Positions 1-64,000 of a stretch of DNA of 64,000 nt are shown piece by piece; the first letter of the stretch is position 1; every line of letters begins with the position of its first letter. Below the pieces are notes generated by a model. That model was not told where the DNA came from and did not search any database. It saw only the letters and a program-made list of their open reading frames with translations. Position numbers and translations under genes: made by a program. The stretch lies in contig NZ_CP035108.1 of the NCBI RefSeq assembly GCF_004087915.1, positions 1 through 64,000 on the forward strand. Reading direction: 5' to 3'. This DNA comes from Geovibrio thiophilus. GTDB lineage: Bacteria; Chrysiogenota; Deferribacteres; Deferribacterales; Geovibrionaceae.

Positions 1-1338
1 ATGGAAGACGTAAAAATCTGGGAAGAAGTACTTAAAGAAGCGAAAAAACACTGCTCCGATGATGTGGTGTCCACATGGATAAAGCCATTGCAGATGGTTG
101 AGGTAAGGGGAGACCTTATCACCCTTCAGGCTCCGAATAAATTTTATAAAAACTGGGTTGAGGAAAAATACCTTGATACATTGAAGAAAATATTCAATGA
201 AGGGCTTTCCATAGACGCGGATGTGCTCATTATCACAGGGGATGCGCCCAAGGCTCAGGCGGTTTCGCAGATTGCCTCCCCATCCGCCGCTGTGGCGGAC
301 TATAAAATTCCCGCCTCTTCCAATCTCAACAGGGACTACATCTTTGAAAACTTCGTTGTGGGAAGCTCGAACCAGTTTTCCCACGCCGCGTGCCTTGCCG
401 TTTCGGAGGGACATTTCCAGAAATACAACCCGCTTTTCATTTACGGCGGTGTGGGGCTGGGGAAAACTCACCTCATGCAGGCGGCGGGAAACAGGATCAT
501 GGAGAGGTTCCCAAAACTCAAGGTTCTGTACATCACATCAGAAACCTTTACAAATGAGATGATCCAGTCACTGAAAACCAAAAAAATGGATGAATTCAGA
601 AGCAAATACCGGAACATAGACATGCTGCTTTTTGACGATGTGCAGTTCCTCGCCGGAAAACAGAGGAGCACGGAGGAGTTTTTCTACACCTTCAATACAC
701 TGTACGAATCGCAGAAGCAGATTATTCTCACCAGCGACAAGACTCCCAGCGAGATCCCCGAACTTGAGGAAAGGATGCGCAGCCGTTTCGCATGGGGGCT
801 CATAGCGGACATTCAGGCTCCATCAACGGAGGAGAAGGCGGCGATTATAATGAAGCGTGCTGATATTATGAACCTGAAACTTTCGGATGAGCTTGGCATA
901 TTCCTTGCGGAAAACATAAAAACTGAGAATATCAGGGAGCTGATAGGCGCTCTTGTCCGTCTCAGCGCATACGCATCCTTCCATAACGAGCCTCTGAGCA
1001 TCGCCCTTGCCCGGAAGTCTCTTGATAAATTCCTTGTCCGCAAGGATAAAATGGTTACTGAAGAAAACATTATCGATGCTGTAACAGGCTATTTCAACGT
1101 GAAAATGAGCGACCTTAAGTCAAAAAAGCGCACCAAAAGCATATCTCTGCCCAGACAGGTTGCCATGTATATACTGAGAAGCAAGCTGAATATATCATTG
1201 CAGGAAGTCGGTGAGCTTTTCGGCGGAAGAGATCACTCCACGGTTCTGCACTCCGTCCAGTCCATTGAGAAGAAATGCAGGGATGATAAAGAAATTCAGG
1301 AGATCATCGCGACTTTGGAAAAGAGTCTCTATTCATAA
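1..1338 (+). CDS. dnaA: Chromosomal replication initiator DnaA
   Basis: DnaA (445 aa) binds DnaA boxes, oligomerises as ATP-DnaA and opens the origin. The N-terminal DnaB/DiaA-interaction domain (about 1-85) is followed by a variable linker, an AAA+ domain with Walker A GGVGLGKT (149-156) and Walker B LLFDDVQF, and a C-terminal DNA-binding domain carrying the DnaA signature GGRDHSTVLHSVQSIE. The length is normal for the family. The window begins at its ATG, so the promoter and any origin upstream are not visible. dnaN does not follow; the next base after the stop begins repeat array A. The identification is secure. Confidence 0.98.
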   Translation: MEDVKIWEEVLKEAKKHCSDDVVSTWIKPLQMVEVRGDLITLQAPNKFYKNWVEEKYLDTLKKIFNEGLSIDADVLIITGDAPKAQAVSQIASPSAAVADYKIPASSNLNRDYIFENFVVGSSNQFSHAACLAVSEGHFQKYNPLFIYGGVGLGKTHLMQAAGNRIMERFPKLKVLYITSETFTNEMIQSLKTKKMDEFRSKYRNIDMLLFDDVQFLAGKQRSTEEFFYTFNTLYESQKQIILTSDKTPSEIPELEERMRSRFAWGLIADIQAPSTEEKAAIIMKRADIMNLKLSDELGIFLAENIKTENIRELIGALVRLSAYASFHNEPLSIALARKSLDKFLVRKDKMVTEENIIDAVTGYFNVKMSDLKSKKRTKSISLPRQVAMYILRSKLNISLQEVGELFGGRDHSTVLHSVQSIEKKCRDDKEIQEIIATLEKSLYS

Positions 1339-1869
1339 TGTCAAATTCTCCATCCATGGGAATTTGACATACACGCTCGCGCCGTGGTAAACACGGCTTC
1401 GCTTCGCACGGCGCAGTTCCGTCCGCGGAACTGTTTGCGTCATTGCGAACCCTGAAAGGGTGAAGCAATCTCTCACCTGATAACATCAAACAGTACATCC
1501 ATGGGAATTTGACATACACGCTCGCGCCGTGGTAAACACGGCTTCGCTCCGCACGGCGCAGTTCCGTCCGCGGAACTGTTTGCGTCATTGCGAACCCTGA
1601 AAGGGTGAAGCAATCTCTCACCTGATAACATCAAACAGTACATCCATGGGAATTTGACATACACGCTCGCGCCGTGGTAAACACGGCTTCGCTCCGCACG
1701 GCGCAGTTCCGTCCGCGGAACTGTTTGCGTCATTGCGAACCCTGAAAGGGTGAAGCAATCTCTCACCTGATAACATCAAACAGTACATCCATGGGAATTT
1801 GACATACACGCTCGCGCCGTGGTAAACACGGCTTCGCTCCGCACGGCGCAGTTCCGTCCGCGGAACTGT
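1339..1869 (-). repeat. Array A: 145-bp tandem repeat of the three-hairpin element
   Basis: About 3.6 nearly identical units of 145 bp; the repeated ATGGGAATTTGACA begins at 1356, 1501, 1646 and 1791. Read on the minus strand, each unit holds hairpin H1 (stem CAGTTCC/GGAACTG, loop GCGGAC), linker CGCCGTGCGGAGCGAAG, hairpin H2 (GCCGTG/CACGGC) and linker GCGAGCGTG. Only the dnaA-proximal copy has a complete H3 (TGTCAAATTC/GAATTTGACA, 1339-1370). Three units also carry a small CATTGCGAA...GAAGCAATC palindrome. The array fills the gap between the convergent dnaA and prepilin stop codons. Open frames crossing it are by-products of the repeat and are not called as genes. Confidence 0.93.
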
Positions 1870-1870
1870 G

Positions 1871-2488
1871 TTATCTGTCGTAGTAGTAAAGAACAGTGTC
1901 CACAGTTCCGTCAGTGAGGTTACTTTCGCACATGCCTCCCGCAGTCCATGCGGAATTGCCGGAGACTCCCGCCTTGATCCTGCCCTTGGTTCCGTCCATT
2001 GTTTTATCAATTGCCGTATCAAGGCTGATTGCCGCGTAGCAGGGGACATTCCTCAGCGTTATCACGTTTTTGCCGTCCGCATCCTGAGCGAAATATGCGA
2101 AGCCGAAGCCGCCCTTCATCGTGGCAAGGGCTGAGTTGCCCTCATCAGACAGCATCCCCACCGCCTTAAGCTCGCTGTAGGCGGTATCCGGATCATCCTG
2201 CGCTGTGCCTTCCGCGCACAAGCCGGAAGGTGTGCCGTCTAAATCGCTGAGTGCCAGAGCCAACCCCTTTTCATCAACCAGCCCGTCACGGTCGCAGTCT
2301 CCGGCGAATCTGCCGAAGCGGTCGTAAAATGTATACTGCATATTTTCAAGATTTTTCACGTCAACAATGAAGCTCTTGGTCTTCGCCCCCTGAACAAGCT
2401 CCCTGCCCTTTACAACCATGCCGAGGATTATTCCGATAATAACCAGAACAACCGCCATCTCCACCAGAGTAAAACCTTTTCTGTTCAT
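1871..2488 (-). CDS. Type IV prepilin-like protein (MSHA-type pilin candidate)
   Basis: 205 aa, starting at the ATG at 2488 so that the class III prepilin signal MNRKGFTLVEM sits at the very N-terminus: a short basic leader, prepilin peptidase cleavage after G5, F at +1 and the conserved E at +5. A longer in-frame extension upstream would bury this signal. The hydrophobic stretch VVLVIIGIILGMVV forms the assembly helix. The globular part contains an acidic GDCDRDGLVDEKG segment, like calcium-binding loops of pseudopilins, and several cysteines. It is divergent from the mshI-like gene, so it is probably a major or minor pilin of that machine; which one cannot be told from sequence alone. Confidence 0.85.
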   Translation of the reverse strand: MNRKGFTLVEMAVVLVIIGIILGMVVKGRELVQGAKTKSFIVDVKNLENMQYTFYDRFGRFAGDCDRDGLVDEKGLALALSDLDGTPSGLCAEGTAQDDPDTAYSELKAVGMLSDEGNSALATMKGGFGFAYFAQDADGKNVITLRNVPCYAAISLDTAIDKTMDGTKGRIKAGVSGNSAWTAGGMCESNLTDGTVDTVLYYYDR

Positions 2489-2610
2489 ATGACTGCACGC
2501 TCCCTGTGACCATACCAATCATATCAGCATCGGGGCGGCTAAACAATAAAATCATGCCCCCTCTGTTTTTTCCTGTTTGTCTTCCTCTCTGTGTTGTTGT
2601 ATTTTTATTT

Positions 2611-3954
2611 ATGAAATTTTTAGCCGCAGAGTTTGAAGGAAACAGGACAGACACAGCATCCCGCTCAGCCCTTTTTGAAAAGAAAAAGGGGATGTTCTCC
2701 CTTGCGGGCATTTTTTCCGCCAAGGCGGATGATCTGATCTCCGTAAAGGGCAGCGCATCTCTTGTAATATCCTGCGGCTGCCCTGATTTCTCGGCGGAAT
2801 CCGTTTACGCTCCCGCAGCTCTGAAAGGCAATTCCCTGAGGCTGTTTCTCAGATCGAAATCACTGAAGAACGGTGAAAAAAGCATGGTAGTCCCCGGGAA
2901 ATGTTCCCTCCCCGAAGGCGCAGGCGAAAAGGAATGCCATGTATACATAATGCCCGAGAGGACATATGAACAGGAGAGCGGGCTGGACTATGAACAGCGT
3001 GCATCGGCGGATATTTTCACCCTCTCCCCCGCAGCGCTCTGCGGAATAAGCATGACTCTGTACCCCGACAGAACAGTAGCCCACGCATACGCGGACACAG
3101 GCAAGATAATCATAGCCGTTTCCGCCGGAGAAAGCATACTCTACGCCAGAACGGCACTCTGCACAGAAGGAACAGCGCTTGCAGATGAGCTGGGGCTGAC
3201 TCTCACTCATATGTCAAAAAATAAAGGCATACAACCTGAGCTGATACTGCTTTCCGGCATGTTCGCCACCGACGGACACACAGCGGATGCGGTACGGGGA
3301 ACACAGACAATACAGACAGTATGCGCCGCACCGGACGGATTGCTCAGTGAATGCAGCTTTGAAGACTTTCATAAAATTATAATCCCCTTCGGTGCTGTGC
3401 TGAACGGAAGCAGATTCGACTTTACACCGGAAAAATACAGGAAAAAGAAAGCCTTCACCAAAACCATGCTCTCCTGCAACTGCGCCCTCCTTGTGCTTCT
3501 TGTGGCGCTGACGGCTGTGAATCTTCACTTTTTTTCTTCGTACAAAACCAAAACAGAGAAGCTTACGGAATCCGCATCAGCCTTACGGGCAGACAGGGAG
3601 AAAACAGCGGAGATACTTGCCTCCTCCCCTTCTGCCGAATATCTGCTCTCCTATCTGGAGCTCCTAGCCGACAGAAACAGGAACCCCATAAGACATCTGA
3701 AAGCCGTGGAGCCTCTGATCATGCACATAGGGTTCGACAGAGTGATTATAAGCCGCTCCGAGCCCCTCGTTGTTGCGTCATCCAAGGAGTTCGGCACGCT
3801 CAATTCCCTTACGGATTTTGAAGATGAGATCAAGGCGGAAGCCGAACGTCTCCGGTCACTGAAATATAATGTTAAGAATGAAAGCAGGTTCAGCTATGAC
3901 GAGCTCACGGCAAACGTGAAGCTCAGCATCACCCCGCGGGGAGCAGCGGAATGA
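2611..3954 (+). CDS. MshI/GspL-like pilus inner-membrane assembly protein
   Basis: 447 aa from the ATG at 2611 (MKFLAAEFEGNRT); the frame is open further upstream, but that extension overlaps the divergent prepilin region and lacks family character. Architecture fits GspL/MshI (PilM-PilN fused): a cytoplasmic actin-like half (about 1-285), a single transmembrane helix around 290-310 (CALLVLLVALTAVNLHFF), then a short coiled segment and a periplasmic domain. In type II secretion and MSHA pili this protein links the cytoplasmic ATPase to the membrane platform. Its stop overlaps the next ATG (ATGA), the first of a chain of tight overlaps through the pilus block. The family call rests on architecture and gene order, because sequence similarity is low by eye. 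No clear Shine-Dalgarno site precedes the start. Confidence 0.7.
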   Translation: MKFLAAEFEGNRTDTASRSALFEKKKGMFSLAGIFSAKADDLISVKGSASLVISCGCPDFSAESVYAPAALKGNSLRLFLRSKSLKNGEKSMVVPGKCSLPEGAGEKECHVYIMPERTYEQESGLDYEQRASADIFTLSPAALCGISMTLYPDRTVAHAYADTGKIIIAVSAGESILYARTALCTEGTALADELGLTLTHMSKNKGIQPELILLSGMFATDGHTADAVRGTQTIQTVCAAPDGLLSECSFEDFHKIIIPFGAVLNGSRFDFTPEKYRKKKAFTKTMLSCNCALLVLLVALTAVNLHFFSSYKTKTEKLTESASALRADREKTAEILASSPSAEYLLSYLELLADRNRNPIRHLKAVEPLIMHIGFDRVIISRSEPLVVASSKEFGTLNSLTDFEDEIKAEAERLRSLKYNVKNESRFSYDELTANVKLSITPRGAAE

Positions 3955-4460
3955 AGATACTCTCAAGCTACGGGCTCTTTCTTCTCCTCACAGCCGCCTG
4001 CGCGGTCACGGCGGGCATAGGGCTGACCGCATTCAGGCTCAACACCTCAGCAGACAGGGCTCTGGCAGACATAAGCACCCGCGCGGCGGTGCTGAACGCC
4101 GCAGAAACGGAAGAAAAAATCGCCGTACTGAACAAGACGGCGGAGAATGCAGATCTTTTCATTTTCTCCGAGAGTGACGCCCGCAAATGGTTCCTTGACG
4201 CTCTGGATACCTTTCTCAAAAAATACGACGCTAAAGTGATCAGCCCCATGCAGAAGACAGGCAGCGCCTTCCGCAGCAGGGTCTCCTTCCGTTTCACACC
4301 GAAGACACCGGGTGAGCTCGCCACACTCCTTGAATATATGGAAAACTCCGCCGCTCCGGTCTTCATAATAGAGAGCACCGCCTTCATCAGCACCGACAGG
4401 GAGAAGTACATCAACGTAACTGCGGAAATAATCCAACCCTTTTACGGAGGCGGAGAATGA
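3951..4460 (+). CDS. MshJ/GspM/PilO-like pilus assembly protein
   Basis: 169 aa bitopic inner-membrane protein: a short cytoplasmic N-terminus, one membrane helix (about 6-26, LFLLLTAACAVTAGIGLTA), a predicted coiled coil rich in Ala/Glu (30-70) and a C-terminal ferredoxin-like periplasmic domain ending in a beta-rich ETAFISTDREKYINVTAEI stretch. Such proteins pair with GspL/MshI/PilN to form the periplasmic stalk of the pilus machine. The start overlaps the mshI-like stop by ATGA, and the stop overlaps the next start in the same way, so translational coupling is likely. The assignment comes mostly from position, size and topology. Confidence 0.65.
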   Translation: MKILSSYGLFLLLTAACAVTAGIGLTAFRLNTSADRALADISTRAAVLNAAETEEKIAVLNKTAENADLFIFSESDARKWFLDALDTFLKKYDAKVISPMQKTGSAFRSRVSFRFTPKTPGELATLLEYMENSAAPVFIIESTAFISTDREKYINVTAEIIQPFYGGGE

Positions 4461-4990
4461 AAACAGGGTTCAAGGAAATTCTCATGGTCCTGATTCCGCT
4501 TGTGATAGCCGCCGGAGCCGTCTACGGAGTCGCCCTCGGTGGGGAGTATCTGGTTATGCCGGCGGAAAAGCGCATATCGCATCTTCCCTCATCTGCGGAC
4601 AATGCGCTGCGAGCGTACAGCGATCAGGCTTTTCGCCTGAGCAGCGCCGCTCTGCCCGGAAAGACAGAGCGCTTCACCCTTCGCCCGCTGGATGATGAGG
4701 GGCTGCTTGCCCAGTTCGACAATTCCGAAATATATGAAAAACTCGCGGCGCAGGAGAGCGCAGCCTCCGCAGAAGGAGCGGCGGAGAAGAAAGAGGATCC
4801 GGACGCTCCGCCTAAATACAGAATAAGCTCCATCCTCAGAGGAGAAGACAGGACATTCGCAGTAATTAACGGTAAAATATACCATCGTGGCGATAAGATT
4901 TCCGCAGATGAACATATAGCACGCATTGAAACACGCAGGATTCTTCTTAAGGGCAAATGGGGGGACAGATGGATTGCCGTAAACTTCTGA
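4457..4990 (+). CDS. MshK/GspC/PilP-like pilus assembly protein
   Basis: 177 aa with an N-terminal membrane anchor (about 9-29), a low-complexity Ala/Glu segment (about 100-120) and a C-terminal beta-rich region: YRISSILRGEDRTFAVINGKIYHRGDKI followed by ILLKGKWGDRWIAV. The ING...GD pattern is typical of the HR domain of GspC/PilP-type proteins, which connect the inner-membrane platform to the secretin. It lies between the MshJ-like gene (4-bp overlap) and the secretin (34-bp overlap), matching the K position in MSHA clusters. Function is inferred from fold pattern and context. Confidence 0.65.
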   Translation: MKTGFKEILMVLIPLVIAAGAVYGVALGGEYLVMPAEKRISHLPSSADNALRAYSDQAFRLSSAALPGKTERFTLRPLDDEGLLAQFDNSEIYEKLAAQESAASAEGAAEKKEDPDAPPKYRISSILRGEDRTFAVINGKIYHRGDKISADEHIARIETRRILLKGKWGDRWIAVNF

Positions 4991-6483
4991 CAGTTGTGCT
5001 CACTATGCTTTTTCTTTTCGCCTGCTCGGCTAAAAGACCCGAACCTCAGACGGCGGCACCTGAGCCCGCCAAGACGGAGCAGAAAGAGCCAAATCTGCCT
5101 CCGCCGCCGCCTCCGGTTTTCGGCGCTGAGCTCAAGAAACCCGACCCCCTTGAGGGGCGCTATATAACAGTCAGCGCTGTGGAGGCTCCCCTCTCCTCAA
5201 TCCTCTATATGGCGGCGTCTGAATCGGGCATGAATCTTGTGATCAGTCCGGAAATAGATATTAACAGACCCGTAACCCTCAATCTCAACCGCCTTCCAGC
5301 GCGGGAAGCGCTGAACATAATCACCGAAACAGCCGGAATATACTACGAAACAGAAGGCAACATCCTTCGTGTCAGACCGCTGATGACAAAAACATACAAA
5401 ATTCCCTATGTCCACACGGTAACAGGCTACTCATCCCGTCTCGGCGGCGACATAATAGGCGGAGCGGCGGAAAGCGCAGGCACAATGGCGGGCTCATACA
5501 ACCTTGAGTTCACAAATCCGGGAGAAAGAAACGACCTCTACAGGCAGGTAGCCGAAGGTGTCCGCAGCATAATCTTCACCGGCAGAAACACAGACAACGG
5601 CGGAGACACTAAAACTGCCGAATTTTCTCCCGCCGGAGAAGGGTTCAGCCTTAATATGTTCACAGGAATCCTCACAGTGCAGGCGGGACGTGGCAAAATT
5701 CAGCTTATCGACAGATACATGGATTCCATCCTGAAAGAGACCTCAAAGCAGGTGCTCATAGAAGCCAAAATGGTGGAAATAACTCTTAACGACATAAATT
5801 CATACGGCATAAACTGGGACAACTTCTTCTTCAATGACCAGCTCCGCTACAGACAGAACTTCGCCACATCAAGCGCCGCTGCCCTTGAGAACATCGGGCT
5901 TACTCCTGTCGCGGCTATCTCCTATGCCTCAGGCGGCGCAAACGGACTGCTTAATCTCCTCTCTCAGCAGGGAAAGATCGAAACCCTCGGCAATCCCCGC
6001 ATAAGAGTGGTCAACGGACAGAGCGCCATAATATCCTCCGGAAGCCTGATCCCCTACTGGGAAAAAAACGTTGAGGACGGCGAAGACCTCCGCCGGGTGG
6101 TGAGCTACAACAGGATTACCATTCTGGACGGCATAATGCTCGGCGTAACCCCGTACATCCACGATGACGGAACCATTACTCTCAACATAATCCCCGTTTC
6201 CACCATGGCGGAGAAGGACAAGGTGCAGCTCGGGGAGGAAGGGGAGATAGTCGCCAGCTTCCCTGTACTGAACCTCAAGGAAGCGGGAACAGTGCTCAAT
6301 GTCCGCAACGGAGAGACGGTCGTTCTCGGCGGAATGATAGATAATTACGAGGAGAACACCGAGCAGAAGGTTCCGTTTCTCGGCGATATGCCTCTGGTGG
6401 GGAATCTGTTTAAGTCGGTACACAAGCGCAAGGTAAAGAAGGAGCTTGTGATTTTCATAAAAACATCGGTGATACGCATTTGA
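4957..6483 (+). CDS. MshL/PilQ-family outer-membrane secretin (lipoprotein)
   Basis: 508 aa secretin forming the outer-membrane gate through which the pilus emerges. It carries a lipoprotein signal peptide with lipobox LFAC and acylated Cys at about residue 23, a proline-rich linker (PPPPPPVFG), an N-domain near 70-135 (secretin/TonB short N-terminal domain) and a C-terminal secretin domain with VLIEAKMVEITLNDINSYGINW, the conserved P..N.PR.R region (GNPRIRVVNGQ) and a VPFLGDMPLVGNLFK ending, which is the type II/III secretion system protein signature. A second in-frame ATG at 4969 is an equally plausible start. The stop overlaps the TTG start of the next gene. Confidence 0.9.
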   Translation: MGGQMDCRKLLTVVLTMLFLFACSAKRPEPQTAAPEPAKTEQKEPNLPPPPPPVFGAELKKPDPLEGRYITVSAVEAPLSSILYMAASESGMNLVISPEIDINRPVTLNLNRLPAREALNIITETAGIYYETEGNILRVRPLMTKTYKIPYVHTVTGYSSRLGGDIIGGAAESAGTMAGSYNLEFTNPGERNDLYRQVAEGVRSIIFTGRNTDNGGDTKTAEFSPAGEGFSLNMFTGILTVQAGRGKIQLIDRYMDSILKETSKQVLIEAKMVEITLNDINSYGINWDNFFFNDQLRYRQNFATSSAAALENIGLTPVAAISYASGGANGLLNLLSQQGKIETLGNPRIRVVNGQSAIISSGSLIPYWEKNVEDGEDLRRVVSYNRITILDGIMLGVTPYIHDDGTITLNIIPVSTMAEKDKVQLGEEGEIVASFPVLNLKEAGTVLNVRNGETVVLGGMIDNYEENTEQKVPFLGDMPLVGNLFKSVHKRKVKKELVIFIKTSVIRI

Positions 6484-7358
6484 GAAAGCTCACAGCCGCC
6501 GTCCTGACAGCTTTGTGCATAGGTTTTTTCACGGGAAGATATTTTTCTCCCGAACCCGCCGTCTCAGAAGCGCCCGCCGAACCTGTACGGGAATTTCATT
6601 TTGCTGATGCGGACGCAGAACCCGCTCCAAAAGCGAAAAGCGCAGAAGTCCTGCCGGACGACCTGTACATAAGGCTGAAGAATGAGGCGGAAAAGCCTGT
6701 TCAGAAAAAGACTGCTCAGCCTGCGGCAAAGGCAGCGCCCCGGATGACTCCGGAGCCTCCGTTCACTGAGGACAGAGCTTCAAGGGCGCACAGGGAAGCC
6801 TCCGCCGGCATAAAGGCATTAAACGGCGGAAACTGCGTGAAAGCATCGGAATATCTGGCTGAGGCGTTCGCTTATAAAAAGGATAAAAACATCCTCTCCC
6901 ATTATCTCGTCTCCCTGCTCCTCTGCGGAGAAGCGGAGAAAGCCGCTGAGCTTGCCGCTGAAAACCCTCTTTTCACGAATGGGGGAACCCTTGCGGATGT
7001 GCTTGAAACAGCAGTAAAAAACGGCAGAAGCAGCGAAGCGCTGACATTTTTTGAGTCACTGGGAATAAGCGGAAACGGCAGACTGATGAACGCCGCAGGT
7101 CTGGCTTATGAGACCGCAGGCAAAAAAGAACAAGCTCTGCTGCATTACAAGGAGGCGTACAGGCTCGATTCGGACAACCCCTTCATAACATTCTCCCGTG
7201 CGAGAACTGCCGATATGGAGGGGAATTATGCGGAGGCTGTCATACTCTATGAAAAGACTGCCGCATCAGCGCCGACTGCCGACCTCAAGAGGCACGCTGT
7301 CACCAGAAGCGCCGAGATCAGGGAACATCTGACGGGCGAAGCGCTACAAAATCCTTAA
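6480..7358 (+). CDS. MshN-like TPR protein
   Basis: 292 aa. An N-terminal membrane anchor or signal (about 4-20) is followed by a Pro/Ala-rich spacer and a tetratricopeptide-like helical region from about residue 110 to the end; GLAYETAGKKEQALLHYKEAYRLDSDNP is a typical TPR. It starts at a TTG inside the secretin stop (TTGA), closing the pilus block in the I-J-K-L-N order of MSHA loci; the MshM ATPase normally found between L and N is absent. In MSHA systems MshN is a periplasmic TPR assembly factor. The 3' end overlaps the convergent glycosyltransferase gene by 41 bp. Confidence 0.65.
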   Translation: MRKLTAAVLTALCIGFFTGRYFSPEPAVSEAPAEPVREFHFADADAEPAPKAKSAEVLPDDLYIRLKNEAEKPVQKKTAQPAAKAAPRMTPEPPFTEDRASRAHREASAGIKALNGGNCVKASEYLAEAFAYKKDKNILSHYLVSLLLCGEAEKAAELAAENPLFTNGGTLADVLETAVKNGRSSEALTFFESLGISGNGRLMNAAGLAYETAGKKEQALLHYKEAYRLDSDNPFITFSRARTADMEGNYAEAVILYEKTAASAPTADLKRHAVTRSAEIREHLTGEALQNP

Positions 7359-8274
7359 TATCTTTAATTATATATGGTTTTTTATCCTGACTCTCAAAAT
7401 AAGTGCGCAGCACCTGCTCGGCAATAAAACCGGAGGAGATCAGCTGTATCCCGCCCAGAGTGAGCACAACACCGAGAAGCAGAAGCGGTCTGCCCCATAT
7501 GTTCTGCCCGAACAGCTTAAGCACCACCATATAAAGATTGATCAGCATTCCGAAAAACAGACCGAAAAAGCCCAGTGTCCCGAAAAGGTGCATGGGGCGC
7601 TGCGAATATTTCTTCAGGAAGAGAACAAGCATCAGGTCGCTTATAACCTTTGTGGTTCTGGCTATGCCGTATTTTGACTGACCGTACATCCTCGGATGAT
7701 GGCGGACACCCATCTCGTCAATCCTTGCTCCCTGAAGAACGGCGAGAACAGGAATAAACCTGTGCATCTCTCCGTAAAGCCCGAGATTTTTTGCTATATC
7801 CTGCTTGAAAAGCTTCAGGGTACAGCCGTAATCATGGATATAAACTCCGGTGAGAAGACATATCAGCTTGTTGGCTATGGTGCTGGGAAGCTTCCGGAGT
7901 ATAAAGCCGTCCTGCCTTTTCAGCCTTCTTCCGGCTACAACATCAAGCCCCTCATTCTCAAGCTTTTCTATCATAGCGGGTATGTCATCGGGATCGTTCT
8001 GCAAATCTCCGTCTATGGTGACGATGTACTCCCCTTTGGCATAGTCGATCCCTGCCGCGAGTGCGGGGGTCTGACCGAAATTACGCTTGAAGCGTATAAG
8101 CTTCGCGCGCTCGTCGGCGTATTTTTCGACCATTTCGACAGTCTTATCCCTTGAGCCGTCATCAACAAGAATAATTTCATAATCTATGTACTTTAAAGCG
8201 CTTCTGATCTTCTCAAAAAACGGCTTTATGCTTTCCTCTTCGTTATAAAGAGGAACCACAACAGAAAGCTTCAT
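7318..8274 (-). CDS. Family 2 glycosyltransferase, ArnC/DPM1-like, two C-terminal TM helices
   Basis: 318 aa from the ATG at 8274 (MKLSVVVPLYNEEESI). The GT-A domain has the VVPLYNEE start, the nucleotide/metal-binding DGDLQNDP motif (DXD-like) near 95-102 and a GRRLKRQD segment; two transmembrane helices lie at about 225-290. This layout matches polyprenyl-phosphate sugar transferases (ArnC, GtrB, dolichol-phosphate mannose synthase), which move a sugar from a nucleotide donor to undecaprenyl phosphate. Its start overlaps the stop of the upstream GT39/ArnT-like gene (ATGA), so the pair probably makes and uses a lipid-linked sugar, for example in lipid A or surface-glycan decoration. The exact sugar is unknown. 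Confidence 0.85.
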   Translation of the reverse strand: MKLSVVVPLYNEEESIKPFFEKIRSALKYIDYEIILVDDGSRDKTVEMVEKYADERAKLIRFKRNFGQTPALAAGIDYAKGEYIVTIDGDLQNDPDDIPAMIEKLENEGLDVVAGRRLKRQDGFILRKLPSTIANKLICLLTGVYIHDYGCTLKLFKQDIAKNLGLYGEMHRFIPVLAVLQGARIDEMGVRHHPRMYGQSKYGIARTTKVISDLMLVLFLKKYSQRPMHLFGTLGFFGLFFGMLINLYMVVLKLFGQNIWGRPLLLLGVVLTLGGIQLISSGFIAEQVLRTYFESQDKKPYIIKDIKDFVALRPSDVP

Positions 8275-9800
8275 TTTTCCTCCGCAACCTGTATCAAACG
8301 ATAACCCGCCCACTCTTTTATTGTAACATAGGGTCTGTTGATTTTTCCTGTTTTATCACTGTCAACAAATACAAACCCGCCGTCAGCGGGCAGATTTTTA
8401 TCGGCATTTTTCCCGTAATAAACATTAAATGACGGCACACGCTGAGTCCATACATTGACCTTTATATTTTTTCCCGCAGTGTAAAGCGCTGCCTCCCTGA
8501 CCGGAGCCTGCTTAATATCCGCCACCAGAGGAATATAAAGCACATTCAGCGAGATTACGGTAAAAAACGCCAGTACAGCGATGAATGTCCTGTAGCTGAG
8601 CGTCCTTATGAGACTCATCACAACAGCCACCGCAAGCATCGCACCAACCGGAACGGTGTAAGTCATATCCAGCCTGCGCCCTGTCTCAAGCAGCATCTCC
8701 GCCGCCGTCAGGCTGCCTGTCTTCGCCGCAACAGACGGAATAATAAAGGGCAGAGAGAGCAGAAAAATAAAATAAGCAAATATCGGCAGGGCAAACAGAA
8801 TCTTTTTTCTGTGATTATTGAATACATAAGCGCAGAGTATGAAGAGCGGGGTCATGCCGCTGAGTATAAGGTGCGGAAGCTTCGTTCCGCTGAGAGCAAA
8901 AAAGATGAAGACAAAAAAGAACCAGATCATCATATATCTTGAGAAGAAATCGTTCCACAGCGGACGCAGACGCTTGAGCACGCTGAAAAGAAGGGATGTT
9001 CCGGGAAGGAGCCCTGCCAGCAGAAGCGGAATATAGTATGCGAAACCGCCCCCCTGCGCCGCTCCGCCGAATCTGCCCGGATTATTCTTCGCAAGGAAAC
9101 CGCTGACAAAAACATCCCCGTACTCCATATATTCAACGACATACCACGGCAGGGCGATAATAAGCATGATTCCGATCCCCAAAGGGGAGAAAGCAGCCCT
9201 CAGCCACTCCTTCATGCGTCCGGCGGAGAGGAAAAACAGTCCGCTCACCGCAAAAGGAACAAGGGCGGCAACGGGTCCTTTTGTCATTGCGCCCAGACCT
9301 GCGGCGGCAAAAGCAAGGTATACGTACTTTTTCCTTCCGGTTTCAAAATACTTGTAAGCAGAGAACATCGAGCCAGCCAGAAAGAGGTTGAGCAGGACAT
9401 CCGCAACCGCCAGCTTGGAAAAGACAGAGACTATGACGGATGAGGAGGCGATAAAAGCGGAGTTAAACGCCATCTCCTCGTTTCTGGTATTTCTGACAAA
9501 AAATAATATGAGAAGAATCCAAGCGCACGCAGCCAGAAGGGAGGGGAGGCGAAACGCCAGCTCTTCCGCTCCCAGAAGCTTTACGGAAGCTGCCTGAAGC
9601 CAGTAGATGAGAGGCGGGTTATCGAAATCGGGTCTGCCGTCCAGATACGGGGTGAGCATGTCGCCGCCCTGTGCCATCGCCGCCGAGCCTTGGGCAAAGG
9701 TGCCTTCCGATGTGTCAAAAAGAGGATTTGAGGCTGTTCCGTAAAAAAAGCTGAAGAAAACAAGCAGACAGAGCAGCAGATACTTTAACACACCCTTCAA
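8271..9800 (-). CDS. ArnT/PMT-like membrane glycosyltransferase (GT39/GT83)
   Basis: 509 aa polytopic membrane protein with about 11-12 hydrophobic helices and a C-terminal soluble part. The first periplasmic loop has the hallmark acidic pair region TSEGTFAQGSAAMAQGG and LDGRPDFDNPPLIYWLQ, matching the D/E-containing loop and DxPPLxYW motif of ArnT/PMT-type enzymes, which take a sugar from a polyprenyl-phosphate donor and attach it to an acceptor on the periplasmic face. It is followed immediately by the ArnC-like enzyme that could supply its donor. The acceptor (lipid A, protein or glycan) cannot be decided from the sequence. Confidence 0.85.
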   Translation of the reverse strand: MKGVLKYLLLCLLVFFSFFYGTASNPLFDTSEGTFAQGSAAMAQGGDMLTPYLDGRPDFDNPPLIYWLQAASVKLLGAEELAFRLPSLLAACAWILLILFFVRNTRNEEMAFNSAFIASSSVIVSVFSKLAVADVLLNLFLAGSMFSAYKYFETGRKKYVYLAFAAAGLGAMTKGPVAALVPFAVSGLFFLSAGRMKEWLRAAFSPLGIGIMLIIALPWYVVEYMEYGDVFVSGFLAKNNPGRFGGAAQGGGFAYYIPLLLAGLLPGTSLLFSVLKRLRPLWNDFFSRYMMIWFFFVFIFFALSGTKLPHLILSGMTPLFILCAYVFNNHRKKILFALPIFAYFIFLLSLPFIIPSVAAKTGSLTAAEMLLETGRRLDMTYTVPVGAMLAVAVVMSLIRTLSYRTFIAVLAFFTVISLNVLYIPLVADIKQAPVREAALYTAGKNIKVNVWTQRVPSFNVYYGKNADKNLPADGGFVFVDSDKTGKINRPYVTIKEWAGYRLIQVAEEK

Positions 9801-9872
9801 TATTCACCACCGTTTAAACCCTGAAAAAGAAGACTAGCATAATAGCCGTATTATGGAAACATTTCCGTAAAT

Positions 9873-10577
9873 TCAGGAGTGCGGAACCTTTATATTCATT
9901 CCCTCAAGCTGCTTCTCCACATATTCCATGTGCTCCAGCATATATTCATAAGCTTTTTCAGGATTGCGGCTTTTTATGGCTTCAAAAATCTTCCGGTGGA
10001 GGGTGTCCACCTCTTTTGTGCCGCCGGCGGGTCTTATGTGTCTGCGAACCTCATAGGTCACTTTGGTAATCCACTCGTAAATAGTGTTCATCACATGAAC
10101 TATCAGAACATTGTGCGAGGCATAGGAAATAAGCGCATGGAAGCTGGCATCGCTCTCATAGTCTCTTTCCGAATCCTCCATCTCGTTGAGGAACTCCTCA
10201 AGCTGCTCTATCTCCTCTTCCGTGGCACGCGTAGCGGCGGCTTTTGCCGCCCATGTCTCAAGGATTTTCCGGAGTTCCATGAGATCCCCCATGGCATCAT
10301 CCTTATTGAGCATTTCGGTGAATGCCTGAGAAAGCACAGGGGAAGCGGCAGACTGTACATAGGTTCCGTCACCCTGAATCTGCTTCAGGAAACCGTGCGC
10401 CTCAAGCTTTTGCAGCGCTTCCCGCAGTGTCGGACGGCTGACGCCCATCTGCACCGCAAGCTCTCTTTCCGAAGGGAGTTTTTCACCCGGCTTCAGTTCT
10501 CCGATCAGAACAAGCTCTTTAAGCTGTCTGTAAATTTCATCGCTAACTCTTTTAGGTTTGATCTTCTGAAATCTCAT
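9873..10577 (-). CDS. FadR-subfamily GntR transcriptional regulator (FCD domain)
   Basis: 234 aa. The N-terminal winged helix (about 8-76) has the GntR signature LIGELKPGEKLPSERELAVQMGVSRPTLREALQKLE. The C-terminal all-helical FCD domain (about 90-225) holds the D...H...H metal/ligand pattern (DASFHALISYASHN, then H near 195). Relatives include PdhR, LldR and FadR, controlled by small carboxylates such as pyruvate or lactate. The neighbours give no obvious target; it is co-directional with the two glycosyltransferases, but a 72-bp gap and the unrelated function argue against shared control. The effector is not predictable here. Confidence 0.88.
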   Translation of the reverse strand: MRFQKIKPKRVSDEIYRQLKELVLIGELKPGEKLPSERELAVQMGVSRPTLREALQKLEAHGFLKQIQGDGTYVQSAASPVLSQAFTEMLNKDDAMGDLMELRKILETWAAKAAATRATEEEIEQLEEFLNEMEDSERDYESDASFHALISYASHNVLIVHVMNTIYEWITKVTYEVRRHIRPAGGTKEVDTLHRKIFEAIKSRNPEKAYEYMLEHMEYVEKQLEGMNIKVPHS

Positions 10578-11046
10578 CCGTCCGACCCCGCAGTAAAAAC
10601 AATAATAAAACAGCGATATGACATACTGCTAAAACAGCCGTTTGAAAAGAACAAATGCACAAATCATACCCAAAGCGTCTATTAATTCTCTCTTAAATCC
10701 GCACGTGCTTTAAGCAGTGTTTACCAAAGGTCTTACCCTTTAAACATCTTGCCGTTCATTAACATATACTATAAACACACCCCTAAGGCAACGATTGAAT
10801 ACGCTGTTTTGAAAATATGGATGACTGACGGAAGCGAATCAGGACGTCAGCATTTCAGGCTGGATTTAATATCCGCAGGAAACAGCAGTCGGTTTTATAA
10901 ACAAATTGGTATGGAATATCGAAAAATTTGAGTATATAATTCTCCTAATTATTTATCTGACGCAATTGCGCTCTAATAGGTAAATTTTATTAAGAATTAT
11001 AAATTTGCTGCAAATTTCTGAAATTCCGCTCTATAAAAAGGTTGCG
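10578..11046. other. AT-rich divergent intergenic region
   Basis: 469 bp between the GntR regulator (minus) and the sensor kinase (plus). Visible items are an isolated TATAAT at 10935-10940 on the plus strand without a convincing -35, and the perfect palindrome CGCAATTGCG at 10961-10970, just upstream of the kinase, as a possible operator. A short open frame at 10749-10931 has no family character or ribosome-binding site and is not called. Confidence 0.4.
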
Positions 11047-12897
11047 ATGAATTGTTCTGCTAAAACCGTAACGGGCATCTGCGCCGCGCTTGTCATTCTG
11101 TATGCCGCAAACATATTCTGTGTCCATGCGGTGCTTTCCGGCTATGCCGGAAAAAGGCTTGCTGCTGAGACAGCCTCCGCCGCAGACATGGCAGCGGACA
11201 GAATCTCTCTTACCCTGAAAGACATACGCTCTGAATCCCTGTTTATAATTGAGAGCATTGCAGGGCAGAGCGAGCAGTCACGCGCTGCGGTTCTTTCATC
11301 CTTTATACAGACAAAGCCTGAAATAACCGAAATTGTGGCGGCGGATTCCGAAGGTTTTTCATGGTTCACCGCGGGACGCGCGGAAACACCCCCCATAGGC
11401 GCCGATTATTCCGCTGAGAAATCGATCTCCGCTCCGCTTGAAACAAAAAGCACACACACCGGACAAATCAGAACGGACGCCTCGGACGGTTCGCCCTATA
11501 TCGAAATATCCGCTCCGCTGATAAACCCCGAAACAGATAACACAGACGGAGCCGTGAGGATCAGAATTTCACTGGGCATGCTTAAGGACGCGGCGGCGGC
11601 AGCGGTTCCCGAAGGGATGAAGACTGCGGTTCTCATAGGGAAAGACGGAGAAATGATAGCGGGGGACATGAGTCCTTCCGAGAAAAACATGCTCACCGCA
11701 TCCGCCCGCCTGAGCGGTGGAGAGACCCACGCCTTTTCTCCCGAAGAATACATAATTTCTTACAGTAAATTCAACTTTGACGGTAATGAGCTCACTGCCG
11801 CCGCTTATCTGCCCGGCGGAAAAGTGTCCGCCTTAATATCGCCAAGCCTTAAAAGTTACGCCGCAGCGTCTCTGGCTGTATTTCTGCTTGCCGTGCCCTT
11901 TGCTGTCTTCATAGTGCGCAGATACAGATCTCCCTATGAAAAATGCGGGGAACGGATGCTGGAAACGGAAAAAGTGCTTGAGCCCGCATTTACAGAAGCA
12001 CTCAAAGGAAAAAGCGGAACAGAGTACACGGAATGCTTTCTGGACGCCTGTGAGGCAACCGTCAATTCTTTGAGAAGGGTCTCTGAGGAATCGGGCAGGT
12101 GCACCGCAGAGCTTGTGGAAAAGCGTACCGAGCACCTGAAAAGCGAGATAAACGAGCTTCAGCGCAAGCTGAAGGAGGAATACACCAAGAATACCAAAAA
12201 AGACCAGATGATGATCCGCCAGAGCCGCCTTGCCGCAATGGGAGAGATGATCTCAAACATTGCTCACCAGTGGCGCCAGCCACTGAACGCCCTCGCTCTT
12301 ACAATTCAGGACATAGAGGATTCGTACCGCCACAATGAAATCAATGATGATTACATAAGGGACACCGTGGAAAAATCCATGGAGCTTATTCTGCATATGT
12401 CCGTCACCATTGACGATTTCCGCAATTTTTATAAAACCAATAAAGACATAATGGAGTTCAGTCTGAAACGCGCGATAGACGAAGCTATGAAAATTATCAG
12501 CGCAAGCCTGAAAAACTCCAGCATTGATATAGAAATCGACTGCAAGCATGATGTCACGGCACACGGATACCCCAATGAGTTCTCTCAGGTTATCCTGAAT
12601 ATTCTCAGCAACTCCAAGGACGCTCTCATAGATAACAGACCCGCCGGCAGGCTGATAAAAATCTCCATAGAAAAAACTCCGGAAGGCAAGGGACGCATAA
12701 TCATAACCGATAACGGCGGCGGCATCCCCGCCAATGTAATAGACAGCGTGTTCGACCCCTACTTCACTACGAAGGAGCAGGGCAGAGGCACGGGCATCGG
12801 TCTCTACATGTCCAAAACCATCATCGAAAACAATATGGGCGGCAAGATCGATATAGCGAATATCGGTGACGGTACAAAAGTCACCGTCGAACTGTAG
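11047..12897 (+). CDS. Membrane sensor histidine kinase with periplasmic sensor domain
   Basis: 616 aa from the ATG at 11047, chosen over an upstream TTG at 11005 because AAAAGG lies 5 bases before it. Topology: a membrane helix (about 8-30), an extracytoplasmic dCache-like sensing region (about 35-260), a second helix (about 275-292), a coiled coil (about 365-395), a HisKA dimerisation domain with phospho-acceptor His in IAHQWRQPLNALAL, and a HATPase domain with N-box NILSNSKDAL, G1 DNGGGIP and G2 GTGIGLYMSK. The AHQWRQPL type is frequent in Campylobacterota and Deferribacterota. No response regulator is adjacent, so it is an orphan kinase. Its last 15 codons and stop are repeated downstream in every unit of array B. 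Confidence 0.9.
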   Translation: MNCSAKTVTGICAALVILYAANIFCVHAVLSGYAGKRLAAETASAADMAADRISLTLKDIRSESLFIIESIAGQSEQSRAAVLSSFIQTKPEITEIVAADSEGFSWFTAGRAETPPIGADYSAEKSISAPLETKSTHTGQIRTDASDGSPYIEISAPLINPETDNTDGAVRIRISLGMLKDAAAAAVPEGMKTAVLIGKDGEMIAGDMSPSEKNMLTASARLSGGETHAFSPEEYIISYSKFNFDGNELTAAAYLPGGKVSALISPSLKSYAAASLAVFLLAVPFAVFIVRRYRSPYEKCGERMLETEKVLEPAFTEALKGKSGTEYTECFLDACEATVNSLRRVSEESGRCTAELVEKRTEHLKSEINELQRKLKEEYTKNTKKDQMMIRQSRLAAMGEMISNIAHQWRQPLNALALTIQDIEDSYRHNEINDDYIRDTVEKSMELILHMSVTIDDFRNFYKTNKDIMEFSLKRAIDEAMKIISASLKNSSIDIEIDCKHDVTAHGYPNEFSQVILNILSNSKDALIDNRPAGRLIKISIEKTPEGKGRIIITDNGGGIPANVIDSVFDPYFTTKEQGRGTGIGLYMSKTIIENNMGGKIDIANIGDGTKVTVEL

Positions 12898-13594
12898 CCA
12901 TCACAGTTCCACGGATGGAACTGCGCCGTGCGAAGCGAAGCCGCATTCAATGCGGCGCGAGCGTGCAGATAAATCCGACAGGATGTACGGATTTACCTTA
13001 TCAGTCAGATATAGCGAATATCGGTGACGGTACAAAAGTCACCGTCGAGCTGTAGCCATCACAGTTCCACGGATGGAACTGCGCCGTGCGAAGCGAAGCC
13101 GCATTCAATGCGGCGCGAGCGTGCAGATAAATCCGACAGGATGTACGGATTTATCTTATCAGTCAGATATAGCGAATATCGGTGACGGTACAAAAGTCAC
13201 CGTCGAGCTGTAGCCATCACAGTTCCACGGATGGAACTGCGCCGTGCGAAGCGAAGCCGCATTCAATGCGGCGCGAGCGTGCAGATAAATCCGACAGGAT
13301 GTACGGATTTATCTTATCAGTCAGATATAGCGAATATCGGTGACGGCACAAAAGTCACCGTCGAGCTGTAGCCATCACAGTTCCACGGATGGAACTGCGC
13401 CGTGCGAAGCGAAGCCGCATTCAATGCGGCGCGAGCGTGCAGATAAATCCGACAGGATGTACGGATTTATCTTATCAGTCAGATATAGCGAATATCGGTG
13501 ACGGTACAAAAGTCACCGTCGAACTGTAGCCATCACAGTTCCACGGACGGAACTGCGCCGTGCGAAGCGAAGCCGCATTCAATGCGGCGCGAGC
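12850..13594 (+). repeat. Array B: 158-bp tandem repeat including the 3' end of the kinase gene
   Basis: About 4.7 units with an exact 158-bp period; the repeated GATATAGCGAATATC begins at 12850, 13008, 13166, 13324 and 13482. The first copy is the genuine kinase 3' end (15 codons plus TAG). Each unit then has hairpin H1 (CAGTTCC/GGAACTG, loop ACGGAT), linker CGCCGTGCGAAGCGAA, hairpin H2 (GCCGCATT/AATGCGGC), linker GCGAGCGTG and hairpin H3 (AAATCCG/CGGATTT, loop ACAGGATGTA). The copied codons have no start codon, so they are a passive relic. Copies 2-4 share GAGCTG where the first and last have GAACTG. The last unit stops after H2 at 13594. Confidence 0.95.
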
Positions 13595-13612
13595 TCCATT
13601 CATCATAACCGC

Positions 13613-13646
13613 ATGTCACTCTGAACGGAGTGAAGAGTCTCAAACC
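13613..13646. repeat. Small dispersed palindromic repeat (CTCTGAACGGAGTGAAGAG type)
   Basis: An imperfect palindrome, GTCACTCTGAACGGAGTGAAGAGTCT, in which ACTCT pairs with AGAGT. It resembles the CATTGCGAA...GAAGCAATC repeat inside array A and element E, a type I recognise as common in many bacterial intergenic regions. Position 13595-13730 otherwise holds only the putative dnaX promoter. Confidence 0.5.
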
Positions 13647-13690
13647 TCAGAAGCTCCGTTAACAGCGCCTCCCGACCCGCTCCCTAAACT

Positions 13691-13719
13691 TTGCATTGAC
13701 TATACAGCCCCGCTAATCT
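13691..13719 (+). promoter_or_regulatory. Possible sigma-70-type promoter for dnaX
   Basis: TTGCAT (13691-13696) and TAATCT (13714-13719) are separated by 17 bp. The predicted transcription start lies only a few bases before the dnaX ATG at 13731, so the mRNA would be almost leaderless. This is weak evidence on its own. Confidence 0.35.
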
Positions 13720-13730
13720 AAAAATTATGT

Positions 13731-15380
13731 ATGTCTTATCTTGCTTTAGCCCGAAAACTCAGACCCCAGAATTTTGATGAGATAGTGGCACAGGAATTTG
13801 TGGTCACTACCTTGAAAAACGCCATTGAGCTGGACAGACTCGTCCATGCCTATCTCTTCACCGGTCCCCGGGGCGTGGGCAAAACCAGCACGGCGAGGAT
13901 CTTCGCAAAGGCGCTCAACTGCCTTGACCCTCAGGGGGTAAACCCCTGCAATAAATGCGAAAATTGCCGTGAGATAACAGACGGAACCTCTATGGACGTG
14001 ATAGAGATAGATGGCGCATCCAACAGGGGCATAGACGAAATACGAGACCTGAGAGAAGCTGTCCGCTTCTTCCCCGTTAAATGCAGGAGAAAGGTCTACA
14101 TCATAGATGAGGTTCACATGCTTACGGAGCAGGCGTTCAATGCACTGCTCAAGACCCTTGAGGAGCCTCCTTCACATGTGGCGTTTATTCTCGCCACCAC
14201 TGACGCTCAGAGGATACCCGCCACAATTATTTCCCGCTGCCAGAAATACGATTTCCGCAAGATTCCCTTTGAGCAGATGCACGATTCCCTCACCGATGTG
14301 CTCTGCAAAGAGCAGATAGAATATGAGGACGACGCCCTTAGCCTGATCATCCGCAACTCGGACGGATGTATGCGTGATTCGCTCTCCATGCTTGACCAGA
14401 TAATCGCCTTCACCGGCGGAAAGGTGGACGAGACAAACACCGCTTTTCTGCTGGGCTTTTCCGACACTAATCTTATCGAAGATCTTCTGAAAATTATCCT
14501 TGAGGAAAATACCGCTGAAATACCCGCGATAGTTGAGGAGATATGCGCAAAAGGGATAAGCCTCCGCTTCGCCGCGGAATCCCTCATTGAACATACCCGC
14601 AACCTCCTCTTTTTCATAGCCACAGGCGGCAGGAATACCAAGGAGCTCACCAGCCACGAAGAACAGCTTTACCGCAGCCTGTCCGCCAAAGTCACCGAGC
14701 ACAGGCTTTTCGCCCTGTTTCAGGTTTTCCAGAAGCTCCTTAACGACCTTAAATTTTTCAGCTTTGAGCAGTATGTGTTTGAGTTTGCCGCATACAAGGC
14801 TGCGTCTCTTTCATCCGTAATACCTGTTTCAGGAACTGGAGCTGTTCAGACACAAACTCCGGCGAGGCAGAGAACAGAACCGCCGAAACAGCAGCCTGCA
14901 CCGAAGGAACCTCACCAGCCGCATCAGCAGAGCGAAACCCCGTCCGGTGACGACCCTTGGAAAAGCATGGTGCGCCACGCAGCCAAGGAAAACGGCAAAG
15001 TGGCGGGCTATCTTGAGAACGTATTTCTCTCCGGTGTGGCAGGGGATGAGCTCCGAATAGGCACCACGGAGGACAAGAAGTTCTACTTCCAGATGCTGAA
15101 CCGACCGGAGCATCTCAAATATCTGTCCGAAACCGCAGGCAGGTTCTTCCCCGGCGTGACTAAGGTAAAACTGGCTCTGGAAAACGAGCCGAAAAAAAAA
15201 ACTCTGACTGAGACAAGAAAGGAAGCGGAAACCTATCACGACCGCAAGACGAGAAAGGAAGCGGAAGACAACGAACTGGTAAAAAAACTTGAAAAGGAAT
15301 TTAACGCCAAAGTCATTGGCATAGAAGTAATAAAATTTTCTGCTGACGAAGAAACCGAGCAGGAAGCCGACTCTGATTAA
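13731..15380 (+). CDS. dnaX: DNA polymerase III tau/gamma subunit DnaX
   Basis: 549 aa clamp-loader ATPase. It contains Walker A GPRGVGKTS (about 45-53), a four-cysteine zinc module (CLDPQGVNPCNKCENC), Walker B with DEVHML, sensor 1 (ATTDAQ) and the SRC motif (SRCQKYDF). After the AAA+ core and collar (to about 360) a Pro/Gln-rich linker (PARQRTEPPKQQPAPKEP) leads to a charged C-terminal tail with EAETYHDRKTRKEAED. It is involved in loading DnaN and tethering polymerase III cores. It sits alone between array B and the ClC gene. Confidence 0.96.
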   Translation: MSYLALARKLRPQNFDEIVAQEFVVTTLKNAIELDRLVHAYLFTGPRGVGKTSTARIFAKALNCLDPQGVNPCNKCENCREITDGTSMDVIEIDGASNRGIDEIRDLREAVRFFPVKCRRKVYIIDEVHMLTEQAFNALLKTLEEPPSHVAFILATTDAQRIPATIISRCQKYDFRKIPFEQMHDSLTDVLCKEQIEYEDDALSLIIRNSDGCMRDSLSMLDQIIAFTGGKVDETNTAFLLGFSDTNLIEDLLKIILEENTAEIPAIVEEICAKGISLRFAAESLIEHTRNLLFFIATGGRNTKELTSHEEQLYRSLSAKVTEHRLFALFQVFQKLLNDLKFFSFEQYVFEFAAYKAASLSSVIPVSGTGAVQTQTPARQRTEPPKQQPAPKEPHQPHQQSETPSGDDPWKSMVRHAAKENGKVAGYLENVFLSGVAGDELRIGTTEDKKFYFQMLNRPEHLKYLSETAGRFFPGVTKVKLALENEPKKKTLTETRKEAETYHDRKTRKEAEDNELVKKLEKEFNAKVIGIEVIKFSADEETEQEADSD

Positions 15381-15451
15381 CAATATTTCAATTTAACTGT
15401 TTCATTTTGAACCGAAATGATCTAAAACGTCAACCTTCATAGACAGGGAAG

Positions 15452-17215
15452 ATGGATACTGTAAAACTGAAAGCAAGCCTTTCAAAATTCAGCCTGAGAA
15501 AGTACCTAGACGGACACGAAGATCTCTACATGCTTCTGACCGCCGTGGTTATAGGTCTACTCGCCGGCGGCGGCAATATCATATTCCGTCATATGATCAG
15601 CTTCTTTCAGGGGATTTTCTACGGTGACGCATCCGAATTCGCCCTTGAAACTTTCAGAAACACTCCCGTATGGAAAATAATCCTCATACCCGCAGTCGGC
15701 GGTCTGATGGTGGGGATTATCTCAATATCATTCAAATTCGCAAAAGGGCACGGTGTGCCGGACGTTATGCGTGCCATGGCACTGAACCGAAACATATCGC
15801 CCTTGGTTGCTCTCATAAAATCGGTTTCCTCCGCTATAACTCTCGGTTCCGGCGGCTCGGCGGGACGTGAGGGACCGATAGTTCAGATAGGCGCCGCCAT
15901 AGGCTCCGGCGTGGGCAAGCTCTTCCGTTTTTCATCCAACAGAATGCGCACAGTGGCGGCGTGCGGAGCGGCGGGCGGTCTGGCTGCGACCTTCAACGCT
16001 CCCATCGGCGGAGCTATGTTCGCGGCTGAGGTTCTTCTCGGCGAGTTCGGACTCAAGACATTCAGCCCGATAATAATCTCATCAGTTATAGCGACAGCCA
16101 TATCAAGGGCGTATCTGGGTCACGAAGTAACCTTTGATGCGCCTATATACGAGCTGGTCAGCATATTCGAGCTGCCGCTCTACGGAATTCTAGGTCTCGT
16201 CTGCGCCGTGGTTGGCGTTGTTTTCATACGCACCTTCTACTTTATCGAAGGAAAATTTGAGGGGCTGAGCATTCCCTCATGGATAAAACCGGCAATAGGC
16301 GGGCTCATGATGGGCTGCATCGCCCTCGCCTCTCCGGAGGTTATGGGAGTGGGGTACGACACAATAGTGAATGTCCTCCACGGCAACCAGCTTGGTGCGT
16401 TTCTCATTGTCATAGTAGCGCTTAAAATAATAGCCACTTCATTCACACTAGGCTCGGGCGGAAGCGGCGGACTTTTTGTTCCCTCCCTGTTCATTGGCGC
16501 TGTTACGGGCGGCTTCTTCGGCTGGGCGGCTCACATGGTTTTCCCCGCAAGCACCGCAGGCAGCGGCGCATACGCCCTTGTGGCAATGAGCGCCATGCTC
16601 TCCGCCACTCTGCGCGCGCCCATGACGGCGATACTTATCATCTTTGAAATTACTCAGTCATACACGGTAATACTGCCGCTGATGATGACCGCTATTATAG
16701 CCAATCTCGCCGCTGAGAAGCTTGAGAAGGAATCGATCTTTACATGGGTGCTCACAAAACAGGGCGTGCGCATAAAGAAAGGAGTGGAAGAAAAGATTCT
16801 GGAATCTATTCGCGTGAAGGATGTTCTCTTCACGGGAGTCACGTCATTCAGGGAGAACACCCCTTTCAGGGATATACTCAGCGGAATACAGTCCGCCCCG
16901 CATATGCACTTTCCCGTTCTTGATGATAAAAACTGCCTTATCGGAATGATCTCCCTTGTGGATATTAAGGAAGTTCTTTTTGAGCAGGGACTTGAGGATT
17001 TAGTCGTGGCGGGGGACATCTGCACGAGGAAGAACATAATCTACCTTGAGCCGGAAAACACACTGACAGAAGCCATGGAAAAGCTCGGCAAAAAGGACTT
17101 GGAAGCGCTCCCCGTTGTGCAGGATACGCCGGACGGACTGAGATTTACGGGACTTCTCCGCAGGGGTGATCTTATAATAGCCTACAACAAGCGGGTTGCC
17201 GGAATTACGGATTGA
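15452..17215 (+). CDS. ClC-family chloride channel/antiporter with C-terminal CBS pair
   Basis: 587 aa. The membrane domain (about 25-430) has the selectivity-filter motifs GSGGSAGREGP (gating Glu in REGP) and GSGGSGGLFVPSLFIGA, the two signatures of ClC proteins. The C-terminal part (about 450-585) forms two CBS modules (FPVLDDKNCLIGMISLVDI and LPVVQDTPDGLRFTGLLRRGDL), which usually bind adenosine nucleotides and regulate gating. Whether it works as a channel or a Cl-/H+ exchanger is not settled. The stop is 3 bp from the stop of the convergent ankyrin gene. Confidence 0.93.
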   Translation: MDTVKLKASLSKFSLRKYLDGHEDLYMLLTAVVIGLLAGGGNIIFRHMISFFQGIFYGDASEFALETFRNTPVWKIILIPAVGGLMVGIISISFKFAKGHGVPDVMRAMALNRNISPLVALIKSVSSAITLGSGGSAGREGPIVQIGAAIGSGVGKLFRFSSNRMRTVAACGAAGGLAATFNAPIGGAMFAAEVLLGEFGLKTFSPIIISSVIATAISRAYLGHEVTFDAPIYELVSIFELPLYGILGLVCAVVGVVFIRTFYFIEGKFEGLSIPSWIKPAIGGLMMGCIALASPEVMGVGYDTIVNVLHGNQLGAFLIVIVALKIIATSFTLGSGGSGGLFVPSLFIGAVTGGFFGWAAHMVFPASTAGSGAYALVAMSAMLSATLRAPMTAILIIFEITQSYTVILPLMMTAIIANLAAEKLEKESIFTWVLTKQGVRIKKGVEEKILESIRVKDVLFTGVTSFRENTPFRDILSGIQSAPHMHFPVLDDKNCLIGMISLVDIKEVLFEQGLEDLVVAGDICTRKNIIYLEPENTLTEAMEKLGKKDLEALPVVQDTPDGLRFTGLLRRGDLIIAYNKRVAGITD

Positions 17216-17218
17216 CCC

Positions 17219-18328
17219 TTATTTTCGGTACGCATTCATAAGTTTTTTCAGCCTTTCAGTCTTGTCGGCGTTGCCTGACATATAATCAAAGGCGGTTTCC
17301 CCTTCAGCATCCTTAAGCATCGGATCGGCGCCCTTTGCCAGAAGAGCCTCTGCGAGATCCTCCCGCCCGTTTTTCACGGCAGCCATAAGCGGCGTCTCCC
17401 TTGTGCCAGCCGTGCGCCCGTTGACATTACCGCCCATAGATATAATCTTTTCAATGTCCGCCGCTCTTATACCTCTGTTCCCCGCCGCAGCATTGAGCAC
17501 AGGCAGGTCAGCCTTGGCTGTGATCTTCACTCCGTTTTCAAGAAAATGCCTTATGACATCCTTATCCGCACCCGCTTTAAGCGCTTCTGAGAAAAGCGGA
17601 TTGCCCGTGTGCGCTACGGCATTGAGGTTTGTTGTTTTAAGAATTTCTTTGGGATAACGCCAGCTCTGCAATGAATCAAGCAGGTACTCTTCGCCGTTTT
17701 CAAAACTGAACCCCTGTTCCAGCAAATATTCGGCAGGATCATTTCCTATAAAAGACATAAACTTTACCAAAGAATTGTCAGGATTTCTCAGTGCCAGATT
17801 AAGCAGGTCAACTGTCCGTCCGTCCTCAAGGGCAAATTTTCTGTGTACATCCGCCCCGCTCTCTTCAAGGATTTTAAGAATTTCAGAATCATTATAGAGA
17901 GCCGCATAAGCTGCTGGGGTGAACCCTCTGCTGTCCGCGGCGTCAATATCCGGATAAGCCGCATTCAGGTAAGCTCTTATATTTTTCGCCTGCCCTGTTC
18001 TTATCAGCATATGCAGAGTATTTCCATCCAAAGCCCTGTCAATATCCGCCACTGCGTCCGCTCCGAGATCATGGAGAAACATCTCCCATTTGACTTTATC
18101 CAGCCCTGCGGGCTCCACCCCCATTTCAGCCAGAACGGATGCGGTAGAGGGGGGAATCTCACAGATTACCCCGTTCTCGGTAAACGCAACAGGTTCGGTG
18201 AATAAGGGAACAGGCTGCACAGCCTGAAGAGAGGACTGCGGAGAGGATTTCGCTGACAACCAATAACCGGTCACGAAACAAAAAATGAACACCGCTGCGG
18301 AAGCAATAATATTCTTCTTCATATTCAT
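17219..18328 (-). CDS. Membrane-anchored ankyrin-repeat protein 1
   Basis: 369 aa. MNMKKNIIASAAVFIFCFVTG is a signal anchor; the rest is probably periplasmic. Ankyrin repeats appear at about 100-170 (DGNTLHMLIRTGQ..., DSRGFTPAAYAALYNDSEILKILEESGADV) and 270-350 (TRETPLMAAVKNGREDLAEALLAKGADPML), with degenerate repeats between. Residues 60-100 carry a PAGLDKVKWEMFLHDLG segment similar to one in the upstream gene, so the two are diverged duplicates. The start overlaps the stop of that gene by 4 bp; AGGA lies upstream. No enzyme domain is visible; ankyrin stacks usually bind proteins. Confidence 0.82.
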   Translation of the reverse strand: MNMKKNIIASAAVFIFCFVTGYWLSAKSSPQSSLQAVQPVPLFTEPVAFTENGVICEIPPSTASVLAEMGVEPAGLDKVKWEMFLHDLGADAVADIDRALDGNTLHMLIRTGQAKNIRAYLNAAYPDIDAADSRGFTPAAYAALYNDSEILKILEESGADVHRKFALEDGRTVDLLNLALRNPDNSLVKFMSFIGNDPAEYLLEQGFSFENGEEYLLDSLQSWRYPKEILKTTNLNAVAHTGNPLFSEALKAGADKDVIRHFLENGVKITAKADLPVLNAAAGNRGIRAADIEKIISMGGNVNGRTAGTRETPLMAAVKNGREDLAEALLAKGADPMLKDAEGETAFDYMSGNADKTERLKKLMNAYRK

Positions 18329-19464
18329 TTTCTGTTCCTGTATTTGTCCAGAAGGGTGCGCATCCGCTCCCTGTCATCCGGCGGATAATGGTACATGCCC
18401 TTATCAACAAGATATTCATAAACATCCTGATTACGGTTATCCAGCACATCAAGCCCTGCGCCTTTCCGGAGCAGCAGCTCAGCCATATCAAAACGTCTGC
18501 CCTTGACCGCGTACATAAGCGGTGTCTGCCCTGTCGAAAGCATTTTACCGTTCACATCAGCTCCAAGCTCAATCATTCTTTCAACCTGATTCATTGTTAC
18601 AGCAGAATTTGACATAGCCGCCTGAAGGGGAAGAAACATATGATTCCGAATATCCAGATCTATTCCCTTCTCAAGACAATAGTTTACTGCATCGCCTGTT
18701 GTGTCATCCCTCAGGATAGCATTAATTACGGGGAAAGAACCTGACGGATCAGCGGGCACGAACGGATCGGTGTTTTTCAGAATCTCAGTAAGATATTTTG
18801 CCTGCTTTTCTCTGTCGGAAAGTACGCCGAGAATATATTTATTGCTGTCAGCAAAGGAGCACCCCTTTTCGAGGAGCAAATCAGTAATTTCATGACTTTG
18901 CTCTTCCTCCGAAAGAAGCGCAAACCACAGGACATCACCATTCAGAAAGCTGTTCTCTCTTTTAATATCCGCACCCATGTCATAGAGAAGCTTCACCGCC
19001 TCAAGCTCACCGTTCATAACAGCATAGTGCAGCGGAGAGTTCCCCCAGCGATCCACGGAATTCACTTCTGCGGGGTATCTTTCAAGATATTCGGCGGCGT
19101 CCTGAAGTCTGCCTGTGGCGGCAAGCAGATGCAGATATGTTATCCCAAGCTCTTTTTCCAGTTCGTTCACGTGCTTTTTTCTGACCGCATAGGCAAATTC
19201 CTGCCAGTTTGAGCCCGAGAGGTTCTCAAAACCGAATTTCTTAGCGCTCTTTTCCATGAAAGACGGCAGACAGACAGCCCTTTCCAGCGGTTTTTCAGCC
19301 GCAGGAGCCGGAAGAACCTGCTTCTCTTCAACGACAGCGGTCAGGATTGTCTGCGGAGGTTCTTCATGCCGCATCAGCTTAGCCGTATAATTACCGGAGG
19401 CAAAACCGAGGGCTCCGCAGACAATAACAAGTATACTGATTATTTTCATATCCATCTTTATCAA
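18325..19464 (-). CDS. Membrane-anchored ankyrin-repeat protein 2
   Basis: 379 aa with an N-terminal membrane helix (IISILVIVCGALGFASG) and a largely helical extracytoplasmic part. Clear ankyrin repeats are LHLLAATGRLQDAAEYLERYP, NSPLHYAVMNGELEAVKLLYDMGADI and GQTPLMYAVKGRRFDMAELLLRKGAGLDVLD. The TTG start overlaps the upstream stop (TTGA) with GAGG five bases before; an ATG three codons in (19455) is the alternative. The gene is paralogous to the next one and co-transcribed with it. Its binding partner is unknown. Confidence 0.8.
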   Translation of the reverse strand: MIKMDMKIISILVIVCGALGFASGNYTAKLMRHEEPPQTILTAVVEEKQVLPAPAAEKPLERAVCLPSFMEKSAKKFGFENLSGSNWQEFAYAVRKKHVNELEKELGITYLHLLAATGRLQDAAEYLERYPAEVNSVDRWGNSPLHYAVMNGELEAVKLLYDMGADIKRENSFLNGDVLWFALLSEEEQSHEITDLLLEKGCSFADSNKYILGVLSDREKQAKYLTEILKNTDPFVPADPSGSFPVINAILRDDTTGDAVNYCLEKGIDLDIRNHMFLPLQAAMSNSAVTMNQVERMIELGADVNGKMLSTGQTPLMYAVKGRRFDMAELLLRKGAGLDVLDNRNQDVYEYLVDKGMYHYPPDDRERMRTLLDKYRNRK

Positions 19465-19868
19465 AGAAACCTCAGAAGGAAAGCTGACAAGCCCGCCGTT
19501 TCAATAACAAGCAGAATGCCTATGTAGTAGATAAACCCTATTAAAAAGACACACAGAAAAAAGACAATTTTATTGGACTCAAGATAATACTCATAAAAAG
19601 CCTTATCGATTTTCCCAAAAGGAGTATCTGACAATCGGAGCAATCCCCAGTCTTTATCTTTAATTTCCCCTCCCTTTGGCGGAGCAGGATGTTTTTTTGA
19701 TTTTTTTAAAGCGATAAATGTATAAAAAAACATGACAGTAACAAACGCCAGCAAATAATACAGCCGCTGAAAACTGTCGCCAAATAATAACACGCCAATA
19801 TGCAAAGCGATTGTTGAGTAAACAATCAGTTTTAATATTTTAAAGATCAGATAGTCTGCCTTATTCAT
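19461..19868 (-). CDS. Small hypothetical membrane protein
   Basis: 135 aa with two N-terminal hydrophobic helices (about 12-30 and 35-53), a charged loop KKSKKHPAPPKGGEIKDKDWG and a third helix near the C-terminus (about 100-130, VFFLCVFLIGFIYYIGILLVI). I do not recognise a family. It is the first gene of the three-gene unit with the two ankyrin proteins, preceded by a good promoter about 210 bp upstream. Confidence 0.7.
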   Translation of the reverse strand: MNKADYLIFKILKLIVYSTIALHIGVLLFGDSFQRLYYLLAFVTVMFFYTFIALKKSKKHPAPPKGGEIKDKDWGLLRLSDTPFGKIDKAFYEYYLESNKIVFFLCVFLIGFIYYIGILLVIETAGLSAFLLRFL

Positions 19869-20084
19869 TTTCTAACCCCCAGTTTTAAGGCAATTTAACA
19901 AAAGTGAAATTGAAGAATATCTTATAATGTTCCGCCTGCTTATACATACAGAATATTCTCTCAGTTCAGAAACTCCGTCTCGTCTCATTAAAAGCAATTG
20001 AAAACTATCAATCGGACAGAATCGTACTGACAGGAAGCAGGACTTGAGCTTTTTAATATTACCATAGACTAACAAATATGCACA

Positions 20085-20113
20085 ATTCTAACTCTCTTAA
20101 GCGGGACTGTCAA
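20085..20113 (-). promoter_or_regulatory. Promoter of the ankyrin operon
   Basis: On the minus strand TTGACA (20113-20108) and TAGAAT (20090-20085) are spaced by exactly 17 bp. The predicted start near 20078 gives a leader of about 210 nt before the small membrane protein at 19868. The leader region 19869-20078 has no recognisable riboswitch or gene. Confidence 0.6.
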
Positions 20114-20140
20114 CACAAGCTGAATATATAATTGCACTAA

Positions 20141-20174
20141 AATAAAAAGGGGTGCGCCCTTCTGAGACGCACCC
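20141..20174 (-). terminator. Intrinsic terminator after rsgA
   Basis: On the minus strand a GGGTGCG/CGCACCC hairpin is followed by TTTTTATTTTA, just downstream of the rsgA stop. Confidence 0.85.
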
Positions 20175-20183
20175 TGCTGAAGT

Positions 20184-21260
20184 CTATTTTCTCTTGTTTT
20201 TCACATACTTTTTGAGCTGTTTCATCTCACCCTTGCTGCCGAACATCCGCTTTATCTTCTCCTGCTCTGCCTGACGGGAGTTCAGCCCGTCGTAAGTCAT
20301 TTCCCTGCGGAGTTTGAAATATCCGGCGAGGCGGTCTTCGGACAGTTCGCCTTTTTCAGCAGCAGTCCTGACCGCGCACCCGGGTTCTTTTGTATGGGTG
20401 CAGTCACGGAATCGGCAGTTTGCGGCAAGCTGCTCAATATCCTCAAAAGTTTTTCCCAGATCTGCGGCGTAAAGGTGCAGTTCTCTCATTCCCGGGGTAT
20501 CTATCACCGTCCCGCCGTCCGGCAGAAGAATCATCTGGCGGCTGGTTGTGGTATGCCTGCCCTTATCGTCTCCGGCACGGGTTTCGTTCACCGCAAGAAC
20601 ATCACGACCGGCAAGCCTGTTGATCAGTGTGGACTTCCCCACACCGGAGGAACCGATGAAGGCTACTGTCTCCCCTTCCGCTATGTACTTCCTCACTGTC
20701 TGCCAGCCGTTTTCCTCCACGGATGAGCAGATGACAATCTCCGCTCCGCCGCTGACGGATTCTGTTTCCTCCAGTTTTTCAACCAGATCCGCGCACAGAT
20801 CCGCCTTGGTGAGAACAACAACGGGCTTTGCCCTGCTCTCCCATGCGGCAGCCAGATACCGCTCAAGCCTCCGCAGATTGAAATCCGCATTCAGCGCCAT
20901 GCAGATGAAGACAGTGTCAACATTAGCGGCGATTACCTGCACGCCTCCGGCAGTTCCGGCAGCCTGCCTGACGAAAAGGCTTCTTCGGGGCAGAATGCCG
21001 TGTATTACAGCATCCCCCTTGCCGCCCTCCGTCCTGTCAGTCATGACCCAGTCGCCCACAGCGGGAAAATCTGCTCCGTCTTCCGCCTCATGGCGGAATC
21101 TGCCTGTCACGACCGCCTGAATCTCGCCTTTTTCGGTGATAACCTTATATAAATTATGATGCTGACCGGAAACTCTGGCTATGAACATTCCTTCATATTC
21201 AGCCGCTTCTTCGGTCAGTCTTTCATTGAGTCCGTATTTTTTTAAGCCGATGCCGCTCAT
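20184..21260 (-). CDS. rsgA: Ribosome small-subunit-dependent GTPase RsgA
   Basis: 358 aa circularly permuted GTPase acting in late 30S maturation. N-terminal OB fold (about 20-100); GTPase motifs in permuted order G4 TKAD, G5 (CSS), G1 GSSGVGKST, G2 (GRHTTT) and G3 DTPGMRE; C-terminal zinc module with the Cys/His set CRFRDCTHTKEPGC. All catalytic motifs are intact. It stands alone, divergent from the helicase gene, with its own terminator. Confidence 0.96.
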   Translation of the reverse strand: MSGIGLKKYGLNERLTEEAAEYEGMFIARVSGQHHNLYKVITEKGEIQAVVTGRFRHEAEDGADFPAVGDWVMTDRTEGGKGDAVIHGILPRRSLFVRQAAGTAGGVQVIAANVDTVFICMALNADFNLRRLERYLAAAWESRAKPVVVLTKADLCADLVEKLEETESVSGGAEIVICSSVEENGWQTVRKYIAEGETVAFIGSSGVGKSTLINRLAGRDVLAVNETRAGDDKGRHTTTSRQMILLPDGGTVIDTPGMRELHLYAADLGKTFEDIEQLAANCRFRDCTHTKEPGCAVRTAAEKGELSEDRLAGYFKLRREMTYDGLNSRQAEQEKIKRMFGSKGEMKQLKKYVKNKRK

Positions 21261-21523
21261 TTTATCCTCCGAAATATTTAATCTGTCATCCGGAGGGTAC
21301 GAGGAGATGTTTATTCTCTGCGCCCTCCTCAGGCCGACGCAATCTCTGTGTGTTCTCTGAGCATCATAAAATGCCTCCTTTAGCTGTATTCATACCTGTT
21401 TATAGCACATTCGCAAAAAAAGAGTTCTTTTAATTGTCCGTTTTCCCTATAATTGACTGGCTGATTATCGGACAGTTTCACGCAAGGCAACTTTTATCCT
21501 AAAACCGAAGGTGTATAATCAAT

Positions 21524-23668
21524 ATGATCGACTATAAAAACGAACTAAACAAAGGTCAGTACGAAGCTGTGGTGCGCACGGATACCCCGCTTCTTGTTCT
21601 CGCCGGTGCGGGCACGGGAAAGACAAGGGTTATCACCTACCGCATAGCCTATCTCATAAACGAAATAGGCATTGATCCCGAACGCATCCTCGCAGTCACC
21701 TTCACCAATAAGGCAGCCGAAGAGATGAAACACCGCCTCAGAAGCCTTGTGGGCACTGCCGCCGGCTCCGTCTGGATGGGTACGTTCCACAGCATATCGC
21801 TGCGCATCCTCCGCAGAGACGGGCAGACAGTGGGTCTGAAACCCGGCTTCGGCGTGATAGATCAGGACGACCGCATGTCTCTCTTCCGTGAGGTGATCAA
21901 GACCCTGCGGATAGACCACAAGAAGTACCCTCCCAAGCAGTACATGAACAAAATAAGCTGGTTTAAGAACACTCCGCAGTATGTGGAGGGTCAAATCCCC
22001 GACGCAGGGGCGTTCCACAGAGTGGATGAAGTTTTCAGGGAATATCAGAAACGTCTTGATGAGCAGTTTCTCATAGACTTTGACGATATGCTCAGCCTCA
22101 CGATCCGCATGTTTGAGGCATCCGAAGAGGTGAGGCAGTATTACTCCGCCATGTTTGAGCACATCCTCGTGGACGAGTATCAGGATACAAACGCCATTCA
22201 ATTCATGTTCCTTCGCCTTCTGGCGGGGAGAAGCGGCAGGATATGCGTTGTCGGGGACGACGATCAGTCTATCTACGGCTGGCGCGGAGCGGATATACGC
22301 AATATTCTCGAATTTGACAAGCATTTCTCGGATGTGGAAGTGGTGAAGCTCACAGAAAACTACCGCAGCACGGCGGATATTATCGCCAGAGCGAATACGC
22401 TGATAAAAAACAATGCCATGCGAAGAGGCAAGGAGCTCACAGCACACCTTGAAACAGAAGGCGCTCTTGAGCACTTATCGCTCCTTAACGAAACCTCGGA
22501 AGCGGACTTCGTGACGAAGACAATCGCCCGATACGCCGAAGAAGGCATAAGCTACGGAGATATGGCAGTCCTCTACCGCACCAACGCCCAGTCACGTAAC
22601 TTTGAAGTAAATCTCAACAAAACGGGGATCCCCTACAAGGTTGTCGGAGGCACGGCATTCTACCAGAGGCGGGAGATCAAAGACCTGCTGAGCTATCTGC
22701 GCTTTTTTGACAACAGCTTCGACAGCGTGTCCTTCTCAAGAAGCCTCACAACCCCCTCAAGGGGCATAGGCACAACCACCATAGACAAAATACGTGAGTT
22801 TGCCTCCAAAAACGCCGTCAGTCTCACCGAAGCGGTTAAGCAGATGTTCTCAGCATTCGGCAGAGGACAGCAGGAAGCATTCAGACAATATATAACCACC
22901 CTTGACCACCTCGCCTCCTTTACAAAGGTCAGCGACATGGTGAACGCCGTAATAGAACGTACAGGCTACAAGGAATATGTTCTCGCAAACGAAAGCGAAG
23001 AGGAAGCAAAGAAAAGGATAGAAAACATCTTCGAGCTGTACAACGCCGCCGTTGCGTTTGAGGAAACCTCTCCCGAAGGCACGCTCACAGACTTCCTCGC
23101 CAGTACATCCCTAAGCTCCTCCACGGACGAGACAGCGGGCGACAGAGTAAGCCTTATGACAATCCACTCCGCCAAAGGACTTGAGTTTGACACTGTGTTC
23201 CTCACAGGGCTTGAAAACGGCTTATTCCCCCTCTACGGCAGCATAGACGAGCCGGAGCTCATGGAAGAAGAGCGGAGACTCTGCTACGTTGGCATAACAA
23301 GGGCAAAACGCAACCTGTACGTCACCTGCGCCGAATCACGCATAATATACGGAAACAGAACCGTGAGCGCCCGATCATACTTCCTTGAGGAGATGGGCTT
23401 TGAAAAAGCGAAAGCGGTATTGGCACCCTCAAGCCGCCAGTTTTCCGACCGTTTCCAGAATTACTCAAGGAGACCGTCCCGCACTCAGAACAAAGAGCCC
23501 TTGGCTCCGTCCAAGGCAGGCAGAAAAGTGCGCCATGAGAAATTCGGCGAAGGGGTGGTGATAAACACCACCGGAGAAGGAGCAGCGGAAAAAGCAGAGG
23601 TCTTCTTCAAAAACGCAGGCGGGCTGAAAAAAATTGTCACAGCCTTCCTCACCTTCGTTGATGAATGA
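21524..23668 (+). CDS. pcrA: UvrD/PcrA-type superfamily 1 DNA helicase
   Basis: 714 aa 3'-5' helicase of nucleotide-excision repair and replication-fork maintenance. Motifs in order: Q-motif region NKGQYEAV, Walker A AGAGTGKTR (about 27-35), motif Ia TFTNKAAEEM, motif II DEYQDTN, motif III GDDDQSIYGWRGAD, motif IV LTENYRS, motif V HSAKGLEFDTVF and motif VI EERRLCYVGITRAK. A C-terminal segment GRKVRHEKFGEGVVI resembles the RNA-polymerase-binding tail of PcrA/UvrD. GAAGGTG precedes the start. Confidence 0.94.
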   Translation: MIDYKNELNKGQYEAVVRTDTPLLVLAGAGTGKTRVITYRIAYLINEIGIDPERILAVTFTNKAAEEMKHRLRSLVGTAAGSVWMGTFHSISLRILRRDGQTVGLKPGFGVIDQDDRMSLFREVIKTLRIDHKKYPPKQYMNKISWFKNTPQYVEGQIPDAGAFHRVDEVFREYQKRLDEQFLIDFDDMLSLTIRMFEASEEVRQYYSAMFEHILVDEYQDTNAIQFMFLRLLAGRSGRICVVGDDDQSIYGWRGADIRNILEFDKHFSDVEVVKLTENYRSTADIIARANTLIKNNAMRRGKELTAHLETEGALEHLSLLNETSEADFVTKTIARYAEEGISYGDMAVLYRTNAQSRNFEVNLNKTGIPYKVVGGTAFYQRREIKDLLSYLRFFDNSFDSVSFSRSLTTPSRGIGTTTIDKIREFASKNAVSLTEAVKQMFSAFGRGQQEAFRQYITTLDHLASFTKVSDMVNAVIERTGYKEYVLANESEEEAKKRIENIFELYNAAVAFEETSPEGTLTDFLASTSLSSSTDETAGDRVSLMTIHSAKGLEFDTVFLTGLENGLFPLYGSIDEPELMEEERRLCYVGITRAKRNLYVTCAESRIIYGNRTVSARSYFLEEMGFEKAKAVLAPSSRQFSDRFQNYSRRPSRTQNKEPLAPSKAGRKVRHEKFGEGVVINTTGEGAAEKAEVFFKNAGGLKKIVTAFLTFVDE

Positions 23669-23673
23669 AAAAC

Positions 23674-23703
23674 TTGAAAATACTGTGCATGTAAGGATAT
23701 AAT
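23674..23703 (+). promoter_or_regulatory. Possible promoter for gatCAB
   Basis: TTGAAA (23674-23679) and TATAAT (23698-23703) are spaced by 18 bp between the helicase stop and gatC. Confidence 0.45.
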
Positions 23704-23713
23704 GTTATTTTTG

Positions 23714-23774
23714 CCCCTCACAAAACTTCGGTTTTGAGGGGATTCGGGAGGACTTTTCACGTAAAAAGTTCCCA
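23714..23774. repeat. R2 repeat copy 1 with adjoining CCCCTCA/TGAGGGG hairpin
   Basis: A hairpin at 23714-23741 (CCCCTCA...TGAGGGG with a TTCG tetraloop) runs directly into an R2 sequence, GAGGGGATTCGGGAGGACTTTT, then AAAAAGTTCCC. The same order occurs at 51459-51502. It lies in the leader of gatC and could also end helicase transcription. Confidence 0.6.
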
Positions 23775-23820
23775 CAAAAGCGAACGGAAACAAAAAACAA
23801 ATATTACAAAGGTGTTATCT

Positions 23821-24108
23821 ATGTCCATAACCGATAAAGACGTAAGGCACATAGCCAAGCTTGCCCGTCTGAAAGTTGATGATGCGGAAGTTGAGAGGCT
23901 CGCCCTTGAACTGAGCTCCATTCTCGGCTACATACAGAAGCTTGAGGAGCTTGACGTGACTGGTGTTGAGCCCACATCCCACGTGCTTGACCTCTACAGC
24001 GTAACAAGAGAGGACGAAGCCAAGCCGTCCCTCGGCACAGAGAGAGCCCTCGCCAACGCTCCCGAAGCCGAACACGGTCACTTTAAAGTCCCAAGGGTGA
24101 TAGAATGA
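23821..24108 (+). CDS. gatC: Asp/Glu-tRNA amidotransferase subunit C
   Basis: 95 aa from the ATG at 23821 with AAGGTG six bases upstream; the open frame extends further upstream through repeat sequence, but the family start MSITDKDVRHIAKLARL is unambiguous. GatC wraps around GatA and stabilises the GatCAB complex, which converts misacylated Glu-tRNA(Gln) and/or Asp-tRNA(Asn). The LDVTGVEPTSHVLDL segment is the usual family motif. gatA and gatB follow. Confidence 0.95.
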   Translation: MSITDKDVRHIAKLARLKVDDAEVERLALELSSILGYIQKLEELDVTGVEPTSHVLDLYSVTREDEAKPSLGTERALANAPEAEHGHFKVPRVIE

Positions 24109-24137
24109 TCAGGGCTGCTGAAGCAGGTAAAAAATCC

Positions 24138-24215
24138 GGTTTCTTTGGAAAGAGTCTGAGAAAACCTTTCTTTTTCGTTAAAGAAAGGTTTTCTCAGAAG
24201 CAAAACCTAACTTTT
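24138..24215 (-). repeat. R2 repeat copy 3 (long hairpin between gatC and gatA)
   Basis: Arms CTGAGAAAACCTTTCTTT and its complement (24156-24197) enclose TTCG: about 18 paired bases. Flanking GGTTTCTTTGGAAAGAGT is the reverse complement of sequence flanking the copy at 27262-27290, so this is the same repeat inserted in the other orientation. It lies inside the gatCAB unit and could reduce read-through or protect mRNA ends. Confidence 0.7.
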
Positions 24216-24229
24216 ACTACGGTGACAAA

Positions 24230-25693
24230 ATGAGTATTTTAAACATGACTCTCAAAGAAATGAGCGCGGCTCTCAGGGATAAAAAACTTTCCTCAAAGGA
24301 GCTGGTTTCATTTTACTTAAACAGGATACAGAAGTATGACGGCAATCTTCAGGCGTTTCTTCACGTTAACGAAAACGCCCTGAAACAAGCGGAAGAGGCT
24401 GACGCCAGAAGAGCCAAGGGTGAGGTTCTTCCTTCTCTGGCGGGTATTCCCGTCGCCCTTAAAGATCTCATAGTAACGGACGACATGCCCACCACATGCT
24501 CATCCCGCATTCTGAAAGGTTTCCGTGCGCCCTACAACGCAACAGTGACAGAACTGCTCAAAAAAGAGGGAATGGTGATCCTCGGCAAGCTCAGCATGGA
24601 CGAGTTCGCCATGGGTTCCTCCAACGAAACCTCATACTATAAACAAACCCGCAACCCTTGGGACCTCTCCCGTGTTCCCGGCGGTTCAAGCGGCGGCTCC
24701 GCTGCCTCTGTTGCGGCGGGGTTTACCCCTGTTGCCCTCGGCAGCGATACGGGCGGCTCCATACGCCAGCCCGCCTCACTCTGCGGCGTAGTGGGGCTTA
24801 AACCCACATACGGCACAGTTTCCCGCTTCGGTCTTATCGCTTTCGCATCCAGCCTCGACCAGATAGGCACATTCTCCCGCAATGCGGAAGACGGCGCTAT
24901 GGTGCTCTCCGCAATAGCAGGGCATGACCCGAAGGACTCCACATCCGCACCTGTTGCGAAGAAAGACTACACCGCCGAACTCACAGGCGATATAAAAGGG
25001 CTTAAAATCGGCATCCCCACAGAGTTCTTCGCCGAAGGACTCGATCCGGTTGTTAAAGCAAAAGTGGAAGCAGGGATCGCGAAGCTTAAGGAACTGGGCT
25101 GTGAACCCGTTGAAATCAGCATGCCCCACACGGATTACGCCGTTTCGGTTTATTACATAATCGCCACAGCGGAGGCATCAAGCAACCTTGCCCGCTTTGA
25201 CGGCGTAAAATACGGCTACAGAGCCGAAAGCGAAAACCTGTATGACATGTACACAGCAACCCGCTCCGAAGGCTTCGGCGCTGAGGTTAAACGCAGAATA
25301 ATGCTCGGAACATACGTGCTCAGCGCGGGCTATTACGACGCATACTACATAAAAGCGCAGAAGGTGCGCACGCTGATCAAGCAGGATTTTGAAAAGGCAT
25401 TCGGGAAAGTGGACGCTGTCATCTGCCCCACCTCTCCATCGACTGCGTTTAAGTTCGGCGAGAAGTCATCCAACCCACTTGAAATGTATCTCAGCGACAT
25501 ATACACCATCTCCCTGAACCTGTACGGCGGTTGCGGACTCTCCGTTCCCTGCGGATTTGACGACAAAGGGCTCCCTGTGGGAATGCAGATCCTCGGCAGA
25601 TATTTTGAGGAAGGGAAGATAATGAACATTGCCCATGCCTATCAGCAGGCTTCCGGCGTATCAACCGACATACCTGAAGGATTTAAGGAATAG
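24230..25693 (+). CDS. gatA: Asp/Glu-tRNA amidotransferase subunit A
   Basis: 487 aa amidase that releases ammonia from Gln/Asn for GatB. The amidase signature with the Ser-cisSer-Lys triad is visible: Lys in GIPVALKDLI (about 80), cis-Ser and nucleophile Ser in PGGSSGGSAA and GSDTGGSIRQPAS. Full length for the family. It is separated from gatC by a 121-bp gap holding an R2 hairpin and from gatB by 3 bp. Confidence 0.97.
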   Translation: MSILNMTLKEMSAALRDKKLSSKELVSFYLNRIQKYDGNLQAFLHVNENALKQAEEADARRAKGEVLPSLAGIPVALKDLIVTDDMPTTCSSRILKGFRAPYNATVTELLKKEGMVILGKLSMDEFAMGSSNETSYYKQTRNPWDLSRVPGGSSGGSAASVAAGFTPVALGSDTGGSIRQPASLCGVVGLKPTYGTVSRFGLIAFASSLDQIGTFSRNAEDGAMVLSAIAGHDPKDSTSAPVAKKDYTAELTGDIKGLKIGIPTEFFAEGLDPVVKAKVEAGIAKLKELGCEPVEISMPHTDYAVSVYYIIATAEASSNLARFDGVKYGYRAESENLYDMYTATRSEGFGAEVKRRIMLGTYVLSAGYYDAYYIKAQKVRTLIKQDFEKAFGKVDAVICPTSPSTAFKFGEKSSNPLEMYLSDIYTISLNLYGGCGLSVPCGFDDKGLPVGMQILGRYFEEGKIMNIAHAYQQASGVSTDIPEGFKE

Positions 25694-25696
25694 ATC

Positions 25697-27136
25697 ATGA
25701 AATACGAAGCTGTCATAGGGCTTGAGGTACACGCTCAGCTCTCAACAAAATCAAAAATATTCTGCTCCTGCTCCACTGCCTTCGGAGCGGAAGCAAATTC
25801 GCAGGTATGCCCCATATGCCTCGGCATGCCCGGCACACTGCCTGTTTTGAACAAAAAAGTAGTGGAATACACCGTGAAGACGGGGCTCTCAGTCGGCTGC
25901 CGCATTGCGGAGAAAAGCATTTTCGCCCGCAAAAACTACTTTTACCCCGACCTGCCGAAAAACTACCAGATCTCACAGTACGAGCTGCCCACCTGCATAG
26001 GCGGTGAGATACACATAGAACTTGAGGACGGAAGCAAAAAAGTAATCGGTCTCACCCGAATCCACATCGAAGAGGATGCGGGAAAATCTATCCACGGCGA
26101 GAACCTCGGTTCCGCCGGAAACAGCTTCATCGACCTTAACCGCACGGGAACTCCCCTTATGGAGATAGTTTCCGAGCCGGACATGAGAACCGGAGAAGAA
26201 GCCAGAGCATACCTCACCAAGCTGAAATCCATACTGAAATATCTGGATATAGCAGACTGCAATATGGAAGAAGGATCACTCCGCTGCGACGCAAACGTCT
26301 CCATACGCCCCATAGGTCAGGAAAAGCTGGGCACAAAGGCTGAGATAAAAAACATGAACTCCTTCCGCAATGTGCAGAAGGCGATAGAATATGAAATACG
26401 CCGTCAGGAAAAAGTGCTGAACGAAGGCGGGCGGATAGTTCAGGAAACAAGGCTCTGGGATGCCGCCAAAGGAATAACCGTATCCATGCGCAGCAAGGAA
26501 GAGGCAAACGACTACCGCTACTTCCCCGACCCTGACCTTGTGCCGATAATCCTCAGCGATGAGTATGTCGAAGCCGTGCGCGCCACGCTCCCTGAACTGC
26601 CCGATGCCAAGATGGCACGCTTTATGAGCGAATACGCCCTGCCGGAGCATGACGCAATAGCCCTCACCGCTGAAAAAGCATATGCGGACTACTTTGAGGA
26701 AGCTCTCAAAGGCTTCAATAACCCGAAAATGATCGCAAACTGGATCCTCTCAGAGGTGCTCAGCACACTGAATGAGAAGCAGTGCGGCATATCAGATGCG
26801 GGCATATCCCCATCCCAGCTTGCGGAACTGGTAAGCCTGATAGACAGCGGCAAAATCAGCGGAAAAATAGCCAAAGACGTTTACAAAGCAGTGATCGACA
26901 CCGGCAAAAACCCCGCCAATATAGTCGAGAGACAGGGACTGGTGCAGAACTCCGATTCAGGCGAGCTTGAGGCGATCGTGAAACAGGTCATAGACTCAAG
27001 CCCCGCAGAAGCCGAAAGATATAAAAACGGCGAAAAACGCCTACAGGGGTTCTTCGTCGGACAGGTTATGAAACTCTCAAAAGGGAAAGCAAACCCGCAG
27101 ATGGTAAACGATATTATCGCTAAACTTCTGGGCTAG
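25697..27136 (+). CDS. gatB: Asp/Glu-tRNA amidotransferase subunit B
   Basis: 479 aa kinase/amidotransferase subunit that phosphorylates the misacylated tRNA and accepts ammonia from GatA. The N-terminal signature YEAVIGLEVHAQLSTKSKIFCSC and zinc-binding Cys pairs (CSCS...CPIC) are present, along with the DLPKNYQISQYE motif, and a C-terminal YqeY-like tail domain (about 330-479). It closes the gatCAB unit; an R2 repeat follows the stop. Confidence 0.97.
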   Translation: MKYEAVIGLEVHAQLSTKSKIFCSCSTAFGAEANSQVCPICLGMPGTLPVLNKKVVEYTVKTGLSVGCRIAEKSIFARKNYFYPDLPKNYQISQYELPTCIGGEIHIELEDGSKKVIGLTRIHIEEDAGKSIHGENLGSAGNSFIDLNRTGTPLMEIVSEPDMRTGEEARAYLTKLKSILKYLDIADCNMEEGSLRCDANVSIRPIGQEKLGTKAEIKNMNSFRNVQKAIEYEIRRQEKVLNEGGRIVQETRLWDAAKGITVSMRSKEEANDYRYFPDPDLVPIILSDEYVEAVRATLPELPDAKMARFMSEYALPEHDAIALTAEKAYADYFEEALKGFNNPKMIANWILSEVLSTLNEKQCGISDAGISPSQLAELVSLIDSGKISGKIAKDVYKAVIDTGKNPANIVERQGLVQNSDSGELEAIVKQVIDSSPAEAERYKNGEKRLQGFFVGQVMKLSKGKANPQMVNDIIAKLLG

Positions 27137-27142
27137 GGTTAA

Positions 27143-27296
27143 CCTGCGAAGCAAATAAAAAATTTTGAAGGGGTTTGGGGGAAAGCTTTTTTAAAAGTTT
27201 CCCCATGAAAACAACTTTTTTTAATCTTGAGGACACCTTTCTTTTATGGCAAAGAAAGGTATCCTCAAACTCCTTCCAAAGAAACCAAAACTTTAA
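27143..27296 (+). repeat. R2 repeat copy 2 (most complete)
   Basis: Order: TGCGAAGCAAATAAAAAATT, then GAAGGGGTTTGGGGG; hairpin a with arms GGGGAAA and TTTCCCC (about 27176-27204); hairpin b (27229-27266) with arms GAGGACACCTTTCTTT and AAAGAAAGGTATCCTC (one mismatch); then CTCCTTCCAAAGAAACC. It separates gatB from mce and has no coding potential. Confidence 0.75.
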
Positions 27297-27332
27297 ACTG
27301 CTTCTGAAAAATATACTCACACAGGTGATTTT

Positions 27333-27737
27333 ATGCTGGAAAAGATTGATCACATCGGAATAGCGGTCAGGAATCTGGACGAGGCGCTGAAATTTTACGG
27401 CGTTATGGGTGCTGGTGCTGATCATTTTGAGGAAGTTCCCGCGCAGAAGGTGCGTGTGGCGTTCATCAATGTCGGCGGCGTGAATATCGAGCTTCTGGAG
27501 CCCACGAGCGAGGAGAGCCCCATCGCCAAGTATCTTGAAAAGAAGGGTGAGGGCATTCACCACATAGCTTACAGGGTGCCCTGTATAAGAACGGCGCTGG
27601 ACAAACTCAGGGCAGAGGGGATAAAGCTCATTGACGAAGAGCCCAAGCCCGGGGCTCACGGCATGCAGATAGCCTTTGTTCATCCGAAAAGCGTAAACGG
27701 CGTGCTCACGGAGCTTTCACAAGCGGGTGATCATTAA
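27333..27737 (+). CDS. mce: Methylmalonyl-CoA epimerase
   Basis: 134 aa vicinal-oxygen-chelate fold enzyme that interconverts (2R)- and (2S)-methylmalonyl-CoA in propionate metabolism. Metal ligands are visible: His in IDHIGIAV, His in GIHHIAYRV and Glu in VNIELLEP, with a closing glutamate further on. Preceded by a weak AGGTG. No mutase or carboxylase gene is adjacent; two LysO-like genes follow at once, which may only be positional. Confidence 0.92.
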   Translation: MLEKIDHIGIAVRNLDEALKFYGVMGAGADHFEEVPAQKVRVAFINVGGVNIELLEPTSEESPIAKYLEKKGEGIHHIAYRVPCIRTALDKLRAEGIKLIDEEPKPGAHGMQIAFVHPKSVNGVLTELSQAGDH

Positions 27738-27740
27738 TCT

Positions 27741-28013
27741 ATGCTGTACTACATTCTGGCGGTTATCGCAGGGCTGATTCCGTCTCTTTTCCTGCCTGAA
27801 GGGTATCTGGGGCATGTACGGAGGCATCTTTTTACATTCAGCCTTGTGGGATTATTGTTTTTCATGGGCGTAAATCTCGGCAAGGACCCGCATATACTTG
27901 AAAAACTGGCGGACTACGGACTTACGTCTTTTATTATATCTGTATTTGTCATTGTTTTCAGCGTGGCGTTCGTCCTGCTGTTTGTTCGTTTATTCGGTAA
28001 AAAAGAATGCTGA
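27741..28013 (+). CDS. LysO-type lysine exporter, N-terminal half (split gene)
   Basis: 90 aa with three membrane helices; matches the N-terminal part of LysO (YbjE, DUF340) lysine exporters, which are single proteins of about 300 aa in enterobacteria. Its 3' end overlaps the start of the next gene, which encodes the remaining helices, by 7 bp in another frame. The two together give about 287 aa, so this looks like a split transporter that reassembles from two chains, not a broken gene: both halves have clean starts and stops. Confidence 0.75.
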   Translation: MLYYILAVIAGLIPSLFLPEGYLGHVRRHLFTFSLVGLLFFMGVNLGKDPHILEKLADYGLTSFIISVFVIVFSVAFVLLFVRLFGKKEC

Positions 28014-28600
28014 TTATACTTATTGTCTCTGTTGTTACAGGAGCTTTCCTTTCGTTCAACGGTCTGCTTCCGGAAGTTCTCGTAAATAATAACGGCTTGC
28101 TGGTTGAGGCTATGCTTTATCTTATGCTTTTCCTCATCGGCTTTGATCTGGGCACATCCAGAGCGGGGCTGAAGGCTACACTCAAGCCGGACAGATACCT
28201 GATCATAGTGCCTGCGGGGACAATTGCCGGCACCATTTTCGGCGGCTTTCTCTGCTCATTTGTCATAGATCTTTCCGCCATGGATTCCATGGCAGTTGCC
28301 TCAGGCTTCGGCTGGTATTCGTTTTCGGCAGTCATCCTCGCTAAGGTAAAAAGCGCGGAGCTCGGGGCAATCGCATTCCTCTCAAACGTTATCCGTGAGA
28401 GCCTCACCCTTGTCAGCGTGCCGTTCATCGCCAAATATTTCGGTCAATACGCTGCTATCGCCCCGGGCGGAGCAACCACAATGGATGTTACCCTGCCTGT
28501 GATAGAGAAATTCGCAGGAAGACGCGCGGCGCTCATCGGCTTTGTTCAGGGGGTTCTGCTCACCGGACTGACTCCGTTCATTATCCAGCTTTTTATTTAA
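28007..28600 (+). CDS. LysO-type lysine exporter, C-terminal half (split gene)
   Basis: 197 aa with about five helices. The LIGFDLGTSRAG motif, ASGFGWYSFSAVI and the NVIRESLTLVSVPF followed by APGGATTMDVTLPV are the family hallmarks. It starts 7 bp before the end of the N-terminal half, so translation is probably coupled. Known members export L-lysine and its analogues; substrate specificity here is inferred. Confidence 0.8.
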   Translation: MLIILIVSVVTGAFLSFNGLLPEVLVNNNGLLVEAMLYLMLFLIGFDLGTSRAGLKATLKPDRYLIIVPAGTIAGTIFGGFLCSFVIDLSAMDSMAVASGFGWYSFSAVILAKVKSAELGAIAFLSNVIRESLTLVSVPFIAKYFGQYAAIAPGGATTMDVTLPVIEKFAGRRAALIGFVQGVLLTGLTPFIIQLFI

Positions 28601-28690
28601 AGGCTAACTTTTCTGCCCATATGTAATTATTCACATACGTTCTATCTACATCTCTGCTAGAATTATTTATATATCTAATAGAGGTGTGTG

Positions 28691-29668
28691 ATGCGGTATT
28701 TCAGGATTTTATTAATAGTATTCTCAGTATCAGTGCTTTTTGCATGCAACAGTGGAAGCGGCAGTTCATCGGATGAAAATGACGATATTGGCTACACTGC
28801 GGCGGATATGGACGGAGTCTGGAATGTGAGCGGCTTCGGAAGCGACCCGGACTACTTCATCGACAGAGGTGAGGTTACCTACAGCTTAAACGGAAATGTC
28901 AGCAGCACACTCAGCAGCAGGCTGGCGGGAACCGGCTACACCGCAGAGGTTATTAATGATGGTTCCAGAGTTGATATGATCATCTCACCTGAAATGACAA
29001 TTCCGGGAACCGGCGGCGCATCAGACGAGAACCAGTATTTCGGTTTCCTAGACTACGGCAAAACAATCATTCCTTACTTCAATGAATACGAATACAGAAA
29101 ATATTTTCTGGGACTTGAACTTAAAAGAGGCTCAAGCTATGCCCTGAGTGACTTGCAGGGAGAGTGGGAGTTTGTCTCCGTCTCATATTCCGGTATTCAA
29201 TGGTTCGCTAAGGGAGCTGTTACAGCCGCTGCGAACGGAGAATTCACCGGTTCGCTGACAAACAACTCCGAAATTACATCGCCTTTCAGCGGCACATTCG
29301 GCATTGACAGCACAGGTCTTGTCACAGTGGAGGAGAGTTTCGGTCTGATAGGCTGGATGGATGCGGGAAAAACAGTGTTCACTCTCAGTTATTACGATGA
29401 AGATTCCCCGCAGCTTCAGCGATACTATGTGTTCGCTAAAAAGCCGGCGTCTGTTTCTCCCGCGGATTTCCAGACTACATGGTCATCTCTGTCGATGAAC
29501 TTCATTACCATGTACAGAGGCTGGTCATCGGTTTCCTACGGTATAGAACCGGACGAAAACTGCATAGTTGATTCCGACAAAACATTTCAGGCGTGTGTGA
29601 GGAATGACGGCGGGCAGATTCTTGAACTGCGCATCCGCAATGTGAAAAACCGTAATATGTTTCAATAG
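28691..29668 (+). CDS. Hypothetical lipoprotein with two similar domains
   Basis: 325 aa from the ATG at 28691, with GAGGTG just upstream (an overlapping GTG at 28688 is the other choice). The signal peptide ends in a lipobox (VLFAC), followed by a Ser/Gly-rich linker. Two segments begin alike (AADMDGVWNVSGF near 35 and LSDLQGEWEFVSVSYS near 155) and each continues as a beta-rich region with GxVTxxxNGxFxG-like strands, suggesting duplicated calycin-like or beta-sandwich domains. I do not recognise the family. Confidence 0.75.
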   Translation: MRYFRILLIVFSVSVLFACNSGSGSSSDENDDIGYTAADMDGVWNVSGFGSDPDYFIDRGEVTYSLNGNVSSTLSSRLAGTGYTAEVINDGSRVDMIISPEMTIPGTGGASDENQYFGFLDYGKTIIPYFNEYEYRKYFLGLELKRGSSYALSDLQGEWEFVSVSYSGIQWFAKGAVTAAANGEFTGSLTNNSEITSPFSGTFGIDSTGLVTVEESFGLIGWMDAGKTVFTLSYYDEDSPQLQRYYVFAKKPASVSPADFQTTWSSLSMNFITMYRGWSSVSYGIEPDENCIVDSDKTFQACVRNDGGQILELRIRNVKNRNMFQ

Positions 29669-29670
29669 GT

Positions 29671-29703
29671 AAAAAGGCTGATGCGGTCGAAACTGCATCA
29701 GCC
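29671..29703 (-). terminator. Intrinsic terminator of the collagen-like gene
   Basis: GGCTGATGC and GCATCAGCC pair; on the minus strand the stem is followed by TTTTTACC. It may also stop plus-strand transcripts of the convergent lipoprotein gene, although no T-run follows on that side. Confidence 0.75.
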
Positions 29704-29709
29704 GTCTGT

Positions 29710-30390
29710 TCAGTTTCTCGAAATCTGAAGCGCTACTCCGCCGTCAGAACGGTTTATCATGAGATTAGCCTTGGGCATAACATCGGCAAGCTGAACATCA
29801 TTGCTTGAATCATTTATAAGAGACATAGTGACCGGAGCGGCTGCTATATCTATAATGCCGAATCCGCTTATCTGCCCTGTGCTCAGAAGGCTGCTTGATG
29901 CGATAAAATCTCCCTGTGAGGAGCTGAGCGCAAAGCTTAAATCAGCCGTTGCGGTATTGACAGCTCCGATGAGTCCGTCAGTGGAAACATTCCAGTTAAC
30001 AATGTATCTTCCCATCTCATTAAAAGTTACAATGCCCGTTACACTGTTATAGCTTATATTTCCGCTTGCATAGGTCACACTGTTAAACACCATGTTTGCG
30101 CTGACAGCCACACTGACATCCGCTGAATACGCAGGAGATGTAAGAACATATGTCGCTCCGTCTGAGCCGGCTGGTCCGACCGCTCCCGCAGCTCCTGCGG
30201 GACCCGGTTCTCCCTGCGGACCTGCGGGTCCCTGCTCACCCTGAGGACCGACCGGACCAGCCGGACCTTGTTCGCCCTGAGTGCCGGTTAAACCGTCTGC
30301 ACCATCCGCACCGTCGCTGCCGTCATCAGCACCGCAACCGTATAAAAAAAATGCAAATATAACGAAGATAATCAATATCGTCTTTTTCAT
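29710..30390 (-). CDS. Collagen-like repeat lipoprotein
   Basis: 226 aa from the ATG at 30390 (GAGGTG six bases upstream; a start four codons earlier is less likely). Signal peptide with lipobox LYGC, then about 18 Gly-X-Y triplets ([13 protein letters not shown]..., [16 protein letters not shown]; roughly 25-80), many of them GPAG/GEQG, and a C-terminal beta-rich domain (85-226) that looks like a TNF/C1q-like trimerising head, as in BclA-type proteins. Such proteins form trimeric surface stalks. Surface exposure here is inferred. The promoter holds a perfect palindrome. Confidence 0.85.
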
Positions 30391-30429
30391 AAAACACCTC
30401 ATACGTTATTTCAGAGACCTGACTATAAA

Positions 30430-30471
30430 ATTATACACCAAAAGCCTGAGCATATTGTATGAACGTTCATA
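30430..30471 (-). promoter_or_regulatory. Promoter with operator-like palindrome upstream of the collagen-like gene
   Basis: On the minus strand a TATAAT (30435-30430) has ACAATA as a poor -35 (30458-30453) at 17 bp. The perfect 14-bp palindrome TATGAACGTTCATA (30458-30471) touches the -35, the usual site for an activator or repressor dimer. Confidence 0.45.
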
Positions 30472-30559
30472 AATAGGAGGAGAGATTCTCTACTCTTGCA
30501 GCGTCCGCAAGGACACAAAAGCTTCCACATATAAGTGAATTTGACATTATAAAATAAGA

Positions 30560-30588
30560 AAGGCGGCACATATCATATGTGCCGCCTT
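30560..30588 (-). terminator. Intrinsic terminator after rpsU
   Basis: A 14-bp perfect stem (AAGGCGGCACATAT and its complement, one-base loop) followed on the minus strand by CTTATTTTAT. It lies 30 bp past the rpsU stop. Confidence 0.75.
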
Positions 30589-30618
30589 AGGTATAAAGAC
30601 CGTTCTACAACGGAAACT

Positions 30619-30837
30619 TTAATAGTACTTATACTTTTCTTGAAGCTTTCTCTGAAGCTTCTGCTGCTTCCTTCTGGCTTTGAGAAGTTTCTTCCTGCGG
30701 ACTTCCGTAGGTTTCTCATAGTAGGTGTGTCTTTTGATCTCTCTTATAAGACCTTCACGCTCTACTTTCTTCTTCAGAAGTTTGAGTGCGTAATCAACGT
30801 TATCGCCCTCAACCCTAACTGCTGCGTTAGTAGCCAA
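30619..30837 (-). CDS. rpsU: 30S ribosomal protein bS21
   Basis: 72 aa from a TTG at 30837, preceded by AAAGGA at nine bases; an in-frame GTG at 30846 (75 aa) is possible but its Shine-Dalgarno would be only a base or two away. The family core VRVEGDNVDYALKLLKKKVEREGLIREIKRH and a basic C-terminus (RRKKLLKARRKQQKLQRKL) identify bS21, which helps 30S subunits pair with mRNA. It lies downstream of lon with 7-16 bp between, so it may share lon transcription, and it has its own terminator. Confidence 0.93.
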   Translation of the reverse strand: MATNAAVRVEGDNVDYALKLLKKKVEREGLIREIKRHTYYEKPTEVRRKKLLKARRKQQKLQRKLQEKYKYY

Positions 30838-30853
30838 AGTAATCACATCCTTT

Positions 30854-33163
30854 TTATTTGATAATTACGGTTTCAAGCACCTGATCAATATTATCGAAGA
30901 GGTGGAACCGAGTTTCGTTTTTAACATCAGCCGGAATATCTGTCAAGTCCTTTTCATTGGCGGACGGGAGGATAATCTCCTTCACGCCTGCCCTGTGAGC
31001 GGCGAGCACCTTTTCTTTTATTCCGCCCACGGGAAGAACCCTTCCTCTGAGGGTTATCTCTCCGGTCATGGCCACCCGGCAGTTTACATCCAGCCCTGAA
31101 AGAGCGGACATAATAGCAGTAGTCATAGTTATACCCGCTGAGGGACCGTCCTTCGGCACTGCGCCTTCAGGAACATGGAGGTGTATGTCGTTGTCCTTGA
31201 ACATATAAGCAGGTATGCCGAATTTATCCGCCCGACTCTTCACAACGGAAAGAGCCGTTTTTGCGGATTCGCTCATCACCTCGCCCAGCTTGCCGGTAAG
31301 CTCCAGCCTGCCGCTGCCGGGGAAGACGGAAACCTCTATCTGAAGTATATCACCGCCGTAGGGTGTCCAAGCAAGCCCTGTGGCTATGCCCTTATCCCTG
31401 TCCTCTCGGAGCTCCTCGTGGCGGTATTTCTTCTTGCCGAGCATCTTTTCCACAGCTTCGGCGTTTATTTTTACAGTCTTTTTCTTTTTATTCTGAACGA
31501 GAGCCCTCGCAGCCTTGCGGATTACCGACGCTATCTCCCTCTCAAGGGTGCGGACACCCGCCTCACGGGTGTAGCTTCTGATTATCTCGCTGATTGCGGA
31601 GTCAGCTATCTTCACCTGACCCGCAGTTAAGCTGTGCTCCTCAAGCTGCTTGGGAATAAGGAAGTTTTTACCTATGCTGAACTTCTCCTTCTCCGTGTAG
31701 CCGGCAAGCCCGATTATCTCCATCCTGTCCAAGAGCGGGGCGGGGATGCTCTCCACACTGTTTGCGGTGGTGATGAACAGAACCTTTGAGAGGTCGAACT
31801 CAACTTCCATATAATGATCCATGAAAGTCGAATTCTGTTCAGGATCAAGAGTTTCAAGCAACGCGCTTGAGGGATCGCCTCTGTAATCTGAACCTAGCTT
31901 GTCTACCTCGTCCAGCAGAAACACAGGGTTCATGCTGCCCGATTTTTTTATGGACTGAATTATTTTGCCGGGCAGAGCGCCCACATATGTTCTTCTATGA
32001 CCACGGATTTCCGCTTCATCTCTCATACCGCCCAAACTCATGCGGACAAACTTTCTCCCCATGGATTCGGCGATTGATCTGGCTAGTGATGTCTTGCCCA
32101 CTCCGGGAGGACCGGCGAAACAGATTATCGGTCCTTTCAGCCTTTTGGAAAGGGAACGCACAGCGAGATATTCCAGTATGCGCTCCTTCGGCTTTTCAAG
32201 TCCGAAGTGATCACGGTTGAGTATCTCCTCCGCCCTTGAAATATCAAGATTATCCTCGGTGGTTTTTCCCCACGGGATGTTCACAAGCCAGTCCAGATAG
32301 TTTCTTGATACCGTTGTTTCGGAGCTCATAGAGGGCATGCTGCGGAACTTTTTCAGTTCCTTCGTTGCCTTTTCCCGCACCTCGTCCGGCATGGAGGATT
32401 CCTTTATCTTCGCCTCAAGCTCATCGGCTTCCGCCTTTGGATCCTCATCACGTCCGAGTTCCTTGTTGATAGCCTTTATCTGCTCACCGAGATAATATTC
32501 TCTCTGAGCTTTTGCCATCTGTGTTTTGACTTTCTTTTTGATTCTTTCGTCTATGCGGATCAGCTCTATCTCTGTAAAAAGGGTTTCCATAACCTTTTCC
32601 ACCCGCTCGGGCAGGCTGTTTATTACAAGAATTTCCTGATGAGTTTCATTTTTGACATGCACACTGCCCGCTATCATCCATGTAAGTGTTTCAAGATCCC
32701 GCAGGTTTTTTATGTTCTCACGCACAGCGGGATCAACCTTGCCGGAGAGCTCCGCGTAGTCGTTGAAGGCTTTCATAAGCCCTGCTGTCATGGCTTGCGT
32801 GTTTTCATATTCTTCTTTTTCGATCAGGGGGAGCACTTCGGCGTACAGACATTCTGGTTCATCAAGAAACTTTTCGACCTTGCCTTTGGTGAGTCCCTCA
32901 ACAAGGATCTTGATGGAGCCGTCAGGCAGCTTAAGAACCTGAAGCACCTTAGCTATTGTGCCTATCTCGTTGAGATCGTCCTGACCGGGTTCATTGACCG
33001 TAAGGTCTTTCTGGAGGGTAAAAAATATGCGCCTGTCGGTTGATTCGGCTATATCGACAGCCTCAACGGACTTTTTTCTGCCAAGGAAAACGGGAGTAAT
33101 CATACCCGGGTATATAACCATATCCCTCAGAGGGATAAGGGCGTATTGCTCGCTTATGCTCAC
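30854..33163 (-). CDS. lon: ATP-dependent protease Lon
   Basis: 769 aa. The N-terminal substrate domain ([19 protein letters not shown]), coiled-coil region, AAA+ module with Walker [10 protein letters not shown] and a C-terminal protease with the Ser-Lys dyad: Ser675 in DGPSAG and Lys718 in [15 protein letters not shown] start with AGGTG six bases before. It degrades misfolded and regulatory proteins. Order tig-clpP-clpX-lon is the classic proteostasis arrangement; no heat-shock operator was recognised by eye. Confidence 0.97.
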
Positions 33164-33275
33164 TTATTACACCTGTATGGAGAATTAAAAAGGAAAAGGA
33201 AAGAGGGCTCTCTCCGCTCCGCAGGAAACACCCCCGCCAAGGAGGGTGTCGTGCGATTCTGAAGCGGATAACAGG

Positions 33276-34511
33276 CTAAGCTGTTTCCTTTTGATTTTCA
33301 TAGATTATAATCGGTTTTGCTTTTCCGGCGATAACATCTTCGTTCACCACACACTCTTTCACATTCTTGAGAGACGGAACTTCATACATGATGTCCATCA
33401 TCGCCTCTTCAAGTATGGAGCGCAGACCCCTTGCCCCTGTCTTTCTGGTGAGCGCCTGTTTGGCGACAGCCTTAAGGGCGGAGTTGGTGAATTCAAGCTT
33501 CACATCGTCAAACCCGAACATCTCCTTGTACTGGCGGAGAAGCGAGTTCTTCGGTTCTACAAGGATGCGGATCAGCGCGTCTTCGTTAAGGTCCTCAAGA
33601 GCCGCCGTAACGGGAAGCCTGCCGATGAACTCAGGTATAAGCCCGTACTTGCCGAGGTCTTCGGGGCGCACGTTTTTGAGGAGTTCATAGCGCTTCATCT
33701 CTCTTGTTTCGTCTATTTTAGAGCTGAAGCCGAGGGTTTTCTCGCCCATTCTCCTTTTCACTATGTCTTCGATGCCTTCAAAGGCGCCGCCGCATATGAA
33801 GAGGATGTTGGAGGTATCCACCTGAATATATTCCTGATTCGGGTGCTTGCGTCCGCCCTGAGGAGGAACATTGGCAACCGTGCCTTCGATTATTTTAAGC
33901 AGCGCCTGCTGAACGCCTTCGCCGCTGACGTCTCTGGTTATGGAAGGGCTGTCGGTCTTCTTGGAGATTTTATCTATCTCGTCTATAAAGATGATACCCT
34001 TCTGAGCCCGCTCCACATCGTAATCAGCGTTCTGGAGAAGCTTGAGAACAACGTTCTCCACATCCTCGCCGACATAGCCCGCTTCGGTAAGCGTTGTAGC
34101 GTCTGCTATGGCGAAAGGAACATTAAGTATCTTAGCCAGAGTTCTGGCGAGAAGAGTCTTGCCCGTTCCGGTGGGTCCAAGAAGCAGGATGTTGCTTTTT
34201 TCAAGCTCCACATCTGTCTTGCTGCCGTGGAGAATGCGTTTGTAATGGTTATGAACAGCAACGCTGAGAACTTTTTTTGCCTGAAGCTGACCGATAACAT
34301 AGTCATCCAGCTTCTTGCTGAGTTCTCTGGGAGTGAGCAGGTTAAGATCTTTCGTGCTCTGATCTTCAAAGCTGTCTTCACTGAGAATTTCATTGCAGAG
34401 CTCTATGCACTCATTGCAGATGTATACTTCAGGTCCTGCGATGAGCTTTTTGACCTCTTCCTGACTTTTACCGCAGAAAGAGCAGTTGAGTGTTTCTTTA
34501 TTTTTTTTCAT
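33276..34511 (-). CDS. clpX: ClpX, ATPase subunit of ClpXP
   Basis: 411 aa. N-terminal C4 zinc-binding domain (CSFCGKS...CNECIELC, about 9-40), AAA+ unfoldase with Walker A GPTGTGKT, Walker [11 protein letters not shown], and the pore loop GYVGED with Arg fingers further on. It recognises tagged substrates and threads them into ClpP. A 138-bp gap with two hairpins separates it from clpP, and lon follows 112 bp downstream. Confidence 0.97.
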
Positions 34512-34537
34512 AAAAGTACGCTCCCGTTAAAGGCGGC

Positions 34538-34585
34538 TTCCGCAGGTATATGCGGAAACAGGCACGGAGCGTATCACACCGTGCC
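34538..34585 (-). other. Two hairpins in the clpP-clpX gap
   Basis: TTCCGCA/TGCGGAA (34538-34557) and GGCACGG/CCGTGCC (34561-34585) stand side by side with no T-run, so they look like mRNA-processing or stabilising structures and not a terminator. Confidence 0.4.
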
Positions 34586-34649
34586 GCATTCTGATCAAAA
34601 TACCTGCCTGCGGGCAAATTTCAACCTTATATTTAGTATAAGACTAAAA

Positions 34650-35249
34650 TCAGCCTCTTTTCACAATAACATCGTCAATGAGACCGTAATCTTTAGCCTC
34701 GGTGCTGCTCATGAAAAAGTCGCGGTCGGAGTCCTTCTCAAGTTCCTGCATGCTTTTGCCGGAACGCTCGGAAAGAATCTCATTGAGGAGCCTCTTCATG
34801 CGTCCCACTTCACGGGCGTGAATTTCAATATCTGCCGCCTGACCCTGAAAGCCGCCAAGGGGCTGGTGAATCATTATCCTTGCGTTGGGCACGGCAAATC
34901 TTTTGCCTTTGGCGCCGCAGGCAAGGAGAACAGCGCCCATGCTCGCCGCCTGACCCAGACATATTGTTGATACCGCAGGCTTGATATAGTTCATGGTATC
35001 CATAATAGCGAGCCCGCTGGTTATTACACCGCCCGGGCTGTTGATGTAGAGGAATATATCCTTCTCGGGATCCTCGGCCTCAAGGAAGAGAAGCTGGGCG
35101 ATGATAAGGTTCGCTATCATGTCGTCAATGGGTGTGCCGAGAAAGACAATTCTGTCCTTCAGCAGCCTTGAGTATATGTCGTATGAGCGTTCCCCTCTGC
35201 CTGTCTGTTCGATGACAAAGGGGACGTAAGCGTTTGTTGTTTCCTTCAT
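34650..35249 (-). CDS. clpP: ClpP protease subunit
   Basis: 199 aa serine protease that forms a tetradecameric chamber with ClpX. The full triad is present: Ser103 in GQAASMG, His128 in MIHQPLGG and Asp177 in DSDRDFFMS. The N-terminal axial loop and YINSPGG oxyanion region are intact. It starts 3 bp after the tig stop, so the two are co-transcribed. Confidence 0.97.
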
Positions 35250-35252
35250 AAA

Positions 35253-36611
35253 TTACTCTCCGGAGACAGGTTCTTCTGCGTTCTCCTGCTCAGCTTTCAG
35301 TCTTGCCTCTAATTCTTCTTTAGTGGTTTCTTTAAGTGTAACACTATTTTTTCCCGCAAGGAAAGCTGTAACTTTATCTGTGTTGATGGAATTTCTCAGC
35401 GCGTTCATGCCGTTGTGCTTCTCAACCTCAGCTCTGTAGTCCGCAGGGGTCATTTTGCTCATGACGGCGTATTTCTCGATTGTTTTTTCTATGTCCTCAT
35501 CAGACACGGTAAGTTCAAACTTTTCAGTGATGTGATTGATGATCAGAGCGCCTTTAACCTGTTTTTCGGCTGTTTCCATGTGCTGTCCGGCTATTTTCTC
35601 TTTTGTGATGCCGAAACGGGCGGGATCCATACCGTACATTACGTACTGCTGCATAGTCTGCTCCGCCAGCCTGAAAGCCTGCTCCTTCACCATAGCCGTG
35701 GGAACGCTGAAGGGGTTTTCCGCGATTATGTTCTCTATAATGTCGTTGAGGAGCTTGTCGTCTGCCTGACGCTCGGAGCTTTCCTCAAGCTCGTTTTTGA
35801 TTGTGGATTTAAGGTCTGCGTAGCTTTCAAACTTTTCATCAACATCCTTTGCGAACTCGTCGTCAAGCTCGGGGAGAACCTTCGCCTTGATCTCCTTCAT
35901 AGTGATGCCGAAGGTAATAGGCTGACCTGCGAGACTAGGCTCGTGGTACTGCTCGGGGAATGTTACTTCTATATCTTTCTGCTCTCCTGACTTCATGCCG
36001 ATAAGCTGAGCCTCAAAACCGGGAATGAAAGCGCCTGAACCGATCTCAAGGGAATAGTTCTGAGCCGTGGCGGAGGGGATGACTTCACCGTCCTTGCGCC
36101 CTTCAAAGTCGATGACTGTCATGTCGCCGTCCTGAACTGCTCTGTCTGTCACGGGTTCATAGCTTACCTGATTTTTTCTGATATTTTCGATAACCTGATC
36201 AACATCGGCATCAGTAACAATTACTTTTTCTTTTACAAGCTCAAAACCTTCAAGCTTACTGACTTCCACTGCGGGAAAAACGTCAACGTAAGCCTTGTAG
36301 GAGATGGGCTCGCCGTCTTCAAACTTAACGTCTTTTATCTCGGGAGCGCCGAGGGCTTTGATGTCCTGCTGCTGTATAGCTTCAAAAACTGAGTCATTGA
36401 TAAGTTTTTCAAGAGCCTGAACCCTGATCGCGTGTCCGTGCTCCTTGAGGATTTTTTCCTTAGGAGCTTTTCCCTGTCTGAAGCCTGCTATTTTGGCTTT
36501 CAGGGCGACCTTGCTGTATTCAGAATCAAAGACCTGCTCGTATTTTTCCACAGAAAGTTCTACGGAAAGCTCCTTCTGGGATTTCTCGGCGTCTCTCACT
36601 TCGACTTTCAT
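35253..36611 (-). CDS. tig: Trigger factor
   Basis: 452 aa ribosome-associated chaperone. The ribosome-binding tail carries GFRQGKAPKEKIL (the GFRxGxxP signature, about 44-56), a central FKBP-type PPIase domain (about 155-240; VIDFEGRKDGEVI, FPEQYHEPSLAGQPITF) and the C-terminal chaperone arms. GGAGAAG precedes the start. First gene of the tig-clpP-clpX-lon block. Confidence 0.97.
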   Translation of the reverse strand: MKVEVRDAEKSQKELSVELSVEKYEQVFDSEYSKVALKAKIAGFRQGKAPKEKILKEHGHAIRVQALEKLINDSVFEAIQQQDIKALGAPEIKDVKFEDGEPISYKAYVDVFPAVEVSKLEGFELVKEKVIVTDADVDQVIENIRKNQVSYEPVTDRAVQDGDMTVIDFEGRKDGEVIPSATAQNYSLEIGSGAFIPGFEAQLIGMKSGEQKDIEVTFPEQYHEPSLAGQPITFGITMKEIKAKVLPELDDEFAKDVDEKFESYADLKSTIKNELEESSERQADDKLLNDIIENIIAENPFSVPTAMVKEQAFRLAEQTMQQYVMYGMDPARFGITKEKIAGQHMETAEKQVKGALIINHITEKFELTVSDEDIEKTIEKYAVMSKMTPADYRAEVEKHNGMNALRNSINTDKVTAFLAGKNSVTLKETTKEELEARLKAEQENAEEPVSGE

Positions 36612-36785
36612 TGACTTCTCCTTAGATAAACGGTGCGGGGTGCATCTTTATATATTTAATTTTCTGCTTTATTTATAAAATGACAAAACAAAGCGCAAGG
36701 GTTTCCCCCGGCCTTGTTAAAAATCCAAACAAAAATTATGTGAGCTTACGGACTGCTGCGCTGAGATTTGTGGAAGCGTGGAAAA

Positions 36786-36858
36786 AGCGGGTGACCGGGC
36801 TCGAACCGGCGACCTCAACCTTGGCAAGGTTGCGCTCTACCAACTGAGCTACACCCGC
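36786..36858 (-). tRNA. tRNA-Gly (GCC)
   Basis: 73-nt cloverleaf with acceptor arms GCGGGTG/CACCCGC, anticodon loop CTTGCCA with anticodon GCC, D-loop TAGCTCAGTTGGTAGAGC and T-loop GTTCGAACC. CCA is not encoded. Last of four adjacent minus-strand tRNAs, upstream of tig. Confidence 0.96.
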
Positions 36859-36895
36859 TTACAAAAATCTATGATAGACCTGATTCAGACACAAG

Positions 36896-36975
36896 TGCGA
36901 GTGAAGGGACTTGAACCCCCACGCCAAAGGCACTTGATCCTAAGTCAAGCGCGTCTACCATTCCGCCACACTCGC
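36896..36975 (-). tRNA. tRNA-Leu (UAG)
   Basis: 80 nt with acceptor GCGAGTG/CACTCGC, anticodon loop CTTAGGA (anticodon TAG), a class II variable arm TGCCTTTGGCGT and T-loop GTTCAAGTC. Reads CUA/CUN leucine codons. Confidence 0.94.
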
Positions 36976-36988
36976 AAGGGCGAATAAG

Positions 36989-37062
36989 GGTGAGTGACGG
37001 GGATTGAACCCGCGACAACAGGAATCACAATCCTGTACTCTACCAACTGAGCTACACCCACC
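36989..37062 (-). tRNA. tRNA-His (GUG)
   Basis: Anticodon loop TTGTGAT (GTG). The histidine-specific extra G at -1 pairs with a C73 discriminator, as expected; acceptor GTGGGTG pairs with CACTCAC (one G-U). Confidence 0.96.
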
Positions 37063-37084
37063 ATATTATCCGTTCTTACCTCAA

Positions 37085-37158
<74 letters not shown>

Positions 37159-37442
37159 TCTGTTACAGGAAACAAGCTTGTATCAAAACGAGGATAAAAA
37201 GTCAACATTTTTTAAAGGGATCAGGAAATTAATCGAAAAAAGCCGTACAGACCGGTTATTCATTCTGAGTTTATACACATGCGACTCACTCAAGGTCTCT
37301 GTTTCCCTGATGCCTGCGCACGGGTTTTCCGCAACAGTCCTGACCGCCTCATCAGGAGACTGCTTCTGCTGCTGACATTTTCCGCCTTCCCTAGACTGCT
37401 CTTAACACCATATAGTTTACCGATTGACACCTTTTGCTGCCG

Positions 37443-38318
37443 ATGACTGTTCAGGAACCAACATTTCCCTTGCCTAGCCAGCGAAAAAACAATACTTTCA
37501 AGGCAGACAGCGGAGGTTTTGAGTTGTTTCTAGACGGTACACCCATATATATAGGCACGAGCGGTTACAAGCATGACGACTGGCTCGGAACCCTTTATCC
37601 CCAATATCTCAAGAACGAACAGTTTCTTGACTACTACGCAAACAGCTTCGGGCTGAACTTTGTGGAGATCACTTATCCCTTTTACGCCATACCCACAGTG
37701 GAGACAACGGCAAGAATAGCCGAAAACGGAGGTGAGAAGCTTCATTACTCCGTGCGCTTATTTAAGGACTTTCTCAAAGAAAGGCTTGATAAGGCAAAGG
37801 TGAGGGAGTTTCTTGACGGAATGCAGCCTCTCCTTGAGACAGGGAGACTGAAGTGCTGGCTTGCGGATTTTCATCACACATTCAAGCCGTCCAAGGAAAA
37901 CCTTGAGCGCATACTCCGCCTCAGAGACAGCTTTTCGGATCTCCCCTTCTTTGCCGAACTTCCCAGAGGCTGGCACAGGGAGAAACAGATAGACGACCTC
38001 CGCAACAACGCCATAGGTCTCGTCGTGGCTGACATGCCCCGCAATAACACCCTGCCCCCCTTCATGCCCTGCGCTCCGAACCAGCGCGCCTATTTCCGCC
38101 TTTACGGAAGAAATAAAAGCTGGACAATACCCGCGAAGAAGGTTCTGGACTACAGCTATGTGAAGCCGGAGCTTGAGGAGATCAGGGAAGGCATATCCAA
38201 CGTTACTTCCGTCTCCAAGGAGATCTTCGTTTCCTTCTGCAATGTCGCAAAAGCTCAGGGAGCATACAACGCAAAATATTTCACAAAAATGACGGACGAA
38301 GGCAATGAGCCTCTTTGA
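37443..38318 (+). CDS. DUF72 family protein (YecE-like)
   Basis: 291 aa from the ATG at 37443; a TTG at 37434 is also in frame and neither has a good ribosome-binding site. The family signature IYIGTSGYKHDDWLGTLYP is followed by a TIM-barrel-like chain with FVEITYPFYAIPT, FSVRLFKDF-type and FFAELPRGWH segments and a C-terminal YVSFCN-like strand. DUF72 proteins are widespread with no proven function. The 3' end overlaps the aminotransferase start by 14 bp. Confidence 0.85.
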   Translation: MTVQEPTFPLPSQRKNNTFKADSGGFELFLDGTPIYIGTSGYKHDDWLGTLYPQYLKNEQFLDYYANSFGLNFVEITYPFYAIPTVETTARIAENGGEKLHYSVRLFKDFLKERLDKAKVREFLDGMQPLLETGRLKCWLADFHHTFKPSKENLERILRLRDSFSDLPFFAELPRGWHREKQIDDLRNNAIGLVVADMPRNNTLPPFMPCAPNQRAYFRLYGRNKSWTIPAKKVLDYSYVKPELEEIREGISNVTSVSKEIFVSFCNVAKAQGAYNAKYFTKMTDEGNEPL

Positions 38319-39609
38319 TAAATATTCCGCAATGTTCCCCTTATCCGAAAGGGAGTACGGAAAAGCCCTTGAGCTTTTCCCCGGGGGCGTGTGCCACGAC
38401 ATAAGAAGGTTTGAGCCCTTCCCATTCGTAACAGACAGCGCCGAAGGGGCGTATCTCCAAACCATAGACGGAGTGACTCTCCTTGATCTCTGGTGCGGTC
38501 ACTACGGCAATATTCTGGGGCACGCAAGCACCGAAACAGCCGCGGCTCTCCGTGAGGCGGCTGAAAACGGAACCCACACTGGAACCCTCAACGAACAGCA
38601 GATAAAGCTGGCTTCTCTCATAAAAAGCGCTGTTTCTGAGATGGAGCTCATGCGCTTCTGCACATCCGGCACGGAAGCAACTATGTACGCCGTCCGCACT
38701 GCTAAGGCGTACACCGGCAGGGAGCTTATAGTCAAAATAGAAGGCGGCTGGCACGGCGCGAACAGCGAACTCTCCTATGACATAAAACCACCCTTCAACA
38801 GACTCACCGGAACGGGCGGCACAATATCTCTCCCCTTTAACAATATGGAAGCCACTGCCGATGTCCTTGAAAAGGTCGGCGATAACGCGGCGGCAATAAT
38901 TATTGAACCGGTAATCGGCGCAGGCGGCGGCATTCCCGCCAAGAAGGAGTATCTTCAGATGCTCCGAGAATTCTGCGACCGCACCGGCACGGTGCTCATA
39001 TTCGACGAAGTGATCACAGGGTTCCGTTTCCGCTTCGGCAGCGTATCCCCGCTGCTCGGGGTAACGCCCGACATGTTTACCATGGGCAAAATCATAGGCG
39101 GCGGGCTTGCCATAGGAGCCTACGGCGGCAGAAGGGAGATAATGCGCACCATCACTGACAAAAAAATTGTTGTGGGCGGCGGAACATTCTCTGCTTCTCC
39201 CGTGACAATGAACGCCGGGTTCAACACTCTCTCGACATTAAAAAAGGCTGACTACTCCCTGCTGAACTCCGCAGGAGATAATATAAGGGAAAGGATAAAG
39301 ACGACTGTCTGCAAATACACCGACAAGGCATGCGTAACAGGCTTCGGCTCGTTCTTCTTCCTCCACTTTCTGAACGAGGTTCCGCAGGAAGTGACATGCA
39401 GACCCTCAAGACTGCTGCCCGCCATGGACAGCAATACTGAGAGGCTGTTCAAAATCGCAATGATACTCAACGGTGTATTCACCATGCACTCCGGCGGAGC
39501 CTTGAGCTTTGCCCACCTGAAAACCGAAAAGCTGTCCGATACTGTAATAAAAGCCTACGAAAATTCTCTGGAGGCTGTGTTCGATGAAAGAAGGCAAACT
39601 CTTCCGTAA
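38305..39609 (+). CDS. Class III PLP aminotransferase, HemL-like
   Basis: 434 aa. Fold-type I PLP enzyme: substrate loop LELFPGGVCHDIRRFEPFPF, DGVTLLDLWCGHYGNILGHA, PLP-binding Asp in LIFDEVITGFRFRFG and the Schiff-base Lys in TMGKIIGGGLAIGAYGG. The Lys loop and FPGG start are glutamate-1-semialdehyde aminomutase-like, but the N-terminal substrate loop differs from true HemL, so another amino substrate is likely. It overlaps DUF72 upstream and the FlhB-like gene downstream. Confidence 0.82.
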   Translation: MSLFDKYSAMFPLSEREYGKALELFPGGVCHDIRRFEPFPFVTDSAEGAYLQTIDGVTLLDLWCGHYGNILGHASTETAAALREAAENGTHTGTLNEQQIKLASLIKSAVSEMELMRFCTSGTEATMYAVRTAKAYTGRELIVKIEGGWHGANSELSYDIKPPFNRLTGTGGTISLPFNNMEATADVLEKVGDNAAAIIIEPVIGAGGGIPAKKEYLQMLREFCDRTGTVLIFDEVITGFRFRFGSVSPLLGVTPDMFTMGKIIGGGLAIGAYGGRREIMRTITDKKIVVGGGTFSASPVTMNAGFNTLSTLKKADYSLLNSAGDNIRERIKTTVCKYTDKACVTGFGSFFFLHFLNEVPQEVTCRPSRLLPAMDSNTERLFKIAMILNGVFTMHSGGALSFAHLKTEKLSDTVIKAYENSLEAVFDERRQTLP

Positions 39610-39856
39610 AAAAGCCGCAGCCATCGGCTACGACCTGTCCAAGGATAAAGCTCCCCGCCTGCTTGCGAAGGGTTCGGGAATCATTGCGGAAAAAATCATT
39701 GAAAAAGCCAGAGAGCACGATATTCAGATCAAAGAAGACAAAGACCTTGTTGAGGTTCTGGCGACGCTGGATCTCCACGAGGAGATCCCCGAAAGCATGT
39801 ACAAGGCGGTCGCCCAGCTTCTCGCAGAAATCTACCGCATTAACGCACGGCTCTAA
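39584..39856 (+). CDS. Small FlhB/EscU-like C-terminal domain protein
   Basis: 90 aa resembling the cytoplasmic C-terminal part of FlhB/YscU (AIGYDLSKDKAPRLLAKGSGIIAEKIIEKAREHDIQIKED). The autocleavage motif NPTH of true FlhB is not seen and there is no membrane part. Standalone FlhB-like domains occur next to flagellar or other genes and can substitute for part of FlhB. It overlaps the aminotransferase by 26 bp, which suggests co-translation; its partner is unknown. Confidence 0.75.
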   Translation: MKEGKLFRKKAAAIGYDLSKDKAPRLLAKGSGIIAEKIIEKAREHDIQIKEDKDLVEVLATLDLHEEIPESMYKAVAQLLAEIYRINARL

Positions 39857-40345
39857 CTAATCCGCCTCACATCTGTCCGTCCCCGCTGACACTGACACCG
39901 GTTTTGTCTATTTAAGCGTATTATATAACTTATTTATAATCCGCCGGCATACTGATTTGTCAAAACATGATATTTATCTCTGATTAATTTATTTCATAAA
40001 CCGAGAACATACGCATACTGCCTATAATCCACGTGATCGCCCTTTTACAATATTTAATTTATAGAACATTATTTATATTATAATTAATACCAATTTTGTT
40101 AACTTTTCATTAATAAACAATATTGTTAAAAAAATTAATTAAAACAATAGTAACTTATAGTAAGTTTACATATAAAGAACATAGTTATAAACAAGCATAA
40201 GATGCGTCTGAGCCTTTCAACAGCTGAAATTTGTTATTGCACTGCGTTTTCATATACTATATACACAGAAAAAATAATTACTGATTGTTCATAACTTATT
40301 AAATCGGTCGGACATGAATTCTTAATTATAAAATGGAGGTTCACT
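39857..40345. other. Long AT-rich region upstream of the acetate transporters
   Basis: 489 bp, far more A/T-rich than its surroundings from about 39900 to 40330, with many runs of A and T and no open frame of note. It contains the promoter for the transporter pair and may be a site for nucleoid proteins or a long regulated leader; nothing more can be read by eye. Confidence 0.5.
40231..40258 (+). promoter_or_regulatory. Promoter of the acetate transporter pair
   Basis: TTGTTA (40231-40236) and TATACT (40253-40258) with 16-bp spacing; the ATG is 88 bp downstream, after GGAGG at about 40335. Confidence 0.45.
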
Positions 40346-40999
40346 ATGGCAAAACAGGAATTGACCCAGCAGATCTCACCCGTTGAGACGGTGAGCAAGA
40401 AAGTCAGCGAGGCTGCTGCCTTCGCCGAAACAGTAATCAAGGACACAACCGCAAACCCCGCCCCTCTCGGGCTTATGGGCTTCGGGCTTACCACCATCCT
40501 TCTCAATCTTCACAACATAGGGCTGTTCGGTCTCGGCAGCATGATCCTCTCCATGGGCATTTTTTACGGCGGCATAGCTCAGATCATAGCGGGCATTATG
40601 GAATGGAAAAAGAAAAATACCTTCGGAACAGTGGCTTTCATATCCTACGGCTTCTTCTGGATAACTCTGGTCGGGCTCATAGTGTTCCCGAAATTCGGAT
40701 TCGCCGAAGCGCCGGACGCAACTGCCATGGCATCCTTCCTGTTTTTCTGGGGATTCTTCACGCTTATCCTTTTCCTCGGCACATTTAAAATGAATTACAC
40801 CATGATAGCCATATTCGGTTCGCTTACAGTCCTCTTCTTCCTCCTTGCAGTGGGCGACATGACAGGCAATCACACCATAAAAATAATCGCCGGATACGAA
40901 GGCGTTCTCTGCGGCGCGCTGGCTGTTTACGCCGGAGCGGCTCAGATACTCAACGAAATATACGGACGCGAAGTTCTTCCCTTAGGGACAATAGAGTAG
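40346..40999 (+). CDS. SatP/YaaH (GPR1/FUN34) acetate uptake transporter 1
   Basis: 217 aa with a hydrophilic 35-residue N-terminus and six membrane helices. The family signature [14 protein letters not shown] (about 38-51) precedes the first helix, and the [10 protein letters not shown]-type second motif is present ([17 protein letters not shown]). Family members take up acetate, succinate or protons with anions. Strong Shine-Dalgarno GGAGG. A close paralogue begins 3 bp downstream. Confidence 0.9.
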
Positions 41000-41002
41000 G
41001 AA

Positions 41003-41809
41003 ATGGACTATACCAGACTGGAAACCGGACCTCTCTCCTTTGCGGGATGGACAGTAAGCATACGCAGGGGAAGGGGTACTGTAACCGATTTTCACGGAAA
41101 CAGTGTAGCGGATTTCAGCGTAACTCATGACGGCGGAATCGTGCTTGAGCACGGCTCCGCCAAATACGCTGACATGGCGCTTATCGCCCTGCGCTCCTAC
41201 GTGCGGGAACGTGCCATATCGGCACTCACACAGCGGGAAACCGCAATCAGAGACACCACAGCCAATCCCGCCCCTCTCGGTCTCATGGGCTTCGGGCTGA
41301 CAACCATTCTTCTTAATCTCCACAATATCGGTCTTTTCGGGCTCGGCAGCATGATAATATCCATGGGGCTCTTCTACGGCGGAGCTGCGCAGATAATAGC
41401 CGGAATGATGGAGTGGAAAAAGAAAAATACCTTCGGAACCGTGGCTTTCATATCCTACGGCTTCTTCTGGATAACTCTGGTGGGCATGCTCACCTTCCCC
41501 AAATTCGGTTTTACCGAGGCTCCGGACGCAACCGCCCTTTCGTCATTCCTGTTTTTCTGGGGGTTCTTCACGCTGATACTCTTTATCGGAACATTCCGGA
41601 TAAGCCGTGCGCTGACTGTGGTTTTCTTCCTGCTGACTCTGCTTTTTTTCATGCTCGGCGCGGCGGATATGCTTGAGAATCCGGCACTGAAAACAGCTGC
41701 GGGTTTTGTGGGAATACTCTGCGGGCTTGCCGCCGTTTACACAGGCGCGGCGCAGATGCTGGGCGAGATATACGGAAAAGAGATTCTGCCTCTGGGCGAA
41801 TTTAAATAA
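41003..41809 (+). CDS. SatP/YaaH acetate transporter 2 with N-terminal extension
   Basis: 268 aa. The C-terminal about 190 residues copy transporter 1 closely ([23 protein letters not shown]), while the first 75 form a soluble extension (GPLSFAGWTVSIRRGRGTVTDFHGNS, then HDGGIVLEHGSAKYADMAL) with no counterpart in the sister protein. This tail looks like a small beta-rich domain and could be regulatory. The two share a promoter and terminator. Confidence 0.85.
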   Translation: MDYTRLETGPLSFAGWTVSIRRGRGTVTDFHGNSVADFSVTHDGGIVLEHGSAKYADMALIALRSYVRERAISALTQRETAIRDTTANPAPLGLMGFGLTTILLNLHNIGLFGLGSMIISMGLFYGGAAQIIAGMMEWKKKNTFGTVAFISYGFFWITLVGMLTFPKFGFTEAPDATALSSFLFFWGFFTLILFIGTFRISRALTVVFFLLTLLFFMLGAADMLENPALKTAAGFVGILCGLAAVYTGAAQMLGEIYGKEILPLGEFK

Positions 41810-41903
41810 AATATACTGAAAAAAATAATTGAATCTTTTGAAAGGGTGTCTGTCTTCTTCCTATACAAAGAAGACATAATCTTCCGTGTTAACCCCTTGC
41901 ACG

Positions 41904-41934
41904 AAAAAAGCCGCCCTGCGCCGGGCGGCTTTTT
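41904..41934. terminator. Bidirectional intrinsic terminator
   Basis: AAAAAGCCGCCC pairs with GGGCGGCTTTTT around TGCGCC, giving T-runs on both strands. It ends the transporter pair (plus) and the response-regulator transcript (minus). Confidence 0.9.
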
Positions 41935-41938
41935 GCAT

Positions 41939-42289
41939 TTATATGTAGTCGCTTATTTTCTTAAGGATTACTTCGGGCTTTTTCGCCTTGGTGAGGTATT
42001 CATCCGCGTAAAGAGAGGAAAAATTTCTCTTATACTGCTCATAGGCAGTGAGAAGGAAGACAGGCAGCTTTTCATTTGCCTCCTTGACCTCCTTCAGAAT
42101 ATCCAGCCCGCTTTTGCCGGGCATATTCACATCAAGCAGAACAAGATCTGGCAGACCGGCACCCAGCGCGGCAAGAGCCTGCTCGCCATCCATTGCTACC
42201 TGCACTTCATACCCGCTGCCTTCAAGCAGCTCGCTGTAGTATTGAATAATACCCTTGTCATCATCCACAAGCAGTATTTTTTTAGTCAT
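41939..42289 (-). CDS. CheY-like single-domain response regulator
   Basis: 116 aa from the ATG at 42289, which has GGAGGA upstream; longer in-frame starts are less likely. Acidic pocket DDD near 8-10, phospho-acceptor Asp in LVLLDVNMP (about 53) and the Lys in LTKAKKP. There is no output domain. It overlaps its cognate kinase gene by 8 bp, so the two form a two-component pair. Confidence 0.9.
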   Translation of the reverse strand: MTKKILLVDDDKGIIQYYSELLEGSGYEVQVAMDGEQALAALGAGLPDLVLLDVNMPGKSGLDILKEVKEANEKLPVFLLTAYEQYKRNFSSLYADEYLTKAKKPEVILKKISDYI

Positions 42290-43748
42290 TAAATCCTCCG
42301 GGCTTCGGCAGAATAAGGGCAAAAACCGCGCCCGTTTCGTCATTGGTAACGGTTATCTGTCCGCCGTGAGCTGTCATAATTTTTTTGGAGAGAGAGAGCC
42401 CCAGTCCGGTGCCGTCCTGCTTGCTTGAGTGAAAAGGCTCAAAAATCTTTTCCATCTCGCACTCAGGAACACCGCCCCCCGTATCCTTAATATAGAGTAT
42501 AATCGTTTCCGAACTTTCTTCAGCACTTATTTTTAAATCGCCGCCGCTCGGCATTATCTGAATAGCATTTATGATAACATTTATCAACACTTGAATAAAC
42601 CTGTTTTTATCAGCGTGAACAGATATTTCAGGGTCAACAGACTTGCTTACGTGTATCATACCTATGCTTATGCTTTCGGAAAGAAGCCTCAGGGTCTCGT
42701 TCACTACAGTGTCAAGCCGGAGTCTCTCTATTTTGAGGTCAATGCTTTTTGAGTAATCAAGTATTTCCGTCACAAGGTTTTCAAGTCTTGTAACCTCGGA
42801 CTGAATCATCGCTATGTAGTTATCCATTCTCGGATCGGAGCCGAATGCGGCGAGTCTTTTCGCGAAACCGCCGATTGCCACCAGAGGATTTTTAAGCTCA
42901 TGGGCGACAGTAGCCGCCAGCATGCCCATCTTCACCAGATCCTTGGACACATAGTCGACCTTTTCAAAATCTTCCTCATAGGTTTTAAGACGGATAAGCT
43001 CACCGCGCATATTGGCGTTGCTGAGAGCTATGGAGCAGAGGTTTGAGTAAAACTGCAAAATAGCAGCCGCTTCATCGGAATAGCCGCCGCCGGTGGCGAT
43101 AACCATGCCTGCGGCGCTTCCGTCCATGTTTATCAGCGGGCAGGCATAAGCCTCACCCTTCAGGCAGTCCTGCATGCCTTTCCAGTCTTCCACCTTATCC
43201 AGATCAACGGTGCCGCTCCTGCCGAAGTACATTATATCAGACAGCGGGCTTTTCTTGGTGAACCTTATTTTCCTGCTGCGGAAGCTTATCCCCTTTCCTG
43301 CCTTGTTTTCAGCTTCTCCGGCGTATACAAGCCCACGAAGTTCCAGAAGGATTTCATTGAGGAGGAACACACCCGCCGAATCGAATGCAGGCGTGGCAAC
43401 TATCAGCAGCACCAGTTCATTAAGAATATTATCTATGCTCCCGCCGCTCACGATGCTGCCGAGAAGATCAGCCCGCTTGGCGCATTCTGCGGGAAAGCCG
43501 CCCTTCATGGCAGCGCAGTAGAGGCTCACCGCGTCAGCAAGTATAAGGCGCGCTTTTTCCTCATCTGCCGAACCCCTGTAGCCGATGGTACAGGAGAAAC
43601 TTTCTCCTGCAACTTCAAGAAGATGAGCTTCCTGCTCTTTACCGCTGAGGAGGCTGTGTGTTTTTCCCGAAAAGACTATGGTGCACGAGACTATACTGAT
43701 ACCCAGAGAGTTTTCAAGCAGACGGATTAAACCTGCGTCCGGAGTCAT
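42282..43748 (-). CDS. Soluble sensor histidine kinase with GAF-like input
   Basis: 488 aa without membrane helices. The first 240 residues are a GAF-like sensory region (LILLELRGLVYAGEAENKAGKG, SPLSDIMYFGRSG), followed by HisKA with the His in VAHELKNPLVAIGGF and HATPase boxes NVIINAIQIM, DTGGGVP and GTGLGLSLSKKI. It probably senses a cytoplasmic signal and phosphorylates the CheY-like partner. AGGT lies 8 bases before the ATG. Confidence 0.9.
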   Translation of the reverse strand: MTPDAGLIRLLENSLGISIVSCTIVFSGKTHSLLSGKEQEAHLLEVAGESFSCTIGYRGSADEEKARLILADAVSLYCAAMKGGFPAECAKRADLLGSIVSGGSIDNILNELVLLIVATPAFDSAGVFLLNEILLELRGLVYAGEAENKAGKGISFRSRKIRFTKKSPLSDIMYFGRSGTVDLDKVEDWKGMQDCLKGEAYACPLINMDGSAAGMVIATGGGYSDEAAAILQFYSNLCSIALSNANMRGELIRLKTYEEDFEKVDYVSKDLVKMGMLAATVAHELKNPLVAIGGFAKRLAAFGSDPRMDNYIAMIQSEVTRLENLVTEILDYSKSIDLKIERLRLDTVVNETLRLLSESISIGMIHVSKSVDPEISVHADKNRFIQVLINVIINAIQIMPSGGDLKISAEESSETIILYIKDTGGGVPECEMEKIFEPFHSSKQDGTGLGLSLSKKIMTAHGGQITVTNDETGAVFALILPKPGGFND

Positions 43749-43778
43749 AAAGCACGACCTGAATCATTATAAAACAAG

Positions 43779-43801
43779 AAAAAAGGGGGCATAAAGCCCC
43801 C
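43779..43801 (-). terminator. Terminator after ppdK
   Basis: On the minus strand a GGGGGC/GCCCCC hairpin with TTTA loop is followed by TTTTTTCTTG, 12 bp past the ppdK stop. Confidence 0.8.
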
Positions 43802-43812
43802 ATTGAAATTTA

Positions 43813-46437
43813 TTAGCCCTTAAGAGCCGCGTGCGCGGCAGCGAGTCTCGCCACAGGAACCCTGTATGGAGAGCAGCTTACATAGTTAAGCCCCGCCTTC
43901 TGGCAGAAGGCTATTGAGTCAGGATCACCGCCGTGTTCACCGCATATTCCTGTCTTGAGTTCTTTTCTTACAGAGCGCCCTTTGGCAACTCCCATCTCCA
44001 CAAGCTGTCCCACGCCGGACTGGTCTATGGAGACAAAGGGATCTTCCTTGAAGATTCCCTTTTCCACGTACTGAGGCAGGAACTTGCCCGCGTCATCACG
44101 GCTTATGCCGAGAGCGGTCTGCGTGAGGTCGTTCGTTCCGAAAGAGAAGAACTGGGCATGGGCGGCTATCTCGTCCGCTGTGAGGGCGGCTCTGGGAAGC
44201 TCAATCATTGTTCCCACAAGGTAGTCAACCTTAACGCCTGTTTTTTCCATAACCTCAGCGGCTACGTTGTCCACAAGCTCTTTCAGTTCTTCAAGCTCTT
44301 TATAGTGTCCCACAAGGGGTATCATTACTTCGGGGATTACGTTCACTCCCTCTTTTTTCAGCTTGCATGCCGCTTCAAAAATTGCGTATGCCTGCATTTC
44401 GTATATCTCGGGGAAAGTAACCGCAAGGCGGCAGCCCCTGTGACCGAGCATAGGGTTGAACTCATGAAGCTCCTGAGCCTTTCTTTTCAGCCTGTCGAAT
44501 GCGATGCCCGAAGCCTTTGAGACCTTTTCCACATCCTCGTCAGTGTGAGGAATGAACTCGTGAAGCGGCGGATCAAGAAGCCTGATTGTGACAGGAAGTC
44601 CTTCCATAACCTTGAAGAGTCCCTCGAAGTCTTCCCTCTGGTAGGGCTTGACCTTTTCAAGGGCTTTTTTGCGTCCGTCAACATCGTAAGCGAGAATCAT
44701 TTCACGCACGGCGTCTATTCTGTCGCCGTCGAAGAACATGTGCTCAGTGCGGCAGAGACCTATGCCCTCGGCGCCGAAATCACGGGCGACCTGAGCGTCA
44801 TGAGGAGTATCCGCATTGGCTCTCACACCAAGGGTGCGGAACTCGTCCGCCCATGTGAGTATCTCCGCGAACTCACCTGAAAGGGAGGGCTCTATAAGCT
44901 CAACCTGACCGAGAATAACCTCACCGGTGGTTCCGTTGATGGTGATGAAGTCACCCTCTTTTATCAGGTGACCGCCTACGGTAAACTTTCTGCCTTTTTC
45001 ATCTATATTTATGGAACCGCAGCCGGCGACGCAGCATTTGCCCATGCCTCTGGCGACAACAGCCGCATGGCTTGTCATTCCGCCTGTGGCGGTGAGGATA
45101 CCCTGAGCGGCGTGCATTCCGCCTATGTCCTCGGGAGAGGTTTCCTTTCTCACAAGGATAACCGCTTCGCCTCTCTGCGCCCAGCTTTCAGCCTCTTCCG
45201 CAGTGAAGACAGCCTTGCCCACGGCAGCGCCGGGAGAGGCGGGAAGCCCTTTCGCCACTGCGTCATATGAGGACTTGGGATCTATCATCGGGTGCAGAAG
45301 CTGGTCAACCTGCTGAGGAGCGACACGGAGAACAGCGGTTCTTTTATCTATAAGCCCTTCCCTGAACATGTCATAGGCTATCTTAACCGCGGCTTTCGCA
45401 GTACGCTTTCCGGAGCGTGTCTGGAGCATATACAGCTTATTTTTCTCTATGGTGAACTCTATATCCTGAACATCCTTGTAATGTTTCTCAAGAGTCTGAT
45501 AAACCTTTTCAAGCTGAGCGAACGCCTCGGGCATTACGGTTTTCAGCTCTATGATCGGGTTGGGGGTTCTGATGCCCGCGACGACGTCCTCACCCTGAGC
45601 GTTGATAAGAAATTCGCCGAAGAACTCCTTATCGCCGGTGGAGGGGTTTCTGGTGAAGGCGACACCCGTTCCGCAGTCGTCACCCATGTTGCCGAACACC
45701 ATTGCCTGAACGTTTACGCCCGTTCCCCACTCATGAGGTATTTTATTGATTTTTCTGTAGGTTTTCGCTCTCTGGTTGTTCCATGACTCAAACACGGCAT
45801 TCACCGCGAGCTTAAGCTGCTCCTTCGGCTCCTGCGGAAAGTTACGTCCCGTCTCGGTTGAAACAACATCCTTATACTGATCAACAAGCTTCTTCAGGTC
45901 GGCAGCGTCAAGCTTGGTGTCCTCATCGACATTTTTGGCACGCTTCATGTCGGTAAGCAGTCTCTCAAACTTACCGTGACCGACACCGAGCACAACATCG
46001 CCGAACATCTGGATGAATCTTCTGTAGGAATCATATGCGAAGCGTTCGTTTCCGGAGGAGGAAGCAAGCCCTTTCACTGTTTCATCATTAAGACCGAGAT
46101 TAAGAACCGTATCCATCATGCCGGGCATGGAGACCCTTGCGCCGGAACGGACGGAAACAAGCAGAGGGCAGGCAATATCGCCGAAGTTTTTGCCCACTGC
46201 GGTCTCAAGCTTGCCCATGGCCTCAATCATCTGAGTTGTAAGTCCTTCCGGATACTGCTGATTATTCGAGTAGTATTCAACGCAGGCTTCCGTGGTGATT
46301 GTGAAGCCGGGAGGAACAGGTATGGAGATATTCGTCATCTCGGCAAGTCCGGCACCTTTTCCGCCGAGAAGCTCCTTGTCGGTACCTTTGCCTTCGGCTT
46401 TTCCGTTGCCGAAGAAATACACCCATTTTTTAGACAT
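43813..46437 (-). CDS. ppdK: Pyruvate, phosphate dikinase
   Basis: 874 aa enzyme interconverting pyruvate + ATP + Pi with PEP + AMP + PPi. N-terminal ATP-grasp (LLGGKGAGLAEMTN), swivelling phosphohistidine domain with His in GGMTSHAAVVARGMGK and the PEP/pyruvate TIM barrel with the catalytic Cys in GICGEHGGD. Full length. In anaerobes it serves gluconeogenesis and PPi-linked glycolysis. It lies 25 bp after glyS with GGGGG at the start, so the two are likely co-transcribed. Confidence 0.97.
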   Translation of the reverse strand: MSKKWVYFFGNGKAEGKGTDKELLGGKGAGLAEMTNISIPVPPGFTITTEACVEYYSNNQQYPEGLTTQMIEAMGKLETAVGKNFGDIACPLLVSVRSGARVSMPGMMDTVLNLGLNDETVKGLASSSGNERFAYDSYRRFIQMFGDVVLGVGHGKFERLLTDMKRAKNVDEDTKLDAADLKKLVDQYKDVVSTETGRNFPQEPKEQLKLAVNAVFESWNNQRAKTYRKINKIPHEWGTGVNVQAMVFGNMGDDCGTGVAFTRNPSTGDKEFFGEFLINAQGEDVVAGIRTPNPIIELKTVMPEAFAQLEKVYQTLEKHYKDVQDIEFTIEKNKLYMLQTRSGKRTAKAAVKIAYDMFREGLIDKRTAVLRVAPQQVDQLLHPMIDPKSSYDAVAKGLPASPGAAVGKAVFTAEEAESWAQRGEAVILVRKETSPEDIGGMHAAQGILTATGGMTSHAAVVARGMGKCCVAGCGSINIDEKGRKFTVGGHLIKEGDFITINGTTGEVILGQVELIEPSLSGEFAEILTWADEFRTLGVRANADTPHDAQVARDFGAEGIGLCRTEHMFFDGDRIDAVREMILAYDVDGRKKALEKVKPYQREDFEGLFKVMEGLPVTIRLLDPPLHEFIPHTDEDVEKVSKASGIAFDRLKRKAQELHEFNPMLGHRGCRLAVTFPEIYEMQAYAIFEAACKLKKEGVNVIPEVMIPLVGHYKELEELKELVDNVAAEVMEKTGVKVDYLVGTMIELPRAALTADEIAAHAQFFSFGTNDLTQTALGISRDDAGKFLPQYVEKGIFKEDPFVSIDQSGVGQLVEMGVAKGRSVRKELKTGICGEHGGDPDSIAFCQKAGLNYVSCSPYRVPVARLAAAHAALKG

Positions 46438-46462
46438 TTACTAACCCCCAGTATATTGTGGT

Positions 46463-48526
46463 TTAAGCTAATTTTGAAAGGTCTCCCGCCAGCCCGAAGA
46501 TGTTTCTCAGTCCGGTAAGGAGGCTCAGCCTGTTGTTCTTCACCTTTTCGTCTTCAGCCATTACCATAACGGCTTCAAAAAAGGCATCCACAGGCTTGCT
46601 GAAAGCCAAGAGTCCGCTTAATGCGGTCTCAAAGTCTTCCTTATTAATAAGCTCCGCTGTCGCCTGCTTTTTCTCCGCAAGGAGGTCAGCGAGTGCTTTT
46701 TCTTCCACTTTCTCAAAAAGGGCGGGATTAACGGCGTCCGTGTTCCATTCCTGCTTTTTCAATATGTTGTTGATACGTTTATACCCCTGTGAGATCACGC
46801 CGAACTCTGCGCTGTTTCTGTACTTGGCGAGAGCACGGGCAGCCTTTTCAAGGGTGATCACGTCAGAAGAAAGTCCTGATGCCGCATCGAAACATTCCCC
46901 GTCAACCCCTTCCGTGACGAGAAGCTGCTTAAGTCTCTGGAGGATGAACTCCTTAACTGCGGCTGCGGTTTTCTCCGCATCAAATTTGACTGCGCCCGCA
47001 AGGACAGAAAGGCTCTTCTCTATGAGACTGCCGAGGTCAAGTCTGTATCCCTTGGTTCTTATAATCTGTAAAATGCCTATTGTGCTGCGGCGCAGTGCGT
47101 AGGGGTCGTTGCTTCCGCTGGGAATGAGCCCCACAGCGAAGCAGCCGCACACGGTATCCAGCTTGTCCGCCATGGAAACAAATGAGCCTGCGGCGGTTTC
47201 CGGCAGCCTGTCTCCTGCGAAGCGAGGCAGATAATGCTCAAATATTGCCTTAACAACACTCTCCTCTTCCTTCTGGAGAGCGGCGTATTCTCTTCCCATT
47301 ATACCCTGAAGCTCGGGGAACTCGTACACCATTTCACTGAGCAGGTCTGCCTTGCAGAGATAGGCGGCTCTGTCGGTGTTTGCTTTGGCGGTATTGTCCA
47401 GAGTTTCCGCAAGATACGCGGCAACGGTCCTGAAGCGCTCCATCTTGGCGTAGGATGTGCCAAGCTTTTCCTGATAAACAACCTTTCTAAGTTCTTCCGT
47501 CCTCTGAGAAAGGGGAACGTTTATGTCGTTCTCATAGAAGAACTTGGCATCCGTAAGTCTCGCCCTCAGAACCCTTGCGTACCCCTTGCGGATAAGCTCG
47601 GTGTTCTCCGGCTCAGTGTTTGATATGCCGATGAAGTAGTTAAGCAGTTTGCCGTTTTTATCGTTTACATAGAAGTATTTCTGATGGTTTTTCATGGAAG
47701 TGATAAGCACTTCGGGGGGAAGCTTGAGGAAGTCCTCTGAAAAGCTGCCGAGAACAGCCACCGGAGCCTCAACAAGATTGCTCACAGTGTCAAGAAGATC
47801 GGGATCCACATCCACACGGAAACCGTGTTTCTCCTCAAGGGCTTTTATCTGTATCATTATCTGTTCTTTGCGGCTCTCGGTGTTTACTGTCACACGGGCG
47901 TCCGCAAGGGTTTTCACATAGCTGTCATAGTCCTTAATCTCAAATCGGGAAGGACACATTATTCTGTGACCGTAGGTGAAGCGGTCTGCCTGAATGCCGT
48001 CAATCTCGAAAGGGAGAACCTCTCCGCCGAAGAGGGAGATAAACCAGTGAACAGGGCGGGCGAAACGGAAGTCTGTGCTGCCCCAGCGCATTGATTTCTG
48101 AAATGGTATTGACTTTATAATGCGGGGAACAAGATCCTTAAGCACCTCAGCGGTTTCAACGCCGACGGATTTTTTAACCCCTGAGATATATTCGCCTTTG
48201 TCTGTCTTGGTGCGTTTCAGGTCTTCGGGCTTGATTCCCTTGGAGGCGGCGAACCCCTGTCCGGCTTTGGTGAGATTTCCGTCAGCATCGTAAGCTATGG
48301 AAGCGGGAGGACCCATAATGAACTCCTCGGAGTCCGCCTGCTTTTCAGCTATGCCGGTCACATAAACATACATCCTGCGGGGCGTTCCGTCAGCCGTAAC
48401 GCTGCCGAAGGCTATATTATTCTCTTTAAGCTGTTTTTCAAACTCGCCTCTAAGAAAATCACAGGACTTTCCTATAAACCCTGCGGGGATTTCCTCACTG
48501 CCTATTTCGAGAAAATAGTAAGACAT
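46463..48526 (-). CDS. glyS: Glycyl-tRNA synthetase beta subunit
   Basis: 687 aa, the beta chain of the heterotetrameric (alpha2beta2) GlyRS. N-terminal YYFLEIGSEEIPAGFI, the beta-specific HD-like domain and a C-terminal anticodon-binding helical domain. glyQ, the alpha chain required for catalysis, is not adjacent here although the two usually neighbour each other. GGGTGAAG precedes the ATG. Confidence 0.96.
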   Translation of the reverse strand: MSYYFLEIGSEEIPAGFIGKSCDFLRGEFEKQLKENNIAFGSVTADGTPRRMYVYVTGIAEKQADSEEFIMGPPASIAYDADGNLTKAGQGFAASKGIKPEDLKRTKTDKGEYISGVKKSVGVETAEVLKDLVPRIIKSIPFQKSMRWGSTDFRFARPVHWFISLFGGEVLPFEIDGIQADRFTYGHRIMCPSRFEIKDYDSYVKTLADARVTVNTESRKEQIMIQIKALEEKHGFRVDVDPDLLDTVSNLVEAPVAVLGSFSEDFLKLPPEVLITSMKNHQKYFYVNDKNGKLLNYFIGISNTEPENTELIRKGYARVLRARLTDAKFFYENDINVPLSQRTEELRKVVYQEKLGTSYAKMERFRTVAAYLAETLDNTAKANTDRAAYLCKADLLSEMVYEFPELQGIMGREYAALQKEEESVVKAIFEHYLPRFAGDRLPETAAGSFVSMADKLDTVCGCFAVGLIPSGSNDPYALRRSTIGILQIIRTKGYRLDLGSLIEKSLSVLAGAVKFDAEKTAAAVKEFILQRLKQLLVTEGVDGECFDAASGLSSDVITLEKAARALAKYRNSAEFGVISQGYKRINNILKKQEWNTDAVNPALFEKVEEKALADLLAEKKQATAELINKEDFETALSGLLAFSKPVDAFFEAVMVMAEDEKVKNNRLSLLTGLRNIFGLAGDLSKLA

Positions 48527-48856
48527 TCTTCACCCTTTCCAGTACCGATTTATTTTAATATCCAATTTATCATTTTTCAGACAATCCAACCTTTATATAA
48601 CTTAGGAAAGGGCTTTTCAAGCAAATAATCCGCTTTTTTTGGCGTATGTGAAGCTGTTTGAAGAATAAAACATGGAATGAGTGTTTTCAGGAAGAATTAA
48701 TTTACGGGAAAGTATTTAAGCAGATTGACACGGAAGAGCAGGCGGGCTCACATCTGCCCTGCGGCAAAGGCAATGACAAAATCCGGAGATACGCGATTAA
48801 TATTACAAATCTCCCCCCTGCCCCTCTTTAAGAAAGAGGGGTGTTTTGCCTTTGTA
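48527..48856. other. Spacer between glyS and array C
   Basis: 330 bp, AT-rich near glyS (promoter side). CCCCTCTTT/AAAGAGGGG (48820-48840) is a small palindrome of a widespread dispersed type; nothing else is recognised. Confidence 0.45.
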
Positions 48857-49427
48857 TGCGGAGCGAAGACGAACGAAGTTCGGCGCGAGCGTGTACGCTG
48901 AGCGGACAGGATGTAACGCCGATATTGTCCACAAGCCCATGGACGGGCTTGCGCCGTGCGGAGCGGAGACGAACGAAGTTCGACGCGAGCGTGTACGCTG
49001 AGCGGACAGGATGTAACGCCGATATTGTCCACAAGCCCATGGACGGGCTTGCGCCGTGCGGAGCGAAGACGAACGAAGTTCGACGCGAGCGTGTACGCTG
49101 AGCGGGCAGGATGTAACGCCGATATTGTCCACAAGCCCATGGACGGGCTTGCGCCGTGCGGAGCGAAGACGAACGAAGTTCGGCGCGAGCGTGTACGCTG
49201 AGCGGACAGGATGTAACGCCGATATTGTCCACAAGCCCATGGACGGGCTTGCGCCGTGCGGAGCGAAGACGAACGAAGTTCGGCGCGAGCGTGTACGCTG
49301 AGCGGACAGGATGTAACGCCGATATTGTCCACAAGCCCATGGACGGGCTTGCGCCGTGCGGAGCGAAGACGAACGAAGTTCGGCGCGAGCGTGTACGCTG
49401 AGCGGACAGGATGTACCGCTCAGCGTT
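48857..49427 (+). repeat. Array C: 100-bp tandem repeat of the three-hairpin element
   Basis: About 5.7 units at exactly 100 bp; GCGCCGTGCG begins at 48951, 49051, 49151, 49251 and 49351. Each unit has hairpin H1 (CAAGCCC/GGGCTTG, loop ATGGAC), linker CGCCGTGCGGAGCGAAG, hairpin H2 (CGAAC/GTTCG) and linker GCGCGAGCGTG. Complete H3 (ACGCTGAGCGG/CCGCTCAGCGT, loop ACAGGATGTA) exists only in the last unit (from about 49395); in the others its right arm has been replaced by the next unit. It ends 6 bp from the leuD stop. Long open frames across it in all phases are repeat artefacts. Confidence 0.94.
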
Positions 49428-49433
49428 TATAAT

Positions 49434-50033
49434 TTAGAACCTGTAAGGCAATGCCGCCTCAAGCTTCGCCGTCTGCTCCCTTCCGGTAAGAAGCTGCGCC
49501 AGTGAATCATACGTGCAGTCGAGAAAAGCCTTTCTCGCTCCGTCCTTGATTCCCACATTATATGTTTTGCCGCCCGCTGTGAGTGTTCTCACCTCAACAT
49601 CAAGCACAAACTCGGTTTTGGGATCCTTTTTGACCAGAGCAGTGAGTTCAGCTCTTTCCGCATCGGGAAGAGTGACACAGACAATACCAAGCGTGGTTGA
49701 GTTGCCGAAGAATATCTCGGCGTAGCTTCCGGCTATGACAACGTCATAACCCGCACGGATGATCGCCTGCGGAGCATGCTCACGGGAGGAGCCGCAGCCG
49801 AAGTTGTTTCCGCTGATGATGAATCTTGAGCCCTTATATTCCGGAGCGTCCACCGGATGTCCGAGGGGTTTGCCCCCCTCACCGAAGCGCTCGTCAAAAA
49901 AAAGCGCAAGCCCAAGACCGTCAAAAGTGACGCACTTGAGGTATCTGGCGGGAATAATTCTGTCTGTGTCTATATCATCTCCGGGAACGGGAACAGCCGT
50001 ACCCTTTACCTGTCTTATCGCTTCAAGCTTCAT
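49434..50033 (-). CDS. leuD: 3-isopropylmalate dehydratase small subunit
   Basis: 199 aa small subunit of isopropylmalate isomerase in leucine synthesis. The aconitase swivel motifs [13 protein letters not shown] and [17 protein letters not shown] are present. Its ATG overlaps the leuC stop (ATGA), so the two subunits are translated in tandem. Confidence 0.96.
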
Positions 50034-51424
50034 TTAACACCCCCGAAGGTTTTTCTGCAGTCGGCAATACAGCCTTCAACTGCGGCAGCGGCAGCCATAA
50101 CCGGGCTCACAAGCAGTGTTCTGCCTGTGGAGGAACCCTGACGCCCCTTGAAGTTTCTGTTTGAGGTGGATGCGCTTATCTGATCCCCTTTGAGCCTGTC
50201 GGGGTTCATGGCAAGGCACATGGAGCAGCCGGGCTCACGCCATTCAAAGCCCGCTTCCTTGAAGATAACATCCAGACCCTCTTTCTCCGCAAGCGCCTTA
50301 ACCTCATATGACCCGGGCACGGCAAGTGCCCGCACATGGGGAGCCGCCTTGCGCCCCCTGAGATATTTTGCCGCCATGCGGAAATCCTCTATACGCCCGT
50401 TTGTGCAGCTTCCGATGAAACAGACATCAATTTTCTTGCCTTCCATCTTATCGCCGGCACCGAACTTCATATATTCAAGGGCTTCCTTCATAGTCTCGTT
50501 CACCGGTACGGGAATGCTTTCCGAAATGCCTATGCCCTGCTCAGGGTTGATCCCCCATGTGACCATGGGCTCTATCTCGGATGCGTCAAAAACCACCACG
50601 TCATCATACTCAGCGTCAGCGTCGGAGGCTATGCTCTTCCAGTATTCCTTACGTTTTTCAAACTCTTCGCCCTTGGGAGCGTAAGGTCTGCCCTTGAGAT
50701 ACTCGAAGGTCACCTCATCGGGGTTGATGTAGCCTACCCTTGCGCCGCCCTCAATCGCCATGTTACAGAGAGTCATTCTGGCTTCCATGCTCATATTCTT
50801 CACGGCCTCGCCGCAGAACTCGTAAGCATAACCCAGACCGCCGTTAACACCCAGCTTGCGGATCACATGCAGGATAACATCCTTTGACGTGACCATGTCG
50901 CCCAGCCTGCCTTTTATCTCAATCTTCCTCACCTTGAAGGGGGAGATAGTCATTGTCTGAGTAGCGAGAACATCACGCACCTGACTTGTGCCGATCCCGA
51001 AGGCTATCGCGCCGAAAGCGCCGTGTGTCGCCGTGTGCGAGTCACCGCAGGCAACGGTCATCCCCGGCTGGGTAAGCCCCTGCTCCGGACCGACTATATG
51101 CACAACACCCTGAGCGCCTGACTCGGGATTGAAAAACTTTATGCCGAACTCTTCGGTATTCCTTTCTATAGACTGCATCATCTCCTCAGCCATGGGATCG
51201 GCGAAAGGTCTCTCACGCCCGTCCGTGGGGATAATGTGGTCGCAGGTTGCGTATGTTCTGTCCGGATAAGCCACCTTAAGCCCAAGCTCCCTGATCATTG
51301 CGAACGCCTGAGGGCTGGTGACTTCGTGGATAAGATGCAGCCCGATAAAAAGCTGGGACTGACCGCTGGGAAGCTCACGCACAAGGTGCTTTTCCCATAC
51401 TTTCTGAAAAAGATTTTTGCCCAT
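50030..51424 (-). CDS. leuC: 3-isopropylmalate dehydratase large subunit
   Basis: 464 aa from the ATG at 51424, with GGAG eight bases upstream; the longer open frame continues through repeat sequence and is not used. Aconitase-type cluster Cys lie in IGSCTNGR and [13 protein letters not shown], which bind [4Fe-4S]. [12 protein letters not shown] is the typical substrate loop. The enzyme isomerises 2- to 3-isopropylmalate. leuA and leuB are not in the window. Confidence 0.97.
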
Positions 51425-51458
51425 CGCTATATCTCCTTGTTTAAAGGGAAAGTGAGTT

Positions 51459-51580
51459 TTTGAGGGGGTTCGGGGGAACTTTGTTCCTAAAAAGTTTCCC
51501 CGGAAAATATTAATATTACTGAGAAACCCTTTTTTAACGAAAAAAAAGTGTTTCTTAAACTCTTCCCAAAAAACTGAATT
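51459..51580 (+). repeat. R2 repeat copy 4 upstream of leuC
   Basis: GAGGGGGTTCGGGGGAACTT, hairpin a (GGGGGAACTTT and AAAGTTTCCCC, 51473-51502), then hairpin b (GAGAAACCCTTTTTTAACGA, imperfect arm AAAAAGTGTTTCTT) and CTCTTCCCAAAAAACTGA. Same layout as copy 2. It sits in the leuCD promoter region, which runs to 51672 with no other recognised feature. Confidence 0.7.
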
Positions 51581-51672
51581 TCTGAATTCAATAAAATCTA
51601 CAATGTACATGAACAAATGTAAAGGATAAAGTTTGGTTTTGCTGAATTTTGTTTAGCGATGTTGGAACCGGT

Positions 51673-52542
51673 CTACTTTTCCTCGAAGAGCTCGCATTCC
51701 GGTTCGGCGTTGAAATAAAGCCCCAGTATTCCGGTGAATTTTGGGTTTGCCTCGAACAGTCCGAGCGTAAGCGCTATTTCCGTCTGATTATTAAAAGGAG
51801 TTGATTTCAGGTATGAGACAACGCAGTTGCGCACAGGCTCAGGCGATGCGGCAAGCTCCGTGAGGAAGCATTCGGGGCTGCGGATCAGCGTGAGCGCAAG
51901 GGCGGAGTAATATTTATCCAGAGCGTCCTCTTCAAGGGGAAGGCGGGAGATTTTGAGAAAGTTCTTTACCTGTGCCCTGTTTTTGCAGAGGAAAACATCG
52001 GGATAATACTGCGAGTACGCCGTTTCTGTTTCCGCCGGAGAGAGGCGGGCGAAGTTGTCGAAAACAAATGCGAAGTCGAATTTTCCGGTGACCTTTTCAT
52101 CGAAGGAGCATAGCGGTGAAGCATCATATATTTCCGCAAGGGAAGCATATTTCTCCTCTGTCAGATAATCTGCCAGCCTGCTGTCGAACGACTCATCCTC
52201 GCTCTCCGAGTTTGTCAGGCGGAAGAACACACATGACTGAACCTCGTCCTGAGACGCGGAGAGTTCCGCCATGAAGACATCGGGGCATTTTTTGAAATTT
52301 GTCCTGAATGCTTCGGCGTAGATATTGCCCTCTTCATAGCCGTAAATAACCCTTGAGAGAGCGGTAAAACCTTTCACGGAAGCCTTTGAGGAACAGTTTA
52401 CTGTATTCTTTTCAAAAAACACCCCCAGTTCCTCCGCAGTGACGGACGAAGCGGAGAGGTACAGTGATTCAAAAGGATTTTTCTCAGCGGCATAGACCGT
52501 GAAAGCAAACAAACAGAATAGGAGAACAGCAAAAATACGCAT
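51673..52542 (-). CDS. Hypothetical exported protein with internal duplication
   Basis: 289 aa with a cleavable signal peptide (about 1-19, IFAVLLFCLFAFTVYA/AEK). The two halves match: CPDVFMAELSASQDEVQSCV near 90 and SPECFLTELAASPEPVRNCV near 230, each near a Cys pair, suggesting two copies of an all-helical disulphide-bonded domain. Six or more Cys fit periplasmic folding. I do not recognise the family. Confidence 0.72.
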   Translation of the reverse strand: MRIFAVLLFCLFAFTVYAAEKNPFESLYLSASSVTAEELGVFFEKNTVNCSSKASVKGFTALSRVIYGYEEGNIYAEAFRTNFKKCPDVFMAELSASQDEVQSCVFFRLTNSESEDESFDSRLADYLTEEKYASLAEIYDASPLCSFDEKVTGKFDFAFVFDNFARLSPAETETAYSQYYPDVFLCKNRAQVKNFLKISRLPLEEDALDKYYSALALTLIRSPECFLTELAASPEPVRNCVVSYLKSTPFNNQTEIALTLGLFEANPKFTGILGLYFNAEPECELFEEK

Positions 52543-52549
52543 ACAGCCC

Positions 52550-53488
52550 CTAAAATATATTCGCTGACAGATACCTTTCCCCTGAATCGGGAAGGATTAT
52601 TACGATGGTTTTCCCCTGAAGTCCGAGCTCTCTGACGGCAGTATCCGCAGCCCATACGGCGGCACCGGAGGAGATTCCCGCGAGAATGCCCTCTTCCGTT
52701 GCGAGTCTTTTTGTCCAGTCATAGGCGGCGTCATCCGGCACGGTGACAACCTTGTCCAGAAGCTTAACATCAAGGGTTTTTGGTATGAAGCCCGCACCAA
52801 TGCCCTGAATCCTGTGGGAACCGGGGATCATAGGCTTACCCGCCATAAACTGCGTGATAACCGGACTGCCGTCGGGCTCAACACCCACGGCGATGATATT
52901 TTTCTTTTTATCAAGCTTAAGACACTGGGCAATGCCTGTGATTGTGCCGCCGGTGCCTATTCCGGATACTATCACGTCCACCTGTCCGTCAGTATCGTTC
53001 CAGATTTCCACCCCTGTTGTTGCTCTGTGGATAGCGGGGTTTGCGGGGTTTTCAAACTGCTGAGGCAGGAAATATCTGTCGGGTTCCTTTGCGGCAAGCT
53101 CCACAGCCTTGTCCACCGCGCCCTTCATACCGAGAGCGCCGTCAGTGAGCATACATTCGGCGCCGAAGGCACTCATAAGCATCCTGCGCTCCGCACTCAT
53201 GTTATCGGGCATAATCAGAGCTACCTTTATCCCCATGGCAGCCCCGGCATAGGCAAGCCCGATTCCCGTGTTCCCGCTGGTGGGTTCTATAACCGTCATC
53301 CCTTTTCTCAGCTTTCCCTTCTCAAGGGCATCCCAGAGAAGAGCGGCGCCTATTCTGCACTTTACGGAGTAAGCGGGGTTGCGTCCTTCTATCTTAGCGA
53401 GGAAGGTATTACCCGCCGCACATATCTTATTAAGCCTCACGAGGGGCGTGTTCCCTATGGAGGCGGGGTTGTTTTCAAATACTCTCAT
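52550..53488 (-). CDS. cysK: Cysteine synthase (O-acetylserine sulfhydrylase)
   Basis: 312 aa from the ATG at 53488 with GGAG seven bases before. PLP enzyme: IGNTPLVRLN, Schiff-base Lys in AYSVKCRIGA (about 42), EPTSGNTGIGLA and the GTGGTITG phosphate loop. Makes cysteine from O-acetylserine and sulfide. The open reading frame has a longer upstream start with no ribosome-binding site. It is not linked to the metYX unit. Confidence 0.95.
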   Translation of the reverse strand: MRVFENNPASIGNTPLVRLNKICAAGNTFLAKIEGRNPAYSVKCRIGAALLWDALEKGKLRKGMTVIEPTSGNTGIGLAYAGAAMGIKVALIMPDNMSAERRMLMSAFGAECMLTDGALGMKGAVDKAVELAAKEPDRYFLPQQFENPANPAIHRATTGVEIWNDTDGQVDVIVSGIGTGGTITGIAQCLKLDKKKNIIAVGVEPDGSPVITQFMAGKPMIPGSHRIQGIGAGFIPKTLDVKLLDKVVTVPDDAAYDWTKRLATEEGILAGISSGAAVWAADTAVRELGLQGKTIVIILPDSGERYLSANIF

Positions 53489-53598
53489 GGGTAACTCCTT
53501 CCACATACTTCGTTGACATTACATACCGAATTAATTATTTTGCATCCAAACGAAGAAAATGGAAAGTTTTTACTTTACCTTTTCTCATTCAAAAATAA

Positions 53599-53665
53599 AC
53601 TTGCGAAGTAAATAAAAATTTTTTGAAGGGGCTCGGCGGATGCTTTTAATAAAAAGTTTCCCTGA
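53599..53665 (+). repeat. R2 repeat copy 5
   Basis: TGCGAAGTAAATAAAAATTT, then GAAGGGGCTCGGCGGATG and AAAAAGTTTCCC; the left part is nearly identical to copy 2 (27143). Hairpin b is absent. It lies between the divergent cysK and the MOSC-MogA gene. Confidence 0.6.
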
Positions 53666-53721
53666 ACAGTAAAACCCCGAAACCAAACAAAAATTTTATT
53701 TCATCTGCCGGAGGAACGAAA

Positions 53722-54654
53722 ATGTCAGGCAAAATCCATTCAATAAACATCAGCGAGAAAAAGGGAGTGCAGAAAACCCCTGTTGACTCCGTTGAGATGG
53801 TAAACGATTTCGGTATAAAAAACGATGCGCACAGCGGCAAATGGCACAGACAGGTAAGCTTTCTCGCTCAGGAAAGCATAGATAAGATGGTGGCAAAAGG
53901 TCTTAAAGTCAAAGGCGGCGACTTCGCCGAAAACATAACCACAATCGGAGTTGACCTCGTCAGCATGAAGGTGGGCGAAAGACTTAAAATCGGCGGTGTT
54001 GAGTTCATCATCTCCCAGCTTGGCAAGCTCTGCCACAACAGATGCGCAATCTACCACGCCGCAGGAGACTGCGTTATGCCCCGTGAGGGAATATTCGGCG
54101 TTGTCAAAGGTGACGGCGAAGTTAAACTCGGCGATAGTGTGGAAAAGCTCCCCAAGGAAAAAATAACCGTCGCCGTTGTCACCCTCAGCGACAAAGGGAG
54201 CAAAGGCGAGCGTGTTGACGAGACCGGTCCCGCCCTCATAGAGATGGTGAAAAAGGAGCTTGACCCCTCCTTCACAAGGCTTGAGCTCATACCCGATGAG
54301 GTCGATCAGCTTAGGAATATAATAAAATATCTCATAGACATTCAGGGCTTTGACCTTGTGATAACAAACGGCTCCACAGGGCTTTCTCCCCGTGACATAG
54401 CTCCGGACGCCACGCTTGAGATGATAGAAAAGCGCCTCCCGGGGTTCGAGGAAGCCATGCGGATGGAAAGCTTCAGGAAGACTCCCCACGCTCTTTTATC
54501 AAGAGCGGTTTGCGGAACCAGAAAAGACAGTATAATATTGAATGTGCCGGGAAGTCCCAAGGGCGCCCTTGAGAATCTTGAGGTCGTGATAAAGGCTCTT
54601 CCCCACGCCATAAAAAAGCTTCAGGGGGATCCCGCTGACTGCGCGGCAAAATAA
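53722..54654 (+). CDS. MOSC-MogA fusion (molybdenum cofactor)
   Basis: 310 aa. Residues 1-145 are a MOSC (sulfurase C-terminal) domain with GDFAENITTIGVDL, LGKLCHNRCAIY and GIFGVVKGDG; residues 150-310 are a MogA/MoaB-type molybdopterin adenylyltransferase with TLSDKGSKGERVDETGPAL, the nucleotide loop TNGSTGLSPRDIAPDATLE and GSPKGALENL. Fused proteins of this order occur in anaerobes. GGAGG sits 7 bases before the ATG. Its 3' end overlaps tmk. Confidence 0.88.
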   Translation: MSGKIHSINISEKKGVQKTPVDSVEMVNDFGIKNDAHSGKWHRQVSFLAQESIDKMVAKGLKVKGGDFAENITTIGVDLVSMKVGERLKIGGVEFIISQLGKLCHNRCAIYHAAGDCVMPREGIFGVVKGDGEVKLGDSVEKLPKEKITVAVVTLSDKGSKGERVDETGPALIEMVKKELDPSFTRLELIPDEVDQLRNIIKYLIDIQGFDLVITNGSTGLSPRDIAPDATLEMIEKRLPGFEEAMRMESFRKTPHALLSRAVCGTRKDSIILNVPGSPKGALENLEVVIKALPHAIKKLQGDPADCAAK

Positions 54655-55270
54655 CGGACTTTACATAGCGCTGGACGGAATAGACGGCTGCGGGAAAAGC
54701 ACCCACTGCATCAGGCTTGCCGAATACTTCGGCTCGCTTGGGCGCAAGGTGCTTCTCACCCGTGAGCCGGGCGGAACCGAGATAGGAGCCGAGCTGAGGG
54801 CGAGACTTCTTTCAAGCAAATATGAACTGGAGCCCGAATCGGAGATGATGCTCTTTTTCGTGGACAGGCTTGAGCACCTCACAAAGAAGGTGATACCAGC
54901 GCTCAATGAAGGAATGGTGGTAATAAGCGACCGCTTCACGGCGTCCACCTTCGCTTATCAGGTCTTCGGACGGGGAATACCGGAAAACGTCTACACAGCG
55001 CTTGAGCGCATGGCGCTCAAGATTGTGCCGGATGTGGCAGTTATAATCGACAATGAGCCAATAACCTGCATAGCAAGAGCCAAAGCAAGGCTTGCGGAAG
55101 ACGGCAAGTTTGACACGGAAGGCAAGTTTGAGCAGCTTTCCTACGACTTTTTCCGCAGCGTGCGGAACGGCTTTCTCACCTTCGCGGAAAGAAACGGCTA
55201 TGTCCGCATTGTTGACGGTCTGGGAACTGTTGAGGAAGTATTCTCCCGCATACTCAGTAATGTAAGATGA
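54635..55270 (+). CDS. tmk: Thymidylate kinase with a probable CTG start
   Basis: 211 aa if read from CTG at 54635. The reading frame contains all of the kinase: Walker A DGIDGCGKST, the DR motif RDRFTAS-like SDRFTASTFAYQVFGRG and the TREPGGTE lid start. No ATG, GTG or TTG lies between an in-frame stop (54611-54613) and the Walker A; the first is GTG at 54749, which would delete the P-loop. AGGGGG lies about seven bases before the CTG, so I infer a CTG start; ATA at 54665 is the weaker alternative. It overlaps MOSC-MogA by 20 bp and holB by 4 bp. Confidence 0.8.
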   Translation: MTARQNNGLYIALDGIDGCGKSTHCIRLAEYFGSLGRKVLLTREPGGTEIGAELRARLLSSKYELEPESEMMLFFVDRLEHLTKKVIPALNEGMVVISDRFTASTFAYQVFGRGIPENVYTALERMALKIVPDVAVIIDNEPITCIARAKARLAEDGKFDTEGKFEQLSYDFFRSVRNGFLTFAERNGYVRIVDGLGTVEEVFSRILSNVR

Positions 55271-56142
55271 GATACACTGGTCACAAAAGGGAAAGAGAGA
55301 TTTTCTCCAAGGCCCTGAAAGCGGAAAAGCTTGTTCATGCGTATATATTCAGCGGGAAGGAGAGCTGCGGCAAAAAGCTCCTTGCCCGTGAGATTGCCCG
55401 TTCGCTGTTCTGCGGGTGCGCTCTCTTTGAGGAATCAGCCTCCCGCCACTCAGCGCAGGTTGACGCGCTGAACCACCCCGATCTCCACATTTTCGAGGAC
55501 GACTCCATACCCATAGAGAAGGTGCGGAAAATAAGCGAAACAGCGTATCTGAGCCCCCATTCGGCAAACCATAAAATATTCATAATCGACAACGCCCACA
55601 ACATGCGCACAGAAGCCTCAAACGCTTTTCTCAAAACTCTTGAGGAGCCCGGGGAGAACACTGTGTTTTTCCTCATAACCGATAAATACGACCGCCTTCT
55701 GCCCACTATCCGTTCAAGGTGCATACACATAGAATTTTCCCGCCTCAGTGATGAGGAGGTTGTTTCCATTATAAAAAAACTCCGCCCCGATGTTTCAAAC
55801 TACGAGGCGGCGGTTAAGCTTGCCGCCGGTTCCGTGTCGCAGGCTCTTTATTTTCTGGACAATAACGCAGCGGAAAAATGGATGCTTTTTGAGGATCTCA
55901 GCGGCGAAAAACTGTACAAGCGTCTGGAAGGACTGAAAGAAAAGGACGATATAAGGATTTTCTGCTCCGTTCTCTACGGCTTTCTTCTGGAAAAATACAG
56001 ACGTGCCGGAGATCCCGTTCTGCTTGAGTTTTCAAACTATTTGCTGGATATTTTGCAGAGGCTTAACTATAATGTTAATCTTGACATTTTCAGGTTTGAC
56101 CTGTTCACGAAAATAACAGAGGTTCTAATTGAAAGAGATTGA
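55267..56142 (+). CDS. holB: DNA polymerase III delta-prime subunit
   Basis: 291 aa clamp-loader stator. The P-loop is degenerate (SGKESCGKKLL), as allowed for delta-prime. Zinc-binding cysteines are partly lost (CGCALFEESAS...). DNAHNMRTEASNAFLKTLEEPGENT and SRCIHIEF are standard. Starts within the tmk stop (ATGA), so tmk-holB are coupled. Confidence 0.9.
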   Translation: MRYTGHKREREIFSKALKAEKLVHAYIFSGKESCGKKLLAREIARSLFCGCALFEESASRHSAQVDALNHPDLHIFEDDSIPIEKVRKISETAYLSPHSANHKIFIIDNAHNMRTEASNAFLKTLEEPGENTVFFLITDKYDRLLPTIRSRCIHIEFSRLSDEEVVSIIKKLRPDVSNYEAAVKLAAGSVSQALYFLDNNAAEKWMLFEDLSGEKLYKRLEGLKEKDDIRIFCSVLYGFLLEKYRRAGDPVLLEFSNYLLDILQRLNYNVNLDIFRFDLFTKITEVLIERD

Positions 56143-56851
56143 AGTTACCGGAGTGGCGTTTAAGCCCGCCGGAAAAATATATGACTTTTTATCCTGCGGG
56201 ATAGAGACAAAGCACGGCGAACATGTTGTTGTGGAAACGGAAAAAGGCGAAGACATCGCCGCCGTTATCCTTTCCCCCCGTCCCATGATTATCAAAAACA
56301 TGGACGAAATGAAAAAGGTTGTCCGCAAGGCGACTGAGGAAGACTACGCCAGACGCGCCAAAAATATTGAGGAAGAGCCTGCCGCCTTTGCAGAGTGCAA
56401 GGAGCTTGTGGTAAAGCACGGTCTCGATATGAAGCTGCTCAAGGCCGAATACACTCTCGACAGGAGCAAGCTCACCTTCTTCTTCACCTCCGACGGCAGG
56501 GTCGATTTCCGTGCTCTGGTGCGTGACCTTGCCCGTGTCTTCCGCACCCGTATAGAAATGCGTCAGGTCGGCGTCAGGGACGCAACCAAGATGCTCGGCG
56601 GCTTCGGGCTCTGCGGAAAGGAGTTCTGCTGCTCCACATTCTTAAGAAAATTCGACAATATTTCCATAAAAATGGCGAAGGATCAGAACCTTATCCTCAA
56701 CCCCACCAAGATCTCAGGGGTTTGCGGAAGGCTGATGTGCTGCCTGCTCTATGAAAAGGAATCGTACTCCGGAATCATAGACGAAAACGGCAACACGGCA
56801 AAGGTTGAGTTCACACTGGGCAAGGCGGAAGACGAAGGAGGAAACATATGA
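56129..56851 (+). CDS. ricT: PSP1-domain protein RicT/YaaT
   Basis: 240 aa. The C-terminal PSP1 domain carries FRALVRDLARVFRTRIEMRQVG, GGFGLCGKEFCCS and GVCGRLMCCLLYE; Cys-rich motifs bind Fe-S clusters in the RicAFT complex that regulates mRNA processing and development. TTG start with GAGG six bases before; it overlaps holB by 14 bp. The next gene, metG, begins 4 bp before its stop. Confidence 0.9.
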   Translation: MKEIEVTGVAFKPAGKIYDFLSCGIETKHGEHVVVETEKGEDIAAVILSPRPMIIKNMDEMKKVVRKATEEDYARRAKNIEEEPAAFAECKELVVKHGLDMKLLKAEYTLDRSKLTFFFTSDGRVDFRALVRDLARVFRTRIEMRQVGVRDATKMLGGFGLCGKEFCCSTFLRKFDNISIKMAKDQNLILNPTKISGVCGRLMCCLLYEKESYSGIIDENGNTAKVEFTLGKAEDEGGNI

Positions 56852-58794
56852 CAAAACAGCCTTTTTATATCACAACACCGATTTACTACGTAAATGACGT
56901 GCCCCACATAGGACACGCGTATACGACGGTTGCGTGTGATGCTGTTTCCCGCTTCAAACGCCTCACAGGACACGAAGTCTTCTTCCTCACCGGAACAGAC
57001 GAACACGGACAGAAAATCGAACAGGCTGCGGAGAAGAAAGGAATAACTCCCAAGGAGCTCGCCGACGGCGTGGTTCAGCGCTTCGCCGGACTCTGGGAAA
57101 AGCTCAATATCTCTAATGACGATTTCATCCGCACAACGGATCAGATACATAAAGACTCCGTGCAGAAGCTCTTCAAGAAAATGCAGGAAAACGGCGACAT
57201 CTACCTCGGTCATTACGAAGGCTGGTACTGCACCCCCTGCGAGACCTACTGGACAGAGACTCAGCTTCTCGACGGAAACTGCTGCCCATCCTGCGGCAGA
57301 ACCACCGAAAAACTGAAAGAGCCCAGCTACTTCTTCCGTATGAGCAAATACGGGGACGCCCTCCTGAAGCACATTCAGGACAACCCCGACTTCATAAAAC
57401 CGGAATCCAGACGAAATGAGATAATCTCCTTCATCAGAGAGGGGCTTAAGGATCTCTCCGTGAGCCGTGTCTCCTTCAAGTGGGGGATACCCGTTCCTGA
57501 TGATACAGATCACGTTATCTATGTTTGGATCGACGCCCTCACCAACTACATAACCGCCCTCGGCTACAGGGACGACGCGGAAAACTTCAAAAAATTCTGG
57601 CCCGCTACATACCATGTGGTAGGAAAGGATATTCTCCGCTTCCATACCGTTTACTGGCCTACAATGCTCATGAGCGCCGGTCTTCCCCTGCCCAAAAGCG
57701 TTTTCGCCCACGGCTGGTGGACTGTTGAGGGGCAGAAGATGTCCAAATCCCTCGGCAACGCCATTGACCCTTACTGGCTGGCGGATACCTTCGGCGTGGA
57801 CGCCATCAGGTATTTCCTGCTCCGTGAAGTGCCTTTCGGACTGGACGGCGACTTCTCGTTCAGGGCGCTGATACACAGGGTCAACGGAGATCTGGCAAAC
57901 GATCTCGGCAACCTGCTGAACCGTACCCTCGGCATGCTCACACGCTACTTCGGCGGTGTTCTGCCCGAGTACAGGGTCGGCGATCCCATTGATACTGCAA
58001 TGGATGCGAAAATTGACTCGGTATTTGCCGATGTGGAAAAGCATCTGGATACACTCGCCTTCAATAAAGCGCTGATAAGCATTTGGGAGCTGGTGAGCGC
58101 ATTCAATAAGTACATTGATGACACAGCTCCTTGGGCTCTCGCCAAGGATGATGCGCATAAGGACAGACTCGGTTCCGTTCTCTATAAAATTCTGGACGGC
58201 GCAAGGCTCATCGCCACGCTTATCTCCCCGTTTATGCCCGAAACGGCAAGAAGCATGCGTGTTCAGCTCGGTCTTGAACCTGAGATAGCGCCCGCACCCA
58301 TCGAAGAGCTCAAAAAAAACGGCGGACTGAAAGCGGGAACACTCCTTGACAAGTCAGTGCAGCTTTTCCCCAGAATAGATGAAAAGGAAATGCTGGATAG
58401 CATACAAAAAACCCGCATGCCTGAGACAAAAAAGGCGGAGGAGGACGCAAAACCGGAGGCGATCTCTGTTGCCATCGAGTTCGCGGATTTCCAGAAGGTT
58501 GCGGTCAAAGCGGGTAAAATCCTTGATGCTGAAAAGGTTGAGAAAAGCGAGAAGCTCCTCAAGCTGAAGGTCTCTCTCGGTGAAAACAGCGAGAGAACCA
58601 TAGTGGCGGGCATAGCGAAGAGCTATGAGCCCCAACAGCTTAAGGGCAAAACAGTGGCAGTTGTCGCTAACCTAAAACCGGCTAAGCTCATGGGCATAGC
58701 GTCAGAAGGGATGGTGCTTGCCGCCTTCGATGGCGAGCGTCACCATGTGCTGATCCTCCCTGACGGAATACCCGCAGGCACACCCATAAAATAA
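56848..58794 (+). CDS. metG: Methionyl-tRNA synthetase
   Basis: 648 aa. Class I signatures YYVNDVPHIGHAYT (HIGH) and KMSKSLGN (KMSKS), a zinc knuckle (CTPCETYW...CCPSCG), anticodon domain, and a C-terminal tRNA-binding EMAP-like domain (about 540-648, EFADFQKVAVKAGKILDAEKVE). It charges tRNA-Met. It starts within the ricT end and is followed 3 bp later by array D. Confidence 0.97.
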   Translation: MTKQPFYITTPIYYVNDVPHIGHAYTTVACDAVSRFKRLTGHEVFFLTGTDEHGQKIEQAAEKKGITPKELADGVVQRFAGLWEKLNISNDDFIRTTDQIHKDSVQKLFKKMQENGDIYLGHYEGWYCTPCETYWTETQLLDGNCCPSCGRTTEKLKEPSYFFRMSKYGDALLKHIQDNPDFIKPESRRNEIISFIREGLKDLSVSRVSFKWGIPVPDDTDHVIYVWIDALTNYITALGYRDDAENFKKFWPATYHVVGKDILRFHTVYWPTMLMSAGLPLPKSVFAHGWWTVEGQKMSKSLGNAIDPYWLADTFGVDAIRYFLLREVPFGLDGDFSFRALIHRVNGDLANDLGNLLNRTLGMLTRYFGGVLPEYRVGDPIDTAMDAKIDSVFADVEKHLDTLAFNKALISIWELVSAFNKYIDDTAPWALAKDDAHKDRLGSVLYKILDGARLIATLISPFMPETARSMRVQLGLEPEIAPAPIEELKKNGGLKAGTLLDKSVQLFPRIDEKEMLDSIQKTRMPETKKAEEDAKPEAISVAIEFADFQKVAVKAGKILDAEKVEKSEKLLKLKVSLGENSERTIVAGIAKSYEPQQLKGKTVAVVANLKPAKLMGIASEGMVLAAFDGERHHVLILPDGIPAGTPIK

Positions 58795-58796
58795 AA

Positions 58797-59190
58797 TGTT
58801 GCGTCAGGCGGTTGATCCGCCTGCGAGCGTGTCAGCAAACTGACAGGACGTACACGTTTGCTGCTGTTATAACTCATATTATTCCACGGAAGGAATAACG
58901 CCGTGCGGAGCGAAGACGAACGAAGTTCGGCGCGAGCGTGTCAGCAAACAGGCAGGACGTACACGTTTGCTGCTGTTATAACTCATATTATTCCACGGAA
59001 GGAATAACGCCGTGCGGAGCGAAGACGAACGAAGTTCGGCGCGAGCGTGTCAGCAAACTGACAGAGCGTACACGTTTGCTGCTGTTATAACTCATATTAT
59101 TCCACGGAAGGAATAACGCCGTGCGGAGCGAAGACGAACGAAGTTCGGCGCGAGCGTGTCAGCAAACTGACAGGACGTACAGTTTGCTGC
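58797..59190 (+). repeat. Array D: 109-bp tandem repeat of the three-hairpin element
   Basis: About 3.5 units; H1 begins near 58878, 58987 and 59096 (period 109). H1 is TTATTCC/GGAATAA with loop ACGGAA; linker CGCCGTGCGGAGCGAAG; H2 is CGAAC/GTTCG in the repeats, but the leading part-unit has AGGCGG/CCGCCT; H3 is CAGCAAACTG/CAGTTTGCTG with loop ACAGGACGTA in the last copy (about 59159-59188). It starts 3 bp after metG, in the sense orientation. Confidence 0.93.
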
Positions 59191-59218
59191 ATTAATATGA
59201 TATTGCCTATCAATAATA

Positions 59219-59247
59219 TTGACACAAACACATAAATAAAATAATCT
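59219..59247 (+). promoter_or_regulatory. Promoter of the tatD unit
   Basis: TTGACA (59219-59224) and TAATCT (59242-59247) with exactly 17-bp spacing, between array D and tatD. Confidence 0.6.
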
Positions 59248-59313
59248 GTCTTCGGACTTGATTTTTCACGAATCGATCCGCATCTTAAACAAAAACATGG
59301 GAACAGATTATAA

Positions 59314-60153
59314 ATGATTTCAAAAAAGGATACGCCCGAACACAGGGAATTTCTTGATAAATTAGCCGGACTCAACGGCTTTTTCACCGATTCACATGCG
59401 CATGTACATATGCAGCCGCTTTCTGAAGATGCAGACGCTGTGCTTTTAAGAGCGGCGGAACATAAGATCGGACGCATTGTCACCATCGGCATAGATGTTG
59501 AAGACAGCCGCCGGGCGGCGGACTTTGCGGCGAAACACAGCAATGTATACGCAGCCGTTGGTGTGCACCCGCACGACACGAAGGATTTCCCCGAAAGCGG
59601 GCTTGACTCTCTGCGGGAACTTCTCAAGGCGCCGAAGGTCATAGCGCTGGGCGAAATCGGGCTGGACTTCTATTACGACCACTCACCGAGAGAAACACAG
59701 GAAAAGTGCTTCGCCTCTTTTCTCGCAATCGCGGAAGAAACGGGCATGCCCGTTATTATACACAACAGAGACTCAACCGCCCGCCTGACGGAAATAATGA
59801 AGGCGGAGCTGCCCCCAAGGGAAAAGAGCGGCATAATACACTGCTTCAGCGGAGATACTGATCTCCTGCGGTATGCGCTGGACAACGGATTTTATATATC
59901 TTACGCGGGGGTGGTGACCTACCCCAAGTCGGAAGAGCTGCGCAGAACGCTTCAATTTGTGTCGAAGGACAGGCTGCTGATCGAAACAGATGCCCCGTAC
60001 CTAGCGCCCGCTCCCTACAGAGGCAGAACAAACGAGCCCGCATACACGGCATACACCGCGGAAACAATAGCGGCGGAGCTTGGTATGAGCTTGGAGAAAA
60101 CGGCGGAGCTTCTGGAAAGTAACTTTCAGTCACTATTCGGGGACAGGTTATGA
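59314..60153 (+). CDS. TatD-family metal-dependent deoxyribonuclease
   Basis: 279 aa TIM-barrel hydrolase. Metal ligands: DSHAHVH (start), GEIGLDFYYDHS, IIHNRDS, HCFSGD and ETDAPYLAP. Family proteins act as 3'-5' exonucleases or D-aminoacyl-tRNA deacylase-like enzymes. The response regulator downstream starts 4 bp before its stop (ATGA), so the two are co-translated although their roles are unrelated. Confidence 0.92.
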   Translation: MISKKDTPEHREFLDKLAGLNGFFTDSHAHVHMQPLSEDADAVLLRAAEHKIGRIVTIGIDVEDSRRAADFAAKHSNVYAAVGVHPHDTKDFPESGLDSLRELLKAPKVIALGEIGLDFYYDHSPRETQEKCFASFLAIAEETGMPVIIHNRDSTARLTEIMKAELPPREKSGIIHCFSGDTDLLRYALDNGFYISYAGVVTYPKSEELRRTLQFVSKDRLLIETDAPYLAPAPYRGRTNEPAYTAYTAETIAAELGMSLEKTAELLESNFQSLFGDRL

Positions 60154-60512
60154 AAAAGAAAATTTTGATTGTTGAGGACAACAGATACGAACGGGAAGGT
60201 CTCGCTTCTCTCCTTTCCGAACAGAACTACGATGTGGACACTGTGGAAAACGGGCGTTTCGCTCTTGACAAGCTTCATGAGACAGAGTTTGACCTAGTGG
60301 TGACAGATCTGATGATGCCCGCCACCGACGGGCTCCAGTTTCTGCATAAGCTCAGAAGCAACGGAAGCAGTATGCCCGTTCTCGTGATCACCGGCAACGA
60401 AAACATGCAGAATATGCTCTCGGCTTATCAGCTTGGCGCATTGGATGTTATATACAAACCGTTCCAGTTCAGCGAGCTGATGGACGTAATCAAAAGAGTA
60501 ATTCCCGTCTGA
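60150..60512 (+). CDS. CheY-like response regulator
   Basis: 120 aa receiver domain with acidic ED at 9-10, phospho-acceptor Asp in VVTDLMMP (about 51), Thr in VITGNE and the Lys in IYKPFQF. No output domain and no kinase adjacent. It overlaps tatD by ATGA. Confidence 0.9.
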   Translation: MKKKILIVEDNRYEREGLASLLSEQNYDVDTVENGRFALDKLHETEFDLVVTDLMMPATDGLQFLHKLRSNGSSMPVLVITGNENMQNMLSAYQLGALDVIYKPFQFSELMDVIKRVIPV

Positions 60513-60519
60513 TTTAGTC

Positions 60520-60548
60520 TTTCTTAACTGTCAGCTAAGGTATATAAT
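60520..60548 (+). promoter_or_regulatory. Possible promoter of the universal stress gene
   Basis: TATAAT (60543-60548) with TTTCTT (60520-60525) at 17 bp; the -35 is weak. Confidence 0.4.
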
Positions 60549-60588
60549 AGATTTATCTCGATAATTTATTATGTTCCGGAGGACAGTG

Positions 60589-61038
60589 ATGATAAAGATT
60601 AAAAAAATACTTTACCCTACGGATTTTTCCGAACCTTCAAAAATTGCCCTTGAATATGCCGCTGAACTCGCCAAGCAGTTCGGAGCAGAGCTTGAGATAC
60701 TGCACGTCATGTTTGACGAAACTCAGGTGGTCTCTTTCTATCTTCCGCAGGTGACTATGCAGTCCCTCTCAACCGATATAGAAACGGGCTCCGCAAAGCA
60801 GCTTGATGAGTTTATACAGAATCAGCCCGTGCTCAAGGGAATTAACTACACCACGACGCTGATAAAGGGTACGCCCTTCATTGAAATCACCAAGCACGCC
60901 AAGGAAACAGGCGCGGATATGATAGTAATCGGCACCCACGGCAGAACAGGGCTTGACCATGTTCTCTTCGGGTCAACTGCCGAAAAGGTAGTACGCAAGG
61001 CGCCGTGCCCCGTATTTACTGTGAGACCGGAGAAATAA
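60589..61038 (+). CDS. Universal stress protein family (UspA-like)
   Basis: 149 aa from the ATG at 60589, with CCGGAGG just upstream. The fold begins KKILYPTDFSEPSKIALEYA and has the ATP-binding motif GTHGRTGLDHVLFGSTAEKVVRKAPCPVFTV (G-2X-G-9X-G-S/T). It may bind ATP and help survival during starvation or stress. Ends with a hairpin terminator. Confidence 0.9.
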   Translation: MIKIKKILYPTDFSEPSKIALEYAAELAKQFGAELEILHVMFDETQVVSFYLPQVTMQSLSTDIETGSAKQLDEFIQNQPVLKGINYTTTLIKGTPFIEITKHAKETGADMIVIGTHGRTGLDHVLFGSTAEKVVRKAPCPVFTVRPEK

Positions 61039-61061
61039 GGGCAGAAAATTTTAATAATTGG

Positions 61062-61102
61062 GAGAACCTTTCTTTAACGAAAAAGAACGGTTCTCTTTTT
61101 TT
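61062..61102 (+). terminator. Terminator after the stress gene, built on an R2 hairpin
   Basis: GAGAACC...GGTTCTC followed by a run of seven T. Its arms AACCTTTCTTTAACG and AAAAAGAACGGTT match R2 hairpin b, so the dispersed repeat here works as the gene's terminator. Confidence 0.75.
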
Positions 61103-61104
61103 AT

Positions 61105-61249
61105 GATCTGAAATTCACCCTCCATGGGAATTTCAGATACACGCTCGCGCCGTGGTAAACACGGCTTCGCTTCACACGGCGCAGTCCCATCCATGGGACT
61201 GTACAGTTTACGTCATTGCGAACTCCGCAGGGGTGAAGCAATCTCTCTG
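61105..61249 (-). repeat. Element E: single copy of the three-hairpin element
   Basis: On the minus strand: H1 CAGTCCC/GGGACTG, loop ATGGAT (61182-61201); linker CGCCGTGTGAAGCGAAG; H2 GCCGTG/CACGGC; linker GCGAGCGTGT; H3 (61106-61138), stem ATCTGAAATTC/GAATTTCAGAT with an 11-base loop. A CATTGCGAAC...GAAGCAATC palindrome adjoins (61213-61249). It is a lone complete unit, and the clearest template of the family, placed downstream of the minus-strand gene at 61270-61857. Confidence 0.9.
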
Positions 61250-61269
61250 TATAATAATACTTAGTGCGC

Positions 61270-61857
61270 TCACTCCAGCTCAACCGATGCCAATATCCTT
61301 TCAGTGAGTTTCTCAAGTTTATCGTCATTTCCGTCAAAGCTGACCGCTACGTGTCTCAGCAGTTTTCCGGAGGAAAAGCTCAGCGCCTCCACACGGATTT
61401 TCTGCCCGCCGGTGTTTGCTGTTCCCGTGAGCCGCCAGCCGGAATGCCCGCCTGCCTTTTCCGGTTTTATTTCATACTCAAAAACAGATGCAGCGCCGGA
61501 ATTTTTTATCTTATTCACAAGATCCGCCGAGAAAGCCTCCCCGCTGATCTCCGCGGGAGCCTCCGCCGCAAGGACAGTAAGCCCGAAGGTTCCCAAAGAG
61601 AACTGCCGGACATCCTGCGCCGTGGCATTATCAAAGATTTCTGCCGCCGCTGAAACATCCCTCATATTATCAGGCGCCAGTATCTTTATGCCGGTATTGC
61701 CCACTTCCCGCTCTTCCCAGTTCTGCGCGAGAATCACATCAGCTATTCCCTTCTCCGCTTTCGCCGCTTTTTTGTGATATTTAAAAGCCGCCGTTCCGGC
61801 GAATACTGCAAGCACCACAGCCGCTGCTATTACAAATGTCCTGATCATACCGTTCAA
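61270..61857 (-). CDS. Hypothetical membrane-anchored protein
   Basis: 195 aa from a TTG at 61857 with GGAGGG six bases before; the next ATG (61848) is spaced 15 bases and fits less well. An N-terminal anchor (IRTFVIAAAVVLAVFAGTAA) leads to a soluble part with LAPDNMRDVSAAAEIFD and SGWRLTGTANTGGQKIRVEALSFSSG, probably a beta-sheet domain outside the membrane. I do not recognise the family. Confidence 0.75.
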   Translation of the reverse strand: MNGMIRTFVIAAAVVLAVFAGTAAFKYHKKAAKAEKGIADVILAQNWEEREVGNTGIKILAPDNMRDVSAAAEIFDNATAQDVRQFSLGTFGLTVLAAEAPAEISGEAFSADLVNKIKNSGAASVFEYEIKPEKAGGHSGWRLTGTANTGGQKIRVEALSFSSGKLLRHVAVSFDGNDDKLEKLTERILASVELE

Positions 61858-61934
61858 AATAATCCCTCCGAATGTCTCTGCTGTATTTTTTCAAGCTATC
61901 AGACAAAAGACCGCCGACCAAGCAAAACATTCCA

Positions 61935-61964
61935 TTGACTTAGTAATAAAATCGGATGTAATAT
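61935..61964 (+). promoter_or_regulatory. Promoter of the metYX unit
   Basis: TTGACT (61935-61940) with TGTAAT (61957-61962, 16 bp) or TAATAT (61959-61964, 18 bp) lies just ahead of the riboswitch. Confidence 0.5.
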
Positions 61965-61978
61965 TGCAGACTTTTTTA

Positions 61979-62085
61979 CTTATCAAGAGTGGTGGAGGGA
62001 CAGGCCCGTCGAAACCACAGCAACCGCCCTTTGAGGAAAGGTGCTAATTCCTGCCCTGCGTGCCGTGAAGACAGGGGAGATAAGA
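61979..62085 (+). ncRNA. SAM-I (S-box) riboswitch
   Basis: The S-box core is present: P1 arms CTTATC/GATAAG (61979 and 62079-62084), the GGTGGAGGGAC and GGCCCG...GAAACC core, CAGCAACC, and AAGGTGCTAATTCC followed by the closing helix. High SAM should favour the terminator at 62106-62139 and shut off metY-metX. Confidence 0.93.
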
Positions 62086-62105
62086 ACCGTTAAGACGACT
62101 CTAAC

Positions 62106-62139
62106 GCCTCTTTCCCCTTGGGACAGAGGCTTTTTTTGT
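62106..62139 (+). terminator. Riboswitch-controlled terminator
   Basis: GCCTCT/AGAGGC stem around a loop containing CCCCTTGGG, followed by TTTTTTTG, between the SAM-I aptamer and metY. Confidence 0.85.
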
Positions 62140-62155
62140 ATTCAGGAGGCAAACT

Positions 62156-63442
62156 ATGAGCAAGCACCGCATTGAAACCATCGCAGTACACGGCGGACAG
62201 ACACCAGACCCCGTAACAGGCGCCAGAGCCGTACCCATATACCAGACAACGGCTTACAAATTCCGTGACGCCGACCACGCGGTGAAGCTGTTTGATCTGG
62301 AAGAGGCAGGCTACATTTACACTCGCCTGAACAACCCAACGGTTGAGGTACTGGAAAACCGCATAGCGATGCTTGAAGGGGGAACAGGTGCTGTCGCCGC
62401 TTCCTCCGGTCAGTTTGCAGAGTTCATGGTTTTCTCCACCATAGCCGAAGCCGGAGACGAAATAATCACCACAAACAGGCTCTACGGCGGGACGAACAAC
62501 CTGTTTTTCCACACCTTCAAAAAGCTGGGAATAACCTTCCGCCCTTTTGACCAGAATAACCCTGACGAAATTAAGTCTCTGATAAATGAAAAAACCAAGG
62601 CAGTCTATCTTGAGACAGTAGCAAACCCCGGCAACGATATAGCTGACTTTGAGACAATAGCAAAAATCACCCATGAAAATGGTCTGCCACTTGTGATAGA
62701 CAATACATACCCCACTCCTTTTCTCTGCCGTCCGAAGGACTTCGGCGCGGATGTGGTTGTCCACTCCGTAACCAAATTTTTAGGCGGACACGGGAACTCC
62801 ATGGGCGGCGTCGCCGTTGACCTCGGCACATTCGACTGGGCGAAGAGCGGACGCTTCCCTTCCTTCACCACTCCCGATCCCAGCTACCACGGCATAGTGT
62901 ATGCGGAAAGGTTCGGCAATATGGCGCTTGCGGTTAAGATGCGCGTGCAGACCATGCGTGACATAGGCGGCTGCATGAGTCCCATGAATGCCTTCCTCCT
63001 TCTTCAGGGGCTTGAGACACTTCATGTCCGCATGGAAAGGCATGTGGAAAACGCCCGCAAGCTTGCCGATTATCTTCAGAAAAGCGACATGGTGGACTGG
63101 GTGAATTTTCCCGAGCTTGAGGGTAACCCCAACTGTGAAAGAGCGAAAAAATACATGCCCAAGGGAACAGGCGCAATGCTGAGCTTCGGCATCAAAGGCG
63201 GGCAGCAGGCGGGCAAAGCCTTCATAGAGGGGGTAGAGCTTGCCACTCACCTCACCAACCTAGGCGACACAAGAACCCTTGTCACCCATCCCGCAAGCAC
63301 AACTCACCGCCAGCTCAACGCAGAGCAGAAAGCAAAAGCGGGCATAACGGACGGGCTTATCCGCCTCTCTGTGGGCATAGAGCACATCGACGATATAATA
63401 GCCGACATAGAACAGGCATTTGCGAAGGCAAAGAAGGCTTAA
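62156..63442 (+). CDS. metY: O-acetylhomoserine sulfhydrylase MetY
   Basis: 428 aa PLP enzyme of the Cys/Met metabolism family. TIAVHGGQTPDPVTGARAVPIYQTTAY is the start signature; Lys in HSVTKFLGGHGNSMGG binds PLP; the C-terminal LVTHPASTTHRQL ends the fold. It adds sulfide to O-acetylhomoserine to give homocysteine. It lies 3 bp before metX and is under the SAM-I riboswitch. Confidence 0.96.
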   Translation: MSKHRIETIAVHGGQTPDPVTGARAVPIYQTTAYKFRDADHAVKLFDLEEAGYIYTRLNNPTVEVLENRIAMLEGGTGAVAASSGQFAEFMVFSTIAEAGDEIITTNRLYGGTNNLFFHTFKKLGITFRPFDQNNPDEIKSLINEKTKAVYLETVANPGNDIADFETIAKITHENGLPLVIDNTYPTPFLCRPKDFGADVVVHSVTKFLGGHGNSMGGVAVDLGTFDWAKSGRFPSFTTPDPSYHGIVYAERFGNMALAVKMRVQTMRDIGGCMSPMNAFLLLQGLETLHVRMERHVENARKLADYLQKSDMVDWVNFPELEGNPNCERAKKYMPKGTGAMLSFGIKGGQQAGKAFIEGVELATHLTNLGDTRTLVTHPASTTHRQLNAEQKAKAGITDGLIRLSVGIEHIDDIIADIEQAFAKAKKA

Positions 63443-63445
63443 TAT

Positions 63446-64000
63446 ATGGAAAACTCCGCAGGCATAGTAAAACCGCAGTACGTCACCTTCAGGGATGATT
63501 TCTCATTTGAGAGCGGCAGGGTTATATCCTCCGTCACCTGCTGTTACGAGACATACGGTAAGCTCAGCGAAGACAAATCAAACGCAGTCCTCGTCTGCCA
63601 CGCCCTCACCGGAAGCGCCCACGCAGCGGGCTTTCACAGGGCGGATGAGCAGAAGCCCGGCTGGTGGGACTCCATGATAGGTCCGGGCAAGACCTTTGAC
63701 ACGAATAAATACTTCGTTATCTGCTCCAACTTCCTCGGAAGCTGCTTCGGAACCACCGGACCTTCCTCTGTGGATCCGTCAACAGGCAAGAGATACGGTA
63801 TCCGTTTCCCCGTGGCGTCTGTTAAGGACATGGTGAAGCTTCAGAAAAGGCTCATAGACCATTTAGGAATTGAAAAGCTTCTCGCTGTGGCGGGTGGCTC
63901 CATGGGCGGCATGCAGGTTCTGGAATGGGGAGCGACATATCCGGACATGATGAAGACTCTGATCCCCATTGCCACCACTCACGCCATAACACCCATGGCG
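63446..64000 (+). CDS. metX: Homoserine O-acetyltransferase MetX (5' part)
   Basis: The first 185 codons are present; the gene runs past the right edge. Alpha/beta-hydrolase acyltransferase: TCCYETYGKL, the NFLGSCFGTTGPSS region and the nucleophile Ser152 in AGGSMGGMQ. Makes O-acetylhomoserine for MetY. Start ATG 3 bp after metY; co-regulated by the SAM-I riboswitch. Confidence 0.94.
   Translation, partial: MENSAGIVKPQYVTFRDDFSFESGRVISSVTCCYETYGKLSEDKSNAVLVCHALTGSAHAAGFHRADEQKPGWWDSMIGPGKTFDTNKYFVICSNFLGSCFGTTGPSSVDPSTGKRYGIRFPVASVKDMVKLQKRLIDHLGIEKLLAVAGGSMGGMQVLEWGATYPDMMKTLIPIATTHAITPMA

What the first reader, a model, noticed from the sequence alone, without database searches (positions are those of the whole stretch)
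12850..13594. Array B amplifies the last 15 codons and stop of the kinase gene
Each 158-bp unit begins with GATATAGCGAATATC..., the exact in-frame 3' end of the kinase (DIANIGDGTKVTVEL, stop), followed by the hairpin element. The amplification breakpoint therefore fell inside the coding sequence. The first and last units share GAACTG, the inner three share GAGCTG, indicating later homogenisation. The kinase end is also a small hairpin (GGTGAC/GTCACC). Loss or gain of whole units leaves the protein unchanged, so the locus can vary in copy number freely.
Basis: seen in the sequence. Interest (0 to 1): 0.6.

Follow-up and report, generated by a model that had tools for sequence, protein, structure and literature searches.

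The report
Hairpin repeat that duplicates gene ends
A small three-hairpin repeat, present in about 260 copies in this bacterium and mobile within its genus, sits just after a gene's stop codon and has been copied in tandem together with the last 48 bases of that gene; the same thing happened independently at many other genes.

Summary
Array B (12850-13594) has four full 158-bp units and a 113-bp partial one. Each starts with the last 15 codons and stop of a histidine-kinase gene, followed by a hairpin element. It is not a one-off. The element is a dispersed, about 105-nt, three-hairpin repeat with strong covariation (260 strict copies; absent from Rfam), abundant only in this genus. At least ten further arrays in this genome, and several in two congeners, have likewise captured 9-48 nt of the neighbouring gene's 3' end; two captures take a gene's start codon instead. 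The kinase-dnaX junction is empty in three relatives, so array B is recent. One empty-site comparison shows insertion with an exact 30-bp direct duplication of a gene end; elsewhere a congener has a single unit where this genome has several. The captured segment starts at GA far more often than chance (12 of 25 against 2.1 expected). Best explanation: the element inserts at, or duplicates across, gene ends with variable direct duplications, and these then expand by unequal recombination. The enzyme is unknown: no Y1 transposase and no reverse transcriptase was found in this genome. Closest known kinds are YPAL-type small mobile repeats and MIRU-type tandem repeats.

The parts
11005..12897 (+). 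membrane-type sensor histidine kinase gene (dCache, HisKA, HATPase_c); its last 48 nt are the captured segment
12850..12897 (+). native gene end (15 codons + TAG), first copy of captured segment T; starts with GA
12902..13004 (+). three-hairpin element, copy 1 (hp1 12904-12923, core GCGCCGTGCGAAGCGAAG 12923-12940, hp2 12941-12955, CGCGAGCGTG, hp3 12967-12998 with loop GACAGGATGTAC)
   Evidence: covariance model match; alignment and fold
13008..13165 (+). unit 2: gene-end copy (GAGCTG) + element
13166..13323 (+). unit 3, identical to unit 2
13324..13481 (+). unit 4, one further change (GGC for GGT)
13482..13594 (+). unit 5, partial: gene-end copy (GAACTG), hp1, core and hp2, then cut inside the element; hp3 absent
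13690..13730 (+). upstream region of dnaX conserved in three relatives (TTTGCATTGACTATA...TAATCT), lying downstream of the array
13731..15380 (+). dnaX (DNA polymerase III gamma/tau)
1351..1869 (-). another array of the same element family, unit 145 bp, starting right after the stop of the neighbouring ORF
48857..49419 (+). another array, unit 100 bp, first copy 5'-truncated
58823..59190 (+). another array, unit 109 bp, first copy 5'-truncated
61101..61203 (-). single copy of the element

Best explanation
Array B is one locus of a genus-specific family of small non-coding mobile repeats (about 105 nt, three hairpins). In this lineage the element arrived a few bases after the stop codon of the kinase gene. 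Its 3' end (consensus ...AAG[A/T]CA) was joined to a GA site inside the gene, 54 nt upstream of the element's own 5' end, so the stretch between (the gene end, T) was directly duplicated. The resulting direct repeats then expanded by unequal recombination or slippage to [T-element]n, and the last unit lost its 3' part. Shown: the units, the empty site in three relatives, the family, the same architecture at many genes, an exact 30-bp duplication at one empty-site pair, and single-unit states in a congener. Inferred: that insertion with a variable target-site duplication and in-situ re-duplication are one process, that recombination drives copy number, and that an unidentified enzyme or the replication machinery makes the joint. 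The first T copy remains the functional gene end, so the array is probably near-neutral for the kinase, and dnaX keeps its upstream region below the array.
For: Empty kinase-dnaX junction in G001, G002 and G003: intergenic 79, 112 and 48 bp against 833 bp here. 260 strict copies in this genome against 0 for the reversed-pattern control. Covariation: 203 cells changed on both sides against 60 in shuffles, 0/500 shuffles as high. Gene ends are captured at other arrays after genes of independent families: UPF0102, FtsK, Tex, TonB, proC-like P5CR, isopropylmalate dehydrogenase-like, PfkB/cytidylyltransferase, release factor (RF-1/PCRF), DUF1385, CofH/MqnC-like. L059b: G002 is empty, and G000 has an exact 30-bp direct repeat on both sides of the element. 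L051+ in G002 is T-element-T' with a diverged duplicate of about 42 bp. L044, L054, L065 and L051-: G001 lacks the element or has a different array there, G002 has one unit, G000 several T-element units. L059a has 29-bp T in G000 but about 33-bp T in G002 with the same 5' junction, so the duplications look independent. T starts exactly with GA at 12 of 25 loci (expected 2.1), and GA lies within the first 3 positions at 19 of 25 (expected 6.0); no simulation of 200,000 reached either value. GAACTG is ancestral.
Against: No mobilising enzyme was identified: no Y1 transposase and no RVT_1 domain in this genome; G001 alone of the congeners has an RVT_1 protein. Several loci in G002 (L044, L054, L065) hold one unit with no second T, so a target-site duplication is not universal. 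Array B itself has no clean T after its last unit. G002 is a draft in about 50 contigs and tandem copies could be collapsed. The GA statistic was found on the same loci that suggested it.
Confidence: 0.58

Rival explanations
1. Replication template switching alone. The element was already in place; the nascent strand carrying the three hairpins folded out, its 3' end slipped back 10-57 nt upstream of the element with 1-3 bp of microhomology, and the gene end plus element were recopied. No transposition step with target-site duplication is needed.
For: G002 holds single units without a second gene-end copy at loci where G000 has tandem units. Junctions of duplications without trailing T show only 1-3 bp overlap (L049 1, L051- 1, L054 3, L107 2). 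The element folds strongly as single-stranded DNA (z = -4.8).
Against: L059b in G000 against the empty site in G002, and T-element-T' in G002 at L051+, show direct duplication on both sides of the element. The right joint falls repeatedly at the element's 3' tail and the left joint at GA, which is more specific than random slippage.
Confidence: 0.3
2. Unit number is an assembly artefact (a collapsed or expanded repeat).
For: Long reads could not be examined.
Against: Units carry private substitutions; arrays of the same kind exist in separately assembled G001 and G002; the genome is held as a single 2,997,552-bp contig.
Confidence: 0.03
3. The array is a selected functional module, for instance a terminator, mRNA stabiliser or insulator between the kinase and dnaX.
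For: The structure is conserved through paired changes; 21 of 67 loci sit within 15 nt of a co-directional stop codon.
Against: Three relatives lack the element here while keeping the kinase-dnaX order and the dnaX upstream region. Family members sit after unrelated genes. Stem changes are nearly always two-sided with few G-U intermediates, which fits block exchange or palindrome correction as well as RNA selection.
Confidence: 0.07

Closest known systems
YPAL/RU-2 and similar small non-autonomous bacterial repeats (reviewed in PMC2229807)
   Same: 100-170 bp, structured, internal inverted repeats, intergenic, no terminal TA, variable direct target duplication, empty and filled sites between related genomes
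   Different: YPAL duplications are reported as 3-26 bp; here 28-61 bp and overlapping gene ends, and most loci are tandem arrays with conserved loops on locus-specific stems. No sequence comparison with YPAL was made.
MIRU/VNTR of mycobacteria (40-100 bp units at 41 loci; PMC2734929)
   Same: dispersed units, tandem arrays between genes, copy number differing between genomes, intergenic spacer short in relatives that lack the array
   Different: In array B the unit contains the upstream gene's own end plus a dispersed hairpin element; no sequence relation was tested
REP/BIME elements with RAYT transposases (PMC2817692)
   Same: high-copy extragenic palindromes, often next to stop codons (the latter from general knowledge)
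   Different: No Y1 transposase domain in this genome, G001 or G002; the element has three hairpins and about 105 nt, against 20-40 bp for REPs (PMC3733652)
TPRT-type retroelement insertion (from general knowledge)
   Same: one specific end, variable target duplication, common 5'-truncated copies
   Different: No reverse transcriptase domain found in G000 or G002

Membership tests
YPAL-like small mobile repeats | insertion polymorphism between related genomes | tested here: met
   empty against filled sites at the kinase locus and at L059b, L044, L051+, L065
YPAL-like small mobile repeats | direct target duplications of variable size | tested here: met
   30 bp at L059b with empty site, about 42 bp at L051+ in G002, 28-61 bp at G001 loci L113, L114, L160, L171; not present at every locus
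YPAL-like small mobile repeats | sequence homology to YPAL | not tested
   no YPAL sequence was compared
classical MITE | terminal inverted repeats and TA duplication | tested here: not met
   5' end CAGTTCC... and 3' end ...AAGACAG are not inverted repeats; duplications are 28 bp or longer, not TA
REP/RAYT | Y1 transposase in the genome | tested here: not met
   PF01797: 0 matches in G000, G001, G002
retroelement (TPRT) | reverse transcriptase in the genome | tested here: not met
   PF00078: none in G000 or G002, one in G001; strongly divergent RTs are not excluded
MIRU/VNTR | dispersed tandem units between genes | tested here: met
MIRU/VNTR | copy number differing between strains of one species | tested here: inconclusive
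   differs between congeneric species; no conspecific strains held; G002 is a draft
known structured RNA (Rfam) | match to a curated covariance model | tested here: not met

The most novel reading that the evidence does not exclude
The element is moved by an undescribed end-specific process: its 3' tail is joined to a GA site and its 5' end to a second, variable site 28-61 bp away, so a gene end or start is duplicated on both sides and the gene survives. The same reaction repeated in place builds gene-end satellite arrays, without a recognisable Y1 transposase or reverse transcriptase.
Probability: 0.25. Interest if true: 0.75.

Novelty: new variant of a known kind. Interest (0 to 1): 0.55.

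Why it matters
Small bacterial repeats usually do not show how they were made. Here the captured gene ends are natural tags: they record the left joint, the duplication length and the order of events at dozens of genes, and two congeners supply empty, single-unit and multi-unit states of the same loci. That makes the origin of a dispersed tandem-repeat family testable, and shows a way in which gene ends, and occasionally start codons, are turned into satellite DNA without damage to the gene.

Tried and rejected
(1) Guide or target-copying idea for hp3: single-looking elements in distant Deferribacterales (L081, L083) seemed to have direct repeats beginning at the hp3 right arm; reading further upstream showed an earlier tandem unit there, and the remaining case (L082) is A/T-rich, so the idea is not supported. 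(2) RAYT/REP: no Y1 domain. (3) Reverse transcription: no RVT_1 in G000 or G002. (4) Known RNA family: none. (5) Wider distribution: the pattern in genome contigs gave the congener MAG and three single hits lying in apparent coding sequence, with none of the element's loop motifs in their loci; viral contigs gave none and plasmids none. (6) Literature searches for the loop motifs and for such arrays found nothing specific. (7) CRISPR-like reading (repeat = gene end, spacer = element) was set aside because the 'spacers' within an array are near-identical.

Full report
What is there. Window 12850-13594 holds a tandem array of period 158 bp, 4.7 units, 98% internal identity. Each unit begins with GATATAGCGAATATC..., the last 45 coding bases and TAG of a histidine-kinase gene (11005-12897; dCache_1, HisKA, HATPase_c), followed by about 110 bp of a hairpin element. 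Only four columns vary among the units. Both congeners read GAACTG at that place, so A is ancestral and the inner units derive from a mutated copy. Both variants within the gene-end copies (GAA/GAG, GGT/GGC) are synonymous. The fifth unit stops inside the element.

The element. Searching the unit against its own genome gave 116 matches, all but array B itself starting at unit position 50 or later: the element is dispersed and the gene end is private to this locus. A strict core pattern counts 260 copies (143 + 117), with none for the reversed control. Forty aligned copies share hp1 with loop CCAYGGAYGG, the core GCGCCGTGCGNAGCGAAG, hp2, GCGCGAGCGTG, hp3 with loop GACAGGATGTRC or CCATGGATGG, and a tail near AAGACAG. 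Stems differ from locus to locus and remain paired: 95% of cells form standard pairs, 203 cells are changed on both sides against 60 in shuffles, and no shuffle is as high. One-sided G-U states are rare in the three hairpins (4, 0 and 6 cells, against 41, 58 and 103 two-sided). That is unlike slow step-by-step RNA evolution and would fit block exchange between copies or palindrome correction; this point is inference. Rfam has no such family.

Distribution. A covariance model finds at least 66 scored copies in each of the three genomes of the genus, and only a few weak, diverged matches elsewhere in the order.

Gene-end capture is recurrent. Of the arrays examined in this genome, those at L031, L035, L044(+), L049, L051(+), L051(-), L054, L059 (two arrays) and L065 also contain 9-48 nt of the upstream gene's 3' end including its stop, with a marginal case of 5 nt at L091. 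The genes belong to unrelated, clearly real families. The same is seen in G001 (L107, L108, L109, L118) and G002 (L137, L187, L193). Two cases take a gene's beginning instead: L119 in G001 duplicates 44 bp covering the start of a fliM-like gene (its sequence reads MADILSQEEIDALL), and L080 in G007 duplicates about 26 bp with ribosome-binding site and ATG. So the event is not tied to this kinase.

Order of events. At the kinase-dnaX junction G001, G002 and G003 have no element; the spacer is 79, 112 and 48 bp against 833 bp here. At L059b G002 is empty, and G000 reads T-element-T-element-T with a 30-bp T whose right copy continues into the ancestral flank: a target-site duplication. At L051(+) G002 has T-element-T' with a diverged T' of about 42 bp. 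At L044, L065 and L051(-), G001 is empty, G002 has one unit without a second T, and G000 has two to four T-element units; at L054 G002 again has one unit and G000 three, while G001 carries a different array of the family at the same place. This indicates duplication in place. At L059a the element's 5' junction is the same in G000 and G002 but T starts at different points (29 against about 33 bp), pointing to independent duplications.

Site preference. Over 25 loci in three genomes the captured segment begins exactly with GA in 12 (expected 2.1) and has GA within three positions in 19 (expected 6.0); none of 200,000 simulations reached either value. The element's end at the joint is mostly AAG[A/T]CA. 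This end specificity argues for more than random slippage, but the test used the loci that suggested it.

Mechanism. I favour insertion (or re-insertion in place) of the element with a variable direct duplication, followed by unequal recombination among the repeats. The chief rival is hairpin-provoked template switching alone. Neither a Y1 transposase nor a reverse transcriptase is available in G000 or G002, so the agent is unknown. For the kinase the effect is probably small: the first gene end is intact, later copies lie downstream of the stop, and the conserved dnaX upstream region lies below the array.

Caveats. No long reads or conspecific strains were available; G002 is a draft; not every locus has a duplication on both sides; array B lacks a clean right-hand T; not all of the 260 copies were read.

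Noticed in passing
13611-13641; also inside array A (1351-1869) and many loci: A second dispersed repeat family (GTCATTGCGAAC...GAAGCAATC / GTCACTCTGAACGGAGTGAAGAGTCTC) often lies directly beside the hairpin element and is amplified with it.
   Followed up: no
13690-13730: TTTGCATTGACTATA...TAATCT upstream of dnaX is conserved in G001, G002 and G003 and looks like its promoter (TTGCAT-17-TAATCT).
   Followed up: partly
L041, L050, L051(+), L065: Within one array the last or first unit carries an hp3 of the other loop type, as if hp3 cassettes were exchanged between loci.
   Followed up: partly
L197, L201 (G002): Elements with about 45 extra nt in the core (GAGCAAAACCGCCG...GGCGGTTTCTGTACCAAGCTTGCTG): a longer form of the element.
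   Followed up: no
array C 48857-49419, array D 58823-59190, L046, L056, L064 and others: Many arrays begin with a 5'-truncated first copy and end with a complete 3' end; 3'-truncated last copies (as in array B) seem rarer.
   Followed up: partly
L119 (G001); L080 (G007): Duplications covering a gene start: 44 bp at the start of a fliM-like gene, and about 26 bp with ribosome-binding site and ATG.
   Followed up: partly
L205 (G001:C3:114810-115451): G001 carries an RVT_1 protein (501-aa open frame) absent from G000 and G002.
   Followed up: no
61977-62086: SAM riboswitch.
   Followed up: no
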